Shown here one piece after another: positions 1 through 57,987 of a stretch of 57,987 nt of DNA (its first letter is position 1; each line of letters starts with the position of its first letter). Source of the DNA: Actinophytocola xanthii. Its GTDB lineage: Bacteria > Actinomycetota > Actinomycetes > Mycobacteriales > Pseudonocardiaceae. The DNA lies in the NCBI RefSeq assembly GCF_001921205.1, contig NZ_MSIE01000065.1:1-57987 (forward strand), read 5' to 3'. The notes beneath the pieces are model-generated. The model saw nothing but the letters and a program-made list of their open reading frames with translations, had not been told where the DNA came from and searched no databases. The position numbers and the translations under genes were made by a program.

Positions 1-1
1 G

Positions 2-838
2 CCAACCAGCACCGACGAGCCAACCAGCACCGACGAGCCGACCAGCACCGACTGGTCAACCGGTACCGGTGAACCGACCGGCGCCGAGGGCCCAACCAGC
101 ACCGACCGGCCAACCAGCGAGCCGACCGACACCGACGCCACCACCCCCGACACCACCCGCCCCCACCGCCACACCGACGGCCCCGAGCTCCCCGACGAGA
201 TCCAGTTCTCCGACCTCGACCCCGAGGCCCGCCGCGAGCTCCGCAGCCTCGCCAAGCCCGTCGCCGAGCTGGTCGGGCGGCATCTCGTCGCCGCCGGGCG
301 GTTGATCGACGAGGACCCCGAGCTCGCCCTCGAGCACGCCCGCTACGCCCGTACCCGCGCGGCCCGCGTCGCGCTCGTGCGGGAGGCGGCCGGGCTCACG
401 GCCTACCACGCCGGCGAGTGGGCGGAGGCCCTCGGCGAGCTGCGCGCGGTCCGCCGGATGACCGGCGCCCAGACCCACCTCCCCGTCATGGCCGACTGCG
501 AGCGCGCCCTCGGCCGCCCCGAGCGCGCGCTCGACCTGGCCGCCGAGGCCGGTTCCGGCCTCCCCGAGGAGACCGCCGTCGAGCTGCGAATCGTCGCGGC
601 CGGGGCACGGCGGGACATGGGGCAGCTCGACGCCGCGGTCGTCACGCTGCAGGGCCCGGACCTCGACCCGCGCGTCCGCCGGCCCTGGAGCGCGCGCCTG
701 TTCTACGCCTACGCCGACAACCTCGAGGCCGCCGGCCGCACCGAGGAGGCCATCCGCTGGTTCCTCAACGCCGCCGAGGCCGACCTCGACGAGGAGACCG
801 ACGCCGCCGAGCGAGCCATCGAGTTGGGGGCCGAATGA
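2..838 (+). CDS. TPR-like helical repeat protein, 5' end outside window
   Basis: The frame is open from base 2 to the TGA at 836-838, so about 278 codons are visible and the true start lies upstream. The first 60 or so residues are Thr/Pro/Ser/Asp/Glu rich and contain tandem PTSTDE units, a low-complexity linker that is probably disordered. From about residue 65 the protein is Ala/Glu/Arg-rich and helical with TPR-like A/B helix spacing (for example AGRTEEAIRWFLNAAE near the end). TPR proteins are scaffolds, and no catalytic motif is seen. Its stop overlaps the next start as ATGA. In position it corresponds to the TPR gene at the head of the mycobacterial tlyA-recN neighbourhood. An annotation starting at the TTG at 302 would be shorter but would discard an open, codon-biased frame. 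Confidence 0.75.
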   Translation, partial: PTSTDEPTSTDEPTSTDWSTGTGEPTGAEGPTSTDRPTSEPTDTDATTPDTTRPHRHTDGPELPDEIQFSDLDPEARRELRSLAKPVAELVGRHLVAAGRLIDEDPELALEHARYARTRAARVALVREAAGLTAYHAGEWAEALGELRAVRRMTGAQTHLPVMADCERALGRPERALDLAAEAGSGLPEETAVELRIVAAGARRDMGQLDAAVVTLQGPDLDPRVRRPWSARLFYAYADNLEAAGRTEEAIRWFLNAAEADLDEETDAAERAIELGAE

Positions 839-1809
839 GCCTGCTCGACCACTACGACGCCCTCCTGTTCGACCTCGACGGCACCGTCTACCGCGGCGAG
901 GAGGTCATCGACGCCGCCCCCGCCGCCGTGGCGGCCACCCACCGCGCCGGGGTCACCGTTCGCTTCGTCACCAACAACGCCTCGCGCGGCCCGGACGAGG
1001 TCGCCCGGCACCTGACCGCCCTCGGCATCCCCGCCCGCCCCGACGAGGTCAGCACCAGCGCCCAGGCCGCGGCCCAGGTGCTCGCCGAGAAGGTCACCGG
1101 CACCGTCCTCATCGTCGGGTCGGCCTCGCTGGAGCACGAGGTCCGGCAGGTCGGTCTCCACCCGACCCGCACCGCCGACGACGACGTCGTCGCCGTCGTC
1201 CAGGGACTCTCCAAGGACACCGGCTGGCGGGACCTCGCCGAGGCGTGTGTCGCGCTCAACACCGGCGTGCTCTGGGTCGCCTGCAACGTCGACCCCACCC
1301 TGCCCACCGAACGCGGTCAGCTCCCCGGCGCCGGATCGTTCGTTGCCGCGCTGCGTACCGCCACCGGGCGGGAGCCAATCGTCGCGGGTAAGCCGGCCGC
1401 ACCGCTCATGGTGGAGGCGGTTCGGGCGGCGAACGCCGATCACGCGCTCGCGATCGGGGACCGGCTCGACAGCGACATCGACGGCGCGATCGCCGCCGGG
1501 CTCGACTCGCTGCTGGTCATGTCCGGGGTCACCACCGCCGCCCAGCTGCTCGCCGCGGACACCCGACCCACCTACCTCGCGGCGGACGTCGCGGCAGTCA
1601 CCGAACCCCGGGAGCGGCTGGCCGTGGGGGAGCAGGCCGACTGGAGCGTCGAGGACGGCACCGTCCGCCACCGCGGCGACGGCGAGCCCGACCCGTTCAC
1701 GCTGCTGCGGGCCCTCGCCGCCACCCCGCCCGGCGGTCGGTTCGAAGCCGCCGACGACGCCGCCCGCACGGCGCTCGCGCACCTCGGTCTGGGCGATGGG
1801 CTAGCGTGA
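835..1809 (+). CDS. HAD-superfamily phosphatase, NagD/glycerol-3-phosphate phosphatase type
   Basis: This 324-residue protein begins at the ATG overlapping the previous stop. Near the N-terminus it has the HAD motif I (LLFDLDGTVYRG, nucleophile Asp plus acid/base Asp). Motif II is FVTNNAS, and the C-terminal metal site is IGDRLDSDIDGA. The C2-type cap between motifs II and III places it in the NagD/phosphoglycolate phosphatase branch, whose mycobacterial member acts on glycerol-3-phosphate. A further C-terminal segment of about 90 residues follows motif IV. Substrate cannot be read from sequence; a sugar- or glycerol-phosphate role in the cytosol is inferred. Confidence 0.85.
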   Translation: MSLLDHYDALLFDLDGTVYRGEEVIDAAPAAVAATHRAGVTVRFVTNNASRGPDEVARHLTALGIPARPDEVSTSAQAAAQVLAEKVTGTVLIVGSASLEHEVRQVGLHPTRTADDDVVAVVQGLSKDTGWRDLAEACVALNTGVLWVACNVDPTLPTERGQLPGAGSFVAALRTATGREPIVAGKPAAPLMVEAVRAANADHALAIGDRLDSDIDGAIAAGLDSLLVMSGVTTAAQLLAADTRPTYLAADVAAVTEPRERLAVGEQADWSVEDGTVRHRGDGEPDPFTLLRALAATPPGGRFEAADDAARTALAHLGLGDGLA

Positions 1810-1813
1810 AACC

Positions 1814-1972
1814 GTGCAGCCGCAAGAGCAGCAGGCCGGGGACCCGGCCATCGACGACGCCCTGGCCAGGACCGAGTCCCTCGACGGCGTCCCGCTGGCC
1901 GAGCACGTAGGCCGGTTCGACGCGGTACACGGCGCGCTCAACGACGCGCTGTCGCGGATCGACACGGACTGA
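1814..1972 (+). CDS. Small conserved-position protein, 52 aa
   Basis: A GTG at 1814 opens a 52-residue frame ending in TGA two bases before the tlyA start. The product is acidic and helical (it contains LARTESLDGVPLAEHVGRFD). It fills the slot held by a similarly small hypothetical gene between the HAD phosphatase and tlyA in mycobacteria, and codon use is typical of the neighbours. A GTG five bases past the previous stop, tight spacing on both sides and a coherent amphipathic pattern support it as real. Function is unknown. Confidence 0.65.
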   Translation: MQPQEQQAGDPAIDDALARTESLDGVPLAEHVGRFDAVHGALNDALSRIDTD

Positions 1973-1974
1973 CG

Positions 1975-2772
1975 GTGCCGCGCCGGACACGGCTGGACGC
2001 GGAGCTCGTTCGCCGCGGCCTCGCCCGATCGCGCGAGCACGCCTCGCAGCTCATCGCGGCCGGTCGGGTCACCGTGCGGGGCACGGTCGCCGGTAAACCG
2101 GCCACCGCGGTCGAGACCGACGCTCCGGTGGTGGTCCGCGAGCAGAACGGCGACGACTGGGCCTCCCGCGGCGCCCACAAGCTGATCGGCGCGCTCGACG
2201 CGTTCGACCTCGACGTCACCGGCCGGCGCGCGCTCGACGCCGGCGCCTCCACCGGCGGTTTCACCGACGTGCTGCTGCGTCGAGGGGCGCGCGAGGTCGT
2301 GGCCGCGGACGTCGGCCGCGGCCTGCTGGTCTGGCGGCTGCGGACCGACGACCGCGTCACCGTGCTCGACAAGACGAACGTCCGCTCGCTCACCCCCGAG
2401 CAGACCGGCGGCCCGGTCGACCTGGTCGTGGCCGACCTGTCGTTCATCTCGCTGCGGCTGGTGCTGCCCGCGCTGCTGGCCTGCACGACCGAGGAGGCCG
2501 ACCTGGTGCCCATGGTCAAACCCCAGTTCGAGGTCGGCAAGGAGCGGCTCGGGTCCGGCGGTGTCGTCCGCGACCCCGCGCTGCGAGCCGAGGCCGTGCG
2601 GGAGGTGGTCGCCGCGGCCGCCGAGCTGGGCCTGCGCGCCGACGGCGTGACCGCCAGCCCGCTCCCCGGCCCCTCCGGGAATGTCGAATACTTCGTATGG
2701 CTGCGGCGGGGCGAACCGAACCCGGACGCCGCGGCGCTGGTCGAGAACGCAGTTCGGGAGGGCCCGCGATGA
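1975..2772 (+). CDS. tlyA: TlyA, 16S/23S rRNA 2'-O-methyltransferase
   Basis: This 265-residue protein starts at GTG 1975. Residues 1-60 form an S4 RNA-binding domain (LDAELVRRGLARSREHA). A Rossmann methyltransferase domain follows, with the SAM-binding loop LDAGASTGGFTDVLL near residue 90 and the catalytic region VADLSFISLR and MVKPQFE. TlyA methylates C1409 of 16S and C1920 of 23S rRNA in mycobacteria, and its loss gives capreomycin resistance. The name haemolysin A is historical. It is translationally coupled to nadK by an ATGA overlap. Confidence 0.93.
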   Translation: MPRRTRLDAELVRRGLARSREHASQLIAAGRVTVRGTVAGKPATAVETDAPVVVREQNGDDWASRGAHKLIGALDAFDLDVTGRRALDAGASTGGFTDVLLRRGAREVVAADVGRGLLVWRLRTDDRVTVLDKTNVRSLTPEQTGGPVDLVVADLSFISLRLVLPALLACTTEEADLVPMVKPQFEVGKERLGSGGVVRDPALRAEAVREVVAAAAELGLRADGVTASPLPGPSGNVEYFVWLRRGEPNPDAAALVENAVREGPR

Positions 2773-3656
2773 CCGGACGTGAGGTGCTGCTCGTCGTGCA
2801 CACCGGTCGGTCGGACACCCTGCACACCGCGGAGAAGGTCGCCGGCTGGTTCGCCGAGGCCGACATCCGGCTGCGGGTGCTCGCCGACGAGGCGCCCCAG
2901 CTGGACAGCTCCTGCTACCAGACCGTCGTACACGGCGGCCGGGAGGCCGCGGCGGGGACCGAGCTGGTGTTCGTGCTCGGCGGCGACGGCACCCTGCTGC
3001 GCGCGGCCGAGCTCGCCCGACCGGCGGGCGTGCCGGTGCTGGCGGTGAACATGGGGCGGGTGGGGTTCCTCGCCGAGGCCGACTCGGACATCCTCGAGCA
3101 GGCCGTCCGGCAGGTGATCGCCCGCAACTACGAGGTCGTCGACCGGATGACCGTCGACATCACCGCCTCGCTCGGCGACCGGCACCTCGCCCGCACCTGG
3201 GCCCTGAACGAGGCGAGCGTGGAGAAGAGCAGCCGCGAGCGGATCCTCGACGTGCGGATCGAGGTCGACGGGCGGCCGGTGTCCTCGTTCGGCTGCGACG
3301 GCGTGCTCTGCGCCACCCCGACCGGCTCGACCGCCTACGCGTTCTCCGCCGGTGGGCCCATCGTGTGGCCGGACGTCCAGGCGCTGCTGGTCGTGCCGTC
3401 GAACGCGCACGCCATGTTCTCCCGGCCGCTGGTCGTCTCTCCGGACTCGGTCGTCGCGGTGGAGGTCGATCCGGACGGGCACCCGGCGGTGCTGTGCTGC
3501 GACGGGCGCCGGACGTTCGTGCTGCCGCCCGGGGCCAGGGTCGAGGTGGTGGGCGGGACGAAGCCGACGCGCCTCGTGCGGTTGCGGGACGAGCCGTTCA
3601 CCGACCGGCTCGTCCACAAGTTCGAGCTCCCCGTCCAGGGCTGGCGCAACCGCTGA
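2769..3656 (+). CDS. nadK: NAD kinase
   Basis: This 295-residue protein phosphorylates NAD to NADP using ATP or polyphosphate. The GGDGT signature lies at residues 71-75 and the LNE segment, which binds the ribose of NAD, near residue 150. The glycine-rich CATPTGSTAY motif follows. Length fits actinobacterial PpnK. The ATG overlaps the tlyA stop. A longer frame reaching back to 2697 exists but runs inside tlyA and is rejected. Confidence 0.95.
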   Translation: MTGREVLLVVHTGRSDTLHTAEKVAGWFAEADIRLRVLADEAPQLDSSCYQTVVHGGREAAAGTELVFVLGGDGTLLRAAELARPAGVPVLAVNMGRVGFLAEADSDILEQAVRQVIARNYEVVDRMTVDITASLGDRHLARTWALNEASVEKSSRERILDVRIEVDGRPVSSFGCDGVLCATPTGSTAYAFSAGGPIVWPDVQALLVVPSNAHAMFSRPLVVSPDSVVAVEVDPDGHPAVLCCDGRRTFVLPPGARVEVVGGTKPTRLVRLRDEPFTDRLVHKFELPVQGWRNR

Positions 3657-3725
3657 CCCGGCGAATCGAACACACATGTGGATAGGTACGAGCTTTCGTC
3701 GGCCGTAGCGGATAAAGTGCGCGCT

Positions 3726-5516
3726 GTGTTGGCCGAAATGCGCATCGAGGGCCTCGGCGTGATCGACGAGGCCACGCTCGAACTGGATCCGGGACTCACC
3801 GTCGTCACCGGCGAGACCGGCGCGGGCAAGACCATGGTCGTCACCGGGCTGCACCTGCTCTCCGGTGGTCGGGCCGAGGCGTCACGGGTGCGCACCGGCG
3901 CGTCGAGAGCGGTCGTCGAGGGCCGGTTCGACGCCCCCGCTGGCAGCTCCGCGGCCAAGGTCGCCGCGGACGCCGGCGCCGAACCCGACGCCGACGGCGA
4001 GCTCATCGCGCTGCGCACCGTCTCGCCCGACGGTCGCTCGCGCGCCCACCTTGGCGGACGCTCGGTGCCGGTCGGGGTGCTGTCCGACCTGGCCGAGCAG
4101 CTCATCGCCGTGCACGGGCAGAACGACCAGCTGCGCCTGCTGCGGCCGGCCGAGCAGCGCGGCGTGCTCGACCGCTTCGCCGGCGAGGAGCTGCTGGGCG
4201 CGCTCAGCGAGTACCGCAGGGTGCGCGACGACTGGCACCGGGTGAGCACCGAGCTGGCCGACCGCACGGCCCGGGCGCGCGAGTTGGCTCGCGAGGCCGA
4301 CCTGCTGCGGCACGGCCTCGCCGAGATCCAGGCCGTCGACCCGCAGCCGGGGGAGGACGACGAGCTGGTCGCCACCGCCCGCCGGCTCGCCGACGCCGAC
4401 CAGCTGCGCGAGGCGGCCACCGGCGCGTCCTTCGCCATCAGCGGCTCGCCCGACGGCGACCCGGACGCCCCCGGCGCACTCGGCCTGATCGCCGACGCCC
4501 GGCACCGGCTGTCCTCCGCCGAGGACCCGAGGCTGCGGGAGCTGGCGCCGCGCCTGGCCGAGGCCGAGGCGCTGCTCACCGACGTCGGCCCCGAGCTGAC
4601 GAGCTACCTCGAGTCGCTGGACGCCGACCCGTCCGTGCTCGAGAAGGTGTTGGCCCGGCAGGCCGAGCTGAAGGCGCTGACTAGGAAGTACGCCGCCGAT
4701 GTGGACGGCGTGCTGGCCTGGGCGAAGGACGCCGAGCAGCGCCTGGCCGGCCTGGACACCTCCGAGGAGGCGCTCTCGGCGCTGGCCGCCCGCCGCGACG
4801 AGCTCGCCGGCGAGCTGGCCGAACGTGCCCAGGCCGTGACCGAGCTGCGGGTCATCGCCGCCGACCGCTTCGCCAAGGCGGTGACCGTCGAGCTGGGTGG
4901 CCTCGCGATGGGCCAGGCCAGCATCGACGTGGTGATCAGCACCCGCTGGGCCGAGCCGGGGGAGTCCCACGCCCTCCGCGTGGCCGGCGGCGACGGCGGC
5001 GACGCGCTCGTGCACGCCGGCCCGGACGGCATCGACGAGGTCGAGCTGCGCCTGGTCGCCCACGACGGGGCCGTGCCGCTGCCCGTGCACAAGGCAGCGT
5101 CCGGCGGCGAGCTGTCCCGTGTGATGCTGGCCATCGAGGTGGTGCTGGCGCACTCCGACCCGGTGCCGACCCTGGTGTTCGACGAGGTCGACGCCGGCGT
5201 GGGCGGCCGGGCAGCGGTGGAGATCGGCCGCCGCCTCGCCCGCCTGGCCGCCAGCCACCAGGTCATCGTCGTGACCCACCTGCCCCAGGTCGCCGCGTTC
5301 GCCGACCGCCACCTGGTCGTCGACAAGAGCGCCAAGGGCGGCGTGAGCCGCAGCGACGTCCGCATGGTGGCCGACAAGGACCGGGTGGTCGAGCTGGCCC
5401 GCATGCTCGCCGGCATGGACTCCACCGAGACCGGCCGCGCCCACGCCGAGGAGCTGCTGGCCGTGGCGGAGAAGGACAAGCAGTCCAGCACCGGGAAGTC
5501 CCGCAAGCGCCGCTGA
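3726..5516 (+). CDS. recN: DNA repair protein RecN
   Basis: This SMC-like ATPase has 596 residues and acts in double-strand-break repair. Walker A (GETGAGKT) lies at residues 29-36, long coiled-coil segments fill the middle, and the ABC signature SGGELSRVML and Walker B TLVFDEVDAG lie near the C-terminus. I place the start at GTG 3726, because the family begins with a few residues before RIEGLGVIDEA. An upstream GTG at 3678 would add 16 unlikely residues. There is a 69-bp gap after nadK, which breaks the chain of overlaps and may hold a promoter. The tail is Lys/Arg/Ser-rich. Confidence 0.93.
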   Translation: MLAEMRIEGLGVIDEATLELDPGLTVVTGETGAGKTMVVTGLHLLSGGRAEASRVRTGASRAVVEGRFDAPAGSSAAKVAADAGAEPDADGELIALRTVSPDGRSRAHLGGRSVPVGVLSDLAEQLIAVHGQNDQLRLLRPAEQRGVLDRFAGEELLGALSEYRRVRDDWHRVSTELADRTARARELAREADLLRHGLAEIQAVDPQPGEDDELVATARRLADADQLREAATGASFAISGSPDGDPDAPGALGLIADARHRLSSAEDPRLRELAPRLAEAEALLTDVGPELTSYLESLDADPSVLEKVLARQAELKALTRKYAADVDGVLAWAKDAEQRLAGLDTSEEALSALAARRDELAGELAERAQAVTELRVIAADRFAKAVTVELGGLAMGQASIDVVISTRWAEPGESHALRVAGGDGGDALVHAGPDGIDEVELRLVAHDGAVPLPVHKAASGGELSRVMLAIEVVLAHSDPVPTLVFDEVDAGVGGRAAVEIGRRLARLAASHQVIVVTHLPQVAAFADRHLVVDKSAKGGVSRSDVRMVADKDRVVELARMLAGMDSTETGRAHAEELLAVAEKDKQSSTGKSRKRR

Positions 5517-6437
5517 GCCTCGCCAGGGTTCGAGAACCGCGTGCCGGCGTGGGCCCGCGATCGCGTCGTGCCGCCGCCCGAGCGGGAGAGGGTCGCCCGC
5601 GAGCCGGTCCGCGGCCTTCGACCACGTCCAGGCAGGCGCCAGGACTCCACAATCCTGCGCTACGACGATCATCGGTGACCCTCGCCGGACCTGCTCCACG
5701 TCGTCGCCCACGAGGGCCTACCCCGGGTCACCTCGGCGAGCAGGTACGAAGGAGATCCCCCTCGCCAACCTCGAGCAGAACGTCCGGTTCGCCCCGCCAC
5801 CCTGTGGCTTCACCGAAGGGCTCTCCCCGCACCCCCGGCGACGACGCGCAGGCCTGGCTCGCCGCACCGTCCTCGCCCCCGCGGAATCCGCCCCGACGGC
5901 TCAGCCCTGACCGGGATCCACCCCGACGCTTCGACCTCGCCGCAATCCACCACCCGCTGGTCGGCATGCGACACAACACCGTGCTGCAAGGCCGCCCCGA
6001 ATCAGAGGTGCCGGCCTACCTCACCCAGAGGCGCACGGCCCAAGAACCCGAACCACGTCCAGACCGGACAGTCCATACCCGTCGTCCTACCACCACGGCT
6101 GGCACCTCCCAGCGCCCTGGCCGGACCGAGACACGCTCGTCCACCGTCTGCTGACCAACCAACTCCTACCCCCCTCGCCCAACCCCCCAAACACCTGCTG
6201 CTTGCCGCCAACTCCCAGTGAACAACCCCCACCCGTTCCCGGGGGCGTCCCGCCTTGCCAGCGTATCGGCGATCAGGGGTGGATGGGCCTGAGCGGACTG
6301 ACCTGTGGACAACTCAGCACCGCGAACGGAAGATCCGGCTGCCCCGGACACTGTGGACTCACTCGAACAGGTCATGCCCGGTCCACCGGCGGCGTGGCGC
6401 TCCGGGGCCGCTACCGACGCTCGTCACCATCGGGGCC
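5517..6437. other. 921-bp intergenic region without a recognisable gene
   Basis: No frame here gives a convincing product. The longest forward frame (5549-6154) is Pro/Arg/Ser-rich with no fold-like pattern, and the reverse frames are equally low in complexity. Local composition is C-rich and the third-position bias of the flanking genes is absent. The segment separates recN from steA, which are adjacent or nearly so in mycobacteria. It may be a degraded gene or a decayed insertion. I see no inverted terminal repeats. Confidence 0.5.
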
Positions 6438-7622
6438 ATGAAGCTCACTGGGCTGCTCGCGCGTTCCGGTCCCACCCGTCCCGGCGTGAGCGGGATCGGG
6501 CGGGTCGACCGGCGTACCGGCGAGCTGCTGCGGCGGGTCGGGCGCGGTGAGATCGTCATCCTCGACCAGGTCGACCTGGACCGAGCCACCGCGGACGCGC
6601 TGGTCGCCGCGGAGGTCGCCGGGGTCGTGAACGCCTCGCCGTCGATTTCGGGGCGGTTCCCCAACCTCGGGCCCGAGATCATCGTCGGTGCGGGGACCGT
6701 GCTGGTCGACGGGGTGGGGCCGGAGATCCTGCGCGCCGTCAAGGAGGGCAGCAAGGTCCGGCTGCACGAGGGCGGGGTCTTCCTCGGCGAGAAGGAGGTC
6801 GGGCGCGGCACCCAGCAGACCGCCGAGTCCATCGCCGACCTCATGATCGAGGCCAAGGCCGGCATGTCGGCCCAGCTCGAGGCGTTCTCGGCCAACACGA
6901 TCGAGTTTCTCCGGCGCGAGCGGACCCTGATCCTCGATGGGGTGGGGGTGCCAGAGCTGCACATCCCGCTCGCCGGGCGGCAGGTGCTGGTCGTCGCGCC
7001 GGGGCACGGGCACCTGGAGGACCTCGGCGCGCTGCGCCGGTACATCGCCGAGCACCGGCCCGTGCTGGTCGGGGTCGACGCGGGCGCCGACGCGCTGCTC
7101 GGCAAGGGGTACAAGCCGGACGTCATCGTCGGGGACCCGGACCGGATCTCCTCCGACACGCTCCGCAGCGGCGCCCAGGTGGTCGTGCCGGCGCACTTCG
7201 ACGGGCACGCCCCCGGGCTGGAGCGGGTGCAGGACCTCGGCATCGGCGCGGTCACCTTCCCGGCCTCGGCCAACGCCGAGGACCTGGCACTGCTGCTCGC
7301 CGACGTGCACGGCGCCAGCCTCGTCGTCACCGTCGGCTTCCAGGCGACGCTGCGGGAGTTTCTCGACCGCGGCCGCTCCGGGTCCAACCCCTCGACCTTC
7401 CTCACCCGGCTGAAACTCGGCAGCAAGATCGTCGACGGCCGTGCGGTCGCCGCGCTGCACCGCGCCCGCGTGTCGCTGGCCGCCGTGCTCGTCCTGGTCC
7501 TGTCCGCGCTCGTCGCGGTGCTCGTCGCACTGACCGTCTCCGGGGTTGCCGACGCCTACGTCGACCGCGCCGTCGAGACCTGGAACAGCTTCCTGAGCTG
7601 GATCGGAGGGCTTTTCTCGTGA
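6438..7622 (+). CDS. steA: SteA-like cytokinetic ring protein
   Basis: This 394-residue protein begins at ATG 6438. The soluble part has an N-terminal region ending in NLGPEIIVGAG and a thiamin-pyrophosphokinase-like central domain with VGVDAGADALL and KPDVIVGDPDRI. A single membrane segment lies at about residues 342-368 (Val/Leu/Ala-rich), followed by a short tail ending WIGGLFS. In Corynebacterium SteA works with SteB at the septum to tune peptidoglycan hydrolysis. The GTG start of the next gene overlaps this stop, which supports that pairing. Frames starting earlier, at 6255, run through the non-coding gap and are rejected. Confidence 0.87.
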   Translation: MKLTGLLARSGPTRPGVSGIGRVDRRTGELLRRVGRGEIVILDQVDLDRATADALVAAEVAGVVNASPSISGRFPNLGPEIIVGAGTVLVDGVGPEILRAVKEGSKVRLHEGGVFLGEKEVGRGTQQTAESIADLMIEAKAGMSAQLEAFSANTIEFLRRERTLILDGVGVPELHIPLAGRQVLVVAPGHGHLEDLGALRRYIAEHRPVLVGVDAGADALLGKGYKPDVIVGDPDRISSDTLRSGAQVVVPAHFDGHAPGLERVQDLGIGAVTFPASANAEDLALLLADVHGASLVVTVGFQATLREFLDRGRSGSNPSTFLTRLKLGSKIVDGRAVAALHRARVSLAAVLVLVLSALVAVLVALTVSGVADAYVDRAVETWNSFLSWIGGLFS

Positions 7623-8560
7623 TCTCGCTGCGCTACCACGTCGTCTCCATCACCGCGGTCTTCCTCGCCCTGGCCGTCGGCGTCGTGCTCGGCTCCACGA
7701 CCCTGTCCCGGTCGCTGCTGTCCGGCCTGACCGACGACAACGAGCAGCTGGCCACGCAGGTCAGCGACCTCGAGGCACAGCGCAACGCCCAGCAGGCCCA
7801 GCTCGCCGACGCCGACGACTTCGCCGCCACCGTCGGCCCCATGGCCGTGCGCGGTCAGCTCGACCAGCGCACCGTGGTGATCATCACCACCGCCGGCGCC
7901 GACCCGGCCGACCGCGACGCGCTCAAGACCCTGCTCGGCGACGCCGGGGCGCGGGTCACCGGCGAGCTCCAGCTCACCGAGGCGTTCAGCAACCCGGAGA
8001 AGGCCGACCAGGTCAAGGACATCGTCATCCGGCTGCTGCCCGCCGGGGTGCAGCTGCCCACCGCGTCCGATCCGGGCAGCCTGGCCGGCGGTCTGCTCGG
8101 TCCGCTGCTGCTGATCGGCAAGGACGACAACAAACCGCAGGCCTCGGCGGACGAGACCGCGGCGGCGCTCGCGGGCCTCACCGAGGGCGGCTTCGTCAAG
8201 GCCGCCCAGCGGGTGGAGCCGGCGCAGCTCGCGGTCGTGCTCACCGGCGGCGCCGCGGAGGGTGACGGCGCGGGGGACCAGGCGGCGACGGTCGCTCGCT
8301 TCGCCACCCAGGTCGACCGGTCCGGCGCGGGAGCCGTCCTGGCCGGCGGCGCTGGGTCCGCCGACGGCACCGGCGCGGTCGGCGTCGTCCGCGCGGACAC
8401 CGCCGCGACCAGCATTTTGTCCACTGTAGACAACGTGGCGACGCCTGCCGGGCGGGTGGTGACCGTGCTCGCGCTGCGCGAGCAGCTCGAGGGCGGAACC
8501 GGCCGCTACGGCAGCGCCGGCAACGCCGAGGCACCGGCGCCGGGTGTACGCACGGAGTAA
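7619..8560 (+). CDS. steB: SteB/MctB family membrane-anchored protein
   Basis: This 313-residue protein starts at GTG 7619, overlapping the steA stop by four bases. An N-terminal membrane segment (residues 8-27, VSITAVFLALAVGVVLG) is followed by a coiled coil (about 36-62, DDNEQLATQVSDLEAQ) and an extracytoplasmic domain. In M. tuberculosis the homologue in this position is called MctB and was linked to copper export; in Corynebacterium it is the SteA partner. No copper-binding Cys or His cluster is visible, so I favour the cell-division role. A run of rare codons lies near 8413-8437. Confidence 0.85.
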   Translation: MISLRYHVVSITAVFLALAVGVVLGSTTLSRSLLSGLTDDNEQLATQVSDLEAQRNAQQAQLADADDFAATVGPMAVRGQLDQRTVVIITTAGADPADRDALKTLLGDAGARVTGELQLTEAFSNPEKADQVKDIVIRLLPAGVQLPTASDPGSLAGGLLGPLLLIGKDDNKPQASADETAAALAGLTEGGFVKAAQRVEPAQLAVVLTGGAAEGDGAGDQAATVARFATQVDRSGAGAVLAGGAGSADGTGAVGVVRADTAATSILSTVDNVATPAGRVVTVLALREQLEGGTGRYGSAGNAEAPAPGVRTE

Positions 8561-8627
8561 CGCTGCGTGATCTCCAGGTTGGGGTGCGCGTGTCCCGTGA
8601 GCGAGCGTCGAGCAGGTGATACGGTGA

Positions 8628-11056
<2,429 letters not shown>

Positions 11057-11060
11057 GCAC

Positions 11061-11095
11061 CGCTGCTCGTGCCGGGCGAACCGGCACGAGCAGCG
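11061..11095. terminator. Strong hairpin between convergent genes
   Basis: A 15-bp perfect stem (arms 11061-11075 and 11081-11095, around GCTGCTCGTGCCGG) encloses a 5-nt loop. It lies four bases past the Nudix stop and 14 bases before the stop of the leftward ridA, so it can end both transcripts. There is no U-tract, as is common in GC-rich actinobacteria. Confidence 0.75.
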
Positions 11096-11108
11096 CGGCG
11101 AGGTCGCC

Positions 11109-11510
11109 TCAGGCGACGGCGGTTCCCTCCAGCTCGACCAGCTGGCCCGGGATCGCCAGCCGGGTCACGCCCAGCATCGTCGTGGTCGGGGCCACCCTGG
11201 CCGCACCCAGCCGCGAGGCCAGCACGCCGTAGTGCTGGAAGAGCAGGTCGACGTCGGTGGTGTAGACGTTGAGCCGCACGAGGTCGGTCAACGACATGCC
11301 GGCCTCGCCGAGCACGGCCTCCAGGTTGTCGATGCTCAACGCCAGCTGGGCCGCCATGTCACCGTCGTGCTGGGGCTTGCCGTCGCTGCTCATCGCGGTC
11401 TGCCCGGAGCAGTACAGCGTGCGGGTGTTCCCGGAGACGACCTCGCCCTGGTTGAAACCCATCTCCACCGACCACGTCACCGGGTTGACCGCGGTTCGTT
11501 CCAATGCCAC
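11109..11510 (-). CDS. RidA/YjgF family protein
   Basis: This 133-residue protein has the family pattern, including a YCSGQTAMSSDGKP opening strand and a C-terminal PGQLVELEGTAVA in place of the usual LVEIEAVA. RidA proteins hydrolyse reactive enamine/imine intermediates. The usual catalytic Arg position falls in a divergent segment (ARVAPTTTMLGV), so deaminase activity is uncertain. It lies downstream of the permease on the same strand, 83 bp away, and may share its transcript. A role in clearing amine-catabolic intermediates is inferred. Confidence 0.85.
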   Translation of the reverse strand: MALERTAVNPVTWSVEMGFNQGEVVSGNTRTLYCSGQTAMSSDGKPQHDGDMAAQLALSIDNLEAVLGEAGMSLTDLVRLNVYTTDVDLLFQHYGVLASRLGAARVAPTTTMLGVTRLAIPGQLVELEGTAVA

Positions 11511-11593
11511 AACAGCTCCGTTCGATCATCGGGTGTGTGGCGAAAGCCTCCCAACGAATCACGACATCCTCTGTCATGTATCCCGGACGTGCT

Positions 11594-13042
11594 CTAGTCG
11601 GCCAGCTCGGACTCGGCCTGCCGCACCGCCGCGAACTCCTCCTCCGGCGCGTTCGCGACCAGATGGTGCCGGCTGTAGAAGAAGAAGTAGCCGAGGGCGA
11701 TCACCAGGATGCCGGCGGTGATCGCGGCGGCCTTCTCGTCGACGAAGAACGTCGCGATCACCGCGGCCACGGCGAGGACCGCGGCGACGCCGGTGGTGAC
11801 CACGCCGCCGGGGGTGCGGTACGGGCGCTCCAGGTTCGGCTCGCGCACCCGCAGCACGATGTGCGAGACGTTCAGCAGCACGTAGGACACCGTCGCGCCG
11901 AACACCGCGATGTTGATCAGGAGCGCGCCGTCCATGGTGGCCGTGGCCAGGACGAAACCGATCGTGCCCGGGACGATCAGGGCCAGGTAGGGGGTCTTGC
12001 GCCGGCCGGTCCTCGACAGCCAGCGCGGCAGGTAGCCCGCGCGGGACAGGGCGAACAGCTGGCGCGAGTAGGCGTAGATGATCGAGAAGAAGCTCGCCAC
12101 GAGACCGGCCAGGCCGACGTAGTTCACGAACTGGGCGAGGAAGTTGTCGCCGCCGTAGGCGGCCCGGATCGCGTCCGGCAGCGGGTTGTCCGACTCGGCG
12201 ATCTTCGAGGAGCCGGCGGCGCCTGGGGCGACCACGAGCATCAGCGCGGCGAACACCAGCAGCGCGGCCATCGCGGCGACGATGCCCCTCGGCAGGTCCC
12301 GCCGCGGGTTGCTGGCCTCCTCCGCCGCGAGCGGAACCCCTTCCACCGCGAGGAAGAACCAGATGCCGTAGACGAACGCGGCCAACACCCCCGCGACCCC
12401 GTAGGGCAGGAACGTGCTCGCGCCCGCCGCGTCGGTCGGCGCGATGTCGAGCAGGTTGTCCGCGTCGAACTTGCCGATCATCCCGATCACGAACACGACC
12501 AGCGCCACCACCGCGATGCCGGTGATCACGAACATCACCCGCAGCGCCTCGCCGACGCCCCACAGGTGCACGCCGATGAAGATCAGGTAACAGGCCAGGA
12601 AGACCGGCCATCCGCTGGTCAGCCCGAACAGGCCGAGCGACTCCACGTACCCGCCGATGAACACCGCGATCGCCGCGGGCGCGATCGCGTACTCGATCAG
12701 GATCGCGGTCCCGGTGGCGAAGCCGCCGGTCGGGCCGAGCGCGCGCCGGGCGAAGCCGTAGCCGGCCCCGGCCACCGGCATGGCCGAGGCCATCTCGGCG
12801 AGGCCGAAGACCATGCACGTGTACATGACCGCCATCAGCACCGTGGCGATCAGCAGGCCACCCCACCCGCCCTCGAGGAGGCCGAAGTTCCAGCCGGCGA
12901 AGTCGCCGGAGATCACGTAGGCGACGCCGAGGCCGGCCAGCAGGACCCACCCCGCCGCTCCGCCGCGGAGCTGGCGCTGCTCGAGGTAGCTCGACTCGAC
13001 GGTCTGGTACTCGACGTTCTCACGGTGATGCGGAGTCGACAT
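11594..13042 (-). CDS. APC-family amino acid/amine permease, ethanolamine permease (Eat) type
   Basis: This 482-residue membrane protein has about 12 hydrophobic segments. Early motifs VISGDFAGWNFGLLEGGWGG and AGAGYGFARRALGP, followed by GTAILIEYAIAPAA, match my memory of the ethanolamine-permease branch of the APC superfamily. The start at ATG 13042 has a GGGAG upstream; an upstream in-frame codon at 13066 is less likely. It is divergent from the glutamine-synthetase-like gene, which suggests uptake of ethanolamine or a similar small amine for the ligase. Substrate is inferred from family and neighbours. Confidence 0.85.
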   Translation of the reverse strand: MSTPHHRENVEYQTVESSYLEQRQLRGGAAGWVLLAGLGVAYVISGDFAGWNFGLLEGGWGGLLIATVLMAVMYTCMVFGLAEMASAMPVAGAGYGFARRALGPTGGFATGTAILIEYAIAPAAIAVFIGGYVESLGLFGLTSGWPVFLACYLIFIGVHLWGVGEALRVMFVITGIAVVALVVFVIGMIGKFDADNLLDIAPTDAAGASTFLPYGVAGVLAAFVYGIWFFLAVEGVPLAAEEASNPRRDLPRGIVAAMAALLVFAALMLVVAPGAAGSSKIAESDNPLPDAIRAAYGGDNFLAQFVNYVGLAGLVASFFSIIYAYSRQLFALSRAGYLPRWLSRTGRRKTPYLALIVPGTIGFVLATATMDGALLINIAVFGATVSYVLLNVSHIVLRVREPNLERPYRTPGGVVTTGVAAVLAVAAVIATFFVDEKAAAITAGILVIALGYFFFYSRHHLVANAPEEEFAAVRQAESELAD

Positions 13043-13124
13043 GGGAAGCTCCCTATGGGCCAGCACCAGTCCTTTGACCCGAAAGCGTGATCCTCTCGCC
13101 GCCGGCCTGTCAAGACCGCCGCGA

Positions 13125-13153
13125 TTGACACACCCACGACACGCGTGTGCAAT
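13125..13153 (+). promoter_or_regulatory. Predicted promoter with palindrome for the amine cluster
   Basis: TTGACA at 13125-13130 and TGCAAT at 13148-13153 are separated by 17 bp, placing transcription near 13160, just before the ligase gene start. A perfect palindrome ACACGCGTGT (13139-13148) sits in the spacer, a typical place for a repressor. The FadR-type regulator at the end of the operon is the obvious candidate binder. The leftward permease is transcribed from the same intergenic region. Confidence 0.5.
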
Positions 13154-13184
13154 GGCTCAGGGCTGATCCTTTGGAGGGCGCGAC

Positions 13185-14549
13185 ATGGGACACCGGGACG
13201 GCATGCTGAGCCTCGACCGGCTGCGCACCCTGGTCGACGACGGCACGATCGACACCGTGCTGGTCGCGATCACCGACATGCAGGGCCGGCTGCAGGGCAA
13301 ACGCTGTGCCGCCGAGTACTTCCTCAACGAGGTCGTCTCGCATGCCACCGAGGGGTGCAACTACCTGCTCGCCGTCGACGTCGACATGAACACCGTCGAC
13401 GGCTACGCCCTGTCCTCGTGGGAGCGCGGCTACGGCGACTTCGTCATGCGTCCCGACCTCGAGACGCTGCGGCTGGTGCCCTGGCAGCCCGGAACAGCGC
13501 TGGTGCTCGCCGATGTCGAGTGGGTCGAGGGCGGCCCGGTGGCCCCCTCGCCGCGGCAGGTGCTGCGTCGCCAGCTCGAGCGGCTCGCCGAGCGGGACCT
13601 GGTCGCCTACGTCGGCACCGAGCTGGAGTTCATCGTGTTCGAGGACTCCTACGAGCAGGCGTGGGACAAGGCCTACCGCGACCTCAGGCCCGGGAACCAG
13701 TACAACGTGGACTACTCGATCCTCGGCACCGGCCGGGTCGAGCCGCTGCTGCGTGACATCCGCAACGGGATGACCGGCGCCGGCATGTACGTGGAGTCGG
13801 CCAAGGGCGAGTGCAACCCGGGCCAGCACGAGATCGCCTTCCGCTACGACACCGCGTTGTCCACATGCGACAACCACAGCATCTACAAGACAGGTGCCAA
13901 GGAGATCGCCGCCCGCCACGGCAAGAGCCTGACGTTCATGGCGAAGTACAACGAGCGCGAGGGGAACTCCTGCCACATCCACATCTCGCTGCGCGGCGCC
14001 GACGGCGCGGCCGTGTTCGCCGGGGACGGACAGCATGGCTTCTCGCCGCTGTTCGAGCACTTCGTCGCGGGCCAGCAGGCGATGCTGCGTGAGCTGACCT
14101 ACTTCTTCGCCCCGAACATCAACTCCTACAAGCGTTACCAGCCGGGCAGCTTCGCGCCGACGGCGGTCGCGTGGGGCGTGGACAACCGCACCTGTGCGCT
14201 GCGGGTGGTCGGGCACGGCGAGTCGCTGCGCGTGGAGAACCGGGTACCTGGTGGGGACATGAACCCCTACCTGGGGGTGGCCGCGCTGATCGCCGCCGGC
14301 CTGCACGGGATCGAGAACGAGCTGCCGCTCGAACCCGAGCAGTCCGGCAACGCCTACACCTCCGACGCCCCCACCGTGCCGACCACGCTGCGCGACGCGG
14401 CCCGGCTGCTCGGGGAGAGCGAGGGCGCGCGTGCCGCGTTCGGCGACGAGGTGATCGACCACTACCTGAACAACGCGCGGGTGGAGCTCGCCGCCTTTGA
14501 CGCGGCGGTGACCGACTGGGAGCGGATCCGTGGGTTCGAACGTCTCTAG
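13185..14549 (+). CDS. Glutamine-synthetase-like gamma-glutamyl amine ligase (PuuA/GlnA4 type)
   Basis: This 454-residue protein has the GS fold: N-terminal ITDMQGRLQGKR, catalytic-domain GTELEFIVF, ESAKGECNPGQHEI, HIHISLRG and the Arg-rich SYKRYQPGSFAPT and RVENRVPGGDMNPYL segments. It is not a housekeeping GlnA, because the adenylylation loop is absent. PuuA-like enzymes join glutamate to putrescine; Streptomyces GlnA4 makes gamma-glutamylethanolamide. The Eat-type permease next door favours ethanolamine. It heads a five-gene operon, and GGAGG lies at 13173-13177 upstream of the ATG. Confidence 0.85.
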   Translation: MGHRDGMLSLDRLRTLVDDGTIDTVLVAITDMQGRLQGKRCAAEYFLNEVVSHATEGCNYLLAVDVDMNTVDGYALSSWERGYGDFVMRPDLETLRLVPWQPGTALVLADVEWVEGGPVAPSPRQVLRRQLERLAERDLVAYVGTELEFIVFEDSYEQAWDKAYRDLRPGNQYNVDYSILGTGRVEPLLRDIRNGMTGAGMYVESAKGECNPGQHEIAFRYDTALSTCDNHSIYKTGAKEIAARHGKSLTFMAKYNEREGNSCHIHISLRGADGAAVFAGDGQHGFSPLFEHFVAGQQAMLRELTYFFAPNINSYKRYQPGSFAPTAVAWGVDNRTCALRVVGHGESLRVENRVPGGDMNPYLGVAALIAAGLHGIENELPLEPEQSGNAYTSDAPTVPTTLRDAARLLGESEGARAAFGDEVIDHYLNNARVELAAFDAAVTDWERIRGFERL

Positions 14550-15240
14550 CCCGCTCATCGGCGTCAGCTCCTACCTGGAGCAGTGCCGGTTCGGCGTGTG
14601 GGACATTCCGGCCGCCGTCCTGCCGCGGGGCTACCTCGACGGCATCGTCCACGCCGGAGGCATGCCGGTCCTGCTGCCGCCGGTCGGCACCTGGGAGCCC
14701 GCCCACCTGTCCCGACTGGACGGTCTGGTGATCGCCGGCGGCGCGGACATCGACCCGGCCCGCTACGCGGCGACCCGCGAGGCCGCGACCGGGCCGGCGC
14801 GCCCGGACCGGGACAGTTCGGAGTGGACGCTGATCGACCACGCGCTGCGGGCCGGGACACCCCTGCTGGGGGTGTGCCGGGGCATGCAGTTGCTGAACGT
14901 CGTGCTGGGGGGCACGCTGCACCAGCACCTCCCGGACCAGACGGGGACTGCCGGACACCTGCCGGTGCCCGGGACGTTCGGGCGGGTGCCGGTGAAGGTC
15001 ATCCCCGGCAGCAGGCTGGCCGCGGCCGTCGGTGACCGCGTGGAGGTGCACTGCCACCACCACCAGGCGGTCGACCGGCTCGGGCGCGGTCTGGTGGCGA
15101 CGGCCCACGCCGACGACGGGACCGTCGAGGGCGTGGAGCTGCCCGGGGAGAGGTTCGTCGCAGGGGTGCAGTGGCACCCGGAGGAGGACGGAGTGGACCG
15201 GCGGCTGTTCCATGCCCTGGTGGAAGAGGCACGCGGATGA
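14530..15240 (+). CDS. Class I glutamine amidotransferase-like hydrolase (PuuD-like, gamma-glutamyl amide hydrolase)
   Basis: This 236-residue protein starts at GTG 14530 and overlaps the ligase gene by 20 bp. The nucleophile elbow is GVCRGMQ with Cys116, and the His/Glu pair lies in VQWHPEED near residue 217. A DGLVIAGGADIDPARY segment is typical of peptidase C26. PuuD releases GABA from gamma-glutamyl-GABA. In an ethanolamine route it would release glycine from gamma-glutamylglycine and regenerate glutamate. The product assignment is inferred from gene order. Confidence 0.87.
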   Translation: MGSNVSSPLIGVSSYLEQCRFGVWDIPAAVLPRGYLDGIVHAGGMPVLLPPVGTWEPAHLSRLDGLVIAGGADIDPARYAATREAATGPARPDRDSSEWTLIDHALRAGTPLLGVCRGMQLLNVVLGGTLHQHLPDQTGTAGHLPVPGTFGRVPVKVIPGSRLAAAVGDRVEVHCHHHQAVDRLGRGLVATAHADDGTVEGVELPGERFVAGVQWHPEEDGVDRRLFHALVEEARG

Positions 15241-16595
15241 CCGAGGTGATCAACCCGGCCACCGAGCAGGTGGTCGCGGACGTGCCGCCGCTCTCGGCGG
15301 CCGAGACCGACGCGGCGATCGAGCGCGCGCACCGGGCACTGCCGGCCTGGCGGGCGGTGGCGCCGGGGGACCGGGCCCGGCTCCTGCGCCGGTTCGCCGA
15401 CGCCGTCGACGCCGATGTGGACACCCTCGCCTCGCTGGAGGTGACCAACTCCGGCCACACCATCGGCAACGCGCGCTGGGAGGCGGGCAACGTCCGCGAC
15501 GTGCTGCACTACTACTCGGCCGCGCCGGAACGGCTGTTCGGCCGGCAGATCCCGGTACCCGGCGGCGTGAACGTCACCTTCGCCGAGCCGCTGGGCGTGG
15601 TCGGCGTGATCGTGCCGTGGAACTTCCCGATGCCGATCGCCGGCTGGGGCTTCGCGCCCGCGCTCGCCGCCGGCAACACCGTCGTGCTCAAACCCGCGGA
15701 GCTGACCCCGCTGACCGCGTTGCGCCTCGGCGAGCTGGCGCGGGAGGCCGGCATCCCCGAGGACGTGTTCCAGGTGCTGCCCGGCAAGGGGTCGGTGGTC
15801 GGGCAGCGGTTCGTGGACCACCCGTTGGTGCGCAAGGTCGTCTTCACCGGCTCCACGGAGGTCGGCCGCCAGGTCATGGCCGGCTGCGCGGCACGCGTCA
15901 AACGGGTCACGCTGGAGCTGGGTGGCAAGAACGCCAACATCGTCTTCGCCGACGCCGACCTCGAGCGCGCCGCGGCGAGCGCCCCCTACGGGGTGTTCGA
16001 CAACGCCGGCCAGGACTGCTGCGCCCGGTCACGGATCCTGGTGCAGCGCACCGTGTTCGACCGGTTCCTGGAGCTGCTCGAACCGGCCGTGCGCGGCGTC
16101 GTCGTCGGCGACCCGGCGCAGGAGCGCACCGAGATGGGGCCGCTTATCTCGGCCGCCCATCTCGCTTCCGTCTCGTCCTATCTGGACGACACGGTGGAGG
16201 TGGCGTTCCGCGGGAGCGCGCCGGACGGGCCGGGGTACTGGTTCCCGCCCACGGTGGTGCTGCCGCGCACCCCGACCGACCGCACCGTCGTCGAGGAGGT
16301 CTTCGGCCCCGTGGTCACCGTGCAGGCCTTCGACGAGGAGGCGGACGCGCTGGCGATGGCCAACGACACCGAGTACGGGCTGTCCGGCTCGATCTGGACC
16401 TCGGACGTCGGCCGGGCACTGCGGGTCGCCCGCGGGGTCGAGGCCGGGAACCTCTCGGTGAACTCGCACTCCTCGGTGCGCTACTGGACGCCGTTCGGCG
16501 GGATGAAGCAGTCCGGCCTCGGCCGCGAGCTCGGACCGGACGCGCTGGACGCGTTCACCGAGACCAAGAACGTGTTCATCTCCACGGAGAACTGA
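15237..16595 (+). CDS. NAD(P)-dependent aldehyde dehydrogenase
   Basis: This 452-residue enzyme starts at ATG 15237 in an ATGA overlap. Key residues are Asn in PWNFPMP, Glu227 in LELGGKN and the catalytic Cys261/262 in NAGQDCCARS. It is close to the betaine-aldehyde/gamma-glutamylaldehyde dehydrogenase group. In context it would oxidise the gamma-glutamylated aldehyde to the acid that the upstream hydrolase cleaves. It is slightly short of the usual 480-500 residues because the N-terminus begins directly at VINPATE. Confidence 0.9.
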   Translation: MTEVINPATEQVVADVPPLSAAETDAAIERAHRALPAWRAVAPGDRARLLRRFADAVDADVDTLASLEVTNSGHTIGNARWEAGNVRDVLHYYSAAPERLFGRQIPVPGGVNVTFAEPLGVVGVIVPWNFPMPIAGWGFAPALAAGNTVVLKPAELTPLTALRLGELAREAGIPEDVFQVLPGKGSVVGQRFVDHPLVRKVVFTGSTEVGRQVMAGCAARVKRVTLELGGKNANIVFADADLERAAASAPYGVFDNAGQDCCARSRILVQRTVFDRFLELLEPAVRGVVVGDPAQERTEMGPLISAAHLASVSSYLDDTVEVAFRGSAPDGPGYWFPPTVVLPRTPTDRTVVEEVFGPVVTVQAFDEEADALAMANDTEYGLSGSIWTSDVGRALRVARGVEAGNLSVNSHSSVRYWTPFGGMKQSGLGRELGPDALDAFTETKNVFISTEN

Positions 16596-16611
16596 CGGAG
16601 GGGGAGCAGGA

Positions 16612-17376
16612 GTGAAGCGTCTGCGGGACCGGGTGGCGGTGATCACCGGGGCGGCCAGCGGCATCGGGCTGGCCACCGCGCGCCGCTTCGCCGAGGAGGG
16701 CGCGGTGGTGGTCGCGGTCGACGTGAACACCGAGGCGATCGAGCCGCTCGCCAAGGAGCTGGGCGGCGACGCGATCACCTGCGACGTCACCGACGAGGCG
16801 GCGGTCGAGGCGATGTTCCAGCGGGTCGTGGACACCCGCGGGAGCGTGGACATCGCGTTCAACAACGCCGGCATCTCCCCGCCCGAGGACGACTCCATCC
16901 TGGACACCGGGATCGAGGTCTGGGAACGGGTGCAGCGGGTCAACCTCACCTCGGTGTACCTGTGCTGCAAGTACGTGCTGCCGCACATGCGCCGGCAGGG
17001 CCGGGGGTCGATCATCAACACCGCCTCGTTCGTCGCCGTGATGGGCGCCGCGACCTCGCAGATCTCCTACTCCGCCTCCAAGGGCGGGGTGCTGGCGATG
17101 AGCCGGGAGCTCGGCGTGCAGTTCGCCAGGGAGGGCATCCGGGTCAACGCGCTGTGCCCCGGGCCGGTGAACACGCCGCTGCTGCGGGAGCTGTTCGCGA
17201 CGGACGCCGCGCGTGCCCAGCGCCGGCTGGTGCACGTGCCGATGGGCCGGTTCGCCGAGCCGGAGGAGATCGCCGCCGCGACCGCGTTCCTGGCGAGCGA
17301 CGACGCCTCGTTCATCACCGCGTCGACGTTCCTCGTGGACGGTGGCATCTCCGGCGCCTACGTCACCCCGGTCTAG
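16612..17376 (+). CDS. Short-chain dehydrogenase/reductase
   Basis: This 254-residue SDR has TGAASGIG at the NAD-binding loop, NNAG, and the active-site YSASK with upstream Ser. The start is GTG 16612, with GGAGGGGGAGCAG just upstream. In the proposed pathway an alcohol dehydrogenase is needed to convert gamma-glutamylethanolamide to its aldehyde, and this gene is the only candidate in the operon. That role is inference. Its TAG stop shares a base with the next GTG start. Confidence 0.87.
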   Translation: MKRLRDRVAVITGAASGIGLATARRFAEEGAVVVAVDVNTEAIEPLAKELGGDAITCDVTDEAAVEAMFQRVVDTRGSVDIAFNNAGISPPEDDSILDTGIEVWERVQRVNLTSVYLCCKYVLPHMRRQGRGSIINTASFVAVMGAATSQISYSASKGGVLAMSRELGVQFAREGIRVNALCPGPVNTPLLRELFATDAARAQRRLVHVPMGRFAEPEEIAAATAFLASDDASFITASTFLVDGGISGAYVTPV

Positions 17377-18101
17377 TGCCCGGGAGGCTGCCCGCCTCCG
17401 CGGCGGTGTTCCGCCCGGTGCGCACGCGCAACGCGTTCGAGGAGACCGTGGAGCGGCTGCTGCAGGCCATTCGCCTCGGGGTGGCGGCGCCGGGGGAGCG
17501 GTTACCGGCCGAGCGGGAGCTGGCCGCCCGGCTCGGGGTGAGCCGGGTGACGCTGCGCGAAGCGATCAGGGCGGTGGCCGACGCGGGCTACGTGGAGTCG
17601 CGCCGGGGCCGCTACGGCGGCACGTTCGTGGCCGAGGACCTGCCCAGCCTGCCGCGGCCGCGCCGGGGCGCCACCCCGACCGGCGCAGAGCTGGAGGACG
17701 TGCTGACGCTGCGCAGGGTGCTGGAGAGCGGGGCGGCGGAGTCGGCGGCGGCCCGCTCGTTGAGCCCGGCCGAGCGCCAGCACCTGCGCGGCCGGCTGAC
17801 CGGCGTCGCCGAGGTGCCCAGGGGTGAGGAGGCCGAGTACCGCCGCCGGGACTCCCGGCTGCACCTGGCGATCGCGGAGGTGACCGCGTCGGCCTCACTC
17901 ACCACGGCCGTCGCCGACATCCGCACCAAGGTCAACGAGCTGCTCGACGCGATCCCGCTGATCTCGGCGAACATCGAGCACTCCAACGAGCAGCACCGCA
18001 CGATCGTCGAGGCCATCCTCTCCGGCGACGCGCCGGCGGCCCGGGCGGCGATGGACGAACACGTGGGGGGCACCGCCGCCCTCCTGCGCGGTTTCCTCTA
18101 G
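17376..18101 (+). CDS. FadR-subfamily GntR transcriptional regulator
   Basis: This 241-residue protein has an N-terminal winged helix with the GntR signature (ERLPAERELAARLGVSRVTLREA) at about residues 43-63, and a C-terminal all-helical FCD ligand-binding domain. In that domain the metal/ligand residues are provided by RRDSRLHLAIAEVT and NEQHRTIVEAI. It is the last gene of the operon and starts at GTG 17376 (TAGTG overlap). It most likely represses the operon from the palindrome at 13139-13148. Confidence 0.88.
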   Translation: MPGRLPASAAVFRPVRTRNAFEETVERLLQAIRLGVAAPGERLPAERELAARLGVSRVTLREAIRAVADAGYVESRRGRYGGTFVAEDLPSLPRPRRGATPTGAELEDVLTLRRVLESGAAESAAARSLSPAERQHLRGRLTGVAEVPRGEEAEYRRRDSRLHLAIAEVTASASLTTAVADIRTKVNELLDAIPLISANIEHSNEQHRTIVEAILSGDAPAARAAMDEHVGGTAALLRGFL

Positions 18102-18104
18102 GGC

Positions 18105-18124
18105 TATACTCGCCGACGAGTATA
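18105..18124. promoter_or_regulatory. Predicted PadR operator
   Basis: A perfect dyad with 8-bp arms (TATACTCG and CGAGTATA) and a 4-bp spacer lies 19 bp before the PadR start. It also contains TATACT-like -10 elements. PadR proteins typically bind such dyads and repress their own promoter. Confidence 0.65.
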
Positions 18125-18143
18125 TGTCGACGAGGAGGTAGCT

Positions 18144-18791
18144 GTGGGCACGCGCAGGAAGGTCGGGAACCTGCTCGCCCTCGCCGTGCTCGGCACCCTC
18201 GCCCAACGCCCGATGCACCCCTACGAGATCGCCTCCCTGCTGCGTGCGCGGGGCAAGGACCGCGACATGGAGATCAAGTGGGGCTCGCTCTACACCGTCG
18301 TGCGCAACCTGGCCAAGCACGGCTTCGTGGAGGTCGTCGACAGCCGGCGCGAGGGGGCGCGACCCGAGCGGACCATCTACCGGATCACCGACGCCGGTCG
18401 GGTCGAGCTGGTCGAGTGGACCCGCGAGCTGATCGCGCGGCCGAGGCCGGAGCACCCCGGCTTCACCGCCGGGTTGTCGGTCATGGCCGCGCTCGGCCCG
18501 GACGAGGCCGCCGACGCGCTGCGGGAGCGGCTGGCCGAGCTCGACCGCATGATCGCCGCCGACCGGGCGCTGCTGGCCGAGGCCGCCGTCGACGTGCCCC
18601 GCCTGTTCCTGGTCGAGAGCGAGTACGAGCTCGCCGTCCGGGAGGCCGAGGCCGCCTGGGTCCGCGGTCTGCTCGACGAGCTGACCAGCGGTTCGCTGCC
18701 CGGGGTCGACGCCTGGCGTCGCTGGTACGAGACCGGCGAGGTCGCGCCGGAGCTCGCCGAGCTGGCGGAGAGGGGGATACCCGAGGACTAG
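18144..18791 (+). CDS. PadR-family transcriptional regulator
   Basis: This 215-residue protein has an N-terminal PadR winged helix (HPYEIASLL, then GSLYTVVRNLAKHGFVE) and a C-terminal Vir-like helical domain for dimerisation. The GTG start has GAGGAGG upstream. It probably controls itself and the flavin monooxygenase that follows 160 bp downstream. Ligand is unknown; PadR proteins often sense phenolics or xenobiotics. Confidence 0.88.
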   Translation: MGTRRKVGNLLALAVLGTLAQRPMHPYEIASLLRARGKDRDMEIKWGSLYTVVRNLAKHGFVEVVDSRREGARPERTIYRITDAGRVELVEWTRELIARPRPEHPGFTAGLSVMAALGPDEAADALRERLAELDRMIAADRALLAEAAVDVPRLFLVESEYELAVREAEAAWVRGLLDELTSGSLPGVDAWRRWYETGEVAPELAELAERGIPED

Positions 18792-18800
18792 GCGATGAAC

Positions 18801-18836
18801 GCCCCGGCGGCGGTGCTGCAACACCACCGCCGGGGC
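18801..18836 (+). terminator. Rho-independent-like hairpin after padR
   Basis: Arms at 18801-18815 and 18822-18836 pair with one mismatch (GCCCCGGCGG with CCGCCGGGGC at the base) around a 6-nt loop. There is no U-tract. It lies 10 bp after the padR stop, so the monooxygenase needs its own promoter or read-through. Confidence 0.6.
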
Positions 18837-18951
18837 CACCTGAACACCGAACCGAGCCCATGAGGAACCCGGTCACGGGTGTGGCAACCACGAGAGTAGC
18901 CGGACCTCCTCCTGGGCCGATGACGCACACGAACACACAGGAGAGAGAGTC

Positions 18952-20139
18952 ATGGGCAAGGTAGGGAGCGCGCTCGTCGTGGGCGGCGGCGTCGCTGGAC
19001 CGGTCACCGCGCTGGCGCTGCGGAGGGCCGGCATCGACGCGACCGTGTACGAGGCGTATCCGAGCACCGCCGACGGCGTCGGCGGCACGCTCGCGCTGGC
19101 GGCCAATGGTCAGGCCGCGCTGGAGCTCGTCGGCGCGCGCGACGCGGTGGTGGACAGCGGCGTGCCGATCACCCGGCAGGTCCTGTCGTTCGGTGGCCGG
19201 GAGGTGGAGGTGCCCGGCCTGACCGGGGTGGCGCCGGCGCGGCTGCTGCGCCGGGCGGACCTGTACCGGGCGTTGTACGACACGGCGGTGGGCGCGGGCA
19301 TCCGGTTCGAGCACGGCAAACGGCTCGTGGGGGCGGACGAGGACGGCGACGGCGTCACCGCCCGGTTCGCCGACGGCACGACGGCCACCGCCGACGTCCT
19401 GGTCGGCGCGGACGGCGTGCACTCGACGGTGCGCGGCCTGGTCGACCCGGCGGCACCCGGGCCCGGCTACACCGGCCTGCTGAGCCTGGAGTCGGTCGTG
19501 GACCGACCGGTGCCGACCGAGACCGGCAGCATGCACTTCACGTTCGGCAGGCGGGCGTACTACCTGTACTGGCGCCGGCCCGACGGGCGCACGGGCTTCG
19601 GCGCCAACCTGCCCCGCGAGCGCCCGATGCGCCTGGCCGAGGCGAGGGCGGTGCCGGCGCAGGAGTGGCTGCGCCAGCTGCGGGAGGCCTACGGCGAGGA
19701 CGAGCCGGGCGGGAACCTGGTCCGGCACATCGACCCGGAGCGGCTGACCGTCACCGGTGCGCTGCACATCATGCCGCCCGTGCCGAACTGGTACCGGGGA
19801 CGGCTCGTGCTGGTGGGCGATGCGGTGCACGCGCCGTCGAACAGCTCGGGCCAGGGTGCGTCCCTGGCCGTCGAGAGCGCTGTCGAGCTGGCGCGCTGCC
19901 TGCGCGACCTGCCCGACCCGGCGTCCGCGTTCGCCCGCTACGAGCGGCTGCGCAGGCCACGCGTGGAGGGCATCGCCGCCCGGGCGGCCAAGTTGAACTC
20001 GCTGAAGGCGCCCGGGCGGCTCACCCGCGCCGCCCTGCCGCTGCTGATGCGGCTGCTCACCAGGACCGTGATGCGCCCGGAGAAGACCTACGGCCCCGAA
20101 CTGCGCCACCGAATCGACTGGGACGCACCGGTCAGCTAG
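18952..20139 (+). CDS. FAD-dependent monooxygenase (PHBH-fold)
   Basis: This 395-residue protein has the dinucleotide motif GGGVAGPVTALALRRAG at the N-terminus, DG motif VLVGADGVHSTVR near residue 155, and LVGDAVHAPS near residue 284, the three signatures of class A flavoprotein hydroxylases. Such enzymes hydroxylate aromatic or polyketide substrates with NAD(P)H, FAD and O2, and some inactivate antibiotics. The linked PadR regulator suggests induction by the substrate. It is convergent with the next gene, their stop codons overlapping. Confidence 0.87.
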   Translation: MGKVGSALVVGGGVAGPVTALALRRAGIDATVYEAYPSTADGVGGTLALAANGQAALELVGARDAVVDSGVPITRQVLSFGGREVEVPGLTGVAPARLLRRADLYRALYDTAVGAGIRFEHGKRLVGADEDGDGVTARFADGTTATADVLVGADGVHSTVRGLVDPAAPGPGYTGLLSLESVVDRPVPTETGSMHFTFGRRAYYLYWRRPDGRTGFGANLPRERPMRLAEARAVPAQEWLRQLREAYGEDEPGGNLVRHIDPERLTVTGALHIMPPVPNWYRGRLVLVGDAVHAPSNSSGQGASLAVESAVELARCLRDLPDPASAFARYERLRRPRVEGIAARAAKLNSLKAPGRLTRAALPLLMRLLTRTVMRPEKTYGPELRHRIDWDAPVS

Positions 20140-20618
20140 TCCCGCAAGGGCCGGCCGCGGGGGTCGGTGCCGCCGTTCACCAGCAGCAGGATGCCGTCGA
20201 TCATGCTCCAGATCACGCCGACGAACATGAACGCGGTGAACAGCTGGGCCAGGCCGATCGCCGTGTGCCCGGTGTAGAAGCGGCCGACGCCGAACGGCAG
20301 CAGCAGCTGCATCACGCCCGCTGCGACCCGGCTCTTGTCCGAGTACACCACCGGTGGCGGCGGGGCCTGCGGGAACACGGGCAGCGGCGCCGCCGGTGGT
20401 GCCAGGAACGGCGGGTAGGGGGCCGGCAGGTCCTCGAACAGGCGGCGGAGCTCGCCGCGGGTCCGGGAGTCGAGCGCGGCACCGACCCGCTCCTCGTACT
20501 CCTCGACGCGCAGCCGGCCCTCGGCGAAGTGGGTGCCCAGGGCTTCCACGGCGGACTCACGCTCGGCCGTGCCGGCACGGATCTCGTCGTTCCCGAGCGG
20601 TGCACCCACGAAATCCAC
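20136..20618 (-). CDS. DUF1707 and TM2 domain membrane protein
   Basis: This 160-residue protein begins with a DUF1707 (SHOCT-like) domain: ELRAG-type helix, then [18 protein letters not shown] Pro-rich linker (residues 64-88) leads to a TM2 domain with two membrane helices joined by a short turn and the [17 protein letters not shown] signature. TM2 proteins in actinobacteria are of unknown role. It is leftward and shares stop-codon bases with the convergent monooxygenase. Confidence 0.85.
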
Positions 20619-20701
20619 GATACGTCAGCGCGCCACGCGAGCGGCGTTCGACGAAACCGGCCCGGCCGGCAATAGGCTGGTCGCTCGGCGAGGAGGTGGG
20701 C

Positions 20702-21652
20702 ATGGACGAGGTCGCGCCCGCGCTGGCCGACGCCGTTGCCGCGTACCTCGACCACCTCGCCGTGGAGCGGGGGACCTCCGCCAACACCCTCGACGGCTAC
20801 ACCCGCGACCTGCGCCGCTATGCCCGCCACCTCACCGCGTGCGGGGTGCGCGAGCTGACCGGTGTCGGCGAGGCACACGTCGCGGCGTTCCTCGCGGTGC
20901 TGCGCGAGGGCGACCGGGACCACCCGCCGCTGGCCGCGTCCTCCACGGCCAGGGCCCTGGTCGCGGTGCGCGGGCTGCACCGGTTCGCCGTCCGCGAGGG
21001 CCTGGTCGAGCTCGACCCGGCACGCGAGGTCCGGCCGCCCGCCACGCCCCGGCGCCTGCCCAAGGCCCTCCCGGTGGACGACGTGCTGCGCCTGCTGGAC
21101 ACGCCCGCGGCCGAGGGGGCCGGCCCGCTGCGCGACCGCGCCCTGCTCGAGCTGCTCTACTCCACCGGCGCGCGCATCTCCGAGGCGGTCGGCCTGGACC
21201 TCGACGACGTCGACGCCCGGGAGCGGACCGTCCTGCTCGACGGCAAGGGCGGCAAGCAACGCCTGGTCCCGATCGGGCGACCGGCGCTGGACGCGCTGGA
21301 CGCGTATCTCGTACGGGCCCGGCCGGGTCTCGCCGTCCGGGGCCGCGGCACGCCCGCGGTGTTCCTCAACCTCCGCGGCGGCCGGCTCTCCCGGCAGAGC
21401 GCCTGGCAGGCGCTCAAGGTGGCGGCCGAGCGGGCCGGCATCGCCGCCTCGGTCTCGCCGCACACCCTGCGGCACTCCTTCGCCACCCACCTGCTCGAGG
21501 GCGGCGCGGACGTGCGCGTGGTGCAGGAGCTGCTCGGGCACGCCTCGGTCACCACGACCCAGATCTACACGCTGGTCACGGTGAACACGCTGCGTGAGGT
21601 CTACGCGACCGCCCACCCGAGGGCACGCACGCCCGTCGCCGAGCGCCGGTGA
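20702..21652 (+). CDS. xerD: Tyrosine recombinase XerD
   Basis: This 316-residue recombinase resolves chromosome dimers at dif together with XerC. It has an N-terminal SAM-like core-binding domain and a C-terminal catalytic domain with Arg in TGARISE, Lys in [27 protein letters not shown] and the nucleophile Tyr in that last motif. ATG 20702 follows GGAGGTGGGC; longer upstream frames are antisense to the DUF1707 gene. In mycobacteria xerD follows the Nudix gene, so this is the backbone resuming after the first island. Confidence 0.93.
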
Positions 21653-21654
21653 GC

Positions 21655-22041
21655 TCAGTCCAGCTGGAACAGCGTCAGCTGGAGCCCGGCCGGCCCGTCC
21701 AGCCGGGAGTTCGTCGAGCGGAACGGGGTCTGCCTCGGCTCGCCCAGCACCGTCCCGCCGGCCTCGGCCAGCGCGCCGGTGGTCGCGGCCACGTCGTCGA
21801 CCTGGAAGGCGACCCGCACGTGACCCGCCACCCGCCGCCCCACCTCGACCTCGTCGATGTACTCGGCGGTGGCCGGCTCGGCGATCTCCAGCGTCGCCCG
21901 GCCGGCGTCGAGGATCATCACGCGGCCCCGCGGCGGCTGTACGGCATCCCGCTCGGGCAGCCCGAGCACGTCGCGGTAGAAATGCACCGCCTCGTCGTAG
22001 TCCGTCGCGGTGACGACGAGGCGAAGCTCGGAAACCGGCAC
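21655..22041 (-). CDS. VOC-superfamily (glyoxalase/dioxygenase-like) protein
   Basis: This 128-residue single-domain protein has beta-alpha-beta-beta-beta units (ELRLVVTATDYDEAVHFYRDVLGL, then HVRVAFQVDDV). Start is GTG 22041, preceded by GGGAGGCACC; an upstream TTG at 22053 is less likely. Metal ligands are not clear. VOC members range from glyoxalases to resistance proteins, so no substrate is proposed. It is convergent with xerD, two bases apart. Confidence 0.82.
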   Translation of the reverse strand: MPVSELRLVVTATDYDEAVHFYRDVLGLPERDAVQPPRGRVMILDAGRATLEIAEPATAEYIDEVEVGRRVAGHVRVAFQVDDVAATTGALAEAGGTVLGEPRQTPFRSTNSRLDGPAGLQLTLFQLD

Positions 22042-22160
22042 GGTGCCTCCCAAGGATCATGCGTCCGACCTGGCAACCTTACGGCGAGTCTCGTTGCCGG
22101 TCGCGGAACGCCATCTCTAAGCTTCGGCGCACAGCGCGGACGACAAGGAGCTAGGTCGTT

Positions 22161-23099
22161 ATGTCGACAATGCATCCCTCGGAACGGGAGCTCAGCCTCG
22201 CCCCACGAGCGGCTTCCGACGAGGACGAGGCGCTCGACGACAGCACGAACGGCTCGCTGGGCCCGACCGGCCGGCCCAAGCGGCACATCCCGGAGCCGCC
22301 CCTGCTCAACGGGCACGGCCCGGCCAAGGTGCTGGCACTGTGCAACCAGAAGGGTGGGGTCGGCAAGACCACCTCGACGATCAACCTGGGCGCCGCCCTC
22401 ACCGAGTTCGGGCGCCGGGTGCTGATCGTGGACTTCGACCCGCAGGGCGCGCTCTCCGTCGGCCTGGGCATCCCGGCCCACCAGCTGGACCGGACCATCT
22501 ACAACGTCATCATCGAGCGGTCGACCACCGCCGCGGACGCTGTCATCCGCACCGGCGTGGAGAACATGGACCTGCTGCCGAGCAACATCGACCTGTCCGC
22601 GGCCGAGGTCCAGCTCGTCGCCGAGGTCGGGCGCGAGCACGCGCTCATGCGCTCCCTGCGGCCGGTGATCGACCACTACGACTACATCCTCATCGACTGC
22701 CAGCCCTCGCTGGGCCTGCTCACGGTGAACGCGCTGGCCGCGGCCGACGGGGTGCTGATCCCGCTGGAGTGCGAGTTCTTCAGCCTGCGCGGGGTGGCCC
22801 TGCTCATCGACACCATCGAGAAGGTGCGGGAGCGGCTCAACCCGAAGCTGGAGATCACCGGCATCCTGCCCACCATGTTCGACCCACGCACGCTGCACTC
22901 CCGCGAGGTCATCGCGCGCGTCGTCGAGCGGTTCGACGACATCGTGTTCGACACGGTGATCAACCGGACCGTCCGGTTCCCGGAGACCACCGTCGCCGGC
23001 GCGCCGATCACCGTGTGGGCGCCCCGGTCCGCGGGGGCCAAGGCCTACCGGCAGCTGGCGCGCGAGGTCATCTCGCGTGAGGTGGCGATGGCCAGGTGA
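22161..23099 (+). CDS. ParA/Soj-family ATPase linked to scpAB
   Basis: This 312-residue protein has the deviant Walker A KGGVGKTTSTINL after a 50-residue acidic N-terminal tail, Walker A' VLIVDFDPQGALS and Walker B YILIDCQPSLGLLTVNAL. AAGGAG lies 8-13 bp upstream of the ATG. The same ParA paralogue precedes scpA in mycobacteria and is distinct from the oriC-linked parA. It may position condensin or a partner on the nucleoid. The next gene starts inside its stop. Confidence 0.9.
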   Translation: MSTMHPSERELSLAPRAASDEDEALDDSTNGSLGPTGRPKRHIPEPPLLNGHGPAKVLALCNQKGGVGKTTSTINLGAALTEFGRRVLIVDFDPQGALSVGLGIPAHQLDRTIYNVIIERSTTAADAVIRTGVENMDLLPSNIDLSAAEVQLVAEVGREHALMRSLRPVIDHYDYILIDCQPSLGLLTVNALAAADGVLIPLECEFFSLRGVALLIDTIEKVRERLNPKLEITGILPTMFDPRTLHSREVIARVVERFDDIVFDTVINRTVRFPETTVAGAPITVWAPRSAGAKAYRQLAREVISREVAMAR

Positions 23100-23422
23100 G
23101 CCGTCGTGCCTCGCTGCCCGGTGCGGCGGAGCTGTTCCGGCCCACGGCCGGGCCGAACGAGGAGAGCTGGTCGGCTCCGCACGCCGCGCCGCGGCGGGGG
23201 TCGCCGCGGCAGAAGCACACCTCGAAGATCACCGTGTACGTGTCCGACGAGGAACTGCTCGCGCTCGAGCACGCCCGGCTCGCGCTGCGTGCGACGCACG
23301 GCCTCGCCGTCGACCGCGGCCGTGTCGTCCGCGAGGCGATCGCGGTGGTGCTCGCCGACCTGGAGGAGCACGGCGAGGACTCGGTACTGGTGCGACGATT
23401 GCGCCATGACACCGGGAAGTAG
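23096..23422 (+). CDS. Small basic protein with RHH-like segment, possible ParA partner
   Basis: This 108-residue protein starts at GTG 23096, overlapping the parA stop (GTGA). The N-terminal 45 residues are Pro/Arg/Ser-rich and basic. Then comes SKITVYVSDEELLALEHARLAL and a helix (VDRGRVVREAIAVVLADLEE), the strand-helix-helix layout of ribbon-helix-helix DNA-binding proteins. A small RHH protein next to a ParA recalls plasmid centromere-binding partners. The function here is inferred only from fold hints and coupling. Confidence 0.75.
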   Translation: MSRRASLPGAAELFRPTAGPNEESWSAPHAAPRRGSPRQKHTSKITVYVSDEELLALEHARLALRATHGLAVDRGRVVREAIAVVLADLEEHGEDSVLVRRLRHDTGK

Positions 23423-23428
23423 CGCTCG

Positions 23429-24271
23429 TTGATCTCATCTGGTCCAGGCGCCGCACCCGAGGACGACGCGGCGCCGCCGTCGCGGTTCACCGTGCGGTTG
23501 TCGAACTTCGAGGGTCCGTTCGACCTGCTGCTGCAGCTGATCTCCCAGCACGAGCTGGACGTGACCGAGGTCGCACTGCACCGCGTCACCGACGACTTCA
23601 TCGCCCACCTGCGGCAGGCGGGCGACGACTGGAACCTCGACGAGACGACGGAGTTCCTGGTGGTCGCGGCGACGCTGCTCGACCTCAAGGCGGCCCGCCT
23701 GCTACCCACCGGCGACGTCGAGGACGAGGAGGACCTGGCGCTGCTCGAGGCTCGGGACCTGCTGTTCGCCCGGCTGTTGCAGTACCGGGCCTACAAGCAG
23801 GTGGCCGCGCTGTTCGCCGAGCTGGAGGCGGGCGCACTGCGGCGCTACCCCAGGTCGGTGGCGCTGGAGGAGCGGTTCGCCGCGCTGCTGCCGGAGGTCA
23901 TGCTGGGCGTGAGCCCGGAGCGGTTCGCCGAGATCGGCGCAGCGGTGTTCCGCCCCAAGCCGCCGCCGACGGTGTCGATCGACCACCTGCACATGGGACG
24001 GGTGTCGGTGCGGGAGCACGCGTCGGTGCTGCGGGTGCGCCTCGCCGACCTGGGCCAGGCCTCGTTCGGCGAGCTGGTGGCCGACTGCGAGCACAGCATC
24101 GAGGTGGTGGCGCGGTTCCTGGCGCTGCTCGACCTGTACAAGGAGGACGTGATCACCTTCCAGCAGGAGGAGGCGCTCGCGGAGCTGCACGTACGGTGGA
24201 CCGGCGGCAGCGTCGAGGAGGCCAGAGCCGCGGCCGGCACCGACCAGGGCGGAGAGGAGGAGTACGGATGA
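23429..24271 (+). CDS. scpA: Segregation and condensation protein A
   Basis: This 280-residue kleisin subunit bridges SMC heads. It has the hallmark LSNFEGPFDLLLQLI, DVTEVALHRVTDDFIAHL and the C-terminal winged helix (VVARFLALLDLYKEDVITFQQ). The start is TTG 23429, six bases after the previous stop. The C-terminal 30 residues are acidic and Ala-rich. Coupling to scpB by ATGA fits formation of the SMC-ScpA-ScpB complex. Confidence 0.93.
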   Translation: MISSGPGAAPEDDAAPPSRFTVRLSNFEGPFDLLLQLISQHELDVTEVALHRVTDDFIAHLRQAGDDWNLDETTEFLVVAATLLDLKAARLLPTGDVEDEEDLALLEARDLLFARLLQYRAYKQVAALFAELEAGALRRYPRSVALEERFAALLPEVMLGVSPERFAEIGAAVFRPKPPPTVSIDHLHMGRVSVREHASVLRVRLADLGQASFGELVADCEHSIEVVARFLALLDLYKEDVITFQQEEALAELHVRWTGGSVEEARAAAGTDQGGEEEYG

Positions 24272-25305
24272 GCACATCCCAGGAAGAGGACCGCACCACA
24301 CCGCCACCACCCGCCGACGCCGACCCGCCGACCGAGGTGGTGGATTCGGGCGAGGGCGCTGGCCTGGAGCCCGAGGCGCGCGTCACCGAGGTGGTGGGCA
24401 CGCGCGAGCCTGCCGACGCGGACCTGCCCACCGAGGTGGCGGAGCCGAGCGAGGGCGCCGATCTCGAGCCCGAGGCGCCCGTCACCGAGGTGGACGCGGA
24501 CGAGCCTGCCGACGCGGATCCGCCGACCGAGGTGGTGGAGTCCGGTGAGGCTGCCGCCGTCGAGACCGTGGTGCCCGGAACTGATCTGGTAGAGCCTGGC
24601 GAGGACGCCGCCGTCGAGTCCGACGTGCCCGCCACCGAGTCCGATTTGGCGCCCGCCGACGCCGACCCGCCCACCGAGGTCGTCGGGGAAGCACCCGACA
24701 CGGTCTCCGAGCCAGCCGATCCAGCCGCCGACCAGGCCGAAGGCGCCGAGGAGGAGCTGCCGGAGCTGACCGACGAGGAGCTGGAGAACACCCTCGAGGC
24801 CCTGCTGCTCGTCGTCGACTCGCCGGTGGAGGAGGAGGCGCTCGCCGGGGCCACCGACACCACCGTCGCCCGGGTGCGGGAGACGGTGCTGCGGATGGCC
24901 GCGGAGTACGCCGAGCGCGGGCGCGGCCTGGACCTGCGCCACGCGGGCGGCGGCTGGCGCTTCTACACCCGCGACCGCTACGCCCCCTACGTCGAGAAGC
25001 TGCTGCTCGGTGGCCAGCGCGCCAAGCTCACCCGGGCCGCCCTCGAGACGCTCGCCGTGATCGCCTACCGCCAGCCGGTGACCCGCGCCCGGGTCGCTGC
25101 CGTGCGCGGGGTCAACTGCGACGGCGTCATCCGCACCCTGCTGGCCCGCGGGCTCGTCGAGGAGACCGGCACCGACACCGAGACCGGCGGCTTCCTCTAC
25201 CGTACGACCGAACTGTTCCTCGAGCGGCTGGGACTGTCCTCCTTGGACGACCTGCCGCCGATCGCACCGCTGCTGCCGGAGGTCGACTCCATCGATGACG
25301 TCTGA
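24268..25305 (+). CDS. scpB: Segregation and condensation protein B with long acidic N-terminal repeat region
   Basis: This 345-residue protein is well above the usual 180-230. The conserved part starts near residue 165 (ELTDEELENTLEALLLV) and carries two winged helices (KLTRAALETLAVIAYRQPVTRARVAAVRG). Residues 1-160 are repeats of an acidic unit around DADPPTEVVESGE, with no Cys or aromatics, so probably disordered. ScpB binds ScpA. The repeat tail may act as a spacer or interaction arm. The ATG overlaps the scpA stop. Confidence 0.92.
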   Translation: MSTSQEEDRTTPPPPADADPPTEVVDSGEGAGLEPEARVTEVVGTREPADADLPTEVAEPSEGADLEPEAPVTEVDADEPADADPPTEVVESGEAAAVETVVPGTDLVEPGEDAAVESDVPATESDLAPADADPPTEVVGEAPDTVSEPADPAADQAEGAEEELPELTDEELENTLEALLLVVDSPVEEEALAGATDTTVARVRETVLRMAAEYAERGRGLDLRHAGGGWRFYTRDRYAPYVEKLLLGGQRAKLTRAALETLAVIAYRQPVTRARVAAVRGVNCDGVIRTLLARGLVEETGTDTETGGFLYRTTELFLERLGLSSLDDLPPIAPLLPEVDSIDDV

Positions 25306-26029
25306 CGAGGGAATCCGGCTGCAGAAGGTCCTCGCCCAGGCGGGGATCGCGTCCCGGCGCGCCGCCGAGGAGCTGATCGCCGAGGGTCGGGTGAGCGTGG
25401 ACGGCCGGGTGGTGACCGAGTTCGGGCGCCGCGTGGACCCCGACAACGTCGTCATCCACGTCGACGGGGTGCGCGTCGTCGTCCGCGCCGACCTCACCTA
25501 CCTGGCGTTCAACAAGCCCCGCGGGGTGCACTCGACGATGTCCGACGACCGCGGGCGGAAATGCGTCGGCGACTACGTGCGCGACCGCGGCGAACGGCTG
25601 TTCCACGTCGGCCGGCTGGACGCGGACACCGAGGGACTGCTGCTGCTCACCAACGACGGCGAGCTGGCCCACCGGCTCATGCACCCGTCCTTCGTGGTCC
25701 GCAAGACCTACCTCGCCGAGGTGTCCGGCCAGATCGGCCGTACGGTCGGCCGCGAGCTCCGCGAGGGCATCATGCTCGACGACGGTCCGGTCCAGGTGGA
25801 CGGGTTCCGGGTCGTGGACTCCAGCGGCGGGCGCACGCTCGTGGAGGTCGTGCTGCACGAGGGCCGCAACCACATCGTGCGGCGGCTGCTCGCGGAGGTC
25901 GGCCACCCCGTGCGCAAGCTGGTCCGCACCCAGATCGCCGAGGTTCGCCTCGGCAACCAGCGCCCGGGCTCGCTGCGCGCGCTCACCCGACCGGAGGTCG
26001 GCTCGCTGTTCGCGGCCGTCGACCTGTGA
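25295..26029 (+). CDS. rluB: 23S rRNA pseudouridine synthase RluB-type
   Basis: This 244-residue protein overlaps scpB by 11 bp. An S4 domain (RLQKVLAQAGIASRRAAEELI) is followed by the synthase domain with the catalytic Asp in HVGRLDADTEGLLLLTNDG and the KTYLAEVSG strand. RluB-type enzymes modify helix 89 of 23S rRNA (U2605 in E. coli). The scpA-scpB-rluB order is widely conserved. Its stop forms TGATG with the next gene. Confidence 0.9.
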   Translation: MTSDEGIRLQKVLAQAGIASRRAAEELIAEGRVSVDGRVVTEFGRRVDPDNVVIHVDGVRVVVRADLTYLAFNKPRGVHSTMSDDRGRKCVGDYVRDRGERLFHVGRLDADTEGLLLLTNDGELAHRLMHPSFVVRKTYLAEVSGQIGRTVGRELREGIMLDDGPVQVDGFRVVDSSGGRTLVEVVLHEGRNHIVRRLLAEVGHPVRKLVRTQIAEVRLGNQRPGSLRALTRPEVGSLFAAVDL

Positions 26030-27186
26030 TGTCCTGGATCCGACCCGTCGAGCGGGGCTGGGTCGTGCGCGAGGAGGTGCCCGGACCGGACGTCGACGAG
26101 TTCGCCGAGCCCGACCGGGTCGTCGCCGCCCTGCACCGCCGCCACGAGGGCACGCTGCTCGCCGTCCAGCACCCGCACCGGACACCGCCTGCCATCGAGC
26201 AGGGCCTCGGGCTGCTCGACGCGCTGCCGCACGCCCGATCCACCCTGTCGGTGCTGTTGCACACCGCCTACCGCGCCGTCACCGACGTCGTCGCGCCGTA
26301 CGAGGTGGACGGTCCGGACGGGACGGCCTGCGGGCTGCTCTGCCTGGTCGACCCGGCGGCCGTCGACGCCGACGGGCTGGTGCGGGTTCGGCACAGTGAG
26401 CAGGTCTACCCGGAGATCGTCGCCGAGCGGGCGCGGGTGCTCGCCGGCCTTGGCTATGCCACCAGCGCGGCGATGCTCGTCCCGGTCGCCGAGCGGGACA
26501 CGCTGACCGCGGCCGTGCGTGCCGCCGTCGCGGGGGAGGAGCCGGTGGTCTCCACAGTGGACAGCGGAGGTCGCCGGCACCGGTTGTGGCTGCTGGGACC
26601 GGGCCCGCGGCGGGAGACCGTGCTCGCCGAGGCCGGCGCGCACCCGTTGATGGTCGCTGACGGCAACCACCGCGTCGCCGCTGCGGCCACCGCCCGGTTG
26701 ACCGGGCTGCTCGCGCTCGTCACCGCCGGACCGGCGCTGCGGGTCGGCGCGTTCCACCGGGTGCTCGTCGGCACCGGGCTGACCGCGGCCGCACTCGCCG
26801 AGGCCTGGCGGCGCATCGGGCTGTCGGTCGCCGAGACCCCCTCCGCCGAGAGGCCGACGCACACCGGCACGGTCGTCGTGCGCTGTCCGGAGGCGACACT
26901 GCGGGTGGAGTTACCGGCGGGCGGTGAGGACCACGCGCTCGTGGAGGAGGTGCTGGTCCGCCGGGCGTTGGGTGTCGACCCCGAGGGACCGAACGTCCGA
27001 CCGCTCCCCGACGGGCGGGAACCACCGTCCGATGCGGACGCTGTCCTCCTGCTCGCCCCCGTTCCGCTCGCCGACGTCCTCGCCGTCCACGCTGCCGGCG
27101 AGCGTATGCCGCGCAAGAGCACGTACTTCACCCCGAAGCCGCGCAGCGGGCTGCTCCTGGCCGAGTTACGCGGCAGCCGGCCGTAG
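26029..27186 (+). CDS. DUF1015-family protein
   Basis: This 385-residue protein carries the DUF1015 hallmarks: MVADGNHRVAAA near residue 208 and, near the C-terminus, MPRKSTYFTPKPRSGLL. The family is predicted to be enzymatic (kinase/SerK-like in some archaea), but the role in actinobacteria is not established. The ATG overlaps the rluB stop, so it may be co-expressed with the scp operon, though it is not part of the mycobacterial order I remember. Its 3' end overlaps the convergent antiporter gene by 21 bp. Confidence 0.85.
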   Translation: MSWIRPVERGWVVREEVPGPDVDEFAEPDRVVAALHRRHEGTLLAVQHPHRTPPAIEQGLGLLDALPHARSTLSVLLHTAYRAVTDVVAPYEVDGPDGTACGLLCLVDPAAVDADGLVRVRHSEQVYPEIVAERARVLAGLGYATSAAMLVPVAERDTLTAAVRAAVAGEEPVVSTVDSGGRRHRLWLLGPGPRRETVLAEAGAHPLMVADGNHRVAAAATARLTGLLALVTAGPALRVGAFHRVLVGTGLTAAALAEAWRRIGLSVAETPSAERPTHTGTVVVRCPEATLRVELPAGGEDHALVEEVLVRRALGVDPEGPNVRPLPDGREPPSDADAVLLLAPVPLADVLAVHAAGERMPRKSTYFTPKPRSGLLLAELRGSRP

Positions 27187-28344
27187 CCGGGCCGAGGCCA
27201 GCCGCATCACCGGCTCGACCACGCGGGCGGCCAGCGGCCCGGACACCGCCATGATCAGCACATAGGCCGTCGCAAGGGCGGCCAGCTCGGCCTCCACCGC
27301 GTTCGCCGAGACCGCGAGGCCCGCGATGACGATGGAGAACTCGCCCCGCGCCACGAGCGCCGCGCCCGCCCGCGCCCGCCCCATCCTGGCGATCCCCTGC
27401 CGCTTCGCGGCCCACCAGCCGGTGGCCACCTTCGTGATCGTCGTGACCGCGGCGAGCCCGAACGCCGCACCCAGTACCGGCGGCATCGTCGCCGGATCCG
27501 TGTTCAGCCCGAACACCACGAAGAACATCGCCGCGAACAGGTCCCGCAGCGGCTCGAGCATCCGGGTGGCGTTCTCGGCGGTCGACCCTGAGATCGCGAT
27601 TCCCAACAGGAACGCGCCGACCGCCGCCGAGACCTGGAGCTGCTGGGCGACGCCGGCGACGAGCAGTGCCGCTCCCAGCACGCGCAGCAGGAACACCTCA
27701 GGGCTCTGACTGTCCACGATGGCCGACACGTACCGGCCGAAGCGCAGCGCGAGGACCAGCACCAGCGTCACCACGACCAGCGAGATCCCGGTGGCGCTCA
27801 ACCCGCCGAGCAGCGTCGCGCCGGCGAGTACACCGGTGAGGATCGGCAGGTAGACGGCCATCGCCAGGTCCTCGAACACGAGGATCGAGAGCACGACCGG
27901 GGTCTCGCGGTTGCCCAGCCGACCCAGGTCGCCGAGAACCTTGGCGATGATGCCGGACGAGGAGATGTAGGTGACCCCGCCCATCACCAGCGCGCCCACC
28001 GGCCCCCAGCCCAGCATCAGCGCCACCGCGACCCCCGGCAGCGCGTTCAGCACCAGGTCGACCACACCGGCCAGGTAGGACTTGCGCAGGCCGGTGACCA
28101 GCTCGGCGGCCGAGTACTCCAGGCCGAGCAGCAGGAGCAGCAGGATCACGCCGATCTCGCCGCCGAGCGTGGCGAACTGCTCGATGCCCTCCAGAGGCAG
28201 GATGCCGCCGTGACCGAAGGCGAGACCGCCGAGGAGGTAGAACGGGATCGGGGAGATGCCGATCTTCCAGGCGATCCGGCCCAACACGCCGAGACCGAAG
28301 AAGATCGCACCCAGCTCGACCAGTGCGATCGATGTTTCGTGCAC
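27166..28344 (-). CDS. CPA2 monovalent cation:proton antiporter (KhtU/KefB-like)
   Basis: This 392-residue membrane protein has 11-13 hydrophobic segments and no C-terminal TrkA-N domain. Segments GLLLLLLGLEYSAAELV-like (LLLLGLEYSAAEL), VFEDLAMAVYLPILTG and GRGEFSIVIAGLA-like (ARGEFSIVIAGLA) are diagnostic of CPA2 exchangers. The gene for a separate TrkA-C-type regulator lies six bases upstream in the same orientation, as in the KhtTU K+/H+ antiporter of Bacillus. It probably exports K+ or Na+ at high pH or after detoxification stress. Confidence 0.9.
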   Translation of the reverse strand: MHETSIALVELGAIFFGLGVLGRIAWKIGISPIPFYLLGGLAFGHGGILPLEGIEQFATLGGEIGVILLLLLLGLEYSAAELVTGLRKSYLAGVVDLVLNALPGVAVALMLGWGPVGALVMGGVTYISSSGIIAKVLGDLGRLGNRETPVVLSILVFEDLAMAVYLPILTGVLAGATLLGGLSATGISLVVVTLVLVLALRFGRYVSAIVDSQSPEVFLLRVLGAALLVAGVAQQLQVSAAVGAFLLGIAISGSTAENATRMLEPLRDLFAAMFFVVFGLNTDPATMPPVLGAAFGLAAVTTITKVATGWWAAKRQGIARMGRARAGAALVARGEFSIVIAGLAVSANAVEAELAALATAYVLIMAVSGPLAARVVEPVMRLASARLRPAAA

Positions 28345-28350
28345 GCGCCG

Positions 28351-28836
28351 CTACCCGCGGTCGATGAGGTCGGCCGCCTTGGCCAGCCCTTCGTTGGTGC
28401 CGACCGTGATCAGGGCGTCACCGCCGCCGAGCACGAAGTCCGGACGGGGTGAGGGGTGGACGGTTCCCGCGCGCACCACGGCCACCACGGACACCGCGGT
28501 GCGGGAGCGCAGCTGGGTGTCGCCGAGCGTGCGACCGTCGAAGGGGGATCCGTGCACCAGCGGCAGCTGCTTGGTGTGGACACCGGTCAACCCGTTGTTC
28601 TCCCTGGACAGCTCCGCCACCAGCTGCGGGGCGCCGAGCAGGCCCGCGAGCGCGCCGGCCTCGTCCGGAGACAGCGGGATCGACGCGGTACAGGCGTCCG
28701 GGTCGTCCTCACGGGAGATGATCAGCTCGAAGCGACCGTCCCGGTAGGTGATGACACCGATTCGTCGCCCGGCACGGGACACGAAGTCCTGGCGCGTGCC
28801 AATCCCGGGAAGGGGGGTCACCTCGACGTTCACCAT
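28351..28836 (-). CDS. TrkA-C domain antiporter regulatory subunit (KhtT-like)
   Basis: This 161-residue protein starts at ATG 28836 (MVNVEVTPLPGIG); an earlier in-frame codon at 28887 adds an unlikely tail. It begins with a KhtT-type N-terminal domain (GTRQDFVSRAGRRIGVITYRDG) and ends in a RCK-C/TrkA-C domain (FDGRTLGDTQLRSRTAVSVVAVVR). In Bacillus KhtT gates KhtU in response to cyclic di-AMP. The six-base gap to the antiporter gene shows an operon. Confidence 0.87.
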   Translation of the reverse strand: MVNVEVTPLPGIGTRQDFVSRAGRRIGVITYRDGRFELIISREDDPDACTASIPLSPDEAGALAGLLGAPQLVAELSRENNGLTGVHTKQLPLVHGSPFDGRTLGDTQLRSRTAVSVVAVVRAGTVHPSPRPDFVLGGGDALITVGTNEGLAKAADLIDRG

Positions 28837-28905
28837 GTCAGCGTAAACGACCGGAACGGCGGTTTTCTTCCCCGCGGCCGTGCCCACGGCGTGTTCCGCG
28901 TCTCG

Positions 28906-29358
28906 CTACCGCCCGCTTCCGGCCACCGCGTCGATGTGCCCGACGAGCGTCGGCCAGAGCGCGCGAGGCAGGTCGTGACCCATCCCCGGGACCGTGACGA
29001 ACCTGGCCCCGGGGATGGCCTCGGCGGTGGCCCGCCCCGCCCGCACCGGTTGGACGGGGTCGTCCTCACCGGTGAGGACGAGCGTCGGCGCCGTGATCCT
29101 GGACAGCTCGGCGCGCCGGTCGCCGGCCGAGCGGACGGCCGCCGCCTGGCGCCGGGCGGCGGCGAAGTCCGTCCGGTCCGGGAACGCCCGGTGGGCGACG
29201 TCGCGGACCCAGTCCTCCTCCGGCGGGTGAACCCGGGAGCCGACGATGCGGAACACCGCGAGCAGCTGCTCGCCGGCGGCCTGGGCGTCACGGGGTCTGC
29301 GCGCGGCGACGGCGAAGTACCGGAGCAGGGTGCGGAGCTTCGCGCGGTCCCACCGCAC
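28906..29358 (-). pseudogene. C-terminal fragment of an alpha/beta hydrolase
   Basis: The 150-residue frame matches only the last part of an alpha/beta hydrolase: ITAPTLVLTGEDDPVQPV (the strand carrying the acid) and VPGMGHDLP with the catalytic His. The oxyanion and nucleophile (GXSXG) half is missing. Upstream, after only 24 bp, comes the end of a complete TetR gene, so the 5' half has been lost by deletion. The GTG at 29358 may still permit translation, but no catalytic Ser is present. Confidence 0.72.
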
Positions 29359-29382
29359 GCGGTGGTCCGGCGCGGAGGACGC

Positions 29383-29991
29383 TCACCCCGCGCCTCCCGG
29401 GTCGGGGAAGACGACGGCGAGGACCTCGGCCACGATGCCCGGCACGTCGATCTCCGGGTCCACCCCGCGGCGCAGGGTCAGGCTCCCGCCCAGCGCGGCC
29501 AGCACCACGACCACGCGCGAGAGCGGCAGCGCGGGCTCGATGCCCAGCCGGGAGCAGGTGCGCTCCAGCACCGCCACGATCTCCTGCTCGTGGCCGCGCT
29601 GTGCGGCGACCGCGGCGGCGGCCGTCTCCGGCTGGCCCGCCACCGCGGCCATGAACTCCGCCGCCGTCCGGCTCCAGCGCGCGGCGTCCTCGTCGTCGAC
29701 CGGTCCGTTCGGGGTCAGCGCGGCGACGAGGTCCTCCCGGCTCGCCGCGCGCCCGAGCGCCTCCTCCAGCAACCGCAGGTGGGCCTGTGAGCGGGCCTCG
29801 ATGGCCGAGAGCCAGAGCCCTTCCTTGCCGCCGAAGTGCTTGTAGACCGCACCACGGGTGTAGCCGGCCTCGGCGGCGATCTCCTCGACGGTCGCGGCGA
29901 GGAAGCCGCGCCGCAGGAGCACCGTCCGCCCCGCCTCCAGCAACCGCTCGTGGGTGCGCCGCTGCTGCTCGGTACGCGTCAGCCGTTCCAT
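29383..29991 (-). CDS. TetR-family transcriptional regulator
   Basis: This 202-residue protein has an N-terminal TetR helix-turn-helix (ATVEEIAAEAGYTRGAVYKHFGGKEGLW) at about residues 30-57 and a variable helical ligand domain. ATG 29991 is preferred over 30000. A dyad-rich segment lies immediately upstream (30003-30036), between it and the divergent small membrane-protein gene, so both are likely regulated by it. The truncated hydrolase just downstream may once have been part of its regulon. Confidence 0.87.
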   Translation of the reverse strand: MERLTRTEQQRRTHERLLEAGRTVLLRRGFLAATVEEIAAEAGYTRGAVYKHFGGKEGLWLSAIEARSQAHLRLLEEALGRAASREDLVAALTPNGPVDDEDAARWSRTAAEFMAAVAGQPETAAAAVAAQRGHEQEIVAVLERTCSRLGIEPALPLSRVVVVLAALGGSLTLRRGVDPEIDVPGIVAEVLAVVFPDPGGAG

Positions 29992-30002
29992 GACCCTCAC
30001 TC

Positions 30003-30036
30003 GGTAACACTATGTTTCTGGAGACAGAACGTTACC
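30003..30036. promoter_or_regulatory. Predicted TetR operator between divergent genes
   Basis: The segment holds GGTAAC (30003-30008) and GTTACC (30031-30036) as outer arms, and an inner dyad TTCTG-GAGA-CAGAA (30016-30029). The outer arms are not equidistant from the centre, so two overlapping sites are possible. It ends 20 bp before the rightward gene and starts 11 bp from the TetR start. Confidence 0.55.
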
Positions 30037-30056
30037 AAACGAGGTAGGGTGGTGGC

Positions 30057-30296
30057 GTGGCCGTCGTTCTGACCTTCCTCGCGTGCGCGGCGCTCTACAC
30101 GCTGGTGCTGGTCGGCCTGGTGAAGCTCGCCGCCCGGGCCAAGCGGCGGGGGATAGCCAGCGCCGCGATGAGCGCGGTGGACGAGATCTGGCACCCGATC
30201 GCGGTCCAACCCCAGCACGAGATCCGCGTGGAGCGCGAACGCGTGACGCCGGTCCAGGCGCCGGGAGACCCCCTCGAGGGCGAGCCTCAGCGGTAG
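30057..30296 (+). CDS. Small single-pass membrane protein
   Basis: This 79-residue frame begins at GTG 30057. Residues 2-27 are hydrophobic (VVLTFLACAALYTLVLVGLV) and are followed by a basic stop-transfer (KLAARAKRRG) and a 45-residue polar tail, so an N-out/C-in orientation is likely. No family is recognised. It is divergent from tetR and overlaps the 3' end of the acyl-CoA dehydrogenase gene by 10 bp. Confidence 0.6.
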   Translation: MAVVLTFLACAALYTLVLVGLVKLAARAKRRGIASAAMSAVDEIWHPIAVQPQHEIRVERERVTPVQAPGDPLEGEPQR

Positions 30297-31396
30297 AGGT
30301 GGCGGGCGATGATCTCCCGCTGGATCTCACTCGCCCCCTCGTAGATGCGCGGTGCGCGGACCTCCCGGTAGAGGTGCTCGAGCAGGTGGCCCCGCTCCAA
30401 CGCGCGGGCGCCGTGCACCTGGATCGCGACGTCCACCGCCTGCTGGGCGGTCTCGGTGGCGAACAGCTTCGCCATGGCCGACAGGTGCCCGGTGCGCCCG
30501 GTTCCCGTGCGGGTCGCGTCGTCGTAGGCCTGCGCCGCGTCGTGGACCAGCAGGCGGGCGGCGTGCAGCCGGGTCGCGACCTCGGCCAGCTGGTGGCTCA
30601 CCGCCTGAAACTCGCGCAGCGGCCGCCCGAAGGCCCGGCGGTCGGCGGTGTGGGCGACCGCCGCGTCGAGTGCGGCCTGGGCCATGCCCACGGCGAACGC
30701 GCCGACGCTCGGGCGGAACATGTCCAGCGTGCGCATGGCGACCGTCCACCCGGCGTCGACCTCGCCGAGCACGGCCGAGGCGGGCACGTGGACCCCGTCG
30801 AACCGCAGCCGGCCGATGGGGTGCGGCGAGACCAGCTCCTGTCGGGTGCCGGTCAGCCCGGGTGCCGTGCCCGCAACCGCGAACGCGGTGATGCCGCGGG
30901 AGCCGCGGTCGGCGGTGCGGGCGAACACGGAGTACACCGCGGCGTCCGGCGCGTTGGAGATGAACGCCTTCTCGCCGGTGAGCCGCCAGCCGTCGCCGTC
31001 CGGTTCCGCGCGCAGGGCGAGGGAAGCGACGTCCGAGCCGGCGCCCGGCTCGGTCAGGGCGAAGCCGACAGCGACCTCGCCGGCGGCGATCCGCGGCAGC
31101 CATTCGTCCACAGTGGAGGCAGTACCGGCGAGCAGGATGGGGTAGGCGCCGAGGCCCTGCAGGGCGAACGCGGTCTCCGCCTCCGTGCACTGCCGGGCGA
31201 GGCCCTCGCGGACCAGGCACAGCGTGGTGGCCGAGGTCGGTACGTAGCCGTCGTCGGCCCGGCGGAAGATCTCGCCGAGCAGGCCCTCCTCGCCCAGCGC
31301 GCGCAGCAGCGCGTGGTTGACCGTGCCCGGCTCCCCGGAGTCGGCCACCGGTCGCAGCCGCCGGGCGATCTCCACCGTGCGTTCGAGCAGGCTCAT
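30287..31396 (-). CDS. Acyl-CoA dehydrogenase
   Basis: This 369-residue FAD enzyme has the ACAD signatures FALTEPGAGSDVASL (substrate/FAD site), FISNAPDA, and near the C-terminus QVHGARALERGHLLEHLYREVRAPRIYEGASEIQREIIARH, with the catalytic Glu expected in YEGASEIQ. It is the last gene of the leftward anthranilate-CoA operon, starting inside the ridA stop (ATGA). It would oxidise an alicyclic CoA thioester formed after dearomatisation of 2-aminobenzoyl-CoA. Exact substrate is inferred. Confidence 0.9.
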   Translation of the reverse strand: MSLLERTVEIARRLRPVADSGEPGTVNHALLRALGEEGLLGEIFRRADDGYVPTSATTLCLVREGLARQCTEAETAFALQGLGAYPILLAGTASTVDEWLPRIAAGEVAVGFALTEPGAGSDVASLALRAEPDGDGWRLTGEKAFISNAPDAAVYSVFARTADRGSRGITAFAVAGTAPGLTGTRQELVSPHPIGRLRFDGVHVPASAVLGEVDAGWTVAMRTLDMFRPSVGAFAVGMAQAALDAAVAHTADRRAFGRPLREFQAVSHQLAEVATRLHAARLLVHDAAQAYDDATRTGTGRTGHLSAMAKLFATETAQQAVDVAIQVHGARALERGHLLEHLYREVRAPRIYEGASEIQREIIARHLYR

Positions 31397-31791
31397 CCCG
31401 GGACCACCGCCGTGCCCACCAGCTCGACCAGGGCTTCCTCGTCGAACAGCGCGGCGACGCCGAGCAGCGCGACGGCGGGGTAGTACCGGCCGAAGTGCTT
31501 GCGCCAGACCGGGGCCAGCTCGGCGAGCGAGGCCTTGTACTCGGGTACGGCGGTCGTGTAGATCACCATGCGCACCAGCTGGTCCGGCGTCCCGCCGGCG
31601 GCGGCGAGCGCGGTGACGACGTTGCCGGCGGCGACGTCGAACTGCTCGACGACCGTGCTCCCGACGATCCGGCCGTCGGGTCCCTGCGCGGTCTGCCCGC
31701 CCAGGTAGACGGTGCGTCCAGGACCGGCCACCACTGCGTGGGCGAAGCCGACCGGTTCGGCGAGGCCGGGGGCGTTCACGATCTCGTTCAC
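31393..31791 (-). CDS. RidA/YjgF-family protein of the anthranilate-CoA operon
   Basis: This 132-residue protein starts at GTG 31791, inside the enoyl-CoA hydratase stop. It has RTVYLGGQTAQGPDGRIVG and a C-terminal EALVELVGTAVVPG. The Azoarcus evansii aerobic 2-aminobenzoate clusters also encode a putative translation inhibitor of this family, so the pairing is meaningful. A plausible task is hydrolysis of the enamine left on the ring after dearomatisation, releasing ammonia. That reaction is inference; the usual catalytic Arg is not obvious. Confidence 0.87.
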   Translation of the reverse strand: MNEIVNAPGLAEPVGFAHAVVAGPGRTVYLGGQTAQGPDGRIVGSTVVEQFDVAAGNVVTALAAAGGTPDQLVRMVIYTTAVPEYKASLAELAPVWRKHFGRYYPAVALLGVAALFDEEALVELVGTAVVPG

Positions 31792-32615
31792 CGGCCGCTC
31801 CACTGTGGACGTCGTCCTGCCGACCAGGCGGCGAAGAACTCCGCGTGGTCGTCGCTGCGCATCAGCAGTGCCTGGGTCATCGCCTCCAGCTCGATCGAGC
31901 TGCCGAGGTCCATGTCCAGCTCCCGGGTCAGCAGCACCTTGGTCGTGGAGTAGGCGAGCGCGGGGCCCTGCGCCAGCCGCGCGGCCAGCGCGGCGGTCGT
32001 CTCCGCGAGCTCCTCGTCGGGTACCACCTTCGTCGCCAGCCCGATCCGGTCCGCGTACGCGGCGTCCACCCGGTCGCCCAGGACCAGCAGCTCGGTCGCC
32101 CGGCCGAGCCCGACGAGCCGGGGGAGCAGGTAGGCCGAGCCCATGTCCGCGCCGGCCAGGCCCACCTTGGTGAACAGGAACGCGAACGACGCCGACTCGC
32201 CGAGCAGCCGGAAGTCGCTGGCCAACGCGATCACGGAGCCGGCCCCGGCGGCGACCCCGTTGACCGACGCGATCACCGGCAGCGGGCACTCCCGCAACGC
32301 CTTGACCACCGCACCGGTCATCCTGGTGAACTCGAGCAGCTGGGCGGGTGCCATCGCGCGCAGCTCGCCGATGATCTCCTCGACGTCCCCGCCCGAGCAG
32401 AAGCCGCGGCCCCGCCCGGTGAGCACGAGGACGCGCACGTCGCCGCGGTGAGGCAGCTCGGCCAGCAGGTCGCGCAGGTCGGCGTAGACGTCGAAGGTGA
32501 GCGCGTTCAGCTTGTCCGGCCGGTTCAGCGTGACCGTGGCGACGCCGTCGGCGACCTCCAGGTCGAAGTGGTGCCAGGCCTGCGTGAAACCCGGCGATGC
32601 CCTGAACGGGCTCAT
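31788..32615 (-). CDS. Enoyl-CoA hydratase/isomerase
   Basis: This 275-residue crotonase has ATVTLNRPDKLNAL, the oxyanion-hole segment GRGRGFCSGGDVEEII and VIASVNGVAAGAGSVIALASDFRL. GGAGGAGG lies upstream of ATG 32615. It would hydrate an unsaturated ring CoA ester or act in hydrolytic ring opening. Coupled by ATGA to the SDR gene upstream and by GTGA to ridA downstream. Confidence 0.9.
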   Translation of the reverse strand: MSPFRASPGFTQAWHHFDLEVADGVATVTLNRPDKLNALTFDVYADLRDLLAELPHRGDVRVLVLTGRGRGFCSGGDVEEIIGELRAMAPAQLLEFTRMTGAVVKALRECPLPVIASVNGVAAGAGSVIALASDFRLLGESASFAFLFTKVGLAGADMGSAYLLPRLVGLGRATELLVLGDRVDAAYADRIGLATKVVPDEELAETTAALAARLAQGPALAYSTTKVLLTRELDMDLGSSIELEAMTQALLMRSDDHAEFFAAWSAGRRPQWSGR

Positions 32616-33301
32616 GCTTGGATACCTCCTCCATCCAGGACGATCGCCTGTCCGTTGATCGCACCCGCTTCGGGTGCGGCCAGGAACGCGACGGCGAACG
32701 CGACCTCCTCCGGCTCCAGCAGCCGGCCCAGCGGGGACAGCGCGGCCAGCGAGGCCTCGCTGTCCACGGTGGACCGGCCGGTGGTCTCGGCGACGCGAGC
32801 CACGCTGCGGGCGGTCATGTCGGTCCGCACGAACGCGGGGCAGACGGCGTTGGCCGTCACACCGGTGCCCGCGACCTCCGCGGCCACCGCACGCATCAGC
32901 CCGAGCGCGGCGTGCTTGGAGGCCGAATAGGCTGCCGTGTAGGGCGCGCCGACCCGGCCGGCCGTCGAGGCGACCGTGACGATCCGGCCGCGGTCCCGCT
33001 CGCGCATGCCCGGCAGGACCGCGCGGGTGCACAGGAACGCGCCGGTCGCGTTCACCTCGAGCTGCGCCTGCCAGGAAGCCGTGTCGGTCCGGTGCACGGG
33101 TGCGCTGTCGGCGATGCCGGCGTTGTTGACCAGCACGTCCACCGGGATCGTGCCGAGTACGGCACCCACGGCGTCCTCGTCGGTGACGTCGAGGTCCTCC
33201 CGGTTGAGCGCCACGACCCGGTCGCCCAGATCGGTGAACCGCTGTGCGACGGCGGCACCGATGCCCTTGGTGCCCCCGGTCACCACGACCAGGCGGCTCA
33301 C
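32612..33301 (-). CDS. SDR-family 3-hydroxyacyl-CoA dehydrogenase-like enzyme
   Basis: This 229-residue SDR starts at GTG 33301, overlapping the ligase stop. It has TGGTKGIGAAVA, NNAGIAD and the active-site YSASKHAAL with the upstream Ser in VASTAG. Its length and place suggest the dehydrogenase of a beta-oxidation-like sequence acting on CoA esters of the alicyclic ring. Three beta-oxidation enzymes (ACAD, hydratase, SDR) are therefore present together, as in Azoarcus 2-aminobenzoate clusters. Confidence 0.88.
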   Translation of the reverse strand: MSRLVVVTGGTKGIGAAVAQRFTDLGDRVVALNREDLDVTDEDAVGAVLGTIPVDVLVNNAGIADSAPVHRTDTASWQAQLEVNATGAFLCTRAVLPGMRERDRGRIVTVASTAGRVGAPYTAAYSASKHAALGLMRAVAAEVAGTGVTANAVCPAFVRTDMTARSVARVAETTGRSTVDSEASLAALSPLGRLLEPEEVAFAVAFLAAPEAGAINGQAIVLDGGGIQA

Positions 33302-34833
33302 CGCAGCTCCCGCAGGGCTCGCCGGTCCAGCTTGCCGTTGGTCGTGCGTGGCAGCTCGGCGACGAACTCGATCTCGTGTGGACGTTTGTGCCCGGACAGC
33401 CGGGAGCCGACGAACTCGCGCAGCTCCTCGGCGGAGACCACGGCGCCCTCGCGCAGCACGACGAAGGCCCGGGTACGCACCAGCCCGTCGGTCTCGTGCC
33501 CGGCCACGCCGCACTCGAGCACGTCGGGGTGGCCGAGTACGCAGTGCTCGATCTCACCGGGCGCCACCCAGATCCCGCCGACCTTCAGCAGGTCGTCCGC
33601 GCGGCCGCGGTAGGTGAAGTACCCGTCGGTGTCCCGGCTGAACAGGTCGCCGGTGCGGACCGTGTCGCCGCGGAAGGTCGCCGCCGACTTCTCCGCGTCC
33701 CCGAAGTACTCCCTCGCGACAGTCCCGCCGGTGACCTCCAGCGTGCCGACCTCCCCGTCGGGCACCTCGAGGCCGGTCTCGCCGACCACACGCGCGAGGT
33801 AGCCGGGGACGGCCTGCCCGCAGGTGCCCCGGCGTCCGGTGCCCGGCCGGTTCGACACGTAGATGTGGTATGCCTCCGAGGAGCCGATTCCGTCGACCAC
33901 CTCGACGCCGAACGTCGCGTCCCACCTCGCGTGCAGCTCGGCGGGCAGCGCCTCACCGGCGGAGGTGCACACCCGCAGACAGCTCAGGTCCTGTTCGGAC
34001 GCCCGCGGGTGGGCGACCATCGCGCTCATCATCGTCGGCACGTTGACCAGGATCGTGGGGCGGTACCGGGCCACCAGCTCGAAGATCCGCTCCACGGTCG
34101 TGCGCTCCGGAAACCCGATACCCGCACCGCCGACCCCGAACGGGAACAGCGCTGCCAGGTCGCGGGCGTAGCCGAAGAACAGCTTGGGCACCGGGAGAAC
34201 GACGTCCTCCTCGACGATGTCGAGCACCCGGCGGGCGTAGTTGTGGTGGCTCAGAACCGGGCTCGCCACCGGGTGCACACATGCCTTGGGCGCCCCGGTA
34301 CTCCCGGTCGTGAACTTCCAGATCACCACGTCGTCCCGGCTCGTTGGTGCCGGGTCGACCCGGTCGGGTGCCGATGCCGCACGCTGCGCCAGGTCGATCT
34401 CGCCGGACCGCAGCTCGGCCGGCCCGACCACCAGCAGCCGGAACCGGTCGCCGGCCGCCTCGCGCATCCGCTCCAGCGTGACCTCGTCGGCGACGACGGC
34501 CGCCGGTCGGACGTAGCCGAGGAAGTACTCGTAGTCCTTGACCGGCAGGAACGTGTAGACCTCGGCGGTGACCGCGCCGATGCGCTGGGCGGCGTACCAA
34601 GTGGCGACGAACTCGACGCCGTCGGAGAGCGCGAGCAGTACGCGGTCACCGCGACGGACACCGACCGACAGCAGGGCATGGGCGATGCCCCGCACCCGGT
34701 CGGCGAGGTCGGCATAGGTGTGCGCGCCGTGCGCCGTCAGCAGGGCCGTCCGGTCGCCGCGTCCCTCCTCGAGGTTGCGGTCGATGAAGTACTCGGCGAC
34801 GTTGAGCCGCTCCGGCAGGTCCTCGTACCGCAT
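33298..34833 (-). CDS. Benzoate/2-aminobenzoate-CoA ligase
   Basis: This 511-residue acyl-adenylate-forming enzyme has the P-loop FTTGSTGAPKACVH, the core VDGIGSSEAYHIYVS, YRGRADDLLKVGGIWVAP and C-terminal Lys in TTNGKLDRRAL. It belongs to the benzoate-CoA ligase branch (IWVAPGEIE, SSEAYHI). Given the fused aminobenzoyl-CoA monooxygenase and kynureninase nearby, anthranilate is the likely substrate. Start ATG 34833 overlaps the creatininase stop (TGATG). Confidence 0.9.
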   Translation of the reverse strand: MRYEDLPERLNVAEYFIDRNLEEGRGDRTALLTAHGAHTYADLADRVRGIAHALLSVGVRRGDRVLLALSDGVEFVATWYAAQRIGAVTAEVYTFLPVKDYEYFLGYVRPAAVVADEVTLERMREAAGDRFRLLVVGPAELRSGEIDLAQRAASAPDRVDPAPTSRDDVVIWKFTTGSTGAPKACVHPVASPVLSHHNYARRVLDIVEEDVVLPVPKLFFGYARDLAALFPFGVGGAGIGFPERTTVERIFELVARYRPTILVNVPTMMSAMVAHPRASEQDLSCLRVCTSAGEALPAELHARWDATFGVEVVDGIGSSEAYHIYVSNRPGTGRRGTCGQAVPGYLARVVGETGLEVPDGEVGTLEVTGGTVAREYFGDAEKSAATFRGDTVRTGDLFSRDTDGYFTYRGRADDLLKVGGIWVAPGEIEHCVLGHPDVLECGVAGHETDGLVRTRAFVVLREGAVVSAEELREFVGSRLSGHKRPHEIEFVAELPRTTNGKLDRRALRELR

Positions 34834-35705
34834 CAGCCGCGCCCCACTTCCCGTACCAGCTCGACGAGCAGCTCGGTCAGAGTGTCGAAGGTGGACGTTC
34901 CCTCGTCGGCCGTCGCGGCCGCCGGCGCCCCGCAGTAGGCGCGGTCCATGCCCAGCTCGGTGAAGCTCGAACCGCCCGCCGCCATCGCCGCGGGCAGGTC
35001 GACGGTCACCTCGGGCAGGGTGGGCAGCACGTGCTGGTCGACGAGGTCGGGCCGCTCGGCCAGGATGAGCGAGGTCTCGTAGCGGCCCGCGTGGCACGAG
35101 CCCGACCGGAACTCCTCGGTAAGCCGCTCGGCGTTGCGGCGGCGGACCAGGTCGAGGTAGGCCACCCCGGCCGTCGCCGTCGCCGCCCGGAGCGCCGCGA
35201 CGTGCGCGGGCTCGAAGTGGTTGTTCACCACCACGATCCGGTCGAGCCCCTGGGCGGTCAGGGAGCGGCACACGTCGACGACGAGCCCACGCAGCGTCTC
35301 CGGCGTGATCGAGACACCGCCGGGGAAGCCCGCGGCGAACTCGGTGACGCCATAGCCCAGGGCCGGCAGGACGAGCACGCGCAGCGCCGGGTCGTCGGCC
35401 AACCTGGCGGCGGCCCGCGCGCACATCCCGGTGGAGATCATCTCGTCGGTGCCCAGCGGGGCGTGTGGGCCGTGCGGCTCGACCGCGCCGACCGGCAGCA
35501 GCAGGACCGGCACCCGGGGGCCGGCAAGGAGCTCGGCCACCTGGGGCGAGGTCAGCTCCGCAAAGGCGCGCTGGTCTGCCTCCCCGGAATTCGGACTGTT
35601 GGTCGCCTCGGGCTGCCCAGGTGCGACTTCGGCACGTACTTGTGGCTGGGTTGCGTCACGTTCCCCTGAGGCGGCAGTTGCGGAGGTTGCCAGAAGGTGT
35701 TTCAC
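34833..35705 (-). CDS. Creatininase-family amidohydrolase
   Basis: This 290-residue protein starts at GTG 35705, inside the monooxygenase stop. After a 45-residue polar tail it shows the family metal site: PVGAVEPHGPHAPLGTDE, with Glu/His/Asp ligands, and VVVNNHFEPAH in place of the usual VNGHGGN. Creatininase-family enzymes cleave amide or formamide C-N bonds, and archaeal ArfB is a formamide hydrolase of this family. No KynB-type formamidase is seen in the cluster, so this gene is a candidate for N-formylkynurenine hydrolysis. That role is inference; a ring-amide step is also possible. Confidence 0.8.
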   Translation of the reverse strand: MKHLLATSATAASGERDATQPQVRAEVAPGQPEATNSPNSGEADQRAFAELTSPQVAELLAGPRVPVLLLPVGAVEPHGPHAPLGTDEMISTGMCARAAARLADDPALRVLVLPALGYGVTEFAAGFPGGVSITPETLRGLVVDVCRSLTAQGLDRIVVVNNHFEPAHVAALRAATATAGVAYLDLVRRRNAERLTEEFRSGSCHAGRYETSLILAERPDLVDQHVLPTLPEVTVDLPAAMAAGGSSFTELGMDRAYCGAPAAATADEGTSTFDTLTELLVELVREVGRG

Positions 35706-37798
35706 AGCGACGCCTCCAGCGGGGTTGGGGGCGGATCGAACAGGCACAGGTCCGCCCGGCCGGCGGCCAGGGCGGTGTTCACCTCGTCCGGGGTGGTCAG
35801 GTAGCCGCCGACCAGGGTGGGGACGCCGGCCTCGGTGCGGATCCGGTCGGACAGCGCGGTCAGGTAACCGCGCCGGTACTCCGGGCGCGAGGCGGCGCTG
35901 CTGTGCCCGGCGCGTACGTGCACCAGGTCGATTCCATGCGCCGCCACGACCCTGGCGTGTTCGACGCCGTCGGCCACGGTCAGCCCGCCCGGCGCCCAGT
36001 CGGTGGCGGTGAGCCGGGCGGCGAGCACCCGGTCGGCGGGCCACACCGCGCGCACCGCGTCCACGACCGAGAGCGGGAACCGTGTCCGCTCGGCGCCGTG
36101 CACGTCGGTACGCCGGTTGGACAGCGGTGAGAGGAAGCTGGCCAGCAGGTATCCGTCGGCCAGGTCCAGCTCGAGCACGTCGAACCCGGCTACGGCCGCG
36201 CGTTCGGCCGCTGCGACGAACTCCGCGCGCACCCGGTCCATGTCCGCCTCGGTCATCTCCGCCGGTACCGCGCAGAACGGCGCGTAGGGCAGCGGTGAGG
36301 CCGACAGCAGCGGCCACCCCTCGCGCAGCGGCACGTCCACACCGGACTCGCGGACGGCGCCGCGCCGGCCGGCGTGTCCCAGCCGGACGCCGGCGAGCGC
36401 ACCGGCCGCGTGCACCCGCTCCACGAGCGGCGCCCAGGACTCGTCCAGCAGCGGGCAGCTCGGCGTCGTGCGCCCGTCCTCGGACACAGCCACGAAGCCG
36501 GTCAGTACCAGGCCGGCGCCGGTCCCGGCCGCCGCGACGGGGTCGCCTCCGGCGCGGACGAAACGGTTGCGGACGGTGAGCCCGCCGAGGCGAAGCGGCG
36601 CGAACATCGGCGGCGCGGCCACCTCACCAGGCCGGATCCGGTCGGTCCCGGCCGCGTCCGCGGCGAACCACGCGTCCAGCACCCGGACGAGTTGCGGATC
36701 CCGCTGGGTGAGGTTGGCGTGGCTGATCCGCCCGCTGCGGGTCAGCAGGTTGAACGCGAACTGGATCGGGGCGAGTCCCAGGTAGCTCTCGACCCGTCCG
36801 AAGTAGGCCGCGCTGTCCCCGGCGGCCTGCTGGAACCGCTCGACCACCGGCTGGCGTTCGAGCTCGTAGTCGACCAGCGCGGCCTCGAGGTCTCCCGGCT
36901 GCCGGACGAAACTGTTGGCCAGCGCGATGGCGTCCTCCATCGCGAGCTTCGTGCCGGAGCCGATGGAGAAGTGCGCGGTGTGAGCCGCGTCGCCGAGCAG
37001 TACGACGTTCCCGACCTCGGTCCTGCCGTGCCAGTGCGTGTTGCGCACGAGCGGGAAGTCCAGCCAGATCGAGCGGTTCGACATCAGTCGGTGGCCCGCG
37101 AGGTCCCGTGCGAACAGCTCCGCGCAGAACGCCATGCTGTCCTCTTCGGACATCTGGTCCAGCCCGGCGCGGCGCCAGGTCGCCTCGGTCGTCTCGACGA
37201 TGAACGTGCTGGTGTGCTCGTCGAAGGGGTAGGCGTGCACCTGGAACAAGCCGGCGTCGGTCGGGGCGAAGATGAACGTGAACGCGTCCAACACCAGGTC
37301 GGTGCCGAACCACACGTACTTGCACCCCTGCGGCGTCGAGCTCGTTCCGAACGACCCTGTGCGCCGTAGGGTGCTGTTCGCCCCGTCGGCGGCGACAACC
37401 AGGTCAACCTGGTCTGCTGTGGACAGTTCGGCGGGGGACACCTCGACGCCGAACCGCAGCGAGACCCCGAGCGAGCGGGCGCGCCGCTGCAGGATGTCCA
37501 GCAGGTGGGTCCGCCTGATCGCCGAGAAGGTGTGCCCCGACGAGCGGAGCACCCGCCCCCGGTAGCGGATGTCGATCGAGGTCCAGCGGGCGAACGAGTC
37601 GGTGATCTCCAGGTAGCTCGGGTAGTCCGCGTCGCGCAGGGCGCCGAGGGTCTCCTCGGAGAACACGACACCCCAGCCGAACGTCGCGTCCGGGGCGTTG
37701 CGCTCGAGGACGGTGATCTCGTGGCCGGGGTCGGCCTTCTTCAACAGGATCGCCAGGTACAGCCCTGATGGCCCGGCCCCGACCACTGTGACCCGCAC
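35702..37798 (-). CDS. Fused 2-aminobenzoyl-CoA (or salicylyl-CoA) monooxygenase/reductase
   Basis: This 698-residue fusion has an N-terminal FAD monooxygenase (GAGPSGLYLAILL at residues 7-19, VVAADGANSTLR, LLGDAAHTAHFSIGSG) and, from about residue 395, an old-yellow-enzyme-like FMN domain (APLRLGGLTVRNRFV, LDLADGYLLASFLSPLSNRR). This architecture is that of Azoarcus 2-aminobenzoyl-CoA monooxygenase/reductase, which hydroxylates and dearomatises the ring. Salicylyl-CoA 5-hydroxylase is related. Linked kynureninase favours 2-aminobenzoyl-CoA. It is somewhat shorter than the Azoarcus protein. Confidence 0.9.
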   Translation of the reverse strand: MRVTVVGAGPSGLYLAILLKKADPGHEITVLERNAPDATFGWGVVFSEETLGALRDADYPSYLEITDSFARWTSIDIRYRGRVLRSSGHTFSAIRRTHLLDILQRRARSLGVSLRFGVEVSPAELSTADQVDLVVAADGANSTLRRTGSFGTSSTPQGCKYVWFGTDLVLDAFTFIFAPTDAGLFQVHAYPFDEHTSTFIVETTEATWRRAGLDQMSEEDSMAFCAELFARDLAGHRLMSNRSIWLDFPLVRNTHWHGRTEVGNVVLLGDAAHTAHFSIGSGTKLAMEDAIALANSFVRQPGDLEAALVDYELERQPVVERFQQAAGDSAAYFGRVESYLGLAPIQFAFNLLTRSGRISHANLTQRDPQLVRVLDAWFAADAAGTDRIRPGEVAAPPMFAPLRLGGLTVRNRFVRAGGDPVAAAGTGAGLVLTGFVAVSEDGRTTPSCPLLDESWAPLVERVHAAGALAGVRLGHAGRRGAVRESGVDVPLREGWPLLSASPLPYAPFCAVPAEMTEADMDRVRAEFVAAAERAAVAGFDVLELDLADGYLLASFLSPLSNRRTDVHGAERTRFPLSVVDAVRAVWPADRVLAARLTATDWAPGGLTVADGVEHARVVAAHGIDLVHVRAGHSSAASRPEYRRGYLTALSDRIRTEAGVPTLVGGYLTTPDEVNTALAAGRADLCLFDPPPTPLEASL

Positions 37799-38634
37799 TA
37801 GCCCACCGCCTCGGCCAGCCGGTCCAGGTCGTCGAGGTCGGCCACGGTCGGGTAGAGGATCAGCTCGTCGCAGCCCTCCGCCTCGTAGCCGCGGACGAAG
37901 TCCTTCACCGCGCGCGCCGAGGTGAGGGCGCCGGCGGCGATCTTCTCGGCGAACGGGCCGGTGAAGGCGTAGTAGTCACGCAGGTAGGCACGGCCCCGGT
38001 CCGGGTCGCCGAGGGCGAGGTAGCCCTGCCCCCACAGCCGCGGGTCGCCAGGGCGGTCCAGGTCGCGCCAGGCGGCCCTGGCCCGCGCGGCCGCGGAGCC
38101 GAACGCGCGGGGCGGACCGCCGCCGTGGGCGTACCCGTCGGCGTACCGGGCCATCCTGGCGAACGCGGCCCCGCTCGAGCCCCCCACCAGCAGCTCGACC
38201 GGCGGCCGGGCCGGACCGATCCCGGACGCGTCGAGCCGGCCGCGCAGGAACGCGAGCTGCTCGGACAGCACGGCACCGCGGGTGCGCCGGTCGACCCCGG
38301 CCGCCTCGTAGTCGTCGCGCCGGGCGCCGACCCCCAGCCCGAGCGTGAAGCGCCCGTCGGAGAGCGCATCGACCGCGAGGGCCTGCTTGGCCAGCACGGC
38401 GGGGGCGCGCAGCGGTCCGATCGCGATGTTGGTCGCCAGCCGGACGCGGGAGGTGACCGCCGCGGCGGCGGACAGCGCGGCGAACGGCTCGATGCTGTCG
38501 TAGACCAACCGGTCGAGCACCGCGACGGTGGCGAACGGGCCGGTGTCGGCGCGCCGGGCCCACTCCACGAGCAGCGCGCCGGAGGTTCCGGGAACCGTGT
38601 TGGGCAACCCGATGCCGACCTTCACCCCGGACAC
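37798..38634 (-). CDS. Luciferase-like (LLM class) flavin/F420 oxidoreductase
   Basis: This 278-residue TIM-barrel protein has KVGIGLPNTVPGTSG, RVRLATNIAIGPLR, and LSDGRFTLGLGVGARRDDYEAAG, typical of F420- or FMN-dependent LLM oxidoreductases. Start is GTG 38634; a GTG at 38625 is an alternative. It is the first gene of the leftward anthranilate-CoA operon, and its TAG stop is followed at once by the fused monooxygenase start. It may supply an extra reductive or oxidative step on the non-aromatic ring. Substrate unknown. Confidence 0.85.
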   Translation of the reverse strand: MSGVKVGIGLPNTVPGTSGALLVEWARRADTGPFATVAVLDRLVYDSIEPFAALSAAAAVTSRVRLATNIAIGPLRAPAVLAKQALAVDALSDGRFTLGLGVGARRDDYEAAGVDRRTRGAVLSEQLAFLRGRLDASGIGPARPPVELLVGGSSGAAFARMARYADGYAHGGGPPRAFGSAAARARAAWRDLDRPGDPRLWGQGYLALGDPDRGRAYLRDYYAFTGPFAEKIAAGALTSARAVKDFVRGYEAEGCDELILYPTVADLDDLDRLAEAVG

Positions 38635-38640
38635 ATTACG

Positions 38641-38669
38641 GTTGACCGAACTGAGGCGTCAACTATGCT
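38641..38669 (+). promoter_or_regulatory. Predicted paaX promoter overlapped by PaaX operator
   Basis: TTGACC (38642-38647) and TATGCT (38664-38669) with a 16-bp spacer form a promoter whose start would fall near 38676. An inverted repeat GTTGAC (38641-38646) / GTCAAC (38658-38663) covers the -35 and abuts the -10. It also lies just upstream of the leftward operon start (38634), so one regulator can control both directions. Confidence 0.6.
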
Positions 38670-38676
38670 CGGTGTC

Positions 38677-39501
38677 ATGTCCGACCTGCTGAGCGGCTTC
38701 GAGCCGGCACCGCAGGACCTGGTGCTGACGCTGCTCGGCTCGTACCTGCGGCCTCGGGAGACGGCCGAGGTGTGGTCCGGTGGGCTGGTCCGGGTGCTGG
38801 GCGAGTTCGGCTTCTCCGCCGGCGCCGCCCGGGTGGCGCTCAACCGCCTGGTGTCCCGCGACCTGCTCGCGCGCACCCGCGACGGCCGGCACGTGCACTA
38901 CGCGCTCACCGCGCGCAGCGTCGCCGTGCTCGCCGAGGGCGACCGGCGGATCTTCACCCTCGGCAGCGCGCCACGCGAGGAGACCACCTGGACCGTGCTC
39001 TGGCACTGGATCCCCGAGGAGCGCAAGCTCGCCCGCACCCGGCTGGTCCGCCGGCTGCGGTTCCTCGGCTTCGGTCCCGTCCAGGACGGCACCTGGCTCG
39101 CTCCGCACGACCGGGAGCAGGAGGTGGCGAAGCTGCTTGCCGAGCACGAGGTGAGCGAGTACGCGGGCGTGCTGCTCGGACGCCCCGCCACCTCGCTCGA
39201 CTTCGCCGAGCTGGTCTCCCGGGTGTGGGACCTCGCCGAGCTGGCCGAGCGCTACCGCGGGTTCGTGGCGACGTTCGGCCCGCACCGGGCAAGCCTGCGC
39301 GATGGCCGGGAGGCGTTGCTGCTGTGCACGCGGCTGGTGCACACCTTCCGCGACTTCCCGTTCTTCGACCCCGAGCTGCCGGTCGCCCTCGTGCCGGCCC
39401 CGCCGCACCGAGCGGCCGCCCTCGCCCTGTTCCACGAGCTGTACCCGGTGCTCGCCGAGCGCGCCGGGCGTTACTTCGACAGCGCGACATCGACGAGGTG
39501 A
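38677..39501 (+). CDS. PaaX-family transcriptional regulator
   Basis: This 274-residue protein has a PaaX-type winged helix (LTLLGSYLRP, then GAARVALNRLVSRDLLARTRDGR), a middle PaaX domain with the hallmark TWTVLWHWIPEERKLARTRLVRRLRFLGFG, and a helical C-terminal domain. In E. coli PaaX represses phenylacetate genes and is released by phenylacetyl-CoA. Here an aryl-CoA such as 2-aminobenzoyl-CoA is a likely signal. I choose ATG 38677, because the -10 box places the transcript start there (leaderless); ATG 38665 lies inside the -10. Confidence 0.88.
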   Translation: MSDLLSGFEPAPQDLVLTLLGSYLRPRETAEVWSGGLVRVLGEFGFSAGAARVALNRLVSRDLLARTRDGRHVHYALTARSVAVLAEGDRRIFTLGSAPREETTWTVLWHWIPEERKLARTRLVRRLRFLGFGPVQDGTWLAPHDREQEVAKLLAEHEVSEYAGVLLGRPATSLDFAELVSRVWDLAELAERYRGFVATFGPHRASLRDGREALLLCTRLVHTFRDFPFFDPELPVALVPAPPHRAAALALFHELYPVLAERAGRYFDSATSTR

Positions 39502-39503
39502 GC

Positions 39504-40307
39504 ATGACCGATCCCATGGCCGACGAGCAGGCAGCCCTGACCTACACGTCCTACCTGGCGTTGGACGAGGTTCTCGCTGCCCAGCGGCCACGCTCCGACG
39601 AGCACGACGAGCTGTTGTTCATCGTCATCCACCAGGTCTACGAGCTGTGGTTCAAGCAGCTGCTGCACGAGCTCGCGCACCTGCAGCGCATGCTGGAGAA
39701 GTCCGACACCGCGCGGGCGGTGCGCACGCTGCGTCGGGCGTTGACGATCCTCAAGGTCGTCGTCGCGCAGATCGACGTGCTGGAAACCATGACCCCGCGC
39801 CAGTTCACCAGCTTCCGGGCCAGGCTCGAGGCCTCCAGCGGGTTCCAGTCCGGACAGTTCCGCGAGCTCGAGGCGGTGCTCGGCCGCCGGGACAAGCGGG
39901 CATTCCAGCACTACCCCAAGGGGAGTGATGCGCGGGAGCGGATCGGTGCGGCTATGTCCCGCCCGGCCCTCTTCGACTCGTTCCTGCACTACCTGGCCGG
40001 CACCGGGTACGCCGTGCCGGCCGAGCACCTCGAGCGGGACGTGCGCGAGCCGTGGGAGCCGTCCGAGGAGGTGCAGCACATCCTCGTCCAGGTGTACAAG
40101 GACGACGCTGGTCCGTCTACAGTGGCCGACCTGCTCGTCGACCTGGACGAGGGCATGCAGGAATGGCGCTATCGGCACGTGAAGATGGTCGAGCGCACGA
40201 TCGGAAGCAAGCCGGGTACCGGTGGCTCGGCCGGGGCGGCCTACCTGCGCTCGACCCTGTTCAACGCCACGTTCCCCGACCTGTGGGCCGTGCGGAGCGA
40301 GCTGTGA
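39504..40307 (+). CDS. kynA: Tryptophan 2,3-dioxygenase
   Basis: This 267-residue haem enzyme opens the indole ring of tryptophan to N-formylkynurenine. Diagnostic segments are LTYTSYLALDEVL, LLFIVIHQVYELWFKQLLHE (with the distal His), SGFQSGQFRELEAVLG and YRHVKMVERTIGSKPGTGG with the haem-ligand His. The ATG lies two bases past the paaX stop, so regulator and enzyme are co-transcribed. It overlaps the kynureninase start (GTGA). Confidence 0.95.
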   Translation: MTDPMADEQAALTYTSYLALDEVLAAQRPRSDEHDELLFIVIHQVYELWFKQLLHELAHLQRMLEKSDTARAVRTLRRALTILKVVVAQIDVLETMTPRQFTSFRARLEASSGFQSGQFRELEAVLGRRDKRAFQHYPKGSDARERIGAAMSRPALFDSFLHYLAGTGYAVPAEHLERDVREPWEPSEEVQHILVQVYKDDAGPSTVADLLVDLDEGMQEWRYRHVKMVERTIGSKPGTGGSAGAAYLRSTLFNATFPDLWAVRSEL

Positions 40308-41500
40308 CCACAGTAGAGGCTCTGCGTCGCTCACCGAACGCGTTGGCCTCGCACTACAGCAGGTTCCGGGTGGGGGAGCGGCTGCTGCTGACCGGCCACT
40401 CGCACCAGGCGTGGCCCGACGTGGCGTTGCGCGGCCAGGTCGAGGCGTTCACCGACGCGGCGGAGGCTGTGGACGGCAAGTGGGAGCTGGCGTTCGCCAA
40501 GGCCGACCGGGTGCGTGCCGGGTTCCGTGCGCTGCTCGACGACCCGTCCGCCGACATCGCCCTCGGCACGTCCACCCACGAGCTCGTGGTCCGGTTCCTG
40601 TCCGCGCTGAACCTGCGCGGGCGACCGCGGCTGGTGACCTCGGACGGCGAGTTCCACACCCTGCGGCGCCAGCTCACGCGGCTCGGGGAGGAGGGGGTGG
40701 AGGTCGTGCGCCTGCCCGCGTCCCCGGCCGACACGCTCGCCGAGCGGATGGCGGCCCAGGTGGACGACACGACGGCCGCGGTGGCCGTGTCGGCCGTGCT
40801 GTTCGGCAACGCACGGATCGTGCCGAACCTCCGCGTGCTCGCCGAGGCGTGTGCGAGGGTTGGCGCCGAGCTGCTCGTCGACGCCTACCACGCACTGGGC
40901 GTCGTGCCGATGTCAGTGCCGGACCAGGGGCTGGAGTCGGCGTGGGTCACCGGCGGGGGCTACAAGTACCTGCAGCTGGGGGAGGGGAACTGCTTCCTTC
41001 GGCTGCCCCCGCACGCCGCCACCCTCCGTCCACTGGTGACCGGCTGGTTCGCCGAGTTCACCGATCTCGCGGAGCAGGCACCCGAGCGGGTGCCCTACGC
41101 CTCGGGCGGGAGCCGGTTCGCCGGGTCCACCTACGACCCGACCAGCCACTACCGGGCGGCGGCGGTACTGGACTTCTTCGCTGAGCTGGAGCTGACGCCG
41201 TCGTTTCTGCGTTCGGTCTCGTTGCACCAGACCTCGTTGCTGGCCAAGCGGTTCGATGAGCTCGACCTGTCGCCGTCGGTGGTCTCCCGGGACCGCTCGG
41301 CGCCGCGCGAGTCCTACGGCGGGTTCCTCGCGCTGGAGTCGCCGCGGGCGGCGGAGCTGCGGGAGCGGCTGGCCGAGCGTGGCGTGCTGACCGACAGTCG
41401 GGGCGAGTACCTGAGGTTCGGCCCCGCCCCGTACCTGTCGGACAGTCAGCTCGAGCAGGCGATCGCCACGCTCGGCTCGGTGGCCTCCGTCAGCCGGTGA
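40304..41500 (+). CDS. kynU: Kynureninase (PLP-dependent)
   Basis: This 398-residue fold-type I PLP enzyme is related to class V aminotransferases and starts at GTG 40304. SHYSRFRVGERLLLTGHSHQAWP resembles the kynureninase opening, LLVDAYHALGVVP carries the PLP-binding Asp, and the Schiff-base Lys is in VTGGGYKYLQLGEGNCF. That last motif departs from the commoner YKYLNGGPG, so substrate preference could differ. Placed after tryptophan dioxygenase it should give anthranilate plus alanine from kynurenine. The 3' end overlaps the convergent protease gene by 11 bp. Confidence 0.85.
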   Translation: MTTVEALRRSPNALASHYSRFRVGERLLLTGHSHQAWPDVALRGQVEAFTDAAEAVDGKWELAFAKADRVRAGFRALLDDPSADIALGTSTHELVVRFLSALNLRGRPRLVTSDGEFHTLRRQLTRLGEEGVEVVRLPASPADTLAERMAAQVDDTTAAVAVSAVLFGNARIVPNLRVLAEACARVGAELLVDAYHALGVVPMSVPDQGLESAWVTGGGYKYLQLGEGNCFLRLPPHAATLRPLVTGWFAEFTDLAEQAPERVPYASGGSRFAGSTYDPTSHYRAAAVLDFFAELELTPSFLRSVSLHQTSLLAKRFDELDLSPSVVSRDRSAPRESYGGFLALESPRAAELRERLAERGVLTDSRGEYLRFGPAPYLSDSQLEQAIATLGSVASVSR

Positions 41501-42056
41501 CGACCTTCCCGGTGTCGGGCAGCGTCGCGATGGCACCGCTGCGGTAGTTGTTCTGCACGCGGTTGCGCTCGGCCGTGTTCGGGTTGGGGTTGGCGCAGGA
41601 GACACCCGCCGAACTACCGGACATCAGGCTGGAGCAGGGGCCGGGCTTCACGTCGAGCAGTCCGAGGATGTGGCCGAACTCGTGTGAGGCGATCCGGACC
41701 ACCGAGTAGCCCTGGTTCACGGCCTGGCGGCCCATCCAGACGGTGCCGCTACCACCGGGACGGACCGGCCCGAGCGTCGCGCGCGGCCAGCCGTTGTCCG
41801 CGATGACCCGCACGTCGGCGCGGGCGCCCGGAGCTGCCCGTACGATCTGGACGTTGGTCACCGCGGCGTTCCAGATGGCCACGCCCTGGGCGACCTCGTC
41901 GGCGAACTCTCCTGCCTGGCTGTCGCTGTAGGTGATGGTGACGGCAGCCACGCCGACGTCCGCGGAGGCCACCGGCGCCGTGGTGATCGAAGCGGTCCCC
42001 GCGGCGACCAGAGCCATCGCGAACGCGAGCAGGGTGATGACTGTGCGTCTGATCAT
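41490..42056 (-). CDS. Secreted snapalysin-type zinc metalloprotease
   Basis: This 188-residue protein has a signal peptide (residues 1-32, ending APVASA) and the M7 motif SHEFGHILGLLD: His125, Glu126, His129 and Asp135 as third zinc ligand. A Met-turn follows in SSLMSG, and two Cys nearby may form the usual disulfide. Snapalysins are small milk-hydrolysing proteases of actinomycetes with preference for aromatic P1' residues. No propeptide of note is visible. Expression is leftward from the region before cmk. Confidence 0.9.
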   Translation of the reverse strand: MIRRTVITLLAFAMALVAAGTASITTAPVASADVGVAAVTITYSDSQAGEFADEVAQGVAIWNAAVTNVQIVRAAPGARADVRVIADNGWPRATLGPVRPGGSGTVWMGRQAVNQGYSVVRIASHEFGHILGLLDVKPGPCSSLMSGSSAGVSCANPNPNTAERNRVQNNYRSGAIATLPDTGKVVTG

Positions 42057-42230
42057 GATTACCTCCCGTTAGTGCCCTCGCTCGGATGCTAGGACGCGCG
42101 GGGAGGACGCCGTTCCGCTGTTCGAGGGGTGTTGGCGGTTCACCAATTACCAGGTACCGGGTCCTGATCGCTCATGCTCGGAGCACACCAGGCACAATGG
42201 GTACAGGCGGATTGGACGAGGAGGCCTGCG

Positions 42231-42959
42231 GTGGTTGAGGGCGAACTGCGTGGGGTCATCGCGCTTGACGGCCCTTCGGGCACCGGGAAGTCGACGGTCG
42301 CCCGCCGCCTGGCCGCCCAGCTCAGCGCGGGGTACCTCGACACCGGCGCGATGTTCCGCGCCGTCACCCTGGCCGTCCTGCGCGCCGGCGTGGACCCCGC
42401 GGACGCGGCGGCGGTGGCCCGGTTCGTGGAGGACGTCGACCTGCGGGTGAGCACCGACCCACTCGACCAGGACACGCGGTTGGGCGATGAGGACGTGAAC
42501 GCGGAGATCCGCGGGAACGCGGTGACGCTGGCCGTGTCGGCGGTGTCGGCCGTGCCGCGCGTGCGTGAGCTGTTGAAGCTGCACCAGTGGCGGATCATCG
42601 AGGAGGCCTGCTCCACGCGGGGCGGGATCGTCGTGGAGGGACGGGACATCGGGACGGCGATCGCCCCGGACTCCCCGCTGAAGGTGTTCCTCACGGCCTC
42701 GACCGACGCGCGGGCGCTGCGCCGCACCAACCAGGACGCCGCCGAGGGACGGGTGTCCAGCTTGGACGCCACCAGGGCCGATGTGGAGCGTCGGGACGGC
42801 CTGGACTCCTCGCGTGCGGCCTCTCCGTTGCAGGCCGCGGAGGACGCGGTCTGGTTGGACACCACCGATCTGGACATCGCGGGTGTGCTCGAGCGGATCC
42901 TGGACCTGGTCGACGAACGCGGGCTGCGCGGAGTCGCGGCGAGCCGCGGCCGCTGGTGA
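42231..42959 (+). CDS. cmk: Cytidylate kinase
   Basis: This 242-residue kinase phosphorylates CMP and dCMP. The P-loop is ALDGPSGTGKSTVARRLA near residue 15, the CMP-binding region YLDTGAMFRAVTLAVL follows, and the lid/GRDIGT motif (VVEGRDIGTAIAP) is present. Start GTG 42231 has GAGGAGG 7-13 bp upstream. rluB and cmk are adjacent in mycobacteria but lie 16 kb apart here because of the second island. Confidence 0.93.
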   Translation: MVEGELRGVIALDGPSGTGKSTVARRLAAQLSAGYLDTGAMFRAVTLAVLRAGVDPADAAAVARFVEDVDLRVSTDPLDQDTRLGDEDVNAEIRGNAVTLAVSAVSAVPRVRELLKLHQWRIIEEACSTRGGIVVEGRDIGTAIAPDSPLKVFLTASTDARALRRTNQDAAEGRVSSLDATRADVERRDGLDSSRAASPLQAAEDAVWLDTTDLDIAGVLERILDLVDERGLRGVAASRGRW

Positions 42960-43600
42960 CGACGAACCTGCCCGAGGGTGCTCTTCCGTGGCTGCACGAC
43001 GTGGCCCGGTGGATCGGTCGCTGGCTGTACCGCCCGGTGTTCCGGCTGCGGGTGCGCGGGTTGGACCGGGTGCCCCGGACCGGGCCGGTGGTGCTGGTCG
43101 CGAACCACAGCTCGCTGATCGAGCCGCAGGTGATCTTCGGAATGCTCCCGCGGCGTTCGGTGTTCCTGGTGAAGAAGGAGCTGTCGAGCGGCCTGATGGG
43201 TCGGGGTCTGACCCTGATCGGCCAGGTCTGGGTCGCCCGCGGGACGCCTGACCGGGCGGCGCTGTCCACGGCGGTCCGCCTGCTGCGTGACGGGGCGCTG
43301 GTCGGCGTCTTTCCGGAGGGGACCCGCGGTTCGGGTGACGTGGCCCGTGCGGAGCAGGGCGCCGCGTGGCTGGTCCGGGCGAGCGGTGCGGTCGTGCTGC
43401 CGGTGGCCACGCGGGGCACGCTGCGGCCGCCGGGGAGCGGCCGACGGTTCCGCCCTAAGCTGGACGTGCTGGTCGGCGAGCCCTTCGCCCTGGAGGTTAC
43501 CCGGGGCAGGGCGGGTCTGGTGGCGGCGACCGAGGACATCCGCAAGCGCCTGGCCGACCTGGTGCGTGAGTTGGACGAGCAGCGCGCCGCCGCTGTGTGA
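42956..43600 (+). CDS. 1-acyl-sn-glycerol-3-phosphate acyltransferase (PlsC-like)
   Basis: This 214-residue protein starts at GTG 42956 in the cmk stop. Motif I reads NHSSLIEP, so the usual HX4D is HX4E. Motif II/III are present as FPEGTRGSG, and VATRGTLRP supplies the later acceptor segment. An N-terminal amphipathic or hydrophobic stretch (WIGRWLYRPVFRL) may associate with the membrane. It would acylate lysophosphatidate in phospholipid synthesis. The cmk-plsC-der order is common in actinobacteria. Confidence 0.88.
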   Translation: MTTNLPEGALPWLHDVARWIGRWLYRPVFRLRVRGLDRVPRTGPVVLVANHSSLIEPQVIFGMLPRRSVFLVKKELSSGLMGRGLTLIGQVWVARGTPDRAALSTAVRLLRDGALVGVFPEGTRGSGDVARAEQGAAWLVRASGAVVLPVATRGTLRPPGSGRRFRPKLDVLVGEPFALEVTRGRAGLVAATEDIRKRLADLVRELDEQRAAAV

Positions 43601-43606
43601 TGAGAA

Positions 43607-45031
43607 ATGACGGACATGACTGAGCTGGATGGCACCTGGGCCGAGGAGTCCGAGTGGACCGTCGTCGACGATGAGTTCGGCGACCCTGACCAGGAGGGCG
43701 GCGAGCCCCCGCAGCCGGTGCTGGCCGTGGTCGGCCGCCCCAATGTGGGCAAGTCCACGCTGGTCAACAGGATCATCGGGCGCCGGGAGGCCGTGGTCCA
43801 GGACAAGCCCGGCGTGACCAGGGACCGGGTGGCCTACGACGCCCTCTGGTCGGGTCGGCGCTTCACGGTGGTGGACACCGGCGGCTGGGATCCCAAGGCC
43901 GAGGGCCTGCAGGCCTCGGTGACCGAACAGGCCGAGCTGGCGATGCGGACGGCGGACGCCGTCCTCCTGGTGGTCGACGCCACAGTGGGCGCCACCAACA
44001 CCGACGAGGCGGCCGCCAGGGTCCTGCGCCGCTCCACCAAGCCGGTCATCCTGGCCGCCAACAAGGTCGACGATGATCGGCTGCTGGCCGACACGGCGTC
44101 GTTGTGGTCGCTGGGCCTGGGCGAGCCGTTCCCCGTGAGCGCCCTCCACGGCCGCAACTCCGGCGATCTGCTGGATGCCGTGCTCAAGGCGCTCCCCGAG
44201 ACCCCCCGCGAGTCGTTCGGCGGCGGTGCCCGGGGCCCCCGCCGGGTGGCCCTGGTGGGCAGGCCCAACGTAGGCAAGTCCAGCCTGCTCAACCGCCTGA
44301 CCGGCGAGAACCGAGCAGTCGTCGACGCGGTTGCCGGCACCACCGTGGACCCCGTGGACTCCCTGGTGGAGCTGGACGGCGAGACCTGGCGGTTCATCGA
44401 CACGGCGGGCCTGCGCAAGCGCGTCAAGACCGCGAGTGGGATGGAGTACTACGCCTCCCTGCGCACGAAGGCCGCTATCGAGGCCGCCGAGGTGGTGATC
44501 GTGCTGCTGGACGCGTCCGAGCCGATCTCCGAGCAGGACCTCAGGGTCCTGACCATGGTGGTGGAAGCGGGGCGGGCGTGCGTGCTGGCGTTCAACAAGT
44601 GGGACCTGGTAGACGAGGAACGCCGCGACCAACTGACCCGCGAACTTGACCGAGGCCTGGTCCGCCTGCCCTGGGCCGAGCGGATCAACGTGTCGGCCCT
44701 GACCGGCCGATCAGTGCGCAAGTTGGCGCCCGCGCTGCGGACGGCGCTCGCGTCCTGGGACCAGCGCGTGCCGACCGGCCAGCTCAACGCCTGGCTGGCC
44801 GAGCTGATCGCCGCCACCCCGCCCCCGGTCCGGTCGGGCAAGCAGCCCAAGGTCCTGTTCGCGACCCAGGCCCAGGTCAGACCGCCAACGCTGGTCCTGT
44901 TCACCAGCGGTTTCCTCGAGGCCGGCTACCGCCGCTTCGTCGAACGGCGGTTCCGGGAGCGCTTCGGGTTCACCGGCTCGCCGGTCCGCATCTCGGTCCG
45001 CGTGCGCGAGAAGCGCCCCCGGAAGAGCTAG
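43607..45031 (+). CDS. der: Ribosome biogenesis GTPase Der (EngA)
   Basis: This 474-residue protein has tandem GTPase domains: [14 protein letters not shown] with DTGGWD and NKVD in the first, [14 protein letters not shown] with DTAGLRKR and NKWD in the second, then a C-terminal KH-like domain. The acidic 35-residue N-terminus before the first P-loop is an actinobacterial extension. Der acts in 50S subunit assembly. It lies 52 bp before tRNA-Pro. Confidence 0.95.
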
Positions 45032-45083
45032 GGGAGGGGCTGCGCTAAGCTAGCTACGCACCCCGGGAGGTCGGGGGTGTGGC

Positions 45084-45156
<73 letters not shown>

Positions 45157-45158
<2 letters not shown>

Positions 45159-45177
45159 CGGTATAGATGCAGGTCAG
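45157..45177. repeat. Sub-terminal repeat ACCGGTAT..TGCAGGTCAG (left copy)
   Basis: ACCGGTAT followed by TGCAGGTCAG with a 3-base insert occurs here and, with a 1-base insert, at 56068-56086. The copies lie inside the element on both sides of the core and would flank attP in the circular form. They are candidate arm-type sites for integrase or excisionase. Confidence 0.6.
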
Positions 45178-45208
45178 GCCCCGTCCATTGTGGAATGGAC
45201 GGGGCCTG
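45175..45208 (+). terminator. Element-borne terminator after tRNA-Pro
   Basis: A perfect 15-bp stem (45175-45189 with 45194-45208) with a GTGG loop is followed by ATTTCGTTTCT. It lies 17 bp after the tRNA and before the convergent integrase stop, so it can end both transcripts. It belongs to the element and replaces the original tRNA terminator now at 56175-56214. Confidence 0.8.
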
Positions 45209-45233
45209 ATTTCGTTTCTAGATGGCTCTGAGT

Positions 45234-45248
45234 GACTAACTGAGTGAC
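45234..45248. repeat. 15-bp repeat GACTAACTGAGTGAC (left copy)
   Basis: The same 15 bases recur at 56012-56026 in direct orientation. At the left copy the word TGAGTGACTA is itself duplicated in tandem. Positions are about 75 bp and 100 bp from the respective cores, a spacing that suits integrase arm sites. The left copy touches the integrase stop codon. Confidence 0.6.
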
Positions 45249-46426
45249 TACGCGGCTGTGTCCGTGTCCGGGAAGATCCGGTCCATCTCGGTGGCCGCTT
45301 CCTCGACCACCGGTCGGATCTGGTGCCGGTAGACCCGTTCGGTCACTGCCGTGCCGCTGTGGCCGACCAGGCGCGAGATGACCTCGATTGGCACCTTGGC
45401 GTCCGAGAGCAGCGACACGAAGCTGTGCCGCAGTTCACGGGGTGTCCAGTCCTGTGGGTTGAGCCCGGCAGCCTTCAGGATGCGCCGGAACCCGCGCAGG
45501 ACGTTGTGCCGGTCCATCTCGGTACCGACCTGCGAGGCGAACACCAGGCCGTTCTCCTGCCAGTCCGTACCGGCGCGCTGCCGCTGCACGGCTTGCCGGG
45601 CGTGCTGCCGACGTAGCGCCCGGACGGCACGGTGGGGGATGGCCAGCGACCGGCGAGACCTGCGGGTCTTGGTGTCGCCACCGGTCCGCACCGACCGGAA
45701 CACGTCGACGTGCGGCAGCTCCACATCGTCGCCCGTGCGCTCACCGTCGTCGGGCAGGTGGACGTGCGGCCAGGTCAGGGGCCGTGCTTCCTCGGTCCGC
45801 ACGCCACCGAGGAGCGACACGACGGTGTAGTCACCGATGGTGGAGTCGTCCGCTTCTGCGGCCGTGAGCACTGAGTCGGCCTGGTCGTAGGTCAGGGACT
45901 TGGACGGTCGGCCTTCCTGCCCGGTTGGGCACTCGCACAGCATGGCCACGTTCCGCTTCACCTTGTCCCGTGCCTGCGCGAACGTGATGGAGCGTCGGAG
46001 GATGGACAGGATCAACCGCAGTGACCGCGTGCTGAGTGTCTTTGCCCGGTCGGCAAGCCACTTGTCCACGTCGTCGGCGGACAGCTCACGGAGCTTGCGC
46101 TTGCCGATGTAGGGGACGATGTTGGTGTCCGCGAGGCACCGGTAGTTGGTGACGGTGGCTTGGTCGCGGCCGTTGAGACCGAAGGTCAGCCATGCCTGTA
46201 CCGCGTCGCTCACGTGGTAGTTGTCCGGCGCGATCGGCAAACCGTCGTCAAGGTCGCGGACCATTTCCTTGAGCTTGTCCTTGGCGGCCGTCTTGGTTTT
46301 GCCGCTGGCGCTCCTGGTGATGCGTTTCCCTGCCGGGGTGTAGCCGATGGTCACCTCAGCAATCCAGCGCTGCCGTGGCTCACTCCAGTACAGGCCACCG
46401 TCTCCGCGACTACGCCGTTTGGCCAT
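45248..46426 (-). CDS. int: AICE tyrosine integrase (pSAM2 Int type)
   Basis: This 392-residue recombinase starts at ATG 46426, with GGAGGTGCGTT upstream. The N-terminus holds an arm-binding-like segment (GDGGLYWSEPRQRWIAE) and a SAM-like core-binding domain (DAVQAWLTFGL). Catalytic residues are Arg in GGVRTEEARPL near 208, PRELRHSFVSLLSD (box II, where the first His of HxxR is Arg, as in pSAM2-type integrases), LVGHSGTAVTERVYRHQ with the nucleophile Tyr near 362. It catalyses integration at tRNA-Pro and, with the excisionase, excision. Confidence 0.93.
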   Translation of the reverse strand: MAKRRSRGDGGLYWSEPRQRWIAEVTIGYTPAGKRITRSASGKTKTAAKDKLKEMVRDLDDGLPIAPDNYHVSDAVQAWLTFGLNGRDQATVTNYRCLADTNIVPYIGKRKLRELSADDVDKWLADRAKTLSTRSLRLILSILRRSITFAQARDKVKRNVAMLCECPTGQEGRPSKSLTYDQADSVLTAAEADDSTIGDYTVVSLLGGVRTEEARPLTWPHVHLPDDGERTGDDVELPHVDVFRSVRTGGDTKTRRSRRSLAIPHRAVRALRRQHARQAVQRQRAGTDWQENGLVFASQVGTEMDRHNVLRGFRRILKAAGLNPQDWTPRELRHSFVSLLSDAKVPIEVISRLVGHSGTAVTERVYRHQIRPVVEEAATEMDRIFPDTDTAA

Positions 46427-46619
46427 AACGCACCTCCGATTCACTTTCCAGCAGAGCGACGTAGTTCCGGATTGCGGTTTCGGTGATCAGCGTGGCGCGG
46501 CCCTGCTTCACGTACCGCAGGCGACCATTGCGCATCTGTTCGTAGATGACCGTCCGGCTCATCCGCAGGCGTTCCATCACTTCGGGAACCTTGAACAGTT
46601 CCCGGTTCAGTGCTCCCAT
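46410..46619 (-). CDS. xis: Excisionase (MerR-like HTH)
   Basis: This 69-residue protein has the single winged-helix pattern of phage/AICE excisionases: LFKVPEVMERLRMSRTVIYEQMRNGRLRYVKQG. It overlaps the integrase gene start by 17 bp and the upstream replication gene by 13 bp. It would bind near the att arms and tilt Int towards excision. Confidence 0.88.
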   Translation of the reverse strand: MGALNRELFKVPEVMERLRMSRTVIYEQMRNGRLRYVKQGRATLITETAIRNYVALLESESEVRYGQTA

Positions 46620-47779
46620 GACTCCCCCTCGACATCGGTTTCGTTGTCGGTGTCGTCGTTTTCGGTGGGCAGGTAGCGGCTCCAGGCGTCGGTAAGTCCG
46701 ACCTGGTCTTTGGTGGAGTAGGTGACGTATCCCTTGGTGATTTGGCCACCGATGCGGAATGCGGCAGGCGTGACCTGGTATTGCGACAGTTCCCGCGCGA
46801 GACGTCGAGCGTCGAGGGGACGTCCGCCGTTGACGTCGCCCCAGGGTGCCTCATCCAGCGCGACCAGGTCAGCCAGGATGTCCACGGTCGAAATCCGGTC
46901 GGTGTCCCGCTCAGCGAAGATGGTCCGCAGGTCGGACAGGAGCCGCACTCCCGTGGTGACCGGTTGCAGTTCGGCTTGCTGCACGAAGTAGGCGCACGCT
47001 TGTCGGGCGGTCTGTGGCCAGTGGCCGCCTGCCGCGTCCGCTATGGCCAGCAGGGGTTCCCAGATCTCGCGGGACCGGTTGGCCACTCCGTCCGGCATGG
47101 TCGGTTCGGCTTCCCCGATGGTCTCGGCAATGCCGCCTATCCAGTTCGACAGCGCTTCACGCAACGGTTCCGCGTCGCGCTGCACGATCCGCTCCCGGAA
47201 CTCCTCGGCTTTCTCGGTGCGCTTCTTACGGCGCATGTGGACGGTGATCGCACGCGTGGTGATCGTGGCCGGCATAGCTCCGGCCAACCCGACCAGCGCG
47301 ACCGGCGAGTACACCGGGAACCGTTGGACGCTGTGGCTGTCACCGACGCACCGCGCCACGTGGGCGGTGCGTTTGTAGCCGGCGTTGAGCATGGCGCGGA
47401 GGTCTTCGTTGGTGCCGCCGTTGCTGGTGAAGATGGCGTCTACTTCGTCCCACAGGAGGGTGATCGGGCCGTGGCTGGCGACCATGCGGAACACGGCGGA
47501 GGTGGACGCGTTGAACACCATCTCAGGCTTGCCGACCAGGTACTGACCGACCTCGATTACCAACGTCTTGCCACTGCCCGGTTCCGCGCTGGAGATGACC
47601 AGGCGGGGCGTGACGTAGAAGTGTGCTGCCGCGTGGGTGTGGGCGAACCACAACGCGATAGCGGGTGCGCAGTGCTGGTTGGGGAACACGATGAACCGAG
47701 ACAGGAACGTGGTCACCGCGTCCAATAGGGCGGCACCGGTCAGGTGCTGCGGTTCGACCAGACGGAGCGGGGTGCTCAT
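46607..47779 (-). CDS. P-loop replication/helicase-like protein (DUF3631-type)
   Basis: This 390-residue protein starts at ATG 47779. The P-loop SSAEPGSGKT lies near residue 66 and Walker B ITLLWDEVDAIF near residue 112, with a sensor-like segment GLAGAMPATITTRAITVHMRR. The C-terminal half is the DUF3631-like lid and a winged-helix tail. Longer frames to 48025 include the next gene and are rejected. Such ATPases follow primase-polymerases in AICEs and probably unwind or load at the origin. Confidence 0.8.
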   Translation of the reverse strand: MSTPLRLVEPQHLTGAALLDAVTTFLSRFIVFPNQHCAPAIALWFAHTHAAAHFYVTPRLVISSAEPGSGKTLVIEVGQYLVGKPEMVFNASTSAVFRMVASHGPITLLWDEVDAIFTSNGGTNEDLRAMLNAGYKRTAHVARCVGDSHSVQRFPVYSPVALVGLAGAMPATITTRAITVHMRRKKRTEKAEEFRERIVQRDAEPLREALSNWIGGIAETIGEAEPTMPDGVANRSREIWEPLLAIADAAGGHWPQTARQACAYFVQQAELQPVTTGVRLLSDLRTIFAERDTDRISTVDILADLVALDEAPWGDVNGGRPLDARRLARELSQYQVTPAAFRIGGQITKGYVTYSTKDQVGLTDAWSRYLPTENDDTDNETDVEGESWEH

Positions 47780-47994
47780 GCTGTCCTCCGGGTGTGGGTG
47801 AGGAAGTCGCGGAACTTCGGTGCGGGGTGGGTCTGGCGGTACAGCGCGAGTTCGGTCGGGTAGCCGCCAGTGGCCTGCTCCGCAGCGGCACGCCAGGCCT
47901 CGGCCAGCGACCGGAACGTCAGCACCAGGTCGGCGTGTTCGCGAGAGCAGGGGTGCCGGCGGCATGGGCTCAGGCTGGGTGGGATCGTGGTCAT
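47776..47994 (-). CDS. Small AICE protein, 72 aa
   Basis: The frame is coupled on both sides by ATGA overlaps, to the primase-polymerase before and the P-loop protein after. It contains CRRHPCSREHADL (two Cys and His in a short span) and a C-terminal basic HTRRTA. No family is recognised. Tight coupling suggests it is expressed with the replication genes. Confidence 0.72.
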   Translation of the reverse strand: MTTIPPSLSPCRRHPCSREHADLVLTFRSLAEAWRAAAEQATGGYPTELALYRQTHPAPKFRDFLTHTRRTA

Positions 47995-48941
47995 GCGACC
48001 CTCCGAGGGCGGTTGGCTCCGGCACGCAGGCCAGAGGTGATGGTCTGGTGCGCCTGCCGCTCGCTGTAGGCGTCTGCCGCGATGTGGCCGGCAGCAGCGG
48101 AGATCAGCTCTGCCCTGACGTCCTGTTCGGACAGTGCGCCACCCGCGACCAGTTGCCCCAACGCAACGGCCGCGTGGTAGAGCGCCCAGTTCCGCTCACT
48201 GGTCGCGGAGGTGACTCGTTCGACCTCTCCGCGCACAGCGGCGTCTAGGAAGGCCCCCCGGCGTCCCTGGAGACGCGCAACCGGTTTGGTTGGCACTTTG
48301 GGTAGGGGCGTGGGTGTGAGGCGCTCACAGAGCCACTGAGGCAACGGTCGCGGATCGGTGTCGTTCTCCACCCGGTAGGCGTGTCCGTCCACAACGGACC
48401 CTGGGGCGACGACGTGTCCGCCCCACGCGCGGGTGTCGACCTTCCAGCCGAGTCCGCGTCCCCGGTCACCTCCGGTGTTGCGGAGCTGGACCCCGTGCGG
48501 CGCAATGAAGTAGAAGTGCGTCCCCCCGGACGGGGTGCGGACGGTGAAGGTGTCCCAGGGCACCGGTTGCCCGGCTTGCTCGCAGACGGCGACGAACACG
48601 TCCAACCCGTCAAGGATGCCCGGCAGGTTCCACGCGTCCGGGCGTGGCTTGTCGTCGGGCTTGGGGACGTCGAGGTCCACCACGAGCAACCCGGACGGAC
48701 CGGTCGCGATCGCGACGTTCCATCCTTTGGCCTGCCATGTGTTCCGGTCCCGCGCGGAGAGCGCGGCGACCGCGCGCTGTTCGGGTGTGCGGTGCCCGTC
48801 ACGGCAGTCTCCCTGCCGGGTGCACCGAGCTTCACCGTGCACGGCCGGCTCTTTGCTGCCGGCCCGCAGCGGGAAGACGTGCCAACCGCGTTCGGTCGCG
48901 GCCACGGCCGCAGCCACCAAGGCGTCACGTGTGGGGTTCAT
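47991..48941 (-). CDS. Bifunctional primase-polymerase (prim-pol)
   Basis: This 316-residue protein starts at ATG 48941. It has the AEP primase-polymerase signatures: GWHVFPLRAGSKEPAVHG at the N-terminus, NVAIATGPSGLLVVDLDVP (metal-binding DxD), VRTPSGGTHFYF and GWKVDTRAWGGHVVAPGS. A C-terminal PriCT-like helical domain follows. In AICEs of the prim-pol class this enzyme begins replication of the excised circle. The start codon overlaps the ssb stop by one base (TGATG). Confidence 0.9.
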   Translation of the reverse strand: MNPTRDALVAAAVAATERGWHVFPLRAGSKEPAVHGEARCTRQGDCRDGHRTPEQRAVAALSARDRNTWQAKGWNVAIATGPSGLLVVDLDVPKPDDKPRPDAWNLPGILDGLDVFVAVCEQAGQPVPWDTFTVRTPSGGTHFYFIAPHGVQLRNTGGDRGRGLGWKVDTRAWGGHVVAPGSVVDGHAYRVENDTDPRPLPQWLCERLTPTPLPKVPTKPVARLQGRRGAFLDAAVRGEVERVTSATSERNWALYHAAVALGQLVAGGALSEQDVRAELISAAAGHIAADAYSERQAHQTITSGLRAGANRPRRVA

Positions 48942-49324
48942 CAGGCCACCCGCCCCACAGTGGTGGCCTTGGTGACGCGCACGGTCGCCCACTTCAGCGA
49001 CGCACCAACCTCGGTCACGTCCACATCGGTCACCGTGACGGTCCGGCCGTCCGCGTCGTCGAACGTGCGCTGTCGCAGGATGCCGGTCACCAAGACCCGA
49101 ACGCCCTTGGTGAGGCTGGCAGCGATGTGCTCAGCGAGGTTGCGCCAGGCGGTGCAGCGCAGGAACGCCGCGTCGAGGTCAACCCACTGTCCGGTGTTCG
49201 GGTCGTGGCGTCGGTCGTTGCAGGCGACGGTGAACCGCACGTACGGGACGTTCTTGTCGGTGTGGCTCAGCTCAGGGTCGGAGGTGAGGGTGCCGGCCAT
49301 CGTGATCTCAGGCAATCCAGCCAT
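48941..49324 (-). CDS. ssb: Single-stranded DNA-binding protein
   Basis: This 127-residue OB-fold protein has PEITMAGTLTSDPEL, VPYVRFTVACNDR and FLRCTAWRNLAEHIAASLTKGVRVLVTG. It lacks the acidic DDDIPF-type C-terminal tail that recruits partners in host SSB, ending instead in VRVTKATTVGRVA. It would coat single strands exposed by the element's own replication. Start ATG 49324 gives the expected family N-terminus. Confidence 0.9.
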   Translation of the reverse strand: MAGLPEITMAGTLTSDPELSHTDKNVPYVRFTVACNDRRHDPNTGQWVDLDAAFLRCTAWRNLAEHIAASLTKGVRVLVTGILRQRTFDDADGRTVTVTDVDVTEVGASLKWATVRVTKATTVGRVA

Positions 49325-49440
49325 GACGATGATTACTTTCTGTAAGAAAGAATGGGTGCGCGAGGTCCGGGCGAGCACCCACGCGAAGGGGTGTCGTCCT
49401 GGGGTTTGGGGTTGTCTTCGGGGTTTCGCCTGGTCAGCCG

Positions 49441-49534
49441 CTAGGTGTTAGCGCGCTGGTCAGGGACAGTGGAGGGTGCTAGCGGGGGTGCTAGGTCTAG
49501 CGGGGGTGGGTGCTAGAGCCACACCACCCGCTAG
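49441..49534. repeat. CTAG-rich repeat cluster downstream of the FtsK-like gene
   Basis: Six CTAG words occur in 94 bp (at 49441, 49479, 49491, 49497, 49513, 49531), including two copies of CTAGCGGGGGTG 19 bp apart. CTAG is rare in high-GC actinomycete DNA. The cluster lies between ssb and the translocase gene in the only sizeable gap (49325-49547) of the leftward operon. It is a candidate clt (transfer locus) or regulatory site. Confidence 0.5.
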
Positions 49535-49547
49535 CCCCTCCTGTCGA

Positions 49548-51809
49548 TTACGCTCCGTCGATATCGCGGGGCGTGGTGGTGGCGCGGTAGGCGGCCACGA
49601 CGTCCGTGCGGGTGATGCCGCGCCGGTTGCCGGTCTTGCCGTCCGGCCCGGTGCCCCAGACCTGTCCGGTGGTGATGCCGTAGGGCTTGAGCGCGGCAGC
49701 GAGCTGGGTGGCCTTGGTCTTGCCGTCCTGCTCTGCCCACGGCCCGTACACGTCCGGGCGGAGGTCGGCGAGACGGTCCACCACGGTCTCCGACCACACC
49801 TTGTCCTGCCCTGCCGGCAGTACCTCACACACGTCCGCCAGCAGGTTCGGCCCACTGTCCGCCCCGGTCAGCGTCTCCTCACCCGCAGCGTGGCCGGTCA
49901 GGGTGCCGGCAGCGGCACGCATCGCACGGGCACGGTCGGAGATCTTCTCCGCGTCCGGTCCGTCCACGTAGGACGAGCGGGTGATCTGCGCGTCGTCGGC
50001 GTTGCCGACCAGCAGACCGATGCCTTTGTCCTTGTGCCCGAACATGGTTGCCCTGATGCCGTTCTTGTACGCGCTGGTGCCCAACACCATGTCGTTGGCG
50101 ACCTGCCCCATGACCCGCAGGCAGAACCGCAGCGACATGTTGTCCGCCACGGCTGGCGGCAGGGACTTGGCGTCGGGACGCTGGGTGGCCAGCACGAGCA
50201 TGATGCCGAGTGCGGGGCCGCGTTTGATGATGGGCACGCACAGGGCTTCTGCCTCTTTGCCCAGGTCGGGGTGGGAGAACAGTTCCTGGCATTCGTCGAT
50301 GGCGAACAGGATCGGGTGCAGGCCCAACCCCTTACGCCGCGCCAACTCTGGCGTGACCTTGTTCTCCGGGCACACCTCACGCGGCAGCTCCCGGATGGTC
50401 TTCGCGCGTGAGTCCAGCTCGGCCTTGACCTGCCGCAGCGACTCCAGGCACGCCATCAGGGTGTCGTCGTCGGCACCGGTGCCGTAGTGGTGCGCGCACT
50501 TCTCGCCAGGCCCGGACAGGTCACCGGTGCCCTTCAGCTCGAAGATGCGCAACTGGACAGTCGGGTCCAGCGCGGCGGCCAGCAGGACGATGCGCAGCGC
50601 GAACGTCTTGCCCTGCCGGGGCATCGCGCCGATGAGCAGGTTGGCGAACATGAGCAGGAACGACACGGCACGTCCGCGCTGGTCCTGCCCGAACGGCAAC
50701 GGCTGGAAGATGTCCGCCCGTCCGGTCTTGGCCAGCGACCACGCGCCGGTCTTGGCCTGGCTCATGTCCTGGTCACCGACCCACAACCGCAGTCGGCCGG
50801 CGTGCTCCTCGGAGACGGGTTCCGGCCACACGCAGCCGAGTGGGCGCCGCAGGCCGGAGGCGAGCTTGTCTCGCCGTTCCATGATGTCGGTGACCACCAC
50901 GCCATACGGCAGGTCCACCGTCGCGAGCCAGCCGGGACCATCGCGCACGATCGGTGCGGGGAAAGTGATGCCGCTGCCGCCCTTGGCCACGGCTTGGTTG
51001 ATCTGCGCGATACCCAGCGACGCCAGGGCACGCACCACCACATCGGAGGTGAGCTTCTGTGCCTTGGTGGTCACCACCGCACGGCCAGCGATGCGCTTGT
51101 CGGACGGGGTGCCCAACCAGCCGAGTCCTCCGACGACGGCGGCCACGGCGAGCCACTGAGCCCACCACGGGCCGAACCCCCACAGCACCAGCACACCCGC
51201 GACCAGTGCCACCGTGGTGAACAGGGCCAGCCACACCCGACCGGCGACGTGGCGTTCACGCGTGAGCTTCAGGTACAGCTCCCCGTCACCCTTCTGTACG
51301 GCTTGCTTGCGCAGTGGTGACGACTCCAGGTCGAACACCCACGAACCCGCGTGCCCCAGGGCCTTGAGTGCGCCGATGGGGGAGCGGAGCGCGAGCTTGC
51401 CGGCGTACAGCGGCAGCCGCACCGCGTGGTAGGCGGACACGTGCGCCGCGTGGTCAGCGGCCCACTTCGCGGTCTGGACGAACTGGGTTCGTGAACGCAG
51501 CCACGGCGCGATCACCGGGCGACGCTTGCCGTTCGCCGCGTTCCGGATCCGGATGTCGAGTGAGGTGTTCACGAACAGGTTCGGCGGGTCCACCGCCAGG
51601 TGTTCGTGAACGGCCGTCTCGTCACCGTTCACGGCACTGGTCACCGCGTCGTTCACAGTGTCCGTGTCGGCATGGTCGGAGGCGGTCACGGACTCGGCGT
51701 CGATGATCACCGGGTCGGTCTTGCGGAAGTCGAGCACCTTCCCACCGACCGTCACGTCCGCACGGCCGTCGTCACTGGGCTCAGGTGTGGTCACAATCGT
51801 GGTGGTCAT
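49548..51809 (-). CDS. FtsK/SpoIIIE-type DNA translocase, AICE transfer protein (TraSA-like)
   Basis: This 753-residue protein has membrane segments near residues 200-235 (LFTTVALVAGVLVLWGFG) and the FtsK domain after about residue 390: Walker A IGAMPRQGKTFALR near 396 and Walker B LFAIDECQELF. A C-terminal winged helix (TKATQLAAALKPYGITTGQVWG) resembles the FtsK gamma domain that reads DNA repeats. In Streptomyces such proteins alone move double-stranded DNA between mycelia. Its start overlaps the previous stop (TGATG). Confidence 0.92.
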   Translation of the reverse strand: MTTTIVTTPEPSDDGRADVTVGGKVLDFRKTDPVIIDAESVTASDHADTDTVNDAVTSAVNGDETAVHEHLAVDPPNLFVNTSLDIRIRNAANGKRRPVIAPWLRSRTQFVQTAKWAADHAAHVSAYHAVRLPLYAGKLALRSPIGALKALGHAGSWVFDLESSPLRKQAVQKGDGELYLKLTRERHVAGRVWLALFTTVALVAGVLVLWGFGPWWAQWLAVAAVVGGLGWLGTPSDKRIAGRAVVTTKAQKLTSDVVVRALASLGIAQINQAVAKGGSGITFPAPIVRDGPGWLATVDLPYGVVVTDIMERRDKLASGLRRPLGCVWPEPVSEEHAGRLRLWVGDQDMSQAKTGAWSLAKTGRADIFQPLPFGQDQRGRAVSFLLMFANLLIGAMPRQGKTFALRIVLLAAALDPTVQLRIFELKGTGDLSGPGEKCAHHYGTGADDDTLMACLESLRQVKAELDSRAKTIRELPREVCPENKVTPELARRKGLGLHPILFAIDECQELFSHPDLGKEAEALCVPIIKRGPALGIMLVLATQRPDAKSLPPAVADNMSLRFCLRVMGQVANDMVLGTSAYKNGIRATMFGHKDKGIGLLVGNADDAQITRSSYVDGPDAEKISDRARAMRAAAGTLTGHAAGEETLTGADSGPNLLADVCEVLPAGQDKVWSETVVDRLADLRPDVYGPWAEQDGKTKATQLAAALKPYGITTGQVWGTGPDGKTGNRRGITRTDVVAAYRATTTPRDIDGA

Positions 51810-52732
51810 CAGGCAGCCCTCCCCGGCAGGTCAACAGCGGTCGTGTCGGTGGTGATGTGTGGGGTGTCGAGTTCGGCGTTGAGCAGGTCCGAGACGACCT
51901 TGGACGTGCCGCGCGAGATGTCCGGCACGACCTCACGCACCCACGCGGGGGTCACCACGATCCCCGGCTGATGCGCGGTACGCACCCGGTCCAGGTACTC
52001 GTAGCGCGACGGACGGCGCGGCTTGGTCGCCTTCTGGGCGGCAGGCTTGCGTGAACGCGGCGCACGCTGGTCGGCGACCGGTGCGGACGGGGTGTTCGTG
52101 AGCGTGTCCGCGTTGCTGTCCTGAGTAGACGGCCGGGTGTTCACGGTGGTGTCCGTCGCGCCGGGCACGAGACGGGCGGCACGGACCACTGCTTCGGTCA
52201 GTCGGTCCCGCAGGATCGGGCCGGTCTCGGCAGCCAGGTACACCATGACGGGCGGCACCGAGTGCAGCACGATCCCCGAGACGTGTAGGTGGCTCCAGGA
52301 CTGCCAGGTGTTCATCACGTACGTGGCCAGGAACGCGAACAGCTTCGTCCGGCGCACCCACGGCCCCAGCGTCTCGGTCCGCATCTCGACCTGGTACCGG
52401 GCAGTGATCTGCTCCGCACGGAGCACGGCGACCAGCACCAGGGACACCATCGGGTCCAGCAGCCACGCGGCCAGCCACGGCAGCGACCAGATAGCCGCGC
52501 CAGCGGCAGCGAAGGTCTGGACGTTGACCATGGTGAACGCCAGACCCAGCAGGAGACCGGTCCACATCAGACGGTCAACCTGGGTACGGACCTTCTCCAC
52601 GCGGAGCGCGATCACGTCCGGGTGGGTGGACAGCTTGCGGATACGCGACGCTTCCGCCGCGTCCTGGGTGAGCTTGTCCGCTTGAGACAGTGGCTGGTGC
52701 CTTGCGTCCTGCGGAACGGTGGTCGTGGTCAT
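51809..52732 (-). CDS. Membrane protein of the transfer operon (SpdB/DUF2637-like)
   Basis: This 307-residue protein has four hydrophobic segments between about residues 55 and 160 (MWTGLLLGLAFTMVNVQ, WLAAWLLDPMVSLVLVAVLR and later ones) and a charged 130-residue C-terminal region rich in Thr, Pro and Arg. Position upstream of the translocase, coupled by overlap, suits a spread (Spd) protein that aids movement within recipient mycelium. The C-terminal SRYEYLDRVRTAHQPGI segment may be a helix-turn-helix. Name by context. Confidence 0.78.
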   Translation of the reverse strand: MTTTTVPQDARHQPLSQADKLTQDAAEASRIRKLSTHPDVIALRVEKVRTQVDRLMWTGLLLGLAFTMVNVQTFAAAGAAIWSLPWLAAWLLDPMVSLVLVAVLRAEQITARYQVEMRTETLGPWVRRTKLFAFLATYVMNTWQSWSHLHVSGIVLHSVPPVMVYLAAETGPILRDRLTEAVVRAARLVPGATDTTVNTRPSTQDSNADTLTNTPSAPVADQRAPRSRKPAAQKATKPRRPSRYEYLDRVRTAHQPGIVVTPAWVREVVPDISRGTSKVVSDLLNAELDTPHITTDTTAVDLPGRAA

Positions 52733-52947
52733 CGGCGGCCACCACCCCGGCGCATCGACACGACGTCGTGGTCAGCCAGCAGCCGCGCCACCGACGCACC
52801 CGCGAACAACGCCGGTACCGCCAGGAAGCCCAACTGCCAACGCCAGTCGGTGACCATCGTCATGACCAGCCACTGCACGGCGACAATCAGAGCCGCAGCG
52901 GCCAAGGCACGCCCCACGCTGGTGCCCATCCGGGTGATCTCACGCAT
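52729..52947 (-). CDS. Small two-helix membrane protein of the transfer operon
   Basis: This 72-residue frame from ATG 52947 has two hydrophobic stretches (GRALAAAALIVAVQWLVMTMV and WQLGFLAVPALFAGASVARLL) and a basic end (SMRRGGGRR). It overlaps the whiB 3' end by 8 bp and the next gene by four. Small Spd-type membrane proteins are usual here in AICEs and Streptomyces plasmids. Confidence 0.7.
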   Translation of the reverse strand: MREITRMGTSVGRALAAAALIVAVQWLVMTMVTDWRWQLGFLAVPALFAGASVARLLADHDVVSMRRGGGRR

Positions 52948-53407
52948 CGCGACCACCCACCCGCACACCGACGTTGTACGCGGCCGTGCCGAGCACGATG
53001 CTGCTGGCGACCAGGGATACCTTGGTGCCTACCATGGGGTTCTCTCCACTCTGCTGGGTGTTGGGAGCCCCGACCTGGTGCGCGTTCTTGGCGGAGTGAG
53101 CGCCAGGTCGGGTGGATTTGGTGATGGTTCCGGTGCGGATCTGCTGGCGCTCACGTGCGCTCAGGCCGCCCCACACGCCGAACCGTTGGCCGGTCTCCAG
53201 GGCGTAGGCACGGCACTCAGCGAGCACTGGGCACACCGCGCACACCGCTTTGGCTGGCTCCACGGAGCCGTGCTCGTCGGGGTGGAACGCGTCAGGGTCG
53301 GTCTGCGCACACAGGCCGTCCCGCATCCATGCGGTGGCCTGGGCGTCGATGCCCAGAAGCTCACTCAGCGACGCTGCACGGACAGCAGTCCTGCGGTTGA
53401 TGATCAC
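52940..53407 (-). CDS. WhiB-family Fe-S regulator with hydrophobic C-terminal tail
   Basis: This 155-residue protein starts at GTG 53407 in a GTGA overlap. Cluster ligands are Cys33, Cys56, Cys59 and Cys65 (AVCAVCPVLAEC), with the beta-turn GVWGG at 77-81 and an AT-hook-like basic stretch after 85. Residues 125-150 (VGTKVSLVASSIVLGTAAYNVG) are hydrophobic, unusual for WhiB. GGAGAG precedes Met125 by six bases, so a separate 31-residue membrane peptide (53035-52940) may be made from the same frame. WhiB proteins sense redox or NO and bind sigma factor. Confidence 0.85.
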   Translation of the reverse strand: MIINRRTAVRAASLSELLGIDAQATAWMRDGLCAQTDPDAFHPDEHGSVEPAKAVCAVCPVLAECRAYALETGQRFGVWGGLSARERQQIRTGTITKSTRPGAHSAKNAHQVGAPNTQQSGENPMVGTKVSLVASSIVLGTAAYNVGVRVGGRDA

Positions 53408-53583
53408 GCTGCATCACCCACAACAGCCGTCCGCAGTAACCGCGCCACGGCACGTCGCTCCGCACGCTCGAACGCCACCGAGTCCAGCGCGGGACCGACG
53501 ATCACGCCGGCCTGGTACGCGTCCATCGCGTCCTCAAGCGCTGAAGCCAGAAGCTCCAGGTCGGACATCTCGTCCGCTTCCAT
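53404..53583 (-). CDS. Small acidic protein heading the leftward AICE operon
   Basis: I take ATG 53583, preceded by GGAGGCGAG, giving 59 residues (opening MEADEMSDLELLASALEDAM). The longer frame from 53814 runs antisense through the operator region and the regulator gene and is rejected. The product is helical and acidic, then basic near the end. No family recognised. It is coupled to whiB (GTGA) and lies 27 bp from the nearer operator copy. Confidence 0.65.
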   Translation of the reverse strand: MEADEMSDLELLASALEDAMDAYQAGVIVGPALDSVAFERAERRAVARLLRTAVVGDAA

Positions 53584-53610
53584 CTCGCCTCCATCGTCTG
53601 GACTGTCTGT

Positions 53611-53684
53611 ATTGACTAGACAATGAACAGCATGCGGATCAGACCCGCATGTGTCAAGCCCTTCGTATGGATTGACTAGACAAT
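53611..53684. promoter_or_regulatory. Twin operators for the KorSA-like regulator
   Basis: ATTGACTAGACAAT occurs exactly at 53611-53624 and 53671-53684, 60 bp apart. Each is an imperfect dyad (ATTG..CTAG..CAAT). They lie between the leftward transfer operon and the rightward GntR gene. Sixty base pairs is close to six helical turns, so the sites face the same side and could be looped together. Confidence 0.75.
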
Positions 53685-53712
53685 GGCCTTTGAACAGGGC
53701 AAACTGGCCCGC

Positions 53713-54489
53713 ATGGCACCACGTATGACCGAGTCGTCCAAGCCCGTGTACCAGCAAGTGGCGGACTGGCTCAGGCAAATGATCAACGCAGGGGAGCTGC
53801 CGCCCGGCGCGCAACTCCCGACCGAGAAGGAGCTGTCAGAGCGGTTCGACGCGGCGCGTGCCACCGTCCGGCAGGGGCTAACGGTCCTGGTAAACGAAGG
53901 TCTGATCCGACCGTCACGGCCGCGTGGGTACTTCGTGCGCGGGCATGAGCTGATGTACTACCGACCACAAGCGGAGTGGCGACCCCATCCGACAAGCCCA
54001 GAGATGGACCGATGGATGGAGGAGCAAACGACCCTGGGTCGTGAGCCGTCCCAGAAGATCACAGTGGAGATCATCAAGGCTCCCGTCCGAGTGGCGACGC
54101 GACTGGAGCTTGGCGACGATGACTTGGTGGTGGCGCGTCGGCGTGTGCGGTTCTTGGACGGTGAGCCGTTCAACCTGAACGATTCGTTCTACCCGCTTGA
54201 ACTGGTTCAAGGTTCCGAGATTGTGAACCCTGCCGACGTTGCTCGCGGCACGAATCAGGCGCTGACAGATCTTGGTTATGAACAGGTGCGCGCTATTGAT
54301 GAAATCGAGTCTAGGATGTCTCTTCCTGATGAGGTGACGCGCTTGGAACTGCCAATAGCGGCCCCTGTTCTGGTTCATCGGGTGACTGGATTCACTGCCG
54401 ATGACCGACCGGTGCGGCACACATTGAACGTGCTGATCGGTTCGAAGCACGTAGTGCTATTCGAGCGCCAAAAGAACATGGGGAAGTGA
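53713..54489 (+). CDS. GntR/HutC-family regulator (KorSA-like)
   Basis: The winged helix (PVYQQVADWLRQMI, then QLPTEKELSERFDAARATVRQGL) is followed by a UTRA ligand-binding domain with VRVATRLELGDDDLVVARRRVRFLDGEPF and a C-terminal VHRVTGFTADDRPV. With start 53713 it has 258 residues; 53725 (MTESSKPVY) is also possible, and 53683 is unlikely because it falls inside the operator. KorSA of pSAM2 represses replication and transfer functions. The 3' half is less GC-rich, with codons rare in the host. Confidence 0.87.
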   Translation: MAPRMTESSKPVYQQVADWLRQMINAGELPPGAQLPTEKELSERFDAARATVRQGLTVLVNEGLIRPSRPRGYFVRGHELMYYRPQAEWRPHPTSPEMDRWMEEQTTLGREPSQKITVEIIKAPVRVATRLELGDDDLVVARRRVRFLDGEPFNLNDSFYPLELVQGSEIVNPADVARGTNQALTDLGYEQVRAIDEIESRMSLPDEVTRLELPIAAPVLVHRVTGFTADDRPVRHTLNVLIGSKHVVLFERQKNMGK

Positions 54490-54494
54490 TACGT

Positions 54495-55046
54495 ATGGCG
54501 AAGCCGTACGTTATGCGCCTGGCCAAGCGCGCTGACCTTGACACGGTCATGGCGCTGCTTGACGCGCGCATCCATTGGCTTCGCGCCAGGGGGAGTGACC
54601 AGTGGAGCACTGGCGGCACGTTCAGAAATCGACTCACCAACAACATTGAACGTGGCGAGACATGGCTACTCGAAGACAACGGCGAAGCTATAGCGACCAT
54701 TACCCTAGGGACGGAAGGCGACTCTGATTTCTGGACACCCGATGAGCTGCGGGAGCGCGCTATCTACGTGGGTAAGATGGCATCAAAAATCGAGCGTCAA
54801 GGCGAAGGGCTTGGTGCGCTCATGATTCGATGGACACAGGATCGCGCCGCGAAGTCTGACCTGTATATCGTGCGATGGGATGCTTGGCGAACAAATGCTC
54901 AATTGCAGGATTACTACCGGTCAATTGGTGCGCAGTATGTTCGCACGGTAGATGTGGCCGACAGGTGGTCTGGCGCATTGTTTGAAGTGCCAGCGAAAGC
55001 TGACGATACCTTGGCTGACCATCTGGTCACGACAGTCGAAGCGTGA
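54495..55046 (+). CDS. GNAT-family N-acetyltransferase
   Basis: This 183-residue protein opens MAKPYVMRLAKRADLDTVMALLDARI and has the acetyl-CoA-binding segment KIERQGEGLGALMIRW and later DAWRTNAQLQDYYRSIG. ATG 54495 has GGGGAAG eight bases upstream and is preferred to GTG 54486, which overlaps the regulator stop. It is cargo or a control function, coupled to the KorSA-like gene. Base composition is lower in GC than the backbone. Substrate unknown. Confidence 0.85.
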   Translation: MAKPYVMRLAKRADLDTVMALLDARIHWLRARGSDQWSTGGTFRNRLTNNIERGETWLLEDNGEAIATITLGTEGDSDFWTPDELRERAIYVGKMASKIERQGEGLGALMIRWTQDRAAKSDLYIVRWDAWRTNAQLQDYYRSIGAQYVRTVDVADRWSGALFEVPAKADDTLADHLVTTVEA

Positions 55047-55066
55047 CCCTGCGACCCCTCCCGCTT

Positions 55067-55321
55067 TCAGCGGTCGCGTACGAACGTGCCGCGTCCATGC
55101 ACCACGACAACAAGGCCGTCTTTGCGCAGTTCCGCCACCGCTCGCCTGATGGTGACTCGCGCGACGCCGTAGATCTCGGCCAGGTCCAGTTCGGACGGCA
55201 GCCGTGAGCCTGGCGGTAGCTCGCCGGAGCGGATATCGGCCGTGAGGTCGTCGGCGACCTGCCGCCACACGAGCACCGCAGCGTCGTGCTTGATGCGGTC
55301 AGCGCGGGATGGCCAGGACAT
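55067..55321 (-). CDS. Short GntR-type winged-helix protein without ligand domain
   Basis: This 84-residue protein (ATG 55321; GTG 55339 also possible) contains only the GntR winged helix: VWRQVADDLTADIRSGELPPGSRLPSEL (in pieces), DLAEIYGVARVTIRRAVAELRKDGL and HGRGTFVRDR. No UTRA or FCD domain follows. It faces the 52-residue gene to its right and may control the element's right end or compete with the longer GntR for operators. Confidence 0.85.
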   Translation of the reverse strand: MSWPSRADRIKHDAAVLVWRQVADDLTADIRSGELPPGSRLPSELDLAEIYGVARVTIRRAVAELRKDGLVVVVHGRGTFVRDR

Positions 55322-55404
55322 GAGGTGCAATGTAGACACGCTGCGACCTGCGGAAACAATGTGATAGGTCCCATAAGGTCTTAAGAGGTATTACTCTGAA
55401 CTGC

Positions 55405-55563
55405 ATGAACGCGCCACAGGGGAGGACCCGTGACCCTCGTGCTGGGGAGATGTGCGCGTGTGGCAAGCCGGCCGTGATCGTGTACCGCAAGCAGTTTGGC
55501 GACGTGCCGTCTTGCCAGAAGCCTCAACTGGAGACTAAGGCTCCACCTAGAGGCTCACGCTGA
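55405..55563 (+). CDS. Small Cys-containing AICE protein, 52 aa
   Basis: ATG 55405 opens a 52-codon frame. It holds CACGKPAVIVYRKQFGDVPSC, given here in short: a CxC pair near residue 17-19 and a third Cys near 39, with a zinc-ribbon look. It lies between the short GntR gene and the iteron region. No family is recognised, but the composition is protein-like (aromatic and hydrophobic spacing between Cys). Confidence 0.5.
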   Translation: MNAPQGRTRDPRAGEMCACGKPAVIVYRKQFGDVPSCQKPQLETKAPPRGSR

Positions 55564-55772
55564 CAGGGCAAGCCCTTGGCCTCTCAGAAGTCGGTTACAT
55601 CGGTAACACCGGTAACACCGCAGGTCAGGGTAGGTATGGAGCGGTTACCGGCTCAGTTACTGCGGTAACACCCCTGGCCTTCCCCTCAGAAGTCGGTTAC
55701 TGCGGTTACGTCGGTAACACCGCAGGTCAGGCGTGGTGTCCATCGGTGACGTGCCCGGTTACTGCGGTTACA

Positions 55773-55830
55773 CCCCCCCGGCTGTTTCAGCCTCTCGTGG
55801 TGTGTCGGAAGGCTGAAACAGCCGGGGGGG
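55773..55830. repeat. 20-bp perfect hairpin inside the iteron region
   Basis: Arms 55773-55792 and 55811-55830 pair perfectly: seven C with seven G, then GGCTGTTTCAGCC with GGCTGAAACAGCC. The loop is 18 nt. There is no T-tract, so it is not a simple terminator. Such a structure could be a single-strand initiation site. Confidence 0.85.
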
Positions 55831-56011
55831 GGTGCGCGGTGATCCTGTTACCGCAGTTACTTGGGCGGTAACCGGTCCGCACCCCCTCTGACCAGGCATG
55901 TTACCGATGTTACCGATGTAACCGACTTCCGAGGGGGGGAAGGGGGAGAGAGTGGGGAGCGGATCCCGCTCGCGCGGGGGGCGAACCGGCTAGGGCCTTG
56001 CGGGACTGCCG

Positions 56012-56026
56012 GACTAACTGAGTGAC
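56012..56026. repeat. 15-bp repeat GACTAACTGAGTGAC (right copy)
   Basis: Exact match of 45234-45248 in the same orientation, 99 bp before the attR core. See the left copy for interpretation. Confidence 0.6.
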
Positions 56027-56067
56027 AATCGGTGCTGACCATGACGGACGTCCACGAACGTCAACGC

Positions 56068-56086
56068 ACCGGTATGTGCAGGTCAG
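56068..56086. repeat. Sub-terminal repeat ACCGGTAT..TGCAGGTCAG (right copy)
   Basis: Matches 45157-45177 apart from a 2-base shorter insert. It is 39 bp before the attR core, while the left copy abuts attL. Confidence 0.6.
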
Positions 56087-56125
56087 CAGAGGTAGATGCC
56101 CTGGTTGGCTAACCCTCTTGAGTGC

Positions 56126-56168
56126 CTGGGGGTCAAGGGGTCGCAGGTTCAAATCCTGTCAGCCCGAC
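56126..56168 (+). repeat. attR core: 43-bp direct repeat
   Basis: Identical to 45116-45158. Upstream bases do not complete a tRNA (no acceptor 5' strand or D arm), so this is only the 3' half and marks the right border of the element. Confidence 0.95.
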
Positions 56169-56174
56169 GGCGAA

Positions 56175-56214
56175 GCGGGTTCTCGCAGCTCAGAGGCTGT
56201 GGGAACCCGCTTTT
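56175..56214 (+). terminator. Displaced original tRNA-Pro terminator
   Basis: GCGGGTTC (56175-56182) pairs with GAACCCGC (56203-56210), with an inner stem CGCAGC/GCTGTG, and is followed by TTTT. It sits seven bases after the attR core, exactly where the terminator of the uninterrupted tRNA gene would be. Confidence 0.85.
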
Positions 56215-56282
56215 GTTGATCTTGGGGTCGTTCGTCCAGGTGAGCACAGCGTTCGGTGACACCTTGACTGGAGGATGGTCCC

Positions 56283-57275
56283 ATGACGGGGGATTTGACT
56301 GAAGAGGGTTTACCGCGTCCGGTGCAGCCGGTGTGGCGGGGGTATGTCCAGGAGTGGGATCGGGCGTTGCGGGCGGCGGGCAAGCCGTTGACGACCCGGT
56401 ACAACTATGAGCTTGCGGTGACGCAGTGTGCGGAGTTCTTGGGCAGCGGTGAGGTCGCGCGGTTCGTGGCGGCTTCCGGTGTGGAGGTCGCGGAGGACAT
56501 GTCCGACGCGGCCGAGGACCCGACCGACGTGCAGAGGTCGCATGTGGAGTGGTTCATCGCGTGGATGATTGAGACTCGCTCGGCGTCCACGGCGTTGAAC
56601 AAGTACAAGGCGTTGCAGCAGTTCTTCGGCTATCTCGAGGACGAGGAGGAGATCACCCGGCATCCGATGCGGCGGATGTCGCAGCCGACGAAGACGAAGA
56701 AGCTGGTGCCGGTGTTGGGTGATGAGGAGATCGCAGCGGTGCTGGCGACCTGTTCGGGGAAGTCGTTCCTGGATCGGCGGGATACCGCGGTCATCCGCCT
56801 GTTGCTGGACACCGGCGGTCGGCTGACCGAGACGACGATGGTCGACGTGGACGATGTGAATCTGCGGCGGGACCTACTGAAAGTGCGGGGCAAGGGCGAC
56901 AAGGAGCGGGCGATTCCGTTCGGGGAGAAGACCGGGCAGGCGATCACGCGGTACCTGCGGGTGCGCGCCAAGCACCCTGGCGCTGGTCTGCCGGCGTTGT
57001 TCCTGGCTGAGCGTGGCCGCAAACGCCTGGGGTCGGACGGGGTCAAGACGATGTTGCGGCGCCGCGGTGAGGCGGCGGGGATAGGGCGTCTACACGCGCA
57101 CCGCTTCCGCCACACCCTCGCGCACGAATGGCGCCTCAACGGTGGCGACGCTGATGACCTGATGGCGATCATGGGTTGGGAGTCCCGCGAGATGCTTCGG
57201 GTCTACGGGGAGAGTGCGGCCGCGGTGCGGGCGGAGGCCACTCACCGTCGGCTCGGGCTCGGCAACCGCGTGTGA
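56283..57275 (+). CDS. Tyrosine recombinase/integrase outside the AICE
   Basis: This 330-residue protein has a SAM-like N-terminal domain (SASTALNKYKALQQFFGYL) and a catalytic domain with Arg in DTGGRLTETTMVDVD, Lys in VRGKGDKERAIPF, HAHRFRHTLAHEW, and MGWESREMLRVYGES, where His is replaced by Trp and Tyr is the nucleophile. GGAGG precedes the ATG by eight bases. It is unlike the AICE integrase and shows no att repeats of its own in the window. Together with the next gene it may be part of an older element at the same tRNA locus. Confidence 0.88.
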   Translation: MTGDLTEEGLPRPVQPVWRGYVQEWDRALRAAGKPLTTRYNYELAVTQCAEFLGSGEVARFVAASGVEVAEDMSDAAEDPTDVQRSHVEWFIAWMIETRSASTALNKYKALQQFFGYLEDEEEITRHPMRRMSQPTKTKKLVPVLGDEEIAAVLATCSGKSFLDRRDTAVIRLLLDTGGRLTETTMVDVDDVNLRRDLLKVRGKGDKERAIPFGEKTGQAITRYLRVRAKHPGAGLPALFLAERGRKRLGSDGVKTMLRRRGEAAGIGRLHAHRFRHTLAHEWRLNGGDADDLMAIMGWESREMLRVYGESAAAVRAEATHRRLGLGNRV

Positions 57276-57382
57276 CCCTTGTCCGACATGTGGGGGCGGT
57301 TCCTGGCTCGCTGGGACGTGAGCGCCAGGCCGGGGACCGCCTGCACGAGGACCGGGTGACACCGCTCGTGTCGACTGGTGTC

Positions 57383-57649
57383 ATGGGGGAGAAGTTGACA
57401 CCGGCTCAGCGAAGCCTGCGGGCTCGGCTCGCCGCGCATACCTCGTGGGCGAACTGCCCGGACCGGACCGCGCGGACCGCGGCCGCACGTAAGGCAGCAC
57501 AGGATCGTTTCGAGCGGCAGGTGGATCCGGACGGCACGCTACCCGCCCACGAACGTGCCCAGCGGGCCCAACACGCCCGTAAGGCCCACTTCGCCGCGCT
57601 CGCACTCCGCAGTGCCCGCGCACGCCAGGCGCGCCGCGATCAGCAGTAG
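57383..57649 (+). CDS. Small basic helical protein associated with the recombinase
   Basis: I start at ATG 57383, giving 88 residues (opening KLTPAQRSLRARLAAHTSWAN after MGE). The longer frame from 57176 overlaps the recombinase out of frame. The product is almost wholly helical, Ala/Arg-rich, with RFERQVDPDGTLPAHERAQRAQHARKAHF in the centre. I recall similar hypothetical proteins near actinomycete mobile genes (AxxARxAFxxRFExxVDPDGxLxPxER pattern). Function unknown; nucleic-acid binding is possible. Confidence 0.65.
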   Translation: MGEKLTPAQRSLRARLAAHTSWANCPDRTARTAAARKAAQDRFERQVDPDGTLPAHERAQRAQHARKAHFAALALRSARARQARRDQQ

Positions 57650-57987
57650 AGGGTGAGGTGGGCAGACCGGGTGCGGTTGGCTCTCTAGCGCCGCCTGGGC
57701 GGCGAGTCAGGGACGCGTCGGTGTCTTCGCGTACTTGTGCTGTGGCCGCGGATCGACGGCGGCGGATGTGCCCGCGTTTTCAGATGTCATGGGCAGGGCA
57801 GCGAGCGTCGCCGATCCCGGCGTTGACGCTCATAGCGCGTATGAGCTGACCGGCACAACCCACACCGGCATCCGTGCTTGGCGTACCGGGGGTTCGTCCC
57901 GTGCGGGGGTAGCACCCGCGGCGACGGCACGGCTCGTGCTCGGGCTAGTGCCGCATCAAGCAACGTTGGGTAGGTAATCCGGGCGGC
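57650..57987. other. 338-bp window end without a recognisable gene
   Basis: Short frames here lack codon bias and fold-like pattern. I see no tRNA, hairpin of note or repeat; the region may hold the promoter of a gene beyond the window. Confidence 0.4.

Follow-up and report, generated by a model that had tools for sequence, protein, structure and literature searches.

A mirrored array of 9-bp-spaced boxes as a candidate replication origin of RepAM-encoding integrative elements of actinomycetes

Near the right end of an integrated element of Actinophytocola xanthii lies a highly ordered cluster of GTAAC and GTTAC boxes, which raises the question of what it does and which protein reads it. By the window, we mean the whole stretch of DNA analysed, 57,987 nucleotides long. 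The original prediction took the array as the best candidate for the origin (ori) or the cis locus of transfer (clt) of an AICE of the prim-pol type, bound by the prim-pol, by a P-loop protein or by a short GntR protein. Comparison with other loci supports the ori candidate, as the spacing is conserved in relatives and the array is linked to the P-loop protein, RepAM. On the strength of these sequence comparisons, the array is, with a probability of roughly 85%, a RepAM-bound iteron origin (oriV) of an AICE whose RepAM would be a self-loading initiator helicase.

All 17 predicted boxes were re-found at exactly the positions claimed. Their steps are indeed 9,9 / 12,9 / 9,9 / 9 / 9,12 / 9,9 from cluster to cluster, and the arithmetic of a mirror axis at 55758 is correct for the outer and second pairs of clusters. 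The fourth cluster seemed to lack one member; a degenerate 18th box, GTGAC at 55746, fills this gap, so that each of three modules has six boxes. This module, about 91-95 bp long, is the unit of the array: it occurs in two direct copies and one inverted copy, with box steps of 9,9,32,12,9 that are mirrored in the third copy. Copies 1 and 2 are 80% identical at an offset of 102, and copy 3 is 81% complementary to copy 1 and 74% to copy 2. Since copy 3 is inverted relative to copy 2, these two form a second dyad, the centre of which falls near 55809 by arithmetic. The hairpin had been described as one of 20 bp; it is present, but its arms measure 24 nt and it sits between copies 2 and 3, where it may act as a terminator or form a structural centre. 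The parts of the array, delimited by repeat analysis, with the boxes located by box search and copy 3 also by reading, are as follows.

55580..55674, plus strand: module copy 1, with boxes at 55594, 55603, 55612, 55644, 55656 and 55665 and the spacer GCAGGTCAG at 55620
55682..55776, plus strand: module copy 2, direct, with boxes at 55696, 55705, 55714, 55746 (GTGAC), 55758 and 55767 and GCAGGTCAG at 55722
55770..55833, no strand: hairpin, arms 55770-55793 and 55810-55833, 96% complementary
55846..55936, minus strand: module copy 3, inverted, with boxes at 55847, 55856, 55868, 55900, 55909 and 55918 and, by reading, the spacer as CTGGTCAG on this strand

Such order is beyond chance, as had been claimed. 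In 300 first-order Markov simulations of the window, with boxes counted per 330 bp, the mean was 2.1 and the maximum 4, compared with 17 in the array, and no simulation produced a 9-bp triple. The region is crossed by short ORFs only, in agreement with its description as non-coding. Nucleotide searches with the array gave no match among plasmids, and none in its own genome besides itself.

The array adjoins attR, inside an AICE of ~11 kb integrated at a tRNA-Pro gene (45084-45159). The 3' end of this gene is repeated at 56126-56168, which gives the limits of the element. Integration at a tRNA gene, att sites in direct repeat and a PF00589 integrase are thus all seen here, as in AICEs. The att sites and main genes are listed below.

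45116..45158, plus strand: attL, the 3' end of tRNA-Pro(ggg), a 43-bp repeat by reading, of which 29 bp were confirmed by search
45248..46444, minus strand: tyrosine integrase of the element (PF00589)
46410..46619, minus strand: Xis-like helix-turn-helix protein (PF12728, E 2.5e-9)
46607..47779, minus strand: RepAM (DUF3631), 390 aa, with an AAA+ core and a putative C-terminal winged helix; proposed initiator and helicase (PF12307, 198.5 bits, cut-off 24)
47991..48941, minus strand: Prim-Pol (PF09250, 123.6 bits for ORF 47991-48992; start by reading), which would be the primase of this replicon
48941..49324, minus strand: SSB (PF00436, E 2.5e-23 for ORF 48941-49378; start by reading)
49548..51809, minus strand: Tra, FtsK-like by a weak match to EccC models (E 4.6e-6, well short of their cut-offs), with no Pfam match
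56126..56168, plus strand: attR, second copy of the 43-bp repeat (search and reading)

The other genes of the element code for a 307-aa protein, a WhiB-like protein, a GntR-UTRA regulator, a GNAT protein and the short GntR protein. Just outside attR, at 56283-57275, the window harbours a second tyrosine recombinase, which is XerC/XerD-like (PF00589, 95 bits). The array is not located at the 3' end of repAM: it lies beyond int, xis and att, and in a circular form of the element it would join int-xis-repAM through att. The sequence GCAGGTCAG has five exact copies in the window, compared with 0.77 expected. In addition to those of the array, one is found beside attL (45169-45177), one beside attR (56078-56086) and the fifth at 7756, outside the element. 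The att-flanking copies may be arm sites of Int or Xis, or second binding sites of the factor that reads the array.

Which gene does the array belong to? We searched 297 genomes of the family with the pattern GTWAC-N4-GTWAC-N4-GTWAC. The triple is present in 39 of them, mostly as an inverted pair among the matches listed, and 35 of these 39 genomes have DUF3631, as against 112 of the 297 overall (Fisher p 6.6e-13). A reversed control pattern was found in eight genomes, five with DUF3631 (p 0.16). Two of the four array genomes without a DUF3631 match were inspected (L052 and L065), and they contain no mirrored array. We fetched 36 array stretches, which come from 33 of the 39 genomes. In 32 of them DUF3631 is found on the contig of the array, no further than about 12 kb away, though only as a fragment in L036; those without it nearby are L052, L065, L068 and L069. 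No relative of the window proteins was found in the L068 and L069 stretches (genomes G094 and G224), and the nearest DUF3631 match on their contigs is weak and about 35 kb off. These two genomes belong to one genus and have their GTWAC triples in partly similar surroundings, perhaps those of a larger element using a diverged initiator. As for L036 (G004:C157, same genus), a similar array is found there beside homologous GNAT and GntR genes, with the fragmentary DUF3631 between array and att, possibly in a decayed element. In L057 (G061), half-arrays about 2.5 kb apart flank the prim-pol and repAM genes.

Prim-Pol was rejected as partner of the array. It is present in 275 of the 297 genomes, compared with 39 for the array, and hence does not discriminate array carriers, and two genomes with RepAM and an array (G058 and G193) gave no Prim-Pol match in the genome search. 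When used as queries, the two GntR proteins of the window found no relatives in many array stretches, which are mostly 20-21 kb long. Of the binding proteins first offered, it is therefore the P-loop protein, RepAM (DUF3631), that the comparison supports and the prim-pol that it does not. With RepAM as its partner, the array would be an origin proper to the RepAM system and not one of prim-pol AICEs in general.

We then extended the comparison to the best 80 of 95 RepAM loci, from Amycolatopsis, Saccharothrix, Lentzea, Prauserella, Kutzneria, Mycobacterium, Nocardia, Rhodococcus, Corynebacterium, Dactylosporangium, Glycomyces and others. A first scan found GTWAC arrays in 24 of the 80. In many of the loci without GTWAC, boxes of a different word are laid out in this way, usually at the 3' end of repAM or within it (22 such loci shown). 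A strict detector, which seeks inverted pairs of 9-bp triples of any word, was applied to 85 loci (the 80 named, four records and the window). It detected arrays in 58 of them at period 9; nine control periods yielded at most one locus each. A relaxed scan, which requires a triple with CAGGTCAG or CTGGTCAG at a fixed offset and allows up to 2 mismatches, was positive for 68 of 84 loci, with 3-9 of 84 for control offsets and 0-4 for control periods. Strict detection misses 27 of the 84 fetched loci, and 12 of these are also missed by the relaxed scan; some of the missed arrays, for example that of L083, may lie outside the fetched stretch. Related elements thus share the offset of the spacer and the 9-bp register; conservation of the box spacing was what the original prediction had proposed to judge the array by.

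The consensus of the boxes is G-N-N-A-C. In 57 left halves, its G, A and C are 94-100% conserved, and the middle two bases vary between clades. The left-half spacer CAGGTCA is 84-96% conserved per base; its right-half counterpart reads CTGGTCA, with 64-92% conservation. The 24 GTWAC-type arrays contain from 1 to 13 boxes, most commonly 10 (nine arrays) or 12 (six arrays), and these two counts fit halves of five or six boxes in those arrays. A distant homologue in a Pseudomonas phage (L155) gave no array by either the strict or the relaxed scan. No AT-rich unwinding element stands out, the array centres averaging 63% GC (about 65% without the two arrays that lack a centre) and the loci 67%. We also looked for a conserved central hairpin. 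Some arrays have long inverted repeats, but many of those listed contain the boxes themselves, and we therefore make no general claim of a conserved hairpin. One locus was left out because its RepAM range has two in-frame stops (L072, Kibdelosporangium banguiense); it may be a broken copy, or the tblastn range may cross a frameshift.

The position of the arrays is equally recurrent. Forty-eight of the 57 strict arrays of relatives begin between -39 and +22 bp from the end of the RepAM match, and that of L152 is also at the repAM 3' end according to its annotation, so that these iterons adjoin the gene of the proposed helicase. That of the window is placed across att. Eight strict arrays are found 8.7-11.1 kb from repAM, detached as in the window. 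This arrangement makes it conceivable that the repeats are kept for what they encode, namely a VTxVTx tail of RepAM, as the frame of repAM stays open as far as the array in 47 of the 48 3'-end cases, albeit by 4-5 bases only in six of them. However, of the 41 arrays whose left triple lies inside the ORF, 24 have their boxes read in frame 0 and 17 in frame 1, and the window array and the eight others are not attached to repAM at all. The use of two reading frames points to selection on the DNA and leads us to reject a protein-coding explanation of the boxes, to which we give a negligible probability. Read in one frame, copy 3 of the window resembles the RepAM tail of L037, which suggests a former place at the 3' end of a repAM gene.

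If RepAM reads the boxes, box words and RepAM sequences should vary together, and this was observed. At the same 36 loci, the word changes 4 times on the tree of the RepAM C-terminal domain, 6 times on that of the RepAM core and 11 times on that of Tra. Shuffled words (n=200) gave a mean of about 15 changes and minima of 10-11, with a mean of 15.1 and a minimum of 11 for Tra. At 31 loci, there are 5 changes for the C-terminal domain, 7 for the core and 10 for Int (shuffle minima 10-11; 11 for Int). At 22 loci, the values are 4, 5 and, for Prim-Pol, 7, with shuffle means of 8.6-8.8 and a minimum of 5; the difference is small and this comparison with Prim-Pol is weak. The word thus follows the tree of the RepAM C-terminal domain better than that of Tra or Int, and some signal on the latter two is expected of genes that travel together. 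Over larger sets, 12 word changes were counted on a first 79-row tree and 22 on a later 77-row tree of the AAA+ core, two trees that differ in rows, labels and columns.

These trees bear on two other explanations. The boxes might form a clt, bound by the FtsK-like Tra, whose Streptomyces relatives read repeated 8-bp motifs through a C-terminal winged helix. Tra homologues occur in relatives and are encoded in many array stretches, and the tentative assignment of the window Tra to FtsK/SpoIIIE comes from the sub-cut-off EccC matches. The 11 word changes on the Tra tree equal the lowest value of 200 shuffles, but they compare with 6 and 4 for the two parts of RepAM. Furthermore, the arrays are at the 3' end of repAM in most relatives, and what we take to be the TRS word of pSVH1 is absent from the element. 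Short repeats do make up known clt loci, and the motifs recognised by TraB of pSVH1 are 8 bp long (PMC3583192, accessible part). Altogether a clt, the second function proposed in the original prediction, is not favoured and appears quite unlikely. The other explanation is that the boxes are arm sites of Int or Xis in the attachment region. The array does lie within 200 bp of attR, GCAGGTCAG is found next to both att sites, and the Int tree holds some word signal, with 10 changes for a shuffle minimum of 11. Yet the C-terminal domain of RepAM requires 5 changes at the same 31 loci, and the usual location of the array is the end of repAM, not att. We consider arm sites extremely improbable.

The covariation could be traced to one position of RepAM. 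Among its columns, column 340 is the best predictor of the word (67 loci). In a set of 77 loci, residue 340 is A, V, P, T or R in all 36 cases with T at base 2 of the box, and N, D or E in 35 of 35 cases with C; G goes with Q, Q and K, and A with Q, Q and D. When C versus the rest is set against N/D/E versus the rest, 76 of the 77 loci agree, the exception being L143. Column 340 holds 0.91 of the entropy of base 2, and the next column 0.54. Six of the 12 columns that rank highest for base 2 (339, 340, 341, 343, 347 and 352) are in the predicted strands 339-343 and 346-352, two (354 and 360) come after those strands, and 195, 222, 223 and 225 are elsewhere. An independent-pairs test had five supported pairs only, of which 4.8 on average went in the same direction (p 0.06). 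Ten of the 77 loci were added after column 340 had been chosen, their residues being seen before their words were read, and L183 (= L203; D with the word GGACC), which contradicts the rule, was left out of the 77 fitted loci.

For loci with 40% identity or more, we wrote down a prediction in advance and tested it on class-level loci, with scoring by hand. Nine new loci were predicted correctly (L188, L189, L191, L193, L195, L196, L198, L200 and L201) and three wrongly (L190, L197 and L204), and three have a glycine, for which there was no prediction (L192, L194 and L199). Two recurring loci in the same test gave one correct (L187) and one wrong (L203) result. Just below the threshold, at 39% identity, L202 and L205 agree; at L213 (39%) no triple was detected, and the visible GTCCC boxes would disagree. 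In the readable loci of a distant clade (34-39% identity), GTCCC is found with N and GTACC with T at residue 340, which there varies with the word at base 3, not base 2. Given these failures and the distant clade, the base-2 rule is useful but not universal. We propose residue 340 as a specificity residue of RepAM; the covariation, with its exceptions, argues for binding of the boxes by the C-terminal domain.

What kind of protein is RepAM? Its PF12307 score, above the curated cut-off, makes it a DUF3631 member, and its structural model resembles AAA+ helicases and appears MCM-like. VIA gave MCM-type chains throughout the 50 matches listed, with no SaPI protein among them. The Foldseek matches include PriRep1, which we take to be a SaPI protein, as well as ORC, RuvB and RavA chains. 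A profile search of PDB sequences found no SaPI Rep/Cch2-type helicase; it gave only marginal matches (E 0.008), to designed chains YIIIM6AII/(KR)5 and an importin chain. The C-terminal domain is a putative winged helix.

These features must be set against a rolling-circle mode, in which the array would be a double-strand origin nicked by RepAM. The window array does contain a hairpin. However, the scan of RepAM at E 0.1 lists DUF3631 alone, with no RCR initiator family or HUH domain, and the model is of the AAA+ type. CTTGATA, which we take to be the nick core of pC194, occurs neither in the window nor in any of the 57 strict arrays, a search that a diverged site could have escaped. A mirror-symmetric array would also suit bidirectional loading. 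For RepAM elements, a pC194-like nick site has been predicted (PMC3218068, accessible part). Our data argue against this predicted mode, and nicking within the array seems very unlikely.

The strongest experimental precedent that we found for the array, by analogy, is the 14.3-kb Streptomyces plasmid pWTY27. According to the accessible part of PMC3583192, it has int, kor, spd, tra, a primase/polymerase and Rep, replicates bidirectionally, and its RepA footprints a ~105-bp dyad of short non-coding repeats adjoining repA and the primase/polymerase gene. In contrast with the present arrays, its repeats are of 7-8 bp (GTGGGAAC and TTCCCAC), and RepA is called hypothetical there. SaPI Rep and SCCmec Cch2 are AAA+ initiator helicases with a C-terminal DNA-binding domain, a primase beside them and short iterons directly downstream of their gene, and SaPI Rep is said to appear to bind as two hexamers (PMC7581432, accessible part). 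They differ from RepAM in belonging to other helicase families (Primase_Cterm/D5 and DUF927), and the RepAM arrays are distinguished by their 9-bp register, their mirrored halves, the near-constant CAGGTCAG spacer and their frequent location inside the initiator gene. The origins of SV40 large T antigen and papillomavirus E1 are similar in that mirrored short boxes load a double hexameric AAA+ helicase, but their origin-binding domain is N-terminal, whereas that proposed for RepAM is C-terminal, and we claim no homology; a comparison with these viral origins is made in PMC7581432 (accessible part). The pMEA300-type AICEs are integrated actinomycete elements with RepAM/DUF3631, sometimes beside Prim-Pol; there RepAM is described as a predicted rolling-circle initiator, and the main text of that article does not use the word iteron (PMC3218068, accessible part).

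We propose that the predicted C-terminal winged helix of RepAM recognises the 5-bp G-N-N-A-C boxes in their 9-bp spacing and mirrored arrangement, with the fixed CAGGTCAG/CTGGTCAG spacer. After excision of the element, RepAM would assemble as hexamers on the mirror-image halves, melt the DNA and unwind it outward; Prim-Pol would prime synthesis and SSB protect the strands, in replication of the theta type that would proceed bidirectionally.

Iterons often have a second role in regulation or copy number. The array might have this role alone, as an incompatibility locus at which RepAM or a GntR protein represses or handcuffs, replication starting elsewhere. A short GntR-type gene is indeed found near the array in the window, but relatives keep the full dyad together with the initiator gene, and the motif published for a KorSA homologue is unlike GTWAC in the accessible part of PMC8584621. 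A purely regulatory array seems even more unlikely than nicking by RepAM.

An origin bound by RepAM would provide a locatable replication start, and a candidate for its specific DNA-binding partner, for common and poorly understood integrative elements of actinomycetes. We found no description of the array in the searchable literature, which covers subscription journals thinly, and the pMEA300 papers may describe part of it. What is new is the proposal of an iteron origin for a family of AAA+ initiator helicases that the searchable literature does not link to one. More speculatively, and with somewhat less than even confidence in the whole, there may be a large unrecognised class of self-loading RepAM replicons across the Actinomycetes, in which a half-dyad of five or six boxes loads one ring, residue 340 mainly sets the word and several elements coexist per cell. 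The partly readable code included in this tentative proposal would pair N, D or E with C at base 2, T, A, V or P with T, and Q or K with A or G, with clade exceptions. As RepAM proteins with different box words form a natural collection of initiators, origin specificity is directly testable in harmless bacteria of the soil.

The Streptomyces records NZ_CP108827.1 (13.5 kb) and NZ_CP108973.1 (14.3 kb), both circular, carry homologous elements that code for int, HTH, DUF3631, Prim-Pol and Tra in the same order. The former has a strict array and the latter one half, detected by the relaxed scan. Both fit autonomous circular forms, without proving replication from the array. Finally, the genome of the window harbours a second RepAM locus, L161 (G000:C79), whose 3' end bears boxes of the word GTCCC. 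This difference in word would let two such elements coexist in this genome.
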